Source: Candidatus Altimarinota bacterium | Lineage (GTDB): Bacteria > Patescibacteriota > Gracilibacteria > UBA4473 | DNA: 33,312 nucleotides | Reading direction: 5' to 3' | NCBI GenBank assembly: GCA_021734785.1 | Contig: JAIPIF010000008.1 | Span: 1 to 33,312, forward strand | Shown: piece after piece, positions 1-33,312 of the stretch | How the letters are laid out: the number at the start of each line of letters is the position of its first letter | How positions within the stretch are numbered: position 1 is the stretch's first letter | Made by a program: the position numbers and the translations under genes | Notes under the pieces: generated by a model | Told to the model about the DNA's origin: nothing | The model's database searches: none | The model's input: the letters and a program-made list of their open reading frames with translations, nothing else

Positions 1-1728
1 GATCCGATGGATCTCACCGCGGCACACCGGACGTTGCCCTTTGACACGAGATTGAAAGTCACACACGACGGGAAATCCGTCATTGTGCGGATCAATGACC
101 GCGGTCCCTACAGCGGTACCCGAGTGCTGGATTTATCCGAAGCCGCCTTTGCCAAACTCGCGCCCATCGAACGCGGCGTCATTGAAGTAGAAATGGAACA
201 GTTTTCAGGAGCAAAGGAAGCGCTCCCGACGCTTCCCGAATTTGTGCGTGATGTCGTCTCGCCCGTAATCAAAAATCCCACTCTTCCCGAGGAAGTCGCA
301 GAAAAAGTCCAGGAGACACGCGGCGAGCAAACACCCGAACCGTCACTCCGCCAACCCCTGTTTGACGAAACCGTAGCCCACCTGTCTGAAGATTTTTTTG
401 AACGAATTGAGCTGCGGCATCCGGTCCCCCAAAAAGTAATTGCCGGCACCGTACTCAATATTTCTGGAACGATCGATGCATACGGACACGAAACCGTCAC
501 TGTGTTTCTCGATGCTGGGGGCGGGGAAACCCGGGAACAACTCCATTTCTCCGATGAGTTGAGTGGGAAAAACTTTGTCGTGCCGGTACAGTTTCTCGAG
601 CCAGGCACCTACAGGCTCGGCATCGTGATTGACGACAATCGTCGATCCAGGGTGGGGGAGATCGAGGTCGTTCGTCCCACCCGAGAGCGTCGCTTCCCCT
701 CGAGTGATCACGACTTTTCGCAGGCAAAATTTCAGACACGCGTCATCCCGGAAAAACAAAAGGTCGCCCTTGATTTTTTTCTGCTCAAGCCCGGCAATCT
801 CGTCAAAGTGATTTTTGCTCAGGGCAATCGCCGAGAAGCACTGCTGATCGAGGGAGGGCTCCAAACGATCGAACTCCCGTATGAATTTTTTCAGCAATTT
901 TCTGACGGCGGGCCATTTGAAGTCGAAGTCTATTTTGCTGATTCGGAGACGGGCAAGCTCGCTGATCGCCGTACAAACTGGCAGCTTTTTGAATCCCGCA
1001 CCTACCAGCTCGTCCCGGGGTTTCGAGACACCGAGAGTGAAAAAATATCGGTACAAAACTTCCCACGATATCCGAAATCGCTGGAGGAATTTCTTCTATC
1101 AGGAAAAGTGCTCGAAAAAGACGTGACGCTCAAAGATACTGTTTTTTGGCACACCCCAACGGGAAACATTCGAAAAATTCCACTGGTAAAAGGTCCCACG
1201 CCCGATCAGTTTTCGTTCCGGCTCATCCCTGAAGGCTGGGGGACACACGTGTTGGAGATTGTTTCAGACGAAGGAGAAATCCTGTTTAACCGCGCGCTCT
1301 ACTTCGCTGAAACCTACGTCCTGCCAGTACAGGCATGGCAGTACGAATCGCTCAATGGCAACAACTCTGTGGCTCTTCGCGATTGGGTCAACCGCCTCCG
1401 TCGAAATCGAGGGGTGAGTATTCTCACCACAGACACAAAACTCCAAGCGGTCGCCCAGCAGTACGCCGAGCAGATGGCTGCCGAAGATTTTGTCTCCCAC
1501 ACGAGCCCCACCGGCCTGACGTTTCAGGATCGGATTGAAAATGCCCATCTTCAGGGAGATTTTGCCGAAAACCTCAGTTTTGGATCGACGCTCGAAGTCG
1601 CCCTCCAGGGACTGGAAGAATCCGCTTCGCATTTTCAGCACATCATCGGCCGCAAGTGGAACTCCATCGGGATTGGACTGGCGCAGAATGACAAAGGCTG
1701 GTACGTGGTGCAGGTGTTTGGCCGGTAG
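1..1728 (+). CDS. RlpA-like (DPBB) / CAP-domain cell-wall protein, 5' truncated
   Basis: The frame is open to the first base, so the ATG at base 7 is internal and the true start lies outside the window. The first ~55 codons match the RlpA double-psi beta-barrel: TAAHRTLPF, then VRINDRGPY and RVLDLS. In RlpA lytic transglycosylases the catalytic Asp and His are eight residues apart; here the Asp at bases 1-3 and the His of TAAH have that spacing, so the active site may be intact. A middle stretch of about 300 residues is beta-rich and Ig-like (inference). The last ~130 residues are a CAP/SCP domain: QQYAEQMAAEDFVSHTSPTG, AENLSFG, and the closing GWYVVQVFG. Family knowledge suggests peptidoglycan cleavage or remodelling at the envelope. 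A signal peptide would lie upstream and cannot be seen. No clear terminator follows. Confidence 0.85.
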   Translation, partial: DPMDLTAAHRTLPFDTRLKVTHDGKSVIVRINDRGPYSGTRVLDLSEAAFAKLAPIERGVIEVEMEQFSGAKEALPTLPEFVRDVVSPVIKNPTLPEEVAEKVQETRGEQTPEPSLRQPLFDETVAHLSEDFFERIELRHPVPQKVIAGTVLNISGTIDAYGHETVTVFLDAGGGETREQLHFSDELSGKNFVVPVQFLEPGTYRLGIVIDDNRRSRVGEIEVVRPTRERRFPSSDHDFSQAKFQTRVIPEKQKVALDFFLLKPGNLVKVIFAQGNRREALLIEGGLQTIELPYEFFQQFSDGGPFEVEVYFADSETGKLADRRTNWQLFESRTYQLVPGFRDTESEKISVQNFPRYPKSLEEFLLSGKVLEKDVTLKDTVFWHTPTGNIRKIPLVKGPTPDQFSFRLIPEGWGTHVLEIVSDEGEILFNRALYFAETYVLPVQAWQYESLNGNNSVALRDWVNRLRRNRGVSILTTDTKLQAVAQQYAEQMAAEDFVSHTSPTGLTFQDRIENAHLQGDFAENLSFGSTLEVALQGLEESASHFQHIIGRKWNSIGIGLAQNDKGWYVVQVFGR

Positions 1729-1799
1729 GACTTGGACGAAAGGAGCGAAGATTTCGGGGCCATTTTTTTGGGAAAAAAGTTTTGCGAGGGCTTTGCGTG

Positions 1800-1808
1800 T
1801 GCTACAAT
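1800..1808 (+). promoter_or_regulatory. extended -10 promoter for the FnIII surface protein
   Basis: TG-C-TACAAT forms an extended -10 element ending 24 nt before the ATG at 1833. The -35 is weak: TTGCGA lies only 15 nt upstream of the hexamer. Confidence 0.5.
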
Positions 1809-1832
1809 TTTTCTGATCCTTCCTGAACAAAA

Positions 1833-2813
1833 ATGAAACACCTCTTTCGACCGTCGACGTTTCTGGTGGCAGCCAGTTTTTTTCTGATGCAAACTGCCTT
1901 CGGATTTTCCGTCCCCACGCAGGTGCCGAATGTTTCGGCAACGGTTGAAGCGGGCCAAGCGGTTCTCTCTTGGGACGAAGCGACCGACGAAGACGGCATC
2001 ATCATCGGGTATAAAATTTATTGGGGGACCCACTCAGTCCAGAGCATGGATGACCAGTATGACGCGGAAAAAATTGTCCCCGGAAATCTCACCTCCACCA
2101 CCCTGGAGCAGCTCACACCGGGGGTACGATACTACGTGGCGATGACGGCGATGGATGACGAAGAAAACGAATCGGAAATTTACTCCGACGAAATCACGGT
2201 CACGGTCACTGAAAGCGGAGCATCTGAAGAAACAGGAGACGCCGGAGGAACCGAGGAAGACGCACCGAACGAAGAAACGGGAGATCCCACCCCCCCCACG
2301 GAGCCAGAACCCCAAGAACCAGCCCCCGAAACCCCGCCCCCAAGCCAACCGCCCGCTGAGCCGAGTGAGCCTGCGGAGCCAAACACCCCTTTTGGCCCAG
2401 AAAAACCCGCCGCTCCGCCCGATGAGACTGCACCGCTGGATGCCAGTCATCTCCAGATCGATGTGAGTGAGATGGAAGAGGATGGGTACGTGACTCTCCA
2501 GTGGGAAAAGTCTCCCAATCTGGACGGCGATGTCACCGATCAGATTTTGTACGTGAAGCAGGGAAATGGTCCCTGGGACAGCGGTTATTCAATCGGTCCA
2601 GACCTGGAAGAACTCGAGCTGGAAGTGGATCCTGACAGCTACTACCAGATCCGCCTGGTGACCGTGGATGCCGCCGGAAATGAATCCGAGGGCAAAACCT
2701 TTGCGTTTTCGACGGAGCTGACCAAATCAGGACCGGCCGGAGCTATCGCCGGCGGAGTCGCAATTTTTATTCTCTTTTTGCTCCTTCTTTCCCGTCGTCG
2801 TCACGCCGTCTGA
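1833..2813 (+). CDS. Secreted, C-terminally membrane-anchored fibronectin type III protein
   Basis: 326 residues. The N-terminus (MKHLFRPSTFLVAASFFLMQ) is a signal peptide, probably cut after TAFG. A fibronectin-III-like domain spans about residues 30-130 (AVLSWDEA near its start, GVRYYVAMTAMD near its end). A Pro/Glu/Thr-rich acidic stalk covers about 130-205, and a second FnIII-like domain about 210-295 (YVTLQWEKS, SYYQIRLVTVDAAGNES). A single hydrophobic span, GAIAGGVAIFILFLLLL, precedes a short basic RRRHAV tail. The layout puts the ectodomain outside the cell on a flexible stalk. FnIII domains usually bind proteins or glycans; the ligand is unknown. The TGA stop overlaps the next ATG by one base, so it is translationally linked to the pseudouridine synthase gene. 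Confidence 0.85.
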   Translation: MKHLFRPSTFLVAASFFLMQTAFGFSVPTQVPNVSATVEAGQAVLSWDEATDEDGIIIGYKIYWGTHSVQSMDDQYDAEKIVPGNLTSTTLEQLTPGVRYYVAMTAMDDEENESEIYSDEITVTVTESGASEETGDAGGTEEDAPNEETGDPTPPTEPEPQEPAPETPPPSQPPAEPSEPAEPNTPFGPEKPAAPPDETAPLDASHLQIDVSEMEEDGYVTLQWEKSPNLDGDVTDQILYVKQGNGPWDSGYSIGPDLEELELEVDPDSYYQIRLVTVDAAGNESEGKTFAFSTELTKSGPAGAIAGGVAIFILFLLLLSRRRHAV

Positions 2814-3544
2814 TGGAAAAAAAACGACTGCAAAAATTGCTGTCCGAGCAGGGGATTTGCTCTCGCCGCGCCGCGGAGGATTTGATTCGCGCGGGAGATG
2901 TTTTGGTAGAGGGCAAAAAAGCCGAACTCGGACAAAAGGTGACCGGCGAGGAGAAAATTGTAGTGAAAGGAAAACCGATCGCGGTTTCAAAGAGCAGCGA
3001 AACTCTCGTCCTTGCCTGGCACAAGCCGCTCGGAGTCGAAGTAACTTTTTCCACCAAACACAGTGACGAGACACTGACTGCACAGAAAAATTTTTCAGCG
3101 ATGAAGAAAACGCTCGGTGGGCGCGTCATTCCTGTGGGACGGCTCGACAAAGATTCCCACGGTCTACTGCTTTTGACGAATGATGGGGAACTCGCCAATC
3201 AGCTGGCCCATCCACGGTACGAACACCCGAAAGAATACCGCGTCCGAGTCAACTATTCCGTTGCTGCAAAACAGGTGGAAACGCTTTCCAATGGCTCCCT
3301 CGATCTAGGGGAAAAAACCGTCTCTCCCTGCCACGTGGAAATCATCGAACCCAATGCGATAAAAATAGTTTTGCGTGAGGGCAGAAATCGGCAGATCCGC
3401 CGGATGTGTGAGGCGGTGGGGCTGGAAGTGGTGGAGCTGCTGCGTACACGGGTGGGAGCGATTGCCCTGGGAAACTTGTTGCCGGGAAATTTTCGAACGC
3501 TGAACACAGAAGAAATCGAGCAGTTGCACGGAGAAAAATTTTGA
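2813..3544 (+). CDS. rluB: Ribosomal pseudouridine synthase, RsuA/RluB family
   Basis: 243 residues, usual for the family. An S4 RNA-binding domain occupies about residues 1-55 (RLQKLLSEQGICSRRAAEDL, with VLVEG). The catalytic motif GRLDKDSHGLLLLTNDGE starts at residue 109; D112 is the nucleophilic Asp of the family. The C-terminal EGRNRQIRRMCEAVG signature is also present. The enzyme isomerises a uridine in rRNA to pseudouridine. The family gives RsuA (16S) or RluB/RluE/RluF (23S); the RluB assignment is a best guess. The start overlaps the stop of the upstream surface-protein gene by one base (TGATG), an odd pairing of unrelated functions but typical of compact genomes. Confidence 0.9.
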   Translation: MEKKRLQKLLSEQGICSRRAAEDLIRAGDVLVEGKKAELGQKVTGEEKIVVKGKPIAVSKSSETLVLAWHKPLGVEVTFSTKHSDETLTAQKNFSAMKKTLGGRVIPVGRLDKDSHGLLLLTNDGELANQLAHPRYEHPKEYRVRVNYSVAAKQVETLSNGSLDLGEKTVSPCHVEIIEPNAIKIVLREGRNRQIRRMCEAVGLEVVELLRTRVGAIALGNLLPGNFRTLNTEEIEQLHGEKF

Positions 3545-3596
3545 GTAGACTCAGCTCGCAATTTGCTCTTTGTTCCTTTGTAATCTTCTCTTTTTC

Positions 3597-3620
3597 ATTT
3601 GTCATTTGTAATTTGTAATC
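3597..3620 (+). repeat. three ATTTGTM heptamers upstream of yebC
   Basis: ATTTGTC, ATTTGTA and ATTTGTA in direct tandem, then ATC. The array ends 10 nt before the yebC ATG. Equivalent three-unit arrays lie upstream of dnaK and of the genes at 27424 and 29211. Confidence 0.8.
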
Positions 3621-3627
3621 TTTTCCC

Positions 3628-4362
3628 ATGTCCGGACACAGTAAATGGAGTTCGATCAAACACAAAAAAGCTGCCACCGACGCCAAGCGGGGGAAGATTT
3701 TGACGAAACATTCCAAAATCCTCGCCGTCGCCGGACGCAGTGACCCCAGTCCAGAGACAAATGCGGCGCTCCGCGTGGCGATTGCTAATGCCAAAGCCGA
3801 AAATGTGCCCAACGAAAACATCGATCGGATTCTCAAAAAATTGTCGGGCGAAGGCAAAGACGCCGCCGTGTACTCAGAACAAGTCTACGAGGGATTTGGC
3901 CCCGACGGCATTCCGTTTGTCGTGACCGCCCTGACGGACAACCAAAATCGCACGCTCCCCGCAGTGCGGACGGCTTTTGCCAAAAATGGTGGCACGCTGG
4001 GATCCACCGGGTCGGTGATGTTTCAGTTTGACCACGTGGGGGTGATCACCGTTGAAACGGGAGGAAAATCGGAAGATGAACTCTTTGAACTCGTGGCCGA
4101 AGCCGGGGGGGAAGATTTTGAGTGGGAAGCGGAGGAGAGTGAAATTCTCACAAAATTTGAAGACCTCTCCGCGGTGCGAAACGCTCTGGAGAAGAAAATG
4201 ACGGTCAAAAAATCAGAACCCCAATACCGCGCAAAAGATCCAAAAATTATTTCGGATGCGGAGATGCTTCGTCGGGTAGAAAAATTTGTCGAATCGGTCG
4301 AGGACGTCGATGATGTAGATGAGGTCTTTGGGGGATTTGACGTGGACGATTCACTGGCGTGA
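3628..4362 (+). CDS. yebC: YebC/PmpR (TACO1) family protein
   Basis: 244 residues, full length. The N-terminus MSGHSKWSSIKHKKAATDAK is the hallmark of the family, followed by the acidic central domain with YEGFGPDGIPFVV and the TDNQNRT motif, and then GGTLGSTGSVMFQF. Proteins of this family act in the cytoplasm as transcriptional regulators or, as shown for TACO1 and YebC2, help ribosomes through difficult stretches such as polyproline. The several Pro/Glu-rich stalk proteins in this window would be natural clients, but that is speculation. It is preceded by an 83-bp gap holding a heptamer array and no Shine-Dalgarno sequence (TCTTTTCCC directly before ATG). The C-terminus is very acidic (VEDVDDVDEV). 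Confidence 0.95.
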   Translation: MSGHSKWSSIKHKKAATDAKRGKILTKHSKILAVAGRSDPSPETNAALRVAIANAKAENVPNENIDRILKKLSGEGKDAAVYSEQVYEGFGPDGIPFVVTALTDNQNRTLPAVRTAFAKNGGTLGSTGSVMFQFDHVGVITVETGGKSEDELFELVAEAGGEDFEWEAEESEILTKFEDLSAVRNALEKKMTVKKSEPQYRAKDPKIISDAEMLRRVEKFVESVEDVDDVDEVFGGFDVDDSLA

Positions 4363-4404
4363 GAGAACCATCTGTGCAACAATTTTCCCGACTAATTTTT
4401 TTCT

Positions 4405-5337
4405 ATGGAGATGTTCTTGCCGCTGCTGATTTTCTTGCTTTCTGCTGTGGTCCTAGTCAAATCAGCCGATCTGCTGGTCGGGAATTCGGAGAAACTCGGG
4501 ATCGCGCTCAAAGTCCCACATTTTATCACGGGGGTTTTAATCCTGTCGCTGGGGACGAGCTTCCCCGAGCTTGCCACGGGCATCGCATCCGTGATGAAAG
4601 GGGAGCCCGAAATGCTGGTCGGCAACGTAATCGGGAGCGACATTGCCAATATTTTGATTGGGCTGGGGCTCCTGTCACTCATTGCTGGAAAAAGTATTCG
4701 GTACAAACAGGATATTTTTGAAGTCCATTTTCCGGTGCTGGTGATGTCCGTTTTTGCCCTGGTGGTGATGCTCTGGGACAGCGTCCTGACGCCCCTTGAA
4801 GGCGTGCTGTTGCTGCTGATCATGATCGGGTACATCTGGTTTCTCGTTTCTCACGACAAAGAGTCGCATGACGATGTTCCGGCACAAAAATTTTCCTGGA
4901 AACTCGTATTTTTTATTGTCTTGGGATTGGTGGGGCTCGTAGTTTCCTCGCATTTTCTGATTGAATCGGTGATCGACCTGGCCGACCGCTGGGGGCTGGG
5001 CAGGTCCAGCCTCGCGGCAACGCTTGTGGCCGTGGGGACGAGCATCCCAGAGCTGGTGGTCGGCTACTCTGCAATCAAACGCCGAAACACGGAAATGGTC
5101 ATCGGCAATATCCTGGGGTCCAATATTTTCAACATCGTGCTCATCCTCTCGGTGGGAAGCTTTCTCTCGCCGCTGAACGTTTCCTCATTGACCACGACCA
5201 TCATGCTGCCGTTTTTGCTGGGGACGCTGGCCGTATACTGGGTCACGTCCAAGGATAAAGAAATAACGATCCAAGAAGGCGCCGGGATGGCTGTCCTGTA
5301 CGTGCTTTTCCTGGGGAAATTGTTTGGTTTTCTGTAG
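4405..5337 (+). CDS. Calcium/sodium antiporter, CaCA superfamily (YrbG-like)
   Basis: 310 residues with about ten hydrophobic spans. The two inverted alpha repeats that form the ion path are both clear: GTSFPELATGIASVMKG (from residue 50) with LVGNVIGSDIANILIG, and GTSIPELVVGYSAIKR (from residue 211) with VIGNILGSNIFNIVLIL. The acidic Glu in each PEL motif and the Asn/Asp/Ser of GNVIGSD and GNILGSN are the usual cation ligands. A hydrophilic loop (SHDKESHDDVPAQ) separates the two halves. The family exchanges Ca2+ for Na+ across the inner membrane. ATG 4411 is a possible alternative start. It lies 42 nt after yebC in the same direction. Confidence 0.93.
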   Translation: MEMFLPLLIFLLSAVVLVKSADLLVGNSEKLGIALKVPHFITGVLILSLGTSFPELATGIASVMKGEPEMLVGNVIGSDIANILIGLGLLSLIAGKSIRYKQDIFEVHFPVLVMSVFALVVMLWDSVLTPLEGVLLLLIMIGYIWFLVSHDKESHDDVPAQKFSWKLVFFIVLGLVGLVVSSHFLIESVIDLADRWGLGRSSLAATLVAVGTSIPELVVGYSAIKRRNTEMVIGNILGSNIFNIVLILSVGSFLSPLNVSSLTTTIMLPFLLGTLAVYWVTSKDKEITIQEGAGMAVLYVLFLGKLFGFL

Positions 5338-5352
5338 AAAATATGGTAGAAT
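5324..5352 (+). promoter_or_regulatory. weak sigma-70-type promoter for the 657-residue protein
   Basis: TTGGTT, 17 nt, TAGAAT; the -10 ends 23 nt before the ATG at 5376. The -35 overlaps the end of the antiporter gene and is poor. Confidence 0.35.
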
Positions 5353-5375
5353 GACACGAATTTTCTTGTCATTCC

Positions 5376-7349
5376 ATGGCTGATTTTGGTTCCAGCATCA
5401 AAAAAGCATCCGATGCCGCCAAAGGCGTTGAAACACTGAAGCACTCTGACGGAGCGCGGGAGGTTGAAAAACTTGCTTCGCTGATAACAAAAGGAAAAGA
5501 AACCGATAAACTCCTCGACACCAAAGAAGTCCTCACGGAGAGCTTCACGGACAAAACAGATCTGGAGCGGCAAACACGCGAAAAAGCGAAAAAAGCCCCT
5601 TGGTGGAAGCGTGGTCTCAAGTATGTCATTGGCGGGGGATTTGGATTGCTGCTGGGAAAAGAAATTTTTGGAGGCAAAAAAGAAGACGTCGAGCAGGCGG
5701 CGGAAAACACCGTCGAGGTCGCGGAAGAAAGTGTCGACATCTGGACGGATGAGGAGCGGCTCAAAGAACTGAATGACAGCATCGAGCAGGGCAAAAAAAC
5801 CAAAGAAGAAATCGAGGAAATCGAACGAGAGATGAACGAAAAGCACGGATTTGTCCCCAGCGAAAAACCCACCAAAGACAACTGGCGTGTGTATCTCGAA
5901 GAACAGGAAAAAAAGTATGCCGACTACGGTCATCGTGACGCCTGGTCCGACGCCTGGGAAAAGACACGATTCCGATATGACAAGGAAACGGGCGAAAAAG
6001 AAAAGCGCAGCTTTGTCTGGCGTTTGTTTGCGTTTTTCCCAGCGGTAATCGGCACGTACAAAAAATGGAAAATCTTTGAAAAGATGAAAAAGAGCAGGAT
6101 GCTCGACACGGTCAAAACACTCGACGATAAAAAAGGCGAGGCCGAGAAAAAAATAAAAGAGGTCGAGGGAAAAATTGAGGAGGGGATGGAAGATAAACAC
6201 GAGGCTTTTAGTGCGGTGTTTGAAGAAAATCCGTACGCACTCAATCTGTCCAAACAGTATTTCCAAAAACTCGGATCGCTGCTGCACAGTGCGGACAAAT
6301 ATTCTTCGGCCGAGCGTGCTGAGCAGATACGATCGATTCATCGCGACATCGGCAAAAAGGGCGTTGCAAAATTTGGCCCGAAGTTTGGAAAAATGAAAAA
6401 TTTCGAGAAGTTTCTGCCCAGCATGAAAGTCAAAACCCGTGGCGGTCTTGTCTTTGTCGAGGTGATCGGGAAGTCGCTGGGGCAAGCCCTCCGTGCCGGA
6501 TCAGAGCGAGGCGGCTGGGCGACCGCCTGGGATGTGTTTCAACACGAAATGGCCGACGGGGACAACTGGAAAGATGCCGCCCCAATCTGGGGCACGATCC
6601 GGAGTTTTGAAAGACTCGGGGTGGACGACGGTCGCTCCCGCTGGAGCAAATGGCTGGAGGCGGGGCTCTCCCTCGGGATGGACGTCGCCACTGTGGTAGG
6701 AATTGTCGGTTCTTTGGGGGTTGCCACGCCGGGAATCATCGCTGCCCGTACCGCTGGGGGAGGGATTCTCAAATCCGGCATGCGAAAACTCGCTTTCAAA
6801 CAAATGGTGCGCGAATCTGCAAAAACAGGTGAAAAATTCGCCACAAAAACATTTACCAAACAAGCAAGCAAAACCGCTGGCAGGAAAATTGTTCGCACGG
6901 CAGGAGGGAAGGAAACTCGAAATATGATTATGCGCACCGCTGGTGGGAAGCTGTCATTTAAACTGCATCTGATGATGACTACGATCTCACAATTCTTTGG
7001 ATCCGAAGTCGAAGAAACCGTCGGCGAAGTCAAACACGATTTCCGCGAGAGTTTCTACACCCCCGAGCAAAAACGATTTCTCGAGCTTACCCAAAACGCG
7101 CAGTTTGACAGCACAGCCACCGAAGAAATGCCCACCGAAGCCGTCCTGCCAGAGGAGGATGAGCCGCCCTCGGTCTCCGCTGGCGCGCTCAAAGAAGCGG
7201 AGAAAAAACAGCAGGGAAAAGAAACTTCCCCCCTCCGAGTGACACACAAATCAGACGATGCTCCAAGAGAAAAAGACGAAAGCGCCCCCACCATTTCACC
7301 GTGGGAAAAAGAAAAAGAAATCGAGTACAATCAAAAAAACGCCGCCTAA
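5376..7349 (+). CDS. Large Lys/Glu-rich coiled-coil membrane-associated protein, unknown function
   Basis: 657 residues; I do not recognise the family. What can be seen: a charged N-terminal ~80 residues, then a basic WWKRGL followed by a short glycine-rich hydrophobic stretch (VIGGGFGLLLGKEIFGG, about residues 87-103); long charged helical regions likely to coil (about 125-160 and 235-280); a second hydrophobic patch FVWRLFAFFPAVIGTY near 215; and a third, longer one GMDVATVVGIVGSLGVATPG near 430-450. A short motif recurs around residues 500-530 (IVRTAGGK, MIMRTAGGK). The last ~100 residues are acidic, Pro/Glu/Lys-rich and probably disordered. There is no enzyme signature. Its stop overlaps the convergent gene's stop by four bases. 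The mirror ORF on the other strand (5064-6485) is Phe-rich and is a shadow. Confidence 0.8.
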   Translation: MADFGSSIKKASDAAKGVETLKHSDGAREVEKLASLITKGKETDKLLDTKEVLTESFTDKTDLERQTREKAKKAPWWKRGLKYVIGGGFGLLLGKEIFGGKKEDVEQAAENTVEVAEESVDIWTDEERLKELNDSIEQGKKTKEEIEEIEREMNEKHGFVPSEKPTKDNWRVYLEEQEKKYADYGHRDAWSDAWEKTRFRYDKETGEKEKRSFVWRLFAFFPAVIGTYKKWKIFEKMKKSRMLDTVKTLDDKKGEAEKKIKEVEGKIEEGMEDKHEAFSAVFEENPYALNLSKQYFQKLGSLLHSADKYSSAERAEQIRSIHRDIGKKGVAKFGPKFGKMKNFEKFLPSMKVKTRGGLVFVEVIGKSLGQALRAGSERGGWATAWDVFQHEMADGDNWKDAAPIWGTIRSFERLGVDDGRSRWSKWLEAGLSLGMDVATVVGIVGSLGVATPGIIAARTAGGGILKSGMRKLAFKQMVRESAKTGEKFATKTFTKQASKTAGRKIVRTAGGKETRNMIMRTAGGKLSFKLHLMMTTISQFFGSEVEETVGEVKHDFRESFYTPEQKRFLELTQNAQFDSTATEEMPTEAVLPEEDEPPSVSAGALKEAEKKQQGKETSPLRVTHKSDDAPREKDESAPTISPWEKEKEIEYNQKNAA

Positions 7350-8362
7350 AAAGTTGTTTTCCCGTTCCCGCTCTTTCCGTGGTTTACCCCATTTCCATTG
7401 AGATTTTCTTCAATATTTTTAATCGCTTTTTGCTGATCCCGTCGCATTTTTTCCGCACGGTTTTCCGAGATCTGCTGCACGACTTTATGCGGATGTTGTG
7501 CGTTTTCAAAAATCAAGGTCGCGTCTCGATTGGCCGTCTCGATTTCGATGTGCCCCAGCCCCAGTGCCCAGCGGATAAATCCGAGATTATTCGGAGCGAC
7601 GTTGGTAATCGAATCGTACATGATCCCGTTGGTGCTGGAACCAAAGAGTTCGTGGTTTTGGAGAATCACACGCTGATTGGTGATGTAGATCACATCGTAC
7701 GTGTAGTCGAGCCAGGCTTTGATGAAGAAGGCTCCCGCAAAAAAGAAAAACAAAACCCCGAAAGCAATTCCCATTCCGGCCCACTCCGTCCCGCGGGCCG
7801 AGAGAAAAATGAGCAGCCCCGTACTCGTAAAAATCAAGGGCACGATAAGATTCAGCAAGAAAATAATGGGATGTTTTTGGATAACCCGTTCGACCGTTTC
7901 ATCCTTGAGACTATAAAATTTTCCATGCCGTTTGGCCTTGCACCGTGCAAGTGCTTCCTGCTCGTAGCCGTACATCGTGCTAAACTTCAGGATTCGTAGG
8001 ATCCGCAAAACGAGAAACATTTCAAACGAGGCGAGCAATCCAAGTTTTGCGAGGAAAAAGGGGAGAATTGCAAGTAAATCGACGATCCCTTCCCAGGAGA
8101 CGAGAAAACGGAGCGGCCGTTTGTCCGACCAGATGCGGAGCAAATATTCCACCGTAAAAATCGTCACGGTAATCTGATCAAATCGGTACAGCTCATCGTG
8201 CAACCAAGCCAAATTTGGCATGAAATGTAGCGGAATCACCGCAATCGAAAAGATGATGAAAAAGGCCAACACGCCGTTGATTGCATGCGCCCGCGGATTG
8301 GCTGGATCGTGCAGACATCCGTGAAAGAAATTTCGCACCTCAGCAACTGTTTTGACCACCAT
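7346..8362 (-). CDS. Voltage-sensor domain fused to a membrane-linked bacterial PH domain
   Basis: 338 residues. Residues 28-130 look like the S1-S4 voltage sensor of ion channels: S1 (28-46); S2 with FTVEYLLRIW (69-78, acidic E72); S3 with EGIVDLLAILPFFL (91-104, D95); and S4 with FLVLRILRILKF (116-127), carrying R120, R123 and K126 at every third position. No S5-pore-S6 with a TVGYG-type filter follows. Instead there are two more spans (about 166-188 and 197-218) leading into a DUF304/bPH_2-type PH domain (YDVIYITNQRVILQ, IMYDSITNVAPN, LGLGHIEIETAN), then a basic tail. Family knowledge: voltage sensors can drive attached domains without a pore, as in voltage-sensing phosphatases; bPH_2 function is largely unknown. 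Coupling of the two is inference. Confidence 0.8.
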   Translation of the reverse strand: MVVKTVAEVRNFFHGCLHDPANPRAHAINGVLAFFIIFSIAVIPLHFMPNLAWLHDELYRFDQITVTIFTVEYLLRIWSDKRPLRFLVSWEGIVDLLAILPFFLAKLGLLASFEMFLVLRILRILKFSTMYGYEQEALARCKAKRHGKFYSLKDETVERVIQKHPIIFLLNLIVPLIFTSTGLLIFLSARGTEWAGMGIAFGVLFFFFAGAFFIKAWLDYTYDVIYITNQRVILQNHELFGSSTNGIMYDSITNVAPNNLGFIRWALGLGHIEIETANRDATLIFENAQHPHKVVQQISENRAEKMRRDQQKAIKNIEENLNGNGVNHGKSGNGKTTF

Positions 8363-8370
8363 CGTTGCAT

Positions 8371-8399
8371 TTTATGCCTGATTTTTGGCAAAAAGGCAA
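8371..8399 (-). promoter_or_regulatory. promoter of the voltage-sensor/PH gene, apparently leaderless
   Basis: On the minus strand: TTGCCT, 17 nt, CATAAA. The -10 ends 8 nt from the ATG at 8362, so transcription would start at or within about two bases of the start codon. Confidence 0.5.
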
Positions 8400-8429
8400 G
8401 TAGGGGAGAGAAATTTTTTGGAAAAACCT

Positions 8430-8457
8430 TTGACAATTTTTTTAGCAATCCTAAAAT
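8430..8457 (+). promoter_or_regulatory. promoter of the dnaK unit
   Basis: Consensus -35 TTGACA, 16-nt spacer, -10 TAAAAT. The -10 lies inside the CIRCE operator. The predicted start (about 8464) is some 16 nt before the 51-residue ORF. Confidence 0.8.
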
Positions 8458-8468
8458 CCGAGTGCTAA
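8442..8468 (+). promoter_or_regulatory. CIRCE operator (HrcA binding site) of the dnaK unit
   Basis: TTAGCAATC, nine bases, GAGTGCTAA. Against the CIRCE consensus TTAGCACTC-N9-GAGTGCTAA this is 17 of 18 arm positions with the exact 9-nt spacer. It covers the -10 hexamer, so bound HrcA would block RNA polymerase. HrcA itself is not encoded in this window. Confidence 0.9.
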
Positions 8469-8479
8469 AAAGTTTAAAA

Positions 8480-8635
8480 ATGACAGAAGAACTTGGCGGA
8501 ATAAATTCTCCCATTCCTGCAATCGAAAAACTCCACCGCGATCTTAGACGATGGCAAAAGTCCAATTGGGCAATTTCTATCGTGATGCTGATTGCTGTGA
8601 TTGCACAAATATTTCTTCTCATTTTTCATTCGTAA
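8480..8635 (+). CDS. 51-residue tail-anchored membrane peptide, first gene of the CIRCE-controlled dnaK unit
   Basis: ATG at 8480, TAA at 8633-8635, 51 residues. An amphipathic, charged N-terminal half (MTEELGGINSP, then EKLHRDLRRWQKSN) is followed by one hydrophobic span, WAISIVMLIAVIAQIFLLIF, ending almost at the C-terminus, so the peptide is probably tail-anchored with its N-terminus in the cytoplasm. No family is recognised. It begins about 16 nt after the predicted start of the CIRCE-regulated transcript and ends 33 nt before dnaK, with no terminator between, so it should be induced with DnaK by heat or misfolding stress (inference). There is no Shine-Dalgarno sequence. A longer in-frame reading from 8285 would run through the promoter and is unlikely. 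Confidence 0.6.
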   Translation: MTEELGGINSPIPAIEKLHRDLRRWQKSNWAISIVMLIAVIAQIFLLIFHS

Positions 8636-8650
8636 TTCGTAATTCGTAAT
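8628..8650 (+). repeat. three ATTCGTA heptamers upstream of dnaK
   Basis: Three exact ATTCGTA units followed by AT; the third unit ends 20 nt before the dnaK ATG. The TAA stop of the 51-residue ORF lies across the junction of units one and two. Confidence 0.8.
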
Positions 8651-8668
8651 TTTTAACTTTCCAAAACC

Positions 8669-10606
8669 ATGAGCAAAATTATCGGAATCGATCTCGGAAC
8701 CACCAATTCCTGTCTCGCCACGATGGAGGGCGGCAAAGCCACCGTCATCCCCAATGCAGAAGGCGGGCGCACCACACCGTCAATTGTGGCCAAAAAGGAC
8801 GATCAGATTCTCGTCGGAAACCCCGCCAAACGACAGGCACTGACGAATACAAAAAATACAATTTTTTCCGCGAAACGGTTTATCGGCCGCAAGTACCACG
8901 AGGTCGAAAACGAAATGAAAAAAATGCCCTTTGAGTTTCACAAAGGCAAAAACGACACCGTGGAGATTGTGTTTGATGAAAAAAATGTCCGCCCGGCAGA
9001 GATTTCAGCCAAAGTGCTGGGGAAACTCAAATCCGATGCCGAAGCATACCTCGGGACAAAAGTGACCAAAGCCGTCATTACCGTGCCGGCGTACTTCAAC
9101 GATGATCAGCGAAAAGCGACCCGTGACGCGGGCAAAATCGCCGGGCTGGAAGTGGAACGAATTATCAACGAACCCACTGCCGCCGCCCTCGCGTACGGAC
9201 TGGACCGAAAAGGAAAAGACGAAAAAATTGTCGTGTACGATCTGGGGGGCGGGACCTTTGATGTGTCTGTGTTGGAAATTTCAGACGGCACATTTGAGGT
9301 GCTCGCGACCAACGGCGATACCCACCTGGGAGGCGATGATTTCGACAATGCCATCATCGATTATCTGGTGGACACCTTTGAAAAAGACAACGGGGTCGAT
9401 CTCAAAAAAGACAAGATGGCCATGCAACGAATCAAAGAGGAGGCTGAAAAAGCCAAGATCGAACTTTCGAGCACTCAGGAAATCGACATTAACCTGATGT
9501 ATCTCACCGTCAAAGATGGAGCCCCCCTGCATCTGAATGAAAAACTGTCGCGATCGAAATTTGAAACTCTCGTCGAAAAACTGATCGATCGATCTCTCGA
9601 GCCGTGTAAAAAAGTCATCCAAGACGCAAAACTCAACAAGGGGGATATCGATGAAATCCTCCTGGTCGGGGGAATGACCCGCATGCCTCAGGTACGAAAA
9701 AAAGTCGAAGAATTTTTTGGCAAAGCCCCAAACACCAGCCAAAACCCAGATGAGGTCGTCGCACTCGGTGCCGCCATCCAAGGGGGGGTCCTCCAGGGAG
9801 AGGTCAATGATGTCCTTCTGCTGGATGTGACTCCGCTGACACTTGGGATTGAAACGGCCGGTGGTGTCCGCACGCCGATGATCGAACGCAACACCACCAT
9901 TCCCGCCAAAAAGTCGCAGGTGTTTTCGACCTACGCCGATAACCAAACGCAGGTCCAAATTCACGTCCTGCAGGGCGAGCGGGAAATGGCCGCAGACAAT
10001 AAATCGCTTGGACAGTTTATTCTCGACGGAATTCCTCCCGCACCCCGCGGTGTACCGCAGATCGAAGTGACGTTTGACATCGATGCAAACGGGATTTTAC
10101 AGGTTTCAGCCCAGGATAAATCGAGCGGCAAAAAACAAGACATTCGGATTGAGGGTTCGAGTGGCATGACCGAAGAGGAAATTGAAAAAATGCAAAAAGA
10201 AGCCGAAGAAAATGCAGAAAAAGACAAAGAACGCAAAGAAAAAGCCGAGGCGCGCAACCATCTGGATTCGCTGATGTATCAGGCGGAGAAAACGGTCAAA
10301 GAAGCAAAAGAACTAAAAAAATCAGAACTCGATGATGCGGTGAAAAATCTGGAAGAGGGACTCAAAAAACCGGCAGAGCTGCTCAAAGACGAAAAAGCCG
10401 CTGCCAAAGATTTGAAGTCTGCCAGCGAAGACGTAGAAAAACTCCTGATGGAACTCGGGAAAAAAATGCACGAAGCCGGCGTCGATCCCAAGGCCGCTGA
10501 TGCGGAGAAAAAAGCCGAGGACGCTGGCGAGGAGGAGATCAAAGAAGCAGAATTTGAAGAAGAGAAAAAAGACAAAGACGACGAAAAAGAGAACAAGAAA
10601 AAATAG
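8669..10606 (+). CDS. dnaK: Chaperone DnaK (Hsp70)
   Basis: 645 residues, full length. The ATPase domain covers about 1-385 with [13 protein letters not shown] at the N-terminus, the [20 protein letters not shown] segment, [17 protein letters not shown] and [14 protein letters not shown]. The substrate-binding beta domain (about 390-505; [24 protein letters not shown]) and the helical lid follow. The C-terminal ~30 residues are a very charged Lys/Glu/Asp tail rather than the common EEVD-like ending. It binds and releases unfolded proteins in the cytoplasm with DnaJ and GrpE, which are not next to it here. It sits second in a transcript that starts at a CIRCE-covered promoter. There is no Shine-Dalgarno (CTTTCCAAAACC before ATG). 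A hairpin terminator follows. Confidence 0.98.
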
Positions 10607-10628
10607 CGCCCTCCCAAAAGGCGCTTCC

Positions 10629-10659
10629 AAAAGGGCATCTGAAAAGCAGGTGCCCTTTT
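10629..10659 (+). terminator. hairpin terminator after dnaK
   Basis: A 13-bp stem (AAAAGGGCATCTG against CAGGTGCCCTTTT, one G-U pair) with a 5-nt AAAAG loop. The T tract is short (four T, within the stem). A smaller hairpin, AGCGCC/GGCGCT at 10605-10625, lies directly before it. Confidence 0.7.
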
Positions 10660-10680
10660 AAAAAAATCTCAAAAAATAAT

Positions 10681-10709
10681 TTGCATTGTTTGGAAAGTTG
10701 TTTTATTTT
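10681..10709 (+). promoter_or_regulatory. promoter of the cupredoxin-like gene
   Basis: TTGCAT, 17 nt, TATTTT, ending 31 nt before the ATG at 10741 and just after the dnaK terminator. Confidence 0.5.
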
Positions 10710-10740
10710 CCTCTCGCTCTGATTTCTTTTTTTGAACCCC

Positions 10741-11376
10741 ATGATCAAAATCGTCAACCGACTCCTGATTCTCGTCATCATTATTGGTGGCATCTGGTTC
10801 TTGGCAGAAAACTGGAATTCCGACGAGGAAATCCCTGTCAATGAACCCACCGCAGAAGAAATGGCTGAAGAAGCCAACGAGGAAGAATCTGCCGAAGATA
10901 TTGAAGATCTCAAAAATGAAATTGTCGAAAATATTCCAGACTACACCGAGACAGAGGGAAACGAAGAAAATGCTTCTCCCGAAGAAGAGGAGCCAACCGC
11001 TTCTCCAGAGCCCACTCCTGCTCCAGAGCCAGCGACTCCTACGCCACAGCCCACCCCAGAACCCCCGGCTGAAACCGAGCCAGTCCTGGTCGTCCCAAAT
11101 GTTCAGACCGACGTCCGCGTCTATCTGTATGAATGGGAAATCGACCTCACTGATCGTGTCCTGCCAGCGGGAACCGTCACCTTTGAGGTGATCAATAGCG
11201 GCCGATTTACACACGCATTTGCGATCGAAGGGGTCGGAGATTTTGGAAAAGTTCTTCCCGGTGCGCGCGAGACGTTTGTCGTCGACCTTTCTCCTGGAAT
11301 CTATCAAGTCCTTTCCCCACGAGAGGTTGACCTTCACTACGATATGAACGAAAATATCGTTGTTGAAGAACAATAA
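10741..11376 (+). CDS. Membrane-anchored cupredoxin-like protein lacking the copper-ligand Cys
   Basis: 211 residues from the ATG at 10741 (a TTG nine bases upstream is possible). Residues 1-21 (KIVNRLLILVIIIGGIWFL) form an N-terminal membrane anchor or uncleaved signal. Residues 28-118 are an acidic then Pro/Thr/Glu-rich stalk. Residues 119-207 resemble a cupredoxin beta-sandwich: PAGTVTFEVINSG, THAFAIEG, SPGIYQV, then LHYDMNENIVV. In type-1 copper proteins the ligands are two His, a Cys and usually a Met. Here H158, H199 and M202 fit, but the strand that should carry Cys reads YQVLSP, so normal blue-copper chemistry is unlikely. It may be a structural relative or bind another ligand. It overlaps recX by 17 bases, so the two are probably co-transcribed. 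Confidence 0.75.
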   Translation: MIKIVNRLLILVIIIGGIWFLAENWNSDEEIPVNEPTAEEMAEEANEEESAEDIEDLKNEIVENIPDYTETEGNEENASPEEEEPTASPEPTPAPEPATPTPQPTPEPPAETEPVLVVPNVQTDVRVYLYEWEIDLTDRVLPAGTVTFEVINSGRFTHAFAIEGVGDFGKVLPGARETFVVDLSPGIYQVLSPREVDLHYDMNENIVVEEQ

Positions 11377-11866
11377 TTCTGATTTTCTAAATCAAACAAA
11401 CCGGGGCTCTGTCCACGAAACAGCGCTCCGTTTTTTGTCACGGAGAGAATATTCCGTCGCGGGACTGCGGGAAAAACTGGTGACAAAATTCCCAGAGGAC
11501 CTCGAAGAAGTTGAGGCAGTTTTGAAGGCGCTGCAGCAAAAAGGATGGTTGTCTGATGAACGATTTACCGAACTCCTGATTCGTGAGAAAGCAGAAATCT
11601 CCCACTGGGGTCCACGGAAAATTCTGATGAAACTGCGGGAAAAGGGGATTGATCCGGCACTGGCAGAGGAGCAGTTGGCGAAACTCTATTCCGAAGAGGA
11701 TCAGCAAAAAGCCGCCCTGATTTTGGCAGAGGAAAAACGAAAAAAACTCCGCGCACAAAAAACACCAGCGGGAAAAGAACGCGAAAAACTGTTTTCCTTT
11801 TTGGCACAGCGGGGATTTGAAATTGGATCACTCAATGCCGTTCTGGATGAGGTTTTGAAAAGCTAA
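11360..11866 (+). CDS. recX: RecX family regulatory protein
   Basis: 168 residues. Three-helix RecX repeats are visible: ETALRFLSRREYSVAGLREK, then VLKALQQKGWLSDERFTELL, HWGPRKILMKLREKGID and FSFLAQRGFEIGSLNAVLD. RecX proteins bind RecA filaments and usually inhibit them, tuning recombination and SOS repair. recA is not in the window. The only starts ahead of the domain are TTG codons at 11360 and 11363; both overlap the end of the cupredoxin-like gene, suggesting translational coupling. The convergent 58-residue gene ends within the recX stop region. Confidence 0.88.
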   Translation: MLKNNNSDFLNQTNRGSVHETALRFLSRREYSVAGLREKLVTKFPEDLEEVEAVLKALQQKGWLSDERFTELLIREKAEISHWGPRKILMKLREKGIDPALAEEQLAKLYSEEDQQKAALILAEEKRKKLRAQKTPAGKEREKLFSFLAQRGFEIGSLNAVLDEVLKS

Positions 11867-12039
11867 ACCAGCATGCCGCCACTCGCGTCGAGAAACACAT
11901 TCGCCGAAAGCGAACCAAAGACTTCGTGCAATCGTACACCGATCCAGACACCGCCCGCGAGAAGCAATGCCGCCAAGGCTGCATCTTCGACCAGGTGACG
12001 ATACGGAACAAAACGACAGGCAGCAGTGAAAGATTTCAT
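11863..12039 (-). CDS. 58-residue putative single-span membrane protein
   Basis: ATG at 12039, TAG at 11863-11865, 58 residues. A short polar N-terminus (MKSFTAACRFVPYRHLVED) precedes a hydrophobic span AALAALLLAGGVWIGVRL, then HEVFGSLSANVFLDASGGML. No family is recognised. The support is positional: a near-consensus promoter lies just upstream, the start codon follows at a normal distance (26 nt after the -10), and the frame ends exactly at the recX stop with only a few bases of convergent overlap. There is no Shine-Dalgarno. A competing longer frame (11828-12094) would begin at the -35 box and reads as a Cys/Arg-rich shadow. Confidence 0.55.
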   Translation of the reverse strand: MKSFTAACRFVPYRHLVEDAALAALLLAGGVWIGVRLHEVFGSLSANVFLDASGGMLV

Positions 12040-12065
12040 ACAAAAGTCGGTGAAAAAATCCGGCC

Positions 12066-12094
12066 ATTGTACCAGAAATTTTCCAGACTTTCAA
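12066..12094 (-). promoter_or_regulatory. promoter of the 58-residue membrane protein
   Basis: Minus strand: TTGAAA, 17 nt, TACAAT, near consensus. It sits in the gap between this small gene and the 350-residue secreted protein. Confidence 0.65.
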
Positions 12095-12115
12095 CTCTTT
12101 CGATTTTCAGCAAAT

Positions 12116-13168
12116 CTACCGATGTTGTTTTTTTCGCTGGAGCGCAAAAAAGATGCTCGCGCCAAACAGTCCCACCACAAAGGCGACCAACAGGGGCACT
12201 CCCCAGGAAAAAGAACGGCCTTCTGGGTCCATCGGCCCAGACTGCGGGAGGGGGCCGTCAGGAGAAACCGCATCGCCCAACGATTCATTTTCCGTGAGTA
12301 ACGGATCTTCCGCTGACTCGTTCAAAAGACCTTCTTCTGCTGGAGAAACTGTATTGTCTTCGGGGACGGCTGGCGGCAGAGCGGGAATTTCTGGAGAAAT
12401 GCCTTGCTCCGATTCGGTGTCAAACAGCGGCGCCTCGTCCATGCTTTGGTCAGAAGCAGGGAGGTCCTGCTCGAAATAATTTTCGGACGACTCACCACTG
12501 AGTGAAAATTCATTCTCTTCGGAAGGCGGCCGGACTTCCCAGTCGGTGGCAAATGTTTCGGGAAGAGGATTCTCGTCGATCACAGAAAAAATACCAGTTC
12601 CCGGGATCACCGCGGTAAAAATCCACACGCCTTCTGTCGAGGAGGGCTCAAAGATACCACCCAGCCGCTCCCATCCTTCCGATTCTCCACGAAATTCCCA
12701 GAGGGCTGGAGAGCGAACCAGCTCATCCTCAATCGGCATGATCAATCGCACCCAGGACGTCCGTTCTACAGATTCGGGCTCTGTGTACTGCAGTTTGAGC
12801 CGATTGCGCGGATGCATCACATCAAATCGGTCTACAAAGAGAAGACTCTCCCCGCCGTCGGGAAGAAGCTCAAATGTCGCCAGATTTTTCATGCGACTGC
12901 GGGGCAAATCGGTGGGAGGAGCAATAATCTGCGGTGGCAAAATTTCTCCCGAAAACAGCAGCCGATCGCTGGCGTACACCACGCGGGTATTTTTGGAAAA
13001 TTCAAGGAACAGCCGTCCCTCGCTATCGGCGAGAATGCCCTGCTCCAAAATTTCACCACGATCGATCACAATTGAGTCCTGCGTGCGAAGCGGGGACTGA
13101 GTGACCGCCCCGACAAACGCCGGAAAAAGGAGGCTCCACACTCCCGCCAGCAGAAAAAATTTCTTCAC
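12116..13168 (-). CDS. Secreted protein with C-terminal membrane anchor, unknown function
   Basis: 350 residues from a GTG at 13168. That start gives a textbook signal peptide ([20 protein letters not shown], then AV). The ATG at 13219 would add 17 residues in front and overlap the enolase start codon, so it is less likely; a promoter placed 6 nt before the GTG also favours it. About residues 20-200 look beta-rich ([46 protein letters not shown]), followed by an acidic Ser/Glu/Pro stalk of about 120 residues and a terminal span [20 protein letters not shown] with a basic RKKQHR tail. The plan matches the surface proteins at 1833 and 20984. It is divergent from enolase. No enzyme motif is seen. 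Confidence 0.75.
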
Positions 13169-13174
13169 CCTCGG

Positions 13175-13203
13175 ATTTTGCGGTAAAATGCCGCTGATTT
13201 CAA
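13175..13203 (-). promoter_or_regulatory. promoter placing the GTG-started secreted protein as leaderless
   Basis: Minus strand: TTGAAA, 17 nt, CAAAAT, with the -10 only 6 nt from the GTG at 13168. It supports that start over the ATG at 13219, which would lie upstream of the promoter. Confidence 0.45.
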
Positions 13204-13217
13204 GTTTTCCTTTTTTC

Positions 13218-14465
13218 ATGTCTTCCAAAATCAAAACCGTTTTCGCCCGCGAAATTCTGGATTCCCGCGGAAATCCCACCGTCGAAGTCGAAATGTCCGA
13301 TGGCAAAAATACCGTGCTGGCAAAAGTGCCTTCTGGTGCCTCCACCGGCGCGCACGAGGCGCTCGAGCTTCGTGATGGGGAGAAGACACGGTTTCTGGGC
13401 AAAGGCGTCCAAAAAGCCGTTTTGAATGTAAACAACATCATTGCCCCGGCAGTGCGGGGCAAGTGGAAACCCGAACAGCAAAAAAAACTCGATGCTTTTT
13501 TGCTCGAGTTAGATGGAACGGAGAATAAATCTACGCTCGGGGCGAATGCGATTTTGGGGGTTTCCCTCGCCGCGGCGCGACTGGCCGCCGTACAAAAAGG
13601 CGTCCCGCTCTGGAAACATCTGCAGTCTCTGTTTGGCAAAGGAACGTCTCTGCCGCGCCCGATGATGAATGTCTTGAATGGAGGCAAACACGCCGACTCG
13701 GGTCTGGCGATCCAGGAATTTATGATTTTCCCAAATCTCGGAAATTTTTCGGATAATCTCCGTGCCGGAGCCGAAACCTTTCAGCACTTGAAAAAAATAC
13801 TTCAGAAAAGAGGGGAATCGACGGCCGTGGGAGACGAAGGGGGGGTTGCACCCCGATTGCCCAAAGTCGCTGACGCTTTTGACGTCATTTTGGAAGCGAT
13901 CACCGTGGCCGGATACGAGGGAAAAGTTGAGCTCGCGATCGATGCCGCGGCATCCGAATTTTATGGTCCGGACAATGGCGCACCGGAAGGAAAATACCTG
14001 ATCGACGGGCAGACGCTGAGCGCGCAAGAACTGACCGATTTTTATCGGGAGCTGGTGGCAAAATACCCAATCGTTTCGATTGAAGATTCACACGCGGAGG
14101 ATGATTTTGACGGCTTCGCGGACATGCAGGAAAAACTCGGCGAGCGGCTCCAGCTGGTAGGAGATGATCTCCTGGTGACGAACAAAAAACGGCTGGAGAT
14201 GGGCATTGAAAAAAAGCTCTGCAATGCCATCCTCATCAAAGTCAACCAGATCGGGACACTGTCGGAAACATTTGAGACGATGCACCTGGCCAAAAAACAC
14301 GACTTTGGGACCGTGATCTCACACCGCTCGGGGGAAACGTCGGATGATTTCATCGCGGACCTGGCCGTGGGCACGGACGCGGGACAGATCAAAACCGGAT
14401 CCCTCTCGCGGTCGGAACGAATCGCGAAGTACAACCAGCTGCTGCGGATCGAGGAGCAGCTGTAA
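13218..14465 (+). CDS. eno: Enolase (phosphopyruvate hydratase)
   Basis: 415 residues, normal for bacterial enolase. The ATG at 13218 precedes the family N-terminus [20 protein letters not shown]; an upstream extension in the same frame is not conserved in style. Key motifs are [14 protein letters not shown], the VGDEGGVAP loop, [10 protein letters not shown] and VGDDLLVTN (acidic Mg2+ ligands), the base-bearing [10 protein letters not shown], and [18 protein letters not shown] with [10 protein letters not shown]. It converts 2-phosphoglycerate to phosphoenolpyruvate in glycolysis, in the cytoplasm. A TAAAAT at 13184-13189 could be its -10, but no good -35 is seen. The ATG is preceded by a pyrimidine run rather than a Shine-Dalgarno. 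It converges on the gene at 14478. Confidence 0.97.
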
Positions 14466-14477
14466 ATTTTCAAGCAC

Positions 14478-16073
14478 TCACGCGGATTTTTTTTCCGGTG
14501 AACTCGAAGACTTCCCCAAAATCCGAGACTTTTCTGCCTGCACTTTTTCGATGAAGCGCTGCGGCGAGTAGGTGGGCGAGCTGGCCCCACGCCAGTTGAG
14601 CGAAAACGCACCCGCCAGCGCGGCAATCCGATATCCCGAATCTTTGTACCGCTGCAGGTACTTGATGCCCTGTTCGGCTTTTGCTCCTGTTAAATTTGTA
14701 CCGGTCTCGACATTGAGCCAGCGAAAACGAAAGCCCGTGGGATCTGCGTTTTTGGGGATATTTTTATCCGAACGATTGAGGGCCACGTACTCATTCCATT
14801 TTCCGGTATCTTTCAGCCATTTTCGTCGGTTGCGCACGCCTTCCTGACTCCACACTTTTGGATCTTCTCGTGGCATGACGGCTTCTTCATCCACTTTTCG
14901 TGCGTGTTCAATACACCGGTCGAGAAATTCTACTCTCTTCATCTTTTCTGCCCCCAACTCGGGCTTTCGTTCCTGCTGTTTTTCCTGTGCTGCTTTTTGT
15001 TTTTGTCGCTCTATTTTTGAGCGAAGCATTCGCTGCCAGTACTTCGATGTCACGGGGTCAAACCGCTCGAGCTGCTGCGCCCATTTGAGCGAGGATTCAA
15101 ACTGCTTTTTGTCGTGCAGGTCTTTCATTTTATCGAAAAGATTGCGCCCGCCCGTTTTGGTTTTTTGCTGCAGTTCTTCTTTTTCTTTTTCTTTCTCGCG
15201 TTTTGTTTTGATCTCCTGCTGCTCGCGCTCATACCGAGGCAATTTCCGATCCCGTTCGCTTCGCAGATAGAGAAGTTGCTTGAGCAATCCCGATACATTT
15301 TCCGGAGCAAATCGACGCAGAGATGTCCGATACATGGTCCGATCTTTTTCGCTGAAACAGGGTTCTGCGAGCAGTTCGTCCGCATCCCGGAGGAGCGACT
15401 TTTTGAGTTTTTTCGGAATAGTTTTCAGATCCTCCAGCGTCGAAGACTTGAGAAAATCTTCCGGCGCAGAAAAATTAAATTCCGTCGTAAAGTTGGGAAA
15501 ATCCGTGGGGGTCATGTCCTCCTGTCGCCGCCAGAAATCAGGGGTAAAAACGGATTCGTAGTATTTTTCAAACGCTTCCTGCAGCTTTTCCGACAGCACT
15601 TTCATCACTTTTCCCCGGAGGCCACCGAGTTCGAAATGCTTTCGTGCGAGAAACTGGAGCGATGTTTTGTTTTTGAGAAATTCCTCGACCAATTTTTGAA
15701 GATCCAAAAGCGCAGCTTTTTTTTCATGTCGATTCATCCCCGAATGCGGCTTGTACAGGAGCTCCGCATCGATCAGTGTGCAGAGCTCGCCGCCCTTGCC
15801 CACTGGCGCTCGGGAGCAGATCTCGTTTCGGATCTGGGCGGTGGTGTTATAAAATTCGTAATCCAATTTCAAGTCTTCCCAGTCGTCCCCACGATCAAGT
15901 CGTACCCGGGCATCTTTTTTCCAGTGCCATTTCTCAAGATCGCTCAGATGCGGCAGACTATCGATGAAGCTCACCAAAGAAAATTTCTTTTCTTCAAACG
16001 CCTCGTCCTCTTCGGGGAGGGGAGTAGGGATGTCTTTTTCTGTGGGATTCATCGGGTGGATAAATACTGCCAT
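14478..16073 (-). CDS. Charged helical protein of unknown function
   Basis: 531 residues from ATG 16073 (GGGAGAA immediately before it). ATG 16052 is an alternative, and an extension to a TTG at 16091 would run into the groEL terminator. I do not recognise the family. It is soluble-looking, with no signal peptide or membrane span, rich in Lys, Glu, Arg, Trp and Phe, and largely helical. A strongly charged coiled-coil-like stretch lies around residues 305-400 (EREQQEIKTKREKEKEKEE, and SKIERQKQKAAQEKQQER). The C-terminal ~80 residues look folded (FRFRWLNVETGTNLTGAKAE, then SGYRIAALAGAFSLNWRG). The Phe-rich ORF on the opposite strand (15114-16148) is its mirror image. It lies directly downstream of groEL but is separated by a terminator. 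Confidence 0.75.
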   Translation of the reverse strand: MAVFIHPMNPTEKDIPTPLPEEDEAFEEKKFSLVSFIDSLPHLSDLEKWHWKKDARVRLDRGDDWEDLKLDYEFYNTTAQIRNEICSRAPVGKGGELCTLIDAELLYKPHSGMNRHEKKAALLDLQKLVEEFLKNKTSLQFLARKHFELGGLRGKVMKVLSEKLQEAFEKYYESVFTPDFWRRQEDMTPTDFPNFTTEFNFSAPEDFLKSSTLEDLKTIPKKLKKSLLRDADELLAEPCFSEKDRTMYRTSLRRFAPENVSGLLKQLLYLRSERDRKLPRYEREQQEIKTKREKEKEKEELQQKTKTGGRNLFDKMKDLHDKKQFESSLKWAQQLERFDPVTSKYWQRMLRSKIERQKQKAAQEKQQERKPELGAEKMKRVEFLDRCIEHARKVDEEAVMPREDPKVWSQEGVRNRRKWLKDTGKWNEYVALNRSDKNIPKNADPTGFRFRWLNVETGTNLTGAKAEQGIKYLQRYKDSGYRIAALAGAFSLNWRGASSPTYSPQRFIEKVQAEKSRILGKSSSSPEKKSA

Positions 16074-16093
16074 TTCTCCCAAAATCTGCAATC

Positions 16094-16122
16094 AAAAAAG
16101 CGCCGGAATCCGACGCTTTTTT
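16094..16122 (-). terminator. terminator of the groES-groEL operon
   Basis: Minus-strand hairpin: AAAAAAGCG and CGCTTTTTT arms, an inner CGG/CCG pairing after one mismatch, and a T6 end. The symmetrical A/T flanks could also work in the other direction. Confidence 0.85.
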
Positions 16123-16159
16123 CTTCGATGTTTGAAAGGAATTGCTGAATCCGTGGGAG

Positions 16160-16211
16160 ATCCCGCCAAGGCGGGATGGGTTCCGCCCCCCACTCTTCCG
16201 CTGAAGCGGAA
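16160..16211. repeat. two hairpins in the groEL 3' untranslated region
   Basis: ATCCCGCCAAGGCGGGAT (16160-16177) is a perfect 18-nt inverted repeat; TTCCGC-TGAA-GCGGAA (16196-16211) is a second hairpin with a 4-nt loop. Both lie between the groEL stop and its terminator. Confidence 0.75.
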
Positions 16212-16226
16212 ATCGTGGGGTGTCAC

Positions 16227-17888
<1,662 letters not shown>

Positions 17889-17942
17889 TTAAAAAGTAGA
17901 AATTTGGAGGGAACACAGATCTGCGTTCCGTCACTATAAAAA

Positions 17943-18242
17943 TTATTTCTCGATCGCGAGCAGGGAATCCGCCCCGAGCACGTAGAGTTCTTTGCCGTCG
18001 ATTTTAATTTCCGTCGGCGCGTACTCACGGAAGATCACCACGTCGCCTTTTTTGACACCGACGGGTTCCCGTTTGCCAGAGTCGGAGAGTCTGCCAGGAC
18101 CCACCGCCAGGACTTCGCCTTTGCGCGGCTTTTCTTTGCTCGCCGTGTCCGGGATGACGATCCCCGACGCGGTCGTCGTCTCTGCTTCGATTGGCCGCAC
18201 GATCACGTTGTCTGCGAGCGGCACCAGTTCTTTGTTTGCCAT
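17943..18242 (-). CDS. groS: Co-chaperonin GroES
   Basis: 99 residues from the ATG at 18242 (MANKELVPLADNVIVRP). A longer reading from 18308 would cross the promoter and operator. The mobile loop that contacts GroEL is at about residues 20-33 (ETTTASGIVIPD, with the IVI tripeptide), followed by KPRKGEVLAVGPG and VKKGDVVIFREYAPTEIKIDGKEL split across the beta-barrel. It forms the heptameric lid of the GroEL chamber. It is first gene of the operon, with a CIRCE operator directly upstream, and precedes groEL by 66 nt. Confidence 0.98.
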   Translation of the reverse strand: MANKELVPLADNVIVRPIEAETTTASGIVIPDTASKEKPRKGEVLAVGPGRLSDSGKREPVGVKKGDVVIFREYAPTEIKIDGKELYVLGADSLLAIEK

Positions 18243-18279
18243 TTTGTGAGAAGGGTTAAAAAAAATGAATGCGCGGGGA

Positions 18280-18308
18280 AATTTAGCAGTCAAAAGAGGT
18301 GAGTGCAA
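18280..18308 (-). promoter_or_regulatory. promoter of groES-groEL
   Basis: Minus strand: TTGCAC, 17 nt, TAAATT; the -10 ends 37 nt before the groES ATG. Both hexamers overlap the CIRCE arms. Confidence 0.7.
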
Positions 18309-18309
18309 G
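18283..18309. promoter_or_regulatory. CIRCE operator of groES-groEL
   Basis: Plus strand: TTAGCAGTC, nine bases, GAGTGCAAG. Arms match the CIRCE consensus at 15 of 18 positions with the exact 9-nt spacer. It lies across the groES promoter and implies HrcA repression shared with the dnaK unit. Confidence 0.8.
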
Positions 18310-18354
18310 TATTTTTATTTGACATTTCTCCTAAAATCTTGAAACTTCTGCCCG

Positions 18355-19485
18355 ATGAAAAATAAAATCCTTGATGGGTTTTACGAGGGGAGAGAAGGCC
18401 CCAAAAAACACCAAGCTCCAGAGAATATTGAAGACAGTTCTTGGGAAATTGTGCGACCACTCCTTGAGCAGATCGAGCCGATCAAAGAACTCTCACCAGA
18501 GGAAGAAGAAGCCGCAATAACAATGCTGGAAGAGCAGGGGAAACCGCTGATAAAAAGTGTCAATTCTGTGGACACCAGACAGATTGAAAACTTCGTCGAT
18601 ACACCCCTCGGTCAAAAAATCGGCACCGAACGGGAAAAAGATTTCCGAACCGTAGGAGAAGGTACCGGACAGCCTCTCGATCTGGATGCACTCAATAATC
18701 ACTACCACCAGTTAGTGTACCACCGTGGAGACACCTGGGGCGGCTATCGGTATGCCTTTGGCAAGGAGTTGCTCGACCCAGAAAAAGGACCCGGGATTGA
18801 GAAATCGTATAACGCCTCTTTATTCAATTTAAGTGAAGACTTTCAAAACAACATCATGAAGCGGGGACTCGAGCTCACCCGGATGTACGGGGGAAGAATG
18901 GCACTGCTACTTTCTTTTGCGGCTCTCCACAAGCTCGCGATTGAACGAGCAGAGGAAGATGCTGATTTTGAAACGATGTTTGGATCGATCACCGTGCCCA
19001 GCAAAACACCAAAGAGGCTTCAAAATCTGCTCATTCACTTTGTTCAAAATGAGCTCCCACCAGCAACGCACGTAAATTTTGAGGATAAGGATGTCACCGC
19101 CAAAAATCCTGAAAATGAAGTGAATCTTTCCCAGGAAGAGAAAGAGCGTTTTTCAAAATTATTTGCTTCTGCTCGTTCCCTTGATGAAAAAATTTCCATT
19201 CTCAGAAAACAATTTGAGGATCAGGGAGAAACTTTTCCGCAGCTTTTTGAGATCTATCCAAAACTTGTAAAAGAAGGATACATCCAGTTTGGCTGCGCGG
19301 TCCGCAATCCCAAACGTTCTGCTGATGAAAAGAAGGTGAATTTGGAAAACCCCTCCCTCGAAATTGCAATGGTCCTCAATCTTCGTGGCATCACTCCCGA
19401 ACAAGACCAGCGTTTTCAAAGGCTTTCTCAGGGGAACGTCTCTCTTCAAGAAGTGTTGACAAAAAACCACCCCGAAACATCTTGA
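18355..19485 (+). CDS. Soluble protein of unknown function
   Basis: 376 residues, divergent from groES. I do not recognise the family. It has no signal peptide or membrane span. The N-terminal ~100 residues are acidic (ELSPEEEEAAITMLEEQ). A more ordered-looking middle contains NNHYHQLVYHRGDTWGGYRY (from about residue 114), rich in His, Tyr and Trp, and GLELTRMYGGRMALLLSFAA near 175-195. The C-terminal third is helical and ends with ITPEQDQRFQRLSQGNV. TAAAAT at 18332-18337 may be its -10, 17 nt before the ATG, but without a good -35. The following DJ-1 gene has its own promoter near its end. No function is proposed. Confidence 0.75.
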   Translation: MKNKILDGFYEGREGPKKHQAPENIEDSSWEIVRPLLEQIEPIKELSPEEEEAAITMLEEQGKPLIKSVNSVDTRQIENFVDTPLGQKIGTEREKDFRTVGEGTGQPLDLDALNNHYHQLVYHRGDTWGGYRYAFGKELLDPEKGPGIEKSYNASLFNLSEDFQNNIMKRGLELTRMYGGRMALLLSFAALHKLAIERAEEDADFETMFGSITVPSKTPKRLQNLLIHFVQNELPPATHVNFEDKDVTAKNPENEVNLSQEEKERFSKLFASARSLDEKISILRKQFEDQGETFPQLFEIYPKLVKEGYIQFGCAVRNPKRSADEKKVNLENPSLEIAMVLNLRGITPEQDQRFQRLSQGNVSLQEVLTKNHPETS

Positions 19486-19509
19486 ACAAATAAAAATCCT
19501 CGATACACT
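19482..19509 (+). promoter_or_regulatory. promoter of the DJ-1/PfpI gene, apparently leaderless
   Basis: TTGAAC, 16 nt, TACACT; the -10 ends 8 nt before the ATG at 19518. The -35 overlaps the stop codon of the upstream gene. Confidence 0.55.
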
Positions 19510-19517
19510 CGCCGGTG

Positions 19518-20027
19518 ATGAAAAAGATTTTGATGATTCTGGCTGCCGAAAATTTTCGGGATGAAGAATACTCCATTCCGCGCAAATACTGGGAATCCCA
19601 GGGAGCGGACGTGATCACCGCGTCGACAGATTCTTTTTCTCGAGGAGTGCTGGGCACCGAAGTCAACAATGATTTTTTGCTGGATGAAGTGAGTGAGGAC
19701 CTGTTTGACGGAATCTTTTTTGTGGGAGGTGCCGGCTGCATGGACCTGGAGGAGAATGAAGATGCCAAAACCCTCGCTGAAGAGTTTGTCAAGGCTGGGA
19801 AGGTGAGTGGGGCTATCTGCGCCGCACCGCGACTCTTTTTGGCGTGGGGGATTTTGAAAGGGAAAAAATGCACGGGCTGGAACGGGGACAACGAATTTTC
19901 CAAACTCGCAGAAAAGGCCAAAGCGATTTTTACGGGCGAAAGCTGTACACGAGATGGAAAAATTGTCACCGCAGATGGTCCAGATTCTGCCGCGGAATGT
20001 GCGGAGGAGTACTGGAGTGTGTTGTAA
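19518..20027 (+). CDS. DJ-1/PfpI family protein
   Basis: 169 residues from ATG 19518; a GTG directly before it is in frame, but ATG fits the family N-terminus KKILMILA better. The flavodoxin-like Rossmann fold is clear: E16/E17 in NFRDEEYSIP at the position of the conserved Glu, DGIFFVGGAGCMDL, then the nucleophile elbow GAICAAPRLFLAWG with Cys101, and GKIVTADGPDSA. The family includes intracellular proteases, glyoxalase III/deglycase-like enzymes and stress chaperones; the exact activity cannot be read from sequence. The residue after the elbow Cys is Ala rather than His, so the PfpI-type Cys-His pair may be absent. Single-gene transcript. Confidence 0.88.
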   Translation: MKKILMILAAENFRDEEYSIPRKYWESQGADVITASTDSFSRGVLGTEVNNDFLLDEVSEDLFDGIFFVGGAGCMDLEENEDAKTLAEEFVKAGKVSGAICAAPRLFLAWGILKGKKCTGWNGDNEFSKLAEKAKAIFTGESCTRDGKIVTADGPDSAAECAEEYWSVL

Positions 20028-20152
20028 ATTCTCAACCCGCTCGGGTGTTCCAATGCTTTTTTGCAAAAAAAATCGCTCAAATCGAATGTTTTGCGGGCGA
20101 CTTTTTGAGAGAGTGGTGTGAAGAGAGGAGGAGCACGGGATATTTAAATTAG

Positions 20153-20176
20153 TTAACACAATGTATATTGTTTTAA
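20153..20176. promoter_or_regulatory. AT-rich dyad, possible operator
   Basis: TTAA-n-ACAAT-n4-ATTGT-n-TTAA, a 24-bp imperfect palindrome, 60 nt upstream of the V-ATPase D promoter -35. A regulator site is only a guess. Confidence 0.35.
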
Positions 20177-20235
20177 GTTATGAGAAGACTTCTCCGCACT
20201 TCTCTGGAAAAACTCCAAAAATACATTCAGAAAGT

Positions 20236-20263
20236 TTGACAATTTTTTGGAGAAATTTACCAT
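20236..20263 (+). promoter_or_regulatory. promoter of the V-ATPase subunit D gene
   Basis: TTGACA, 16 nt, TACCAT, ending 47 nt before the ATG at 20311. Confidence 0.6.
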
Positions 20264-20310
20264 TTGCACGCATTTTCTGAGGATTTTCTTTTTCTCAAAA
20301 CTTTCACACC

Positions 20311-20973
20311 ATGGCCATCAAAAATGTGACCGCCACTCGTATGACCCTCCTCGGGCTCAAAAAACAGTCCGTGACCGCCAAGCGCGGCCATAAATTGCTC
20401 AAAGACAAACAGGATGGGCTGATGCAGGAATTCATGCAGATTATTCGAAAGTGCAAGGAAGTCCGCGAAATGGTCGAAACCGCTATCCAGGCGGCCAATC
20501 AGTCATTTATGCAGGCCCAGGCGATCCTGCCAAAAAGCGTGCTCGAAAACGCACTGTCAGTCCCCTCGCAAAAACTCTCGCTCGAAGTCAGCACCAAAAA
20601 TGTTATGTCCGTGCGCATTCCGGTTTTTGAATTGAAAACGGAAGGCCAGGGACTGGGGTATGGTTTTTTCCAAACGCGCGCCGAGCTTGATCTGGCCATC
20701 CGTGAATTTGGCAAGGTTTTTGAACTGCTGATTCAGCTGGCAGAGATTGAAAAATCAGCTGAAAATCTCGCTGTCGAGATCGAAAAGACCCGTCGACGCG
20801 TCAATGCGCTGGAACACCGATTGATCCCCGATCTGGAGGATACACTCCGCTACATCCAGATGAAACTCAGTGAAACCGAACGCTCTGCCGTCGTGCAGGT
20901 GATGGCCATCAAAGCCATGATCGAGCGCAATGAAGCCGAAGTTCAACGCCGCAAAAAAGAAGCGGCCGCTTAA
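20311..20973 (+). CDS. atpD: V/A-type ATP synthase subunit D
   Basis: 220 residues, typical length. The N-terminal helix carries the family pattern TATRMTLLGLKKQSVTAKRGHKLLKDKQD, here in two parts (TATRMTLLGLKKQ and GHKLLKDKQDGLM), and the C-terminal helix has TRRRVNALEHRLIPDLEDTL, the hallmark of the subunit. Two long helices make the central rotor stalk that couples the A3B3 head to the membrane ring. The unusual point is isolation: no A, B, F, E, I or K subunit gene is near, so the rest must lie elsewhere or the gene is a remnant. It has its own promoter. The next gene starts 10 nt after its stop. Confidence 0.92.
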   Translation: MAIKNVTATRMTLLGLKKQSVTAKRGHKLLKDKQDGLMQEFMQIIRKCKEVREMVETAIQAANQSFMQAQAILPKSVLENALSVPSQKLSLEVSTKNVMSVRIPVFELKTEGQGLGYGFFQTRAELDLAIREFGKVFELLIQLAEIEKSAENLAVEIEKTRRRVNALEHRLIPDLEDTLRYIQMKLSETERSAVVQVMAIKAMIERNEAEVQRRKKEAAA

Positions 20974-20983
20974 TCCTTTTTCC

Positions 20984-22162
20984 ATGTTTGCTCGCTTTTC
21001 ACTGGCTGTCGGCCTGACACTAGGACTCTTTGGAGCCGGGATGGTTTCTGCCGTGACAGAAACACCTCTCGCCGCTGAGTATCCTTTTGTCAAAAAAGTT
21101 GTCCTCCCCTCTTTCCAGGGCACACAAGAAGTCAAGATTGTGCTGGGCGAAGAAACGCTGCAAAAAATAAACCAGCGATTTTCCAATGTTTCGCTCTTCA
21201 ACGATCAAAATGAGGAGCTGGATTTTGCCGCGCACTATTCCAACGTTCACACCATCAAAGATCCCCTGGTGCTCCAAACTTCTTCTGCGCGTCTGGGACT
21301 GAGGGAATACCTGGTGGATGACAATGTATTGACAACCTTTGGATTCAACGAGCGACGCGACGGAAACGGGCCCTCATGGGCACTGATTGATCTGGGAGAA
21401 ATCACACCCGTCAACCGGATTGAGTTCTTTTTGCCTCCCAACCGAGAAGAGTACAAATCCGTGCAGATTGAGGGAGGAGTCGAGCCTGATAATTTGGATG
21501 TCCTCCTCTCAGAGCGCCCCTACCAATGGCGACTTGATTTTCAGTCAAAGCCGGTACAGTTTGTCAAAATTTCGATCTGGGGCGTCAATGTCCAACTCGC
21601 AGACATTCGGATCAAGGCCTCTCGCAGCGCCTCCATGTATGTAGAAACGACGGAAAATGCGCCAGTCTTTCTCCACTACGGTGGGGAAAAGATGGATTCG
21701 CTCCGCTACGATCGTCGCATATCCGCCCCAAAAGAAACCGCCCTGCTGGGCTTCCTTGGCCGCGAGCGCTGGAATCCCCTTTTTCCGGAAGACGTTGATG
21801 GTGACGGATACAACAATCCCGAAGACAACTGTCCGTTTGAAAAAAATCTCTCCCAAAAAGACACTGACGGCGATCGTGTCGGCGATGCCTGTGACAATGC
21901 GCCCGATGTGAAAAATTACAATCAATCGGATCTGGATTTCGACGATGTCGGCGATCTAGTGGACAACTGCAAACTTATTTACAATCCGGACCAAGGTGAC
22001 CGTGACAATGATGGCTGGGGGGATGCCTGTGACAATGCCCATGCGCAGTCCTCATGGCAATTTACCGCCACCCATGTGAAGATCCTTGCCAGTCTAGCTG
22101 TCCTGATTCTCGTCGGGTTTGGGGTGTGGAAAGTGGTGCAGAGTAGCCGCGGAAAAAAATAG
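20984..22162 (+). CDS. Surface protein with discoidin-like domain, thrombospondin type-3 repeats and C-terminal anchor
   Basis: 392 residues from ATG 20984, which gives a clear signal peptide (MFARFSLAVGLTLGLFGAG, cleavage near VSA). An in-frame start at 20930 would overlap the V-ATPase gene. About residues 60-230 include a segment like an F5/8 (discoidin) domain: WALIDLGEITPVNRIEFFLP and WGVNVQLADIRIKAS. About 268-350 are Ca2+-binding thrombospondin type-3 repeats: DVDGDGYNNPEDNCPF, DTDGDRVGDACDNAPD, DRDNDGWGDACDN, with paired Cys. A single span (ILASLAVLILVGFGVWKVV) and basic tail close the protein. Expected to be extracellular and calcium-stiffened, perhaps binding glycans or other cells. 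It starts 10 nt after the V-ATPase D gene, so they are probably co-transcribed. Confidence 0.85.
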   Translation: MFARFSLAVGLTLGLFGAGMVSAVTETPLAAEYPFVKKVVLPSFQGTQEVKIVLGEETLQKINQRFSNVSLFNDQNEELDFAAHYSNVHTIKDPLVLQTSSARLGLREYLVDDNVLTTFGFNERRDGNGPSWALIDLGEITPVNRIEFFLPPNREEYKSVQIEGGVEPDNLDVLLSERPYQWRLDFQSKPVQFVKISIWGVNVQLADIRIKASRSASMYVETTENAPVFLHYGGEKMDSLRYDRRISAPKETALLGFLGRERWNPLFPEDVDGDGYNNPEDNCPFEKNLSQKDTDGDRVGDACDNAPDVKNYNQSDLDFDDVGDLVDNCKLIYNPDQGDRDNDGWGDACDNAHAQSSWQFTATHVKILASLAVLILVGFGVWKVVQSSRGKK

Positions 22163-22200
22163 CCCTGCCATATTTTGAGACAAACGGCAAGACGAAACGA

Positions 22201-22229
22201 TTGAGCTCTGGAGCGGTTTCTGGTATAAT
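22201..22229 (+). promoter_or_regulatory. promoter of clpP
   Basis: TTGAGC, 17 nt, perfect TATAAT; the -10 ends 21 nt before the ATG. No CIRCE element here. Confidence 0.75.
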
Positions 22230-22250
22230 TCAACGAGTTAAATTCTTCAA

Positions 22251-22868
22251 ATGACAAACCCAAAAAACAGCTATCTGGTCCCCACAGTCGTCGAAAAATC
22301 CGCCGAAGGCGAACGAGCCTTCGATATTTATTCACGACTGCTCAAAGAACGGATCATTTTTCTCGGCACGGTGGTCGATGACACCGTCGCCAATCTGATC
22401 GTGGCACAGCTGCTGTTTCTCGAGGCGGAAGATCCCAAAAAGGATATCACGATTTACGTCAACTCTCCTGGAGGCTCCGTCACTGCGGGGATGTCGATCA
22501 TCGACACCATGCACTTCGTCAAACCAGACGTCTCCACCATGTGCATCGGGATGGCCGCCAGTATGGGCGCGATGATCCTGATGTCGGGAGCGCGGGGCAA
22601 ACGGTTTATTCTCCCCCACTCGGAGGTGATGATCCACCAGCCACTGGGCGGCGCGCAGGGACAGGCATCGGACATTGCCATCCATGCCGAGCACATTATT
22701 CAAACGAAAGAAACACTGTACAAAATGATCCAGGCCGCCACGGGCCAAGATCACGAGCAGGTGATCAAAGACTGCGACCGCGACAAATTTATCTCTGCCA
22801 CCGATGCAGTGAAGTATGGAAAATACGGCATCGTGGACAAAGTGGTCGTTGACCGAAAAGAGAAGTAG
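22251..22868 (+). CDS. clpP: ATP-dependent Clp protease proteolytic subunit
   Basis: 205 residues. The serine protease triad is visible: S104 in GMAASMGA, H129 in VMIHQPLGG and D178 in [24 protein letters not shown] forms the oxyanion region. The protein assembles as a tetradecameric barrel fed by ClpX or ClpA/C, neither of which is in the window. Near the C-terminus it reads [13 protein letters not shown] where most ClpPs have a direct EYGLVD or EYGLID, an apparent insertion of about three residues. A strong promoter precedes it, and translation starts after TTCTTCAA with no Shine-Dalgarno. Confidence 0.97.
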
Positions 22869-22895
22869 TTTTTTCCAGCCGCCAAACAAAAGGAA

Positions 22896-23630
22896 TTAGT
22901 CGTACAGGAGCCCCACCTCGAGAAGGAGATCCATCGCTTCCTGGTGGTTTTTCACAGCTTTTTGAAGGTCGGTCAAAAAGCGTGCGTCTCCGGGGTCTCC
23001 CTTCTCCATTGTTTCCATCCCAGCCTGGTAATATTTGTCTGAACGCCGGAGCGCCTTTTCTACTTTTGGGTCTTTTGAGAGATCCATTCTCTTTCGGACA
23101 TCCTGATCTTTGAGATACAGGCGCGTAAACTCGGACCTCCCTTCTTTGAGCGAAATTACCGCTTCTTTTTCCACGGGGGTCATTTCTTCCCATTTTTGTT
23201 CAAGTGGATTTTGAGACACTTCCTGTTTTTCTCGAGAAGAAAAGGTTTCTGTCTTCTCCTCAGTTTTTCTGGGACCGACGATGAGTGTTTTTATTTTCTC
23301 TGGCTCAACGTCGCTGAAGATGATCTGTTTGACCTCATAGTTCTTCCCTGCAAGCACGCGAGAACTGATCGGGCCGCTTCTCCCCTCCTCTTGAAAGAAA
23401 ATCTCTTCGGCTCCATTCTCAAACAGATGGACGAGTTCTTTTTCTTTTTTCCACCGATGTATCTCTGACAATTTCCTCGAGGTGAGTTGCTCAATCAATC
23501 CTCGGACTTCGTCTTTTGTTTTTTCGGGATCCTGCTCCCCCATTTCTTCAATCTGCCCCAACTTTTGGGGATCTTGCCCTTGCTCTTCCGGTGCTGGTTC
23601 AAAAGAAAATTCTGGGACTTCGAATGACAT
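22896..23630 (-). CDS. Acidic soluble protein of unknown function
   Basis: 244 residues. No family recognised. No signal peptide or membrane span. The first ~40 residues are acidic and Pro/Gln-rich (EFSFEPAPEEQGQDP, then EEMGEQDPEKTKDEV). Residues about 40-120 look folded (RGLIEQLTSRKLSEIHRWKK, KNYEVKQIIFSDVEPEKIKT). A charged linker follows, and the C-terminal ~90 residues are helical (MTPVEKEAVISLKEGRSEF, ALRRSDKYYQAGMETMEKG, NHQEAMDLLLEVGLLYD), somewhat like tetratricopeptide-type helices, though no repeat is firm. It has a strong promoter of its own and converges on clpP with a 27-nt gap. Confidence 0.75.
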   Translation of the reverse strand: MSFEVPEFSFEPAPEEQGQDPQKLGQIEEMGEQDPEKTKDEVRGLIEQLTSRKLSEIHRWKKEKELVHLFENGAEEIFFQEEGRSGPISSRVLAGKNYEVKQIIFSDVEPEKIKTLIVGPRKTEEKTETFSSREKQEVSQNPLEQKWEEMTPVEKEAVISLKEGRSEFTRLYLKDQDVRKRMDLSKDPKVEKALRRSDKYYQAGMETMEKGDPGDARFLTDLQKAVKNHQEAMDLLLEVGLLYD

Positions 23631-23652
23631 AATTTTGAAAATAAATCATGGT

Positions 23653-23681
23653 ATTATATCACGATTTTTGAAGTAATGCAA
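23653..23681 (-). promoter_or_regulatory. promoter of the 244-residue protein
   Basis: Minus strand: TTGCAT, 17 nt, perfect TATAAT, ending 22 nt before the ATG at 23630. Confidence 0.75.
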
Positions 23682-23698
23682 TCTCTCAAGGCTGTGTT

Positions 23699-24136
23699 TT
23701 ATGCGTCCAGCTGCTCCCGCCGTCGCGCGTGCCGCTCGGCCATATCTGTTTCTTCTGTGAGAAACGTCGTCACAATCTCTTCCCACGGATCGTAAAATTT
23801 CGTGCGTCCGCCGATGGCGAGAATATTGGCATCGTTGTGCTGTCGTCCGAGTTGAGTGAGTTCAAGAGAATTTGCAAGCACCGCACGAGCTCCAGAAACA
23901 CGGTTTGCGGCAATGGATATCCCAATCCCTGATCCACATGCGATGATCCCGCGCGAGCCGGGCGTCGAAACGACTTTCTCTGCCACTTTTTTACCAAACT
24001 GCGGATAATCGCAGCTGTCGGAGGAGTCGCAGCCCACATCTTCGATTTCAACGTCGGGAAATTTTTGTTGTAAAAATTCGCGCACCTGCGCTTTGAGTTC
24101 AAATCCGCCGTGATCGGAGCCGAGATAAAGTTTCAT
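23699..24136 (-). CDS. rpiB: Ribose-5-phosphate isomerase B
   Basis: 145 residues, usual length. The N-terminus LYLGSDHGGFELK carries the conserved Asp-His (D8, H9), DYPQFGKKVAEKV follows, and the active-site Cys67 lies in IIACGSGIGISIAANRV. RQHNDANILAIGGR provides the second substrate-binding patch. It interconverts ribose-5-phosphate and ribulose-5-phosphate in the non-oxidative pentose phosphate pathway. The related LacA/LacB galactose-6-phosphate isomerases share the fold, but the CGSGIG motif and central-metabolism context favour RpiB. It starts 10 nt after the sigma-factor stop and is probably in that transcript. Confidence 0.93.
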   Translation of the reverse strand: MKLYLGSDHGGFELKAQVREFLQQKFPDVEIEDVGCDSSDSCDYPQFGKKVAEKVVSTPGSRGIIACGSGIGISIAANRVSGARAVLANSLELTQLGRQHNDANILAIGGRTKFYDPWEEIVTTFLTEETDMAERHARRREQLDA

Positions 24137-24146
24137 CGAGGGAAGT

Positions 24147-25346
24147 TTACCAGTTTTTCCATTTACTCCAAAAACTCGGTTCTTCTAATTTTTTTTCTCT
24201 TTCCCACCCTGCTTGCAAAATTTCATCCTGTAAAATTTCATACTGTGGTTTTGTAGGAGGAATTGTACGACGATACTCTGCTATTTCTTCTTTCCGAGAT
24301 GGAGAGAGCGGGACAATAATATCATCAGAGAGACCGTCTGATAAAAAATCGGAACGTGGTCCGTGCCGCAGACGACGTAATCCTTTTTCCTTTATTTGCC
24401 GGACACGCTCTGCCGAAAGATCCAAAATATTGCCAATATCTTGCAGTGAAAGTTCTGGCTTTTCTTTGTGCACTAAATATCGAGTAATTTTTTCTAGGTC
24501 CTTCTTTCTGAGTTTTAACTTTTGAATTTCTTCCGGCACTTTTTTTTCTCTTTTAAGTGAAGGAAATACTTCTAAAAACTTTTTTAATTTGTTTTCATCT
24601 GGGAAAAATTCTACTAAAAATTCTGCCTTTTGGAAGACATCAGTGTCCTCTAAAGAAAAAAAAGATTCCATCTTTCTTTCGAGTCCATAGGACAGAGTAA
24701 GAATTCTTCTTTCCAGGAAAGAAAGATCTTTCAATACGCATTGAATCAACAGATGAACGGACTCTTGCTCCAAAAAAACATCTCCTTCATTTTGAGTGTC
24801 TTTAAAATCAAAACTTTCTTCAAGTGTTTGGGGGGGGGCTTCTGTTTTAGAATTCCAGTGCTTGAGGAGGTGTGTATTTTCCCTGTTTCCATTTGTTTTG
24901 TGGCTTGGTGCATCAAGACGAAGAATATTCTCTTTTTTCGGAATAATTTTGGAAGAAGGGGGAATTGAGATCGGAAAAGTTGCATCCCGGATAACTCTTT
25001 CTGTCGCTAGCAAACAAGTTCCCGAAATATATTGAATAAATCGTGTCCTTCCGGGAATAAATTTTCCACTCTTTGCTATTTCTAATATTCTCAAATTACT
25101 TTCTTGGATGATATCCAAGGGGTCAACATGCACTCTTCCATGGGAGAAAGTTCTTGCAACTGCATCCGTAAATCGAAGATTGTGTTCCACCAACTCGTTA
25201 GGAGAAAGGTTCTTTTCTTCATCTCTGTGAGAAACCGGTTGATAACGCTTTCCTCCGTTTTTTCGGTCCTCACGATATCGATTGAGATTGCTCGACGGAG
25301 GTCGATCACTCTCTCTTTCTAGAGACAAAAAAGGAAGCTTGCTCAT
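24147..25346 (-). CDS. Divergent sigma-70-family RNA polymerase sigma factor with an insert inside region 4
   Basis: 399 residues. Region 2 spans about 50-122: NELVEHNLRFTDAVARTF, then VDPLDIIQESNLRILEIAK and FIQYISGTCLLATERVIRDA. Region 4 is split. Its first helix, LSFLERRILTLSYGLE, is at 208-223; its second half, LSLQDIGNILDLSAERVRQI followed by KEKGLRRLRH, is at 299-328. In ordinary sigma factors the two are separated by roughly ten residues; here about 75 lie between them. A further ~70-residue tail follows the helix-turn-helix. It should direct RNA polymerase to a specific promoter set, but which is unknown. The gene is visibly more AT-rich than its neighbours. The promoter ends only 7 nt before the ATG. 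Confidence 0.82.
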   Translation of the reverse strand: MSKLPFLSLERESDRPPSSNLNRYREDRKNGGKRYQPVSHRDEEKNLSPNELVEHNLRFTDAVARTFSHGRVHVDPLDIIQESNLRILEIAKSGKFIPGRTRFIQYISGTCLLATERVIRDATFPISIPPSSKIIPKKENILRLDAPSHKTNGNRENTHLLKHWNSKTEAPPQTLEESFDFKDTQNEGDVFLEQESVHLLIQCVLKDLSFLERRILTLSYGLERKMESFFSLEDTDVFQKAEFLVEFFPDENKLKKFLEVFPSLKREKKVPEEIQKLKLRKKDLEKITRYLVHKEKPELSLQDIGNILDLSAERVRQIKEKGLRRLRHGPRSDFLSDGLSDDIIVPLSPSRKEEIAEYRRTIPPTKPQYEILQDEILQAGWEREKKLEEPSFWSKWKNW

Positions 25347-25353
25347 AGATGTT

Positions 25354-25382
25354 CTTTTAAGCCAATTATTTTATTTTGTCAA
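25354..25382 (-). promoter_or_regulatory. promoter of the sigma-factor gene, apparently leaderless
   Basis: Minus strand: perfect TTGACA, 17 nt, TAAAAG; the -10 ends 7 nt before the ATG. The -35 lies inside the last codons of the upstream glycosyltransferase gene. Confidence 0.6.
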
Positions 25383-26502
25383 CTTTTCTTACAAATAGCT
25401 CAAGCTTCTTCCGAAAGTTTGCTTCGTCAAACGCCACTCCCCTTTTTTGAATTTCAGCGGGAGAAAACTGTTTTTCGTTTTTGAGAAACTGGTCGATGGA
25501 TTTTTGAAGCGATGCAGGCGTTTGCGCCGAAAAGGGAATCCCCCACCGTCCCACTGACTCGCACGCCCCACCGCGAGAGAAATAAATCACGGGCGTCCCT
25601 GCCGCCATCGCCTCCACAGGCGTGAGCCCAAAATCCTCCTCGGCGGGAAACAAAAATGCTCGTGCTCCGGCGTACAGCTCGGGCAATTTTTCATCTGGAA
25701 CGAAACCGAGAAATTCAATATTTTTGGCCCCCGAAGCAATTTTTTTGCACCGGTCCAACTCCGGGCCCGTCCCGGCGAGTTTCAACGGCAATTTGTTTCG
25801 CTGAAAGGTCTGCACCAGCAAATCGAATTTTTTGTACGGGATAAAGCGCCCCACCGCGAGGAAATAGTTTTCTGGCGAATTCTTTTTTCCGGCCTGGACA
25901 AATGGGGCTGTCTCCACCCCCGGATGAATCGTGGTCGATGTGGCGTGGTAAAATTTGGAGATGCGCTCCCCCACGAAATCGGAATTGGCGATCCAGTGAT
26001 CGACTTTTTTGGCCGCTTTTTGGTCGACACGAGTCAGGGTGTTCAAAAGAGTGGGAAGGAAGAATCGCACCGGCCTCCCCCACCACGGGATCGGGAAATT
26101 TTTTTCATACTCTTCTCGCGCGTGGTAGAGAAAACGAACGGGCGTGTGGCAGTAACAAACGTGCGTTTGATCCGGAGAAGTTTTGCGCACGCATTTACTG
26201 AATCCCGAACTCGAAGAGGAAATGATCAAGTCAAAATCTGACAAATCGAGCGAGCGAAATGCCCGCGGAAAAAAGGGCAATAAAAACTGGTGTTTTGTGC
26301 GGAGACGACGCGGAAGTTTTTGGAGCCAGGTGCACCGGACATCGCGCTTTGACAACTCGGGAAAGGCCTCCTCGTCAAACACGGAGGGAAAGATCACGGC
26401 GTTTGGAAACAGCTTTGCCAATGAAAAAATCACCCGCTCGGCTCCCCCACGACTCGTGAGCCAGTCAGCGACGATCGCCACACGCGCAGAGGAAAAATCC
26501 AT
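25366..26502 (-). CDS. Glycosyltransferase family 4 (GT-B fold)
   Basis: 378 residues. The N-terminal half has RVAIVADWLTSRGGAERVIF, the loop that receives the acceptor, and VCYCHTPVRFLY. The C-terminal, nucleotide-sugar half has TTIHPGVET, FLAVGRFIPYKKFDLLVQTF, LAGTGPELDRC and the EX7E motif within EEDFGLTPVEAMAAGTPVI. Such enzymes transfer a sugar from an activated donor, retaining its configuration, usually in lipopolysaccharide, capsule or glycan assembly at the cytoplasmic face. The acceptor cannot be deduced. It begins 5 nt after the 28-residue lysine-rich ORF and should share its promoter. A flippase gene lies 2.7 kb away on the other strand. Confidence 0.93.
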   Translation of the reverse strand: MDFSSARVAIVADWLTSRGGAERVIFSLAKLFPNAVIFPSVFDEEAFPELSKRDVRCTWLQKLPRRLRTKHQFLLPFFPRAFRSLDLSDFDLIISSSSSGFSKCVRKTSPDQTHVCYCHTPVRFLYHAREEYEKNFPIPWWGRPVRFFLPTLLNTLTRVDQKAAKKVDHWIANSDFVGERISKFYHATSTTIHPGVETAPFVQAGKKNSPENYFLAVGRFIPYKKFDLLVQTFQRNKLPLKLAGTGPELDRCKKIASGAKNIEFLGFVPDEKLPELYAGARAFLFPAEEDFGLTPVEAMAAGTPVIYFSRGGACESVGRWGIPFSAQTPASLQKSIDQFLKNEKQFSPAEIQKRGVAFDEANFRKKLELFVRKVDKIK

Positions 26503-26507
26503 CTATT

Positions 26508-26594
26508 TTATTTCTTTTTTGTTCTTCCTTTTTTTTCTTCTTTATCCTTTTTTGGTGCCGATTTTGTCTTTTTTGTGGATCTCTTTTTGGCCAT
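26508..26594 (-). CDS. 28-residue lysine-rich basic peptide leading the glycosyltransferase unit
   Basis: ATG at 26594, TAA at 26508-26510. The product is 28 residues, more than half Lys or Arg (MAKKRSTKKTKSAPKKDKEE and KKGRTKKK), resembling the tail of histone H1-like or other nucleic-acid-binding bacterial proteins. It is too short to assign. Support comes from its place: a TTGCGA/TATAAT promoter with 17-nt spacing sits 21 nt upstream of the ATG, and the stop is 5 nt before the glycosyltransferase ATG. It might instead be a leader peptide whose translation affects the downstream gene. The run of A-rich codons means a chance ORF cannot be excluded. Confidence 0.45.
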   Translation of the reverse strand: MAKKRSTKKTKSAPKKDKEEKKGRTKKK

Positions 26595-26612
26595 TTGAAA
26601 AAATTAAGTATT

Positions 26613-27113
26613 TTAATTATAAAACTCAGGGATAATTTTCGCAAGATCTTCTGCCCCCTTAAAAAGGTTGGGATCGTCTTTTCTTATTTTTTCCACGTAG
26701 TCGAGAATTTCTGGGTGTTCAAAGGTTTTTTCGAGAATGTATGAGAAACTAACATATGTCATTTCATCATCAAGCAATCCTTCGTTTCGAGTTAAATTTA
26801 CAAATTCTAAAATTGACAAAAATGCATCTATTTCTGCTTCAGAAAACGCTCCTCCTGTTTCTTTAAAAAGAGGGGCATCATTTTCAATTGCAACAGCAAT
26901 CTCTGCATTTCTTCCTGAAGAAATATCTCGATCTAAAGAAAACATTATTTGTGAAGACTGCATTGAACGAACTTCTTCAATTTCAACAACTGCGAGCCGA
27001 ATCTGCCAAATCATAAAAATTACTCCCAGCAAAACAGCTGATATTTCAATTCCACGAAGGATTTCCTCGTTTTTTCCTCTAGTTTTTAAACGCCACTTCC
27101 TAACGAAAGTCAT
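26613..27113 (-). CDS. Small membrane-anchored protein, unknown function (DUF4760-like in layout)
   Basis: 166 residues from ATG 27113; ATG 27134 adds seven residues, and the reading from 27218 runs into repeat-bearing non-coding DNA. A basic N-terminus (MTFVRKWRLKTRGKNEE) precedes one hydrophobic span, EISAVLLGVIFMIWQIRLAV, then a cytoplasmic helical domain with SEAEIDAFLSILEFVNLTRN, SFSYILEKTF and LDYVEKIRKDDPNLF. The arrangement of one span and a helical domain centred on a FLSILEFVNL-type motif recalls DUF4760-type proteins; this is a weak resemblance. It is AT-rich compared with the neighbours, perhaps from transfer. Its last codons carry the -10 box of the next unit. Confidence 0.65.
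   Translation of the reverse strand: MTFVRKWRLKTRGKNEEILRGIEISAVLLGVIFMIWQIRLAVVEIEEVRSMQSSQIMFSLDRDISSGRNAEIAVAIENDAPLFKETGGAFSEAEIDAFLSILEFVNLTRNEGLLDDEMTYVSFSYILEKTFEHPEILDYVEKIRKDDPNLFKGAEDLAKIIPEFYN
26616..26644 (-). promoter_or_regulatory. promoter of the lysine-rich peptide and glycosyltransferase
   Basis: Minus strand: TTGCGA, 17 nt, perfect TATAAT. The -10 overlaps the final codons of the upstream gene. Confidence 0.6.
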
Positions 27114-27178
27114 TTTCAACTTTGATTGTTGCATTTTTTGGAAAAGTGGGCAAACCGGCCTCATTTTCTTCTTCACGC

Positions 27179-27222
27179 CGTCATTGTGAGGATTCTGACT
27201 TGGCGAGAAACGAGGCACTCTC
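27179..27222. repeat. degenerate copy of the CGTCATTGCGAG-type palindromic repeat
   Basis: Aligns with 29090-29133 over its whole length: shared CGTCATTG, GAG, ATTC, then GAAACGA and GGCA/AGCA blocks. The central stem has decayed here. Confidence 0.6.
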
Positions 27223-27253
27223 TCGCCTCTTTTTCTGGGTCAAAATGTTTTTC

Positions 27254-27283
27254 TGTACGGGCAAGATATATCTTGCCCCTACA
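27254..27283. repeat. 30-bp palindrome with perfect 20-bp core
   Basis: The core GGGCAAGATATATCTTGCCC (27259-27278) is a perfect palindrome; TGTAC and CTACA flanks extend it to 30 bp with one mismatched pair. The style matches the widespread TGTAGGGGC...GCCCCTACA repeats of many bacterial genomes. Confidence 0.8.
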
Positions 27284-27343
27284 ATTCTTTCTTTTTTCCT
27301 TCTTCAAAACTTCCTTTCTTCCTCGCTTTTCACAATTTTCTCA

Positions 27344-27423
27344 CCCCCTTTTTCAAAGGGGGACGGGGGGATTTCCTCATCTGAAATTTGTAATTTGTAA
27401 TTTGTAATCTACAATCTCCCCCG
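27344..27423 (+). repeat. 80-bp leader repeat, copy 1
   Basis: Runs from a CCCCCTTT-TTC-AAAGGGGG hairpin (27344-27362) through GGGGGGATTTCC and three ATTTGTA heptamers (27386-27406) to the base before the ATG at 27424. 78 of 80 positions equal copy 2 at 29131-29210. Confidence 0.9.
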
Positions 27424-27720
27424 ATGAGCAGACAGCTTTCCCCCGTTCGGCGCGTGCCTGAATTTCCCCGAGAAAAATCTGGAGGACTGCTGGGCGTGCT
27501 CCAATTTTTGGTGGGAATTTTGATCTGGCTGGGTCTTTTGATTCTCTTCGTCATCGGACTCTGGGCCTGGTGGTTTGGCCGATCGGTTTCGTGGCTGCTG
27601 GGGAAGCCAAAACGAAAAGTCCCCTGGTGGTTTTCTTGGCTCTGCACAATTTTTCTTTTTCCGCTGACGGTGATCGTCATCCTCCTGGCCGAAGGAGGGA
27701 AATTTTTGAAATCTTCATGA
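27424..27720 (+). CDS. Small Trp-rich two-span membrane protein
   Basis: 98 residues. A basic N-terminal ~20 residues (SRQLSPVRRVPEFPREKS), one long hydrophobic span (LLGVLQFLVGILIWLGLLIL and onward), a Trp/Arg/Lys loop (WAWWFGRSVSWLLGKPKRKV) and a second span (WFSWLCTIFLFPLTVIVILL). No family recognised. Its ATGA overlaps the start of the YibE/F gene by four bases, so translation is coupled and a shared function at the membrane is likely (inference). The 80-bp leader repeat abuts the start codon. Confidence 0.75.
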   Translation: MSRQLSPVRRVPEFPREKSGGLLGVLQFLVGILIWLGLLILFVIGLWAWWFGRSVSWLLGKPKRKVPWWFSWLCTIFLFPLTVIVILLAEGGKFLKSS

Positions 27721-28781
27721 AAAAACTCTTGTGGCTGGTCGCTCTTTGTGCGCCCCTGCTCTGCTGGGCAGCGCCGGGCGATTTTGTTCGAGGGAGGGTG
27801 ATCAACGTTCAGGACAGCCCACAGGACAAACTCTTTCCCGATCAAATCGGACAACGTATTTCCGTACGCGTTTTGGAGGGAGACAAAAAAGGAGTCACCA
27901 TTGAAGTTCCGCCAAGCGAGGTGTCCATCCGTAGTGAGACACAAAAGCTGTCGGCCGGCGATCAGATTATTCTGACAGAAACAGAAAAAGGGTTTGGCAT
28001 TTTTGATCGATACCGCCTCCCCGCGATTGCCTGGATTCTTGCCGTTTTTTTGGCTGCGGTGGGGTTCATCGGACGCTGGACCGGGCTGCGGTCGATGCTG
28101 GGGCTCTTGCTCTCGATCGGGGTCATTGCCAAGGGCATCATTCCCGCTATTCTCGCCGGGCACAGTCCCCTGCTGGTGAGTCTGATCGGGGGATTTGGCA
28201 TCGCAGGGATTTCGATTTATCTCGCGCACGGATTTCGGAAACGTACGTCAATTGCCGTTTTATCAACCATCCTCACCCTTGTCCTCGCCTTTGGGATCTC
28301 CCTCGTTTTTGTGTACGGAGCCTCCCTCTTTGGTCTGGGAAGTGAGGAGTCGATGTACTTGCAGGTTGGCTTGGGAGCGGGCATCGATCTGCGGGGGCTC
28401 CTTTTGGGCGCGATTTTGATCGGAACCATCGGGGTCCTGGATGATGTGACCACCACGCAGGTCGCCGCGGTGGATGAGGTGAGAAAAGCACAGCCGAATC
28501 TGGGAAACAAAGAACTGTACCGTCGTGGATTTTCCGTGGGACGCGAGCACATCGCCTCGATGATAAACACGCTTGCGCTCGCCTACGTCAGCACGGCGCT
28601 GCCCATGTTTCTCCTGCTCGCGATGAATGCCGACCGCCCGCTCTGGGTGCTCTTGAGCTCAGAATTTTTTGCGGAAGAAATCGTCCGCACGGTCGCGGGG
28701 TCCATGGCACTGATTTTTGCAGTACCGATCTCGACAGGGTTAGCTGCTTTTTTTCTAGGGAAAAAATATGAAACAAAATAA
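27717..28781 (+). CDS. YibE/F family multi-span membrane protein
   Basis: 354 residues from ATG 27717, which gives a signal peptide (MKKLLWLVALCAPLLCWAA). A reading from 27570 overlaps the upstream gene. About 25-95 form an extracytoplasmic beta domain (GDFVRGRVINVQDSP, GQRISVRVLEGDKKG). From about residue 105 there are seven or eight spans with the YibE/F pattern: GLLLSIGVIAKGIIPAILAG, then GAILIGTIGVLDDVTTTQVA and FSVGREHIASMINTLALAY. The family is found in many bacteria; its activity is not established, though transport has been suggested. It sits between the small Trp-rich protein (4-nt overlap) and a Smr protein (14-nt overlap). Confidence 0.9.
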   Translation: MKKLLWLVALCAPLLCWAAPGDFVRGRVINVQDSPQDKLFPDQIGQRISVRVLEGDKKGVTIEVPPSEVSIRSETQKLSAGDQIILTETEKGFGIFDRYRLPAIAWILAVFLAAVGFIGRWTGLRSMLGLLLSIGVIAKGIIPAILAGHSPLLVSLIGGFGIAGISIYLAHGFRKRTSIAVLSTILTLVLAFGISLVFVYGASLFGLGSEESMYLQVGLGAGIDLRGLLLGAILIGTIGVLDDVTTTQVAAVDEVRKAQPNLGNKELYRRGFSVGREHIASMINTLALAYVSTALPMFLLLAMNADRPLWVLLSSEFFAEEIVRTVAGSMALIFAVPISTGLAAFFLGKKYETK

Positions 28782-29043
28782 ATACCCTCCCAAAATTGAT
28801 GCGGAACTAGACCTGCACGGGATGACTTCCTGGGAAGCGACGAGCGCGCTGGAGATTTTTTTGGAAAAGAGTCGAGCTGCCGGACACCACCGGGTCAGGA
28901 TCATCACCGGCAAAGGACTGCATTCTGAGGGCGAGCCCGTCCTCCGTGCGCAGGCGCAGGAAATCTTGCAGGCAGAGGAGCTCTCGTTTGTGCGGGCAAA
29001 AATACAGGAGGGTGGCACCGGCGCGCTGATCGTGACACTCTGA
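28768..29043 (+). CDS. Stand-alone Smr-domain protein
   Basis: 91 residues, essentially only the Smr domain: LDLHGMTSWEATSALEIFLE (LDLHG signature), then HHRVRIITGKGLHSEGEPVL with the GKG...S..G..VLR signature, and the closing GGTGALIVTL. The domain, first seen at the C-terminus of MutS2, is usually a nuclease or nucleic-acid-binding module. The LDLHG His and the HS of GKGLHS are kept. It overlaps the YibE/F gene by 14 bases, so it is last in a three-gene transcript. The connection between a Smr nuclease-type domain and two membrane proteins is unexplained. Confidence 0.9.
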   Translation: MKQNKYPPKIDAELDLHGMTSWEATSALEIFLEKSRAAGHHRVRIITGKGLHSEGEPVLRAQAQEILQAEELSFVRAKIQEGGTGALIVTL

Positions 29044-29063
29044 TCCTTTCACAACTTTCTCAC

Positions 29064-29143
29064 CCCCCTTTTTCAAGCCTTCTCCGTCATTGCGAGATTC
29101 CCGCGAAGCGGGAAACGAAGCAATCTTTCCCCCCCTTTTTCAA
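29064..29143. repeat. palindromic repeat nested between 13-bp direct repeats
   Basis: CCCCCTTTTTCAA occurs at 29064-29076 and 29131-29143. Between them lies a CGTCATTGCGAG...CGAAGCAATC palindrome (core TTCCCGC-GAA-GCGGGAA, outer ATTGC/GCAAT). At 27344 the same leader has only one CCCCCTTTTTCAA and no palindrome between. Confidence 0.85.
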
Positions 29144-29210
29144 AGGGGGACGGGGGGATTTCCTCATCTGAAATTTGTAATTTGTCATTTGTAATCTACA
29201 ATCTCCTCCG
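29131..29210 (+). repeat. 80-bp leader repeat, copy 2
   Basis: Hairpin CCCCCTTT-TTC-AAAGGGGG (29131-29149), heptamers ATTTGTA, ATTTGTC, ATTTGTA (29173-29193), ending at the base before ATG 29211. It differs from copy 1 at two positions. Confidence 0.9.
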
Positions 29211-30635
29211 ATGACTTCCCACCAAAAAGTTCTGGGAAATGCGCTCGCACAGTTTTTGGGACGAGCACTGACCGCGATCACCAGCTTTGTGATTGTCAAA
29301 TTGGTGACCTCGGTCGGAGCGGAGTTTTATGGAAACTACGTCACCGCGTACGAATTCCTCGCCTTTTTTGGGATTCTCGCAGATGCAGGACTCTTTGCCA
29401 TTGCCGTACGAGAGATGGCTCGAGCCCGGGAACGATCAGAACAAATTCTTGGGAATATTTTTTCCCTGCGCCTGATTTTGATCGTGGCGGTCGTGCTGAT
29501 CGCGGGCGTCTCAGCGCAGCTGGTACCAAACTACGCCCCCTATGTCCGCACCGGCATCTGGATCACCGCACTGTCGATGGCTCTCACGATTGTCGCCGGC
29601 ACACTGTCTTCCGTGCTACAGGCACGGATGAAGATTCAAAAATTTGCCGGTTCTCTCGTGGCGGGAAAAATTCTACTGGCGGCGCTTGTGTTTTTTATCA
29701 TTCGAAATTTTGAGTTTTTTGGGACTCCCGTACATGGATTTTTTGCCCTCCTCTGGGCAGGCGTTATTTCAAATGTACTGTTTGCGATTTTGGTGAGTTT
29801 TTTCGCTGCCCGAGAAGTCCCGATTCGGCTGCACTGGGACACTGTTTTTTTGAAACGCATTCTGCGTGATTCACTCCCGTACGGACTGGCGTTGATCCTG
29901 CAAACGCTGTACCTGCGCCTGGATGTCGTGCTGATCTCAATTCTTTTGGGAGCAAAAGCGGTCGGAATCTACGGTGTACCAACGAGAATTCTTGAAAGTT
30001 TTCTCGTGCTGGGGGTCTTTTTTGGCCAGGCAATTCTGCCGCGGATTTCGGAGCAGGAAAAAGATGCCGACGCCATGAACCGTACCCTCGCCTGGGGAAT
30101 GGAAAAACTGCTTTTGTTTTCGCTCCCGATCGTGATCGGGATTTCTGCATTTGCCAAAGAAATTGTCCTACTCCTCAGCTCGCCGGAGTTTCTCAGTGCG
30201 GAAGGATTTCTAGGGTCAAACGGCGTGCTACAGATTTTGATCTTCACAATTTTCTTCGCGTTTTTCAATCAGCTCTTCACGTTTACACTCGTGGCAAAAA
30301 ATCGCCAAAACTATCTGCTGCTGGTCAATGGAATTGCGCTGGGGATGAATGCCGTGCTGAATATTTTGTTTTTAGAATCTTTTGGGCTGATCGCCGCGGT
30401 GCTGTCAACGATCGGCTGCGAAATTGTCGTGTTTGCACTGCTCGTGAGGGAAATCAAAAAACACTTCTCGCCGAAATTCAGCAGCAAAAATCTGACAATG
30501 ATTCTCTTGGCCAATGCGCTGATCAGCGCTGAAATATTTTTGACGCCCGTGGGAAAAAATCTCTTTTGGGCAATTGGAATCTGTGGCGCGACCTACCTGG
30601 CCATGCTCTGGCCGATTCGAAAACGGCTGATGTGA
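29211..30635 (+). CDS. Polysaccharide/lipid-linked oligosaccharide flippase (Wzx/MurJ-like, MOP superfamily)
   Basis: 474 residues with about 12-14 hydrophobic spans. The N-terminus GNALAQFLGRALTAITSFVI and EFYGNYVTAYEFLAFFGILA, followed by DAGLFAIAVREMAR, are typical of Wzx-type flippases, as is the central RDSLPYGLALILQTLYLRLD with GIYGVPTRILESF. The family moves undecaprenyl-linked sugars from the cytoplasmic to the outer face of the membrane. With the GT4 enzyme 2.7 kb away it suggests surface glycan assembly, although they are not in one operon. The start is fixed by the abutting 80-bp leader repeat. The tRNA-Ser promoter begins shortly after the stop. Confidence 0.9.
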   Translation: MTSHQKVLGNALAQFLGRALTAITSFVIVKLVTSVGAEFYGNYVTAYEFLAFFGILADAGLFAIAVREMARARERSEQILGNIFSLRLILIVAVVLIAGVSAQLVPNYAPYVRTGIWITALSMALTIVAGTLSSVLQARMKIQKFAGSLVAGKILLAALVFFIIRNFEFFGTPVHGFFALLWAGVISNVLFAILVSFFAAREVPIRLHWDTVFLKRILRDSLPYGLALILQTLYLRLDVVLISILLGAKAVGIYGVPTRILESFLVLGVFFGQAILPRISEQEKDADAMNRTLAWGMEKLLLFSLPIVIGISAFAKEIVLLLSSPEFLSAEGFLGSNGVLQILIFTIFFAFFNQLFTFTLVAKNRQNYLLLVNGIALGMNAVLNILFLESFGLIAAVLSTIGCEIVVFALLVREIKKHFSPKFSSKNLTMILLANALISAEIFLTPVGKNLFWAIGICGATYLAMLWPIRKRLM

Positions 30636-30649
30636 TTTCTGAAAAAAGA

Positions 30650-30678
30650 TTGACCCCCTTTTTCAAAAAAACTACACT
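30650..30678 (+). promoter_or_regulatory. promoter of tRNA-Ser
   Basis: TTGACC, 17 nt, TACACT; the -10 ends 35 nt before the first tRNA base. Confidence 0.7.
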
Positions 30679-30713
30679 CTCGCCCGCTGAATCGCTGTTT
30701 AATTTTGCAAAAA

Positions 30714-30803
30714 GGAGAAGTGCCGGAGTGGTCGAACGGGGCACCCTGCTAAGGTGTTGTACCCGCAAGGGTACCGAGGGTTCGAATCCCTCCTTCTCCG
30801 CCA
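30714..30803 (+). tRNA. tRNA-Ser (anticodon GCT), CCA encoded
   Basis: Acceptor stem GGAGAAG/CTTCTCC, anticodon loop CTGCTAA (GCT, reads AGC/AGU), a long class II variable arm (GTACCC-GCAA-GGGTAC), T arm GAGGG-TTCGAAT-CCCTC, discriminator G at 30800 and CCA at 30801-30803. All helices pair well. Confidence 0.97.
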
Positions 30804-30854
30804 GGAGAGGTCAGTGCTCCCCCTGTGGGAGCAGTGAGCTCACCTTGTGAGCGT

Positions 30855-30927
30855 GATGAGAACCATTGGGTTCGATACGAAGTCACGAACGAACAAAGTG
30901 AGTGAGTAATCCCTCCTTCTCCGCCAG
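30855..30927 (+). repeat. degenerate tRNA-Ser tail with T-loop insertion, copy A
   Basis: GGGTTCGA, a 33-nt insertion (TACGAAGTC... to ...GAGTGAGTA), then ATCCCTCCTTCTCCGCCAG. The last part is identical to the 3' end of the intact tRNA-Ser including CCA. Confidence 0.8.
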
Positions 30928-30955
30928 CCACCGAAGGCGATTTGGAGAAATCAGG

Positions 30956-31029
30956 GATGAGAAGCCTCTGGGTTCGATACAAAGTCACGAGCGAACACAG
31001 TGAATGAGTAATCCCTCCTTCTCCGTCGG
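30956..31029 (+). repeat. degenerate tRNA-Ser tail with T-loop insertion, copy B
   Basis: Same layout as copy A, about 101 bp downstream: GGGTTCGA, a 33-nt insertion, then ATCCCTCCTTCTCCG, with TCGG in place of CCAG. Confidence 0.8.
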
Positions 31030-31145
31030 GCGCGCTTCGTTCTCCGTTTTCACGGAGTACTCCGCTGGCTTGGCGGCGCCTCCTCTTCCCCACAAAATCT
31101 TCGATTTCGCGGGAACCCCAAAAAAAGTTTCCAGCACAGCGACGA

Positions 31146-31220
31146 GCCGGGATAGCTCAGCGGTAGAGCAACGCATTCGTAACGCGTAGGTCGTGGGTTC
31201 AAATCCCATTCCCGGCTCCA
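31146..31220 (+). tRNA. tRNA-Thr (anticodon CGT), CCA encoded
   Basis: Acceptor stem GCCGGGA/TCCCGGC, D arm GCTC-AGCGGTA-GAGC, anticodon loop TTCGTAA (CGT, reads ACG), T arm GTGGG-TTCAAAT-CCCAT, discriminator T at 31217, CCA at 31218-31220. The anticodon stem has one A-C mismatch at its loop end. Confidence 0.95.
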
Positions 31221-31221
31221 G

Positions 31222-31248
31222 ACAGAAACTCCCCTGTTTCTGTTTTTT
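31222..31248 (+). terminator. terminator after tRNA-Thr
   Basis: 8-bp stem ACAGAAAC/GTTTCTGT, 6-nt loop TCCCCT, then five further T residues. Confidence 0.85.
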
Positions 31249-31296
31249 CAAAAAATTCTCATCACCACAAACAGAAAACATTGTCAGCCCAATCTG

Positions 31297-31326
31297 TTTG
31301 CCTCCAGGCAAAATTCTGTACAGAAT
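31297..31326. promoter_or_regulatory. two abutting palindromes upstream of the triple-repeat protein
   Basis: TTTGCCT-CC-AGGCAAA (31297-31312) directly followed by the perfect 14-bp palindrome ATTCTGTACAGAAT (31313-31326), 26 nt before the ATG at 31353. Could be operator sites; no good -35/-10 was identified. Confidence 0.45.
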
Positions 31327-31352
31327 AAGGTGCATTTTTAACCCCCCCCTTC

Positions 31353-32366
31353 ATGAAATTCTTTTCAAAATTGACCCTCGGCGCTCTGGCGCTCGGGCTG
31401 CTTTTGACGCCCGCGTTTGCACAGACCAATGATACGGTGCTCCAAAATATTCCGTTTGGCACCTCGCTAGAGACCTTCAAAAAAGCACTCAAACCGGCCC
31501 CGCAGGCAACCCTGGAAGTGTATGAGCAAAATGGCACCACCGTCGCCACGGATTTGCAAGACGGGTACAAGGTCATCGTCACCGCCGGCGACAACAAGAC
31601 CAAAAAAACCTACACCGTCCAGCTGGCTCCAAACAAAGAAGCGACCCTCAAAAGTGACATCGGTACGGTAGATCAAAGCGCCCGAACCATTTCGGATATC
31701 CCCTACCACACGACACTGGAGGATTTCAAAAAGGCCATCACTCCGGCGCCTCAAGCCGTGTTTGAAGTGTACGAACAAAACGGATCCACCCCCGCAAAAG
31801 AGCTCAAAGAAGGATACCGCGTGATCGTCACCGCCGGTGACAAACAGACCAAAAATAACTACGTCATCCACCTGGCCCCAAACACAGAGGCCACCGTCGA
31901 GAGCTCGATCGGCGAGGTCCAGAATGACCAAAACAACATCGAAAACATTCCCTTCGACACCACCGCTCAGGCGTTTCTCAACGATCTCAAGCCTGCACCA
32001 GAAGCGACCTTCAAACTGATGGAAAATAACGGGGAAACCGAAGCCGACAAAAATAAACGCATGGAGTCTGGATACAAACTTGTCGTCACAGCGGGAGATG
32101 ACAAAACCAAAAAAACCTACACGATTGGGATGCTGCCCAATACGGATGCAACGCTGGAATTTTCTCTGAGTGAATTGCAACAGCTCATCCGAGAAATGGA
32201 GCAAGCAACTGCCCAATCACAGCCCTCCCCTGCTCCCCAGCCGACCGCAGAGATTCCGGCCGAGCCGGTCCAACCCGAGCCACAGGCAGAACCCCAACCC
32301 GAACCCATGATGCAGGAAGAAATGATGCAAGAAGAACTGTTTGAAGAAGATATGATGATGCCATAA
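31353..32366 (+). CDS. Secreted protein with three tandem ~83-residue beta repeats
   Basis: 337 residues. Signal peptide MKFFSKLTLGALALGLLLTP, cleavage after AFA (residue 23). Three repeats follow at about 27-108, 109-192 and 193-273. Each has an IPF/IPY...T..F opening, PAPQA or PAPEA, an E..NG segment, GY(K/R)(V/L)(I/V)VTAGD, a Lys-rich turn and a closing L(A)PN..AT. The pattern looks like a small Ig-like/cadherin-like beta-sandwich (inference). The tail is a Pro/Glu/Gln stretch (290-320) and an acidic Met-rich end (MMQEEMMQEELFEEDMMMP). There is no membrane anchor or sortase motif, so it may be released or held non-covalently. A clear terminator follows. Confidence 0.82.
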   Translation: MKFFSKLTLGALALGLLLTPAFAQTNDTVLQNIPFGTSLETFKKALKPAPQATLEVYEQNGTTVATDLQDGYKVIVTAGDNKTKKTYTVQLAPNKEATLKSDIGTVDQSARTISDIPYHTTLEDFKKAITPAPQAVFEVYEQNGSTPAKELKEGYRVIVTAGDKQTKNNYVIHLAPNTEATVESSIGEVQNDQNNIENIPFDTTAQAFLNDLKPAPEATFKLMENNGETEADKNKRMESGYKLVVTAGDDKTKKTYTIGMLPNTDATLEFSLSELQQLIREMEQATAQSQPSPAPQPTAEIPAEPVQPEPQAEPQPEPMMQEEMMQEELFEEDMMMP

Positions 32367-32392
32367 TCGGCACGGAAAAAACGATTTTTGAG

Positions 32393-32424
32393 AAAACAGC
32401 GGCCGAGTGGTCGCTGTTTTTTTT
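32393..32424 (+). terminator. terminator after the triple-repeat protein
   Basis: 12-bp stem AAAACAGCGGCC/GGTCGCTGTTTT (one G-T pair), GAGT loop, eight consecutive T at the end. Confidence 0.9.
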
Positions 32425-32451
32425 GAAAAATTTCAAAAACTACGGCATACT
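32423..32451 (+). promoter_or_regulatory. promoter of argH
   Basis: TTGAAA, 17 nt, CATACT; the -10 ends 26 nt before the ATG at 32478. The -35 abuts the T tract of the preceding terminator. Confidence 0.5.
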
Positions 32452-32477
32452 TTTCCAAACACTTTTTTTCAAAAATC

Positions 32478-33312
32478 ATGCGCAAACCCATCAAGAAAAA
32501 AATCTGGTTCAAAAACAAGACCGTTGCCCTCAATCGCGTGGTCGAAGAATATAATGCTGGTGAAGATATCCTCTACGACCAGCAGATGATCCCGGACGAC
32601 GTCTGGTGTAGTCGATGTTATGCACGGCTTTTGGAAAAACATGGACTCCTGACGAAGAAAGAATTGAAAGACCTGGAAAGAGGGCTCAATGAGATTTTGA
32701 AGCTCTGGGAAGAGGGAAAATTTGAGCTCACTGTCGAGGACGAAGACAGCCACACCAAAATTGAGGAATATCTGATCGAACGATTTGGCGACACGGGGAA
32801 AAAGATTCACACCGGGAGAAGCAGAAATGACCAGGTGCTCGTGATGATGCGGTATTTTTTGAAAAACAAGTCCGCTGAAATTCGCCGACACCTGATGGAT
32901 CTGGCGCAGGATTTTTTGGATTTTGCCAAAAAATATGAATTCGTGCCGATGCCCGGCTACACCCACATGCAAAAAGCCATGCCCACCAGTGTCGGTACCT
33001 GGGCCAGCTCGTTTGCCGAAGAACTCCTGGACGATGCACGACTGCTCACCACTATTGCGGACGAAATCGTGGATCAAAATCCCCTGGGGTCTGGCGCCGG
33101 GTATGGTTCGCCGTTTGACTTCGATCGGGACTGGCTGAGTCAAGAGCTCGGATTCAAGCGGACACAGGTCAATCCGATTTACTGTCAGAATTCGCGAGGA
33201 AAGATTGAGGGGCTCGTCCTTGAAGCCTGTGCAAACATCATGCTGACGCTCAATAAATTTGCGTCCGACATGCTCTTTTTTACCACGCAGGAGTTTCAGT
33301 TTTTTGAAATGG
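32478..33312 (+). CDS. argH: Argininosuccinate lyase, 3' truncated by the window
   Basis: 278 codons are visible from ATG 32478 and the frame runs off the end. Family signatures are EDSHTKIEEYL with GDTGKKIHTGRSRNDQVL (substrate-binding loop and the general acid/base region), and MPGYTHMQKAMPTS with the catalytic His of the TH motif; NPLGSGAGYG follows. The enzyme splits argininosuccinate into arginine and fumarate, the last step of arginine synthesis. The fumarase/aspartase superfamily is related, but the HTGRSRNDQ pattern is specific to ArgH. The conserved GSSIMPQKKNP signature would lie beyond the edge. The N-terminal ~35 residues (RKPIKKKIWFKNKTVALNRV) are a basic extension. No other arginine gene is nearby. 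Confidence 0.93.
   Translation, partial: MRKPIKKKIWFKNKTVALNRVVEEYNAGEDILYDQQMIPDDVWCSRCYARLLEKHGLLTKKELKDLERGLNEILKLWEEGKFELTVEDEDSHTKIEEYLIERFGDTGKKIHTGRSRNDQVLVMMRYFLKNKSAEIRRHLMDLAQDFLDFAKKYEFVPMPGYTHMQKAMPTSVGTWASSFAEELLDDARLLTTIADEIVDQNPLGSGAGYGSPFDFDRDWLSQELGFKRTQVNPIYCQNSRGKIEGLVLEACANIMLTLNKFASDMLFFTTQEFQFFEM

Follow-up and report, generated by a model that had tools for sequence, protein, structure and literature searches.

A Pore-Less S1–S4 Domain Fused to a Bacterial PH Module Defines a Family of Candidate Voltage-Sensor Proteins in Gracilibacteria

Results

The fusion gene and its neighborhood

The window, i.e., the whole stretch of 33,312 nucleotides analyzed here, is an entire contig of a 1.06-Mb genome that is 77% complete. 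On its minus strand, a gene with an ATG start (7346–8362) encodes a protein of 338 aa in which a voltage-sensor domain is fused to a bacterial PH (bPH) module; its extent was taken from the ORF list and from 29 full-length members. The gene is convergent with one encoding a 657-aa protein without Pfam match (5376–7349), and the two ends overlap by four bases. The family of this neighbor was found in eight of the loci compared, and in the window's family the fusion gene is convergent with a protein of 460–660 aa without Pfam match.

On the other side lies dnaK (8669–10606, plus strand; Pfam HSP70), whose family is present in 12 of the 21 loci compared and which is divergent from the fusion gene in most members of the window's family. 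Between the two genes, at roughly 80 bp upstream of where the fusion gene starts, we identified a CIRCE element, the operator of HrcA, with one mismatch (8442–8468, plus strand; 0 expected by chance). It overlaps a sigma-70-like promoter site directed at dnaK (8430–8457). In most relatives that share the dnaK synteny, CIRCE-like sites are found in the corresponding interval, and the window's genome has an HrcA gene. In the dnaK-linked clade, the fusion gene, which adjoins the HrcA operator, may be expressed together with heat-shock genes. Furthermore, a possible single-span protein of 51 aa (MTEELGG...IFHS) is encoded between the CIRCE element and dnaK (8480–8635) and is perhaps the first gene of the dnaK transcript.

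Neighbors differ by family, comprising dnaK in f1, an M23 peptidase and an HD protein in f5, and a bPH gene in f15, and comparison of loci across families revealed no operon partner common to all of them. In two f15 loci, a stand-alone bPH gene directly follows the fusion gene on the same strand at a distance of at most 10 nt (gene pairs at L157:6712–8269 and L158:7563–9113). These pairs recall the ydbS–ydbT pairs.

The N-terminal domain has the features of a voltage sensor

Pfam assigned residues 31–128 to Ion_trans (E-value 3e-10; 40 bits versus a cut-off of 25). AlphaFold2 was run on the family alignment for the full-length protein (pLDDT 88.4, pTM 0.81) and separately for the sensor (pLDDT 90.8), which places the S1–S4 domain at residues 23–141 (7940–8296, minus strand) with helices at residues 23–41, 49–79, 90–106, and 113–141. 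In a Foldseek search with the sensor, the 50 best PDB matches were all voltage-gated channels (TM-scores of 0.57–0.72 over the query, mostly 0.62–0.72 for Kv sensors). A sequence search of solved structures likewise returned Kv4, Kv2, and other voltage-gated channels, the best match covering residues 59–129 (E-value 2.8e-6). Profile and fold matches thus bear out a preliminary description made from the DNA, which had read residues 28–130 as an S1–S4 sensor, and the domain very probably has a voltage-sensor fold.

The individual residues named in that description are all present. S2 carries F69-T-V-E72 (8147–8158, minus strand), with the aromatic and the acidic residue at the positions of the charge-transfer center, and S3 carries the counter-charge D95 (8078–8080, minus strand). 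F69, E72, and D95 are invariant in an alignment of 24 members (24/24), in which identity to the window protein ranges from 77% down to 26%. In S4, R120, R123, and K126 follow one another at three-residue spacing (7985–8005, minus strand), and each is kept in 28 of the 29 full-length fusions: a single member, L014, lacks both R120 and R123 and is otherwise intact, and K126 is replaced by arginine in one member. As the preliminary description required, the S4 charges are thus conserved among homologues. The register was taken from an ungapped alignment to Kv4.3, in which the three residues correspond to the third, fourth, and fifth Kv S4 charge positions. By the same alignment, the two outermost charges are missing from the window protein, with E114 at the first and L117 at the second position. 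Members of family f5 have one or two extra outer arginines. Ladders of four or five charges occur in L020, L137, L022, L023, L133, L138, and L139, and L020 (f15) and L137 (f5) possess the full ladder, which consists of four arginines and one lysine. S1 of the window protein contains no acidic residue.

A two-span bPH module takes the place of the pore

The Ion_trans match reaches position 109 of the 241 in the profile and thus extends no further than S4. Here, a linker follows (residues 142–156; 7895–7939, minus strand), which was delimited by low pLDDT and by the alignment; members of the window's clade share an HG motif in it. Beyond a weakly predicted stretch (residues 131–150, pLDDT 64–66), the AlphaFold2 model shows, in this order, a strand, two spans, a PH-type sheet, and a long C-terminal helix. 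The strand and the two-span hairpin comprise residues 157–222 (7697–7894, minus strand), as judged from the predicted secondary structure and the extent of stand-alone bPH proteins; the PH-type beta domain and the start of the C-terminal helix comprise residues 224–300 (7463–7693, minus strand). Residues 219–297 of the window protein match bPH_3 and bPH_2, both below their own cut-offs. Among 24 family members, Ion_trans was found in all 24, and bPH_2 and bPH_3 were each found in 16 (E-value ≤ 0.01). With the full model, Foldseek returned Kv channels as well as the bacterial PH structures 3dcx and 3hsa, the latter two matching the C-terminal module with an rmsd of 2.5–3.4 over 66–85 columns. 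Together with an alignment of the whole module to stand-alone bPH proteins, these matches agree with the two-span bPH module proposed earlier to follow the sensor.

The preliminary description also noted that pore helix and filter are lacking, which our analysis corroborated. The two spans (residues 173–188 and 195–222 of the model) are joined by a loop of about six residues, which is too short to hold a pore helix and a filter. A loose pattern scan of the 29 fusions detected no K+ filter in the pore position; its sole match, in L003, lies inside the PH domain. Moreover, the window protein has no Pfam match to a PTEN-like phosphatase domain. An architecture of a pore-less voltage-sensor fold followed by a bacterial PH module is thus supported by family profiles, by the predicted structure and its fold matches, by conservation, and by the trees (see below).

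Distribution and origin of the fusion

A search for homologues with the same fusion yielded 29 distinct full-length members and three more truncated at contig ends; all of them belong to Gracilibacteria. The window's family accounts for a full-length fusion in 17 of 20 genomes examined and a cut one in an 18th; one of the two genomes without a fusion is 98% complete. Further fusions were found in three other families of the class, and none outside it in 380 genomes drawn from the phylum (E-value ≤ 1e-30). Records with names comprise Candidatus Gracilibacteria MAG-122, Patescibacteria UBA4473, and an uncultured bacterium. A chance ORF or a degraded Kv channel was ruled out by the 29 intact, diverged members in several families; the presence of another, intact Kv-type channel in the window's genome also speaks against a degraded channel.

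Among the 80 sensor ORFs listed at named loci, 76 have a K+ filter and three are fusions, the latter all from patescibacterial or uncultured records; another of the 80, L098, is short and apparently out of frame in the pore region. Two further ORFs caught our interest. The first (L031, about 1378–1864; G026:C62) encodes S1–S4 only, has several positive residues in S4, and stops right after it, as either a sensor-only protein or a truncated channel would. The second encodes a protein of 369 aa (L201/L194; G042:C153:57–1163), in which an Ion_trans sensor (E-value 1.4e-10) precedes a domain that has no filter and matches no Pfam family. It was found at full length in one of 145 genomes and might represent another type of pore-less sensor fusion.

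The sensor module aligns with Kv-type channels bearing GYG filters, and the C-terminal module can be aligned from end to end with stand-alone two-span bPH proteins, which are common in Gracilibacteria. In the trees of both modules, the fusions are confined to one side of a single branch (support 98/94 and 100/96), which fits one joining event followed mainly by descent. Most simply, a Kv-type S1–S4 domain would have been joined once, within Gracilibacteria, to a YdbS-like two-span bPH protein; several independent joinings are not needed.

Discussion

On balance, the S1–S4 domain probably responds to voltage. The view that it responds to membrane potential and drives the PH module is weakened by the lack of the outer two S4 charges in the window's own clade and strengthened by the ladders of four and five charges in sister clades. 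With these two charges missing, sensing by the window protein may be weak. For the protein as a whole, we consider the chances evenly balanced that it acts in the inner membrane as a voltage-sensor protein that is not a channel and whose sensor steers the bPH module. S4 would shift upon a change in membrane potential, and this movement would be relayed to the two-span bPH module by the extension of S4 and the short linker. As a consequence, the cytoplasmic PH face would bind lipid, a partner protein, or further bPH proteins differently, and some function in the envelope or in transport would come to follow the membrane potential. The coupling between sensor and PH domain is not visible in the model, since the linker is predicted with low confidence.

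Alternatively, the S1–S4 domain could be a relic that merely anchors the bPH module in the membrane or serves as its oligomerization platform, the charges being kept for folding and insertion rather than for sensing. The three-charge S4 of the window's clade, the otherwise intact L014 with two charges fewer, and the weakly predicted linker would all suit such a role. However, conservation of both the charge-transfer triad and the S4 charges is strong among sequences of as little as 26% identity, and L020 and L137 have ladders of five charges. We consider a relic the less likely reading. It is less probable still that the sensor itself conducts, i.e., that a gating-pore current of protons or cations flows at the strongly negative bacterial potential and is regulated by the PH module, somewhat as in Hv1/TPTE. 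Such a leak could arise where the two outer charges are missing, as in the window's clade, but it is not expected of clades with four or five charges; in addition, S1 of the window protein offers no aspartate for selectivity of the Hv1 type, and nothing in the neighborhood points to conduction. That the fusion is an auxiliary subunit, which assembles with the Kv channel of the cell via its sensor and localizes it via the PH module, is very improbable: the window's genome does encode a complete Kv-type channel besides the fusion, one that bears a GYG filter, but in G068, G081, G124, G227, and G231 (family f5, 95–99% complete) the fusion is the sole Ion_trans protein, so a role as a Kv subunit is unlikely there and this reading is already disfavored in family f5.

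Returning to a sensor that steers the bPH module, we tentatively suggest from our analysis that the fusions might constitute a first prokaryotic family of voltage-sensor effectors that are not channels, a bacterial counterpart to the voltage-sensing phosphatases in which membrane potential would control a PH-type module at the surface of the inner membrane. Work on bacterial electrical signaling raises the question of how bacteria read their membrane potential. If our reading is true, the fusions would provide a protein-level route for bacteria to do so, and, as a conserved bacterial case, they would extend the coupling of sensors to non-pore effectors to prokaryotes. They would also supply biophysics with small natural sensors that bear three, four, or five S4 charges.

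The open-access literature that we searched contained no report of a prokaryotic pore-less, i.e., non-channel, voltage-sensor protein, and the non-channel voltage-sensor proteins covered by a 2023 review, namely VSP, sNHE, and Hv1, are all eukaryotic (PMC10651576). Compared with known systems, the sensor shares with those of Kv4, Kv2, Kv1, and KCNQ (PF00520) the S1–S4 fold, F-x-x-E in S2, the aspartate in S3, and S4 charges at every third residue. However, the fusion lacks the pore domain S5-P-S6, and the window's clade lacks the two outer S4 charges. The C-terminal module resembles bPH_2 proteins of the YdbS/DdE type (COG3402; PF03703) in having two spans followed by a PH-type domain, but here it is fused behind a voltage sensor. 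Among these membrane proteins, DdE and DdF are required for the transport of a leaderless bacteriocin (PMC8657885); no bacteriocin genes were identified near the fusion gene. With Hv1/VSOP, the window protein has in common a sensor without pore domain and three S4 charges; it differs by the lack of the S1 aspartate and by its fused C-terminal bPH module. In Ci-VSP and TPTE, too, a pore-less sensor is connected by a short linker to a cytoplasmic domain that faces the membrane. In contrast to these, the fusion has no phosphatase domain, its effector is a two-span bacterial PH module, and it is prokaryotic.
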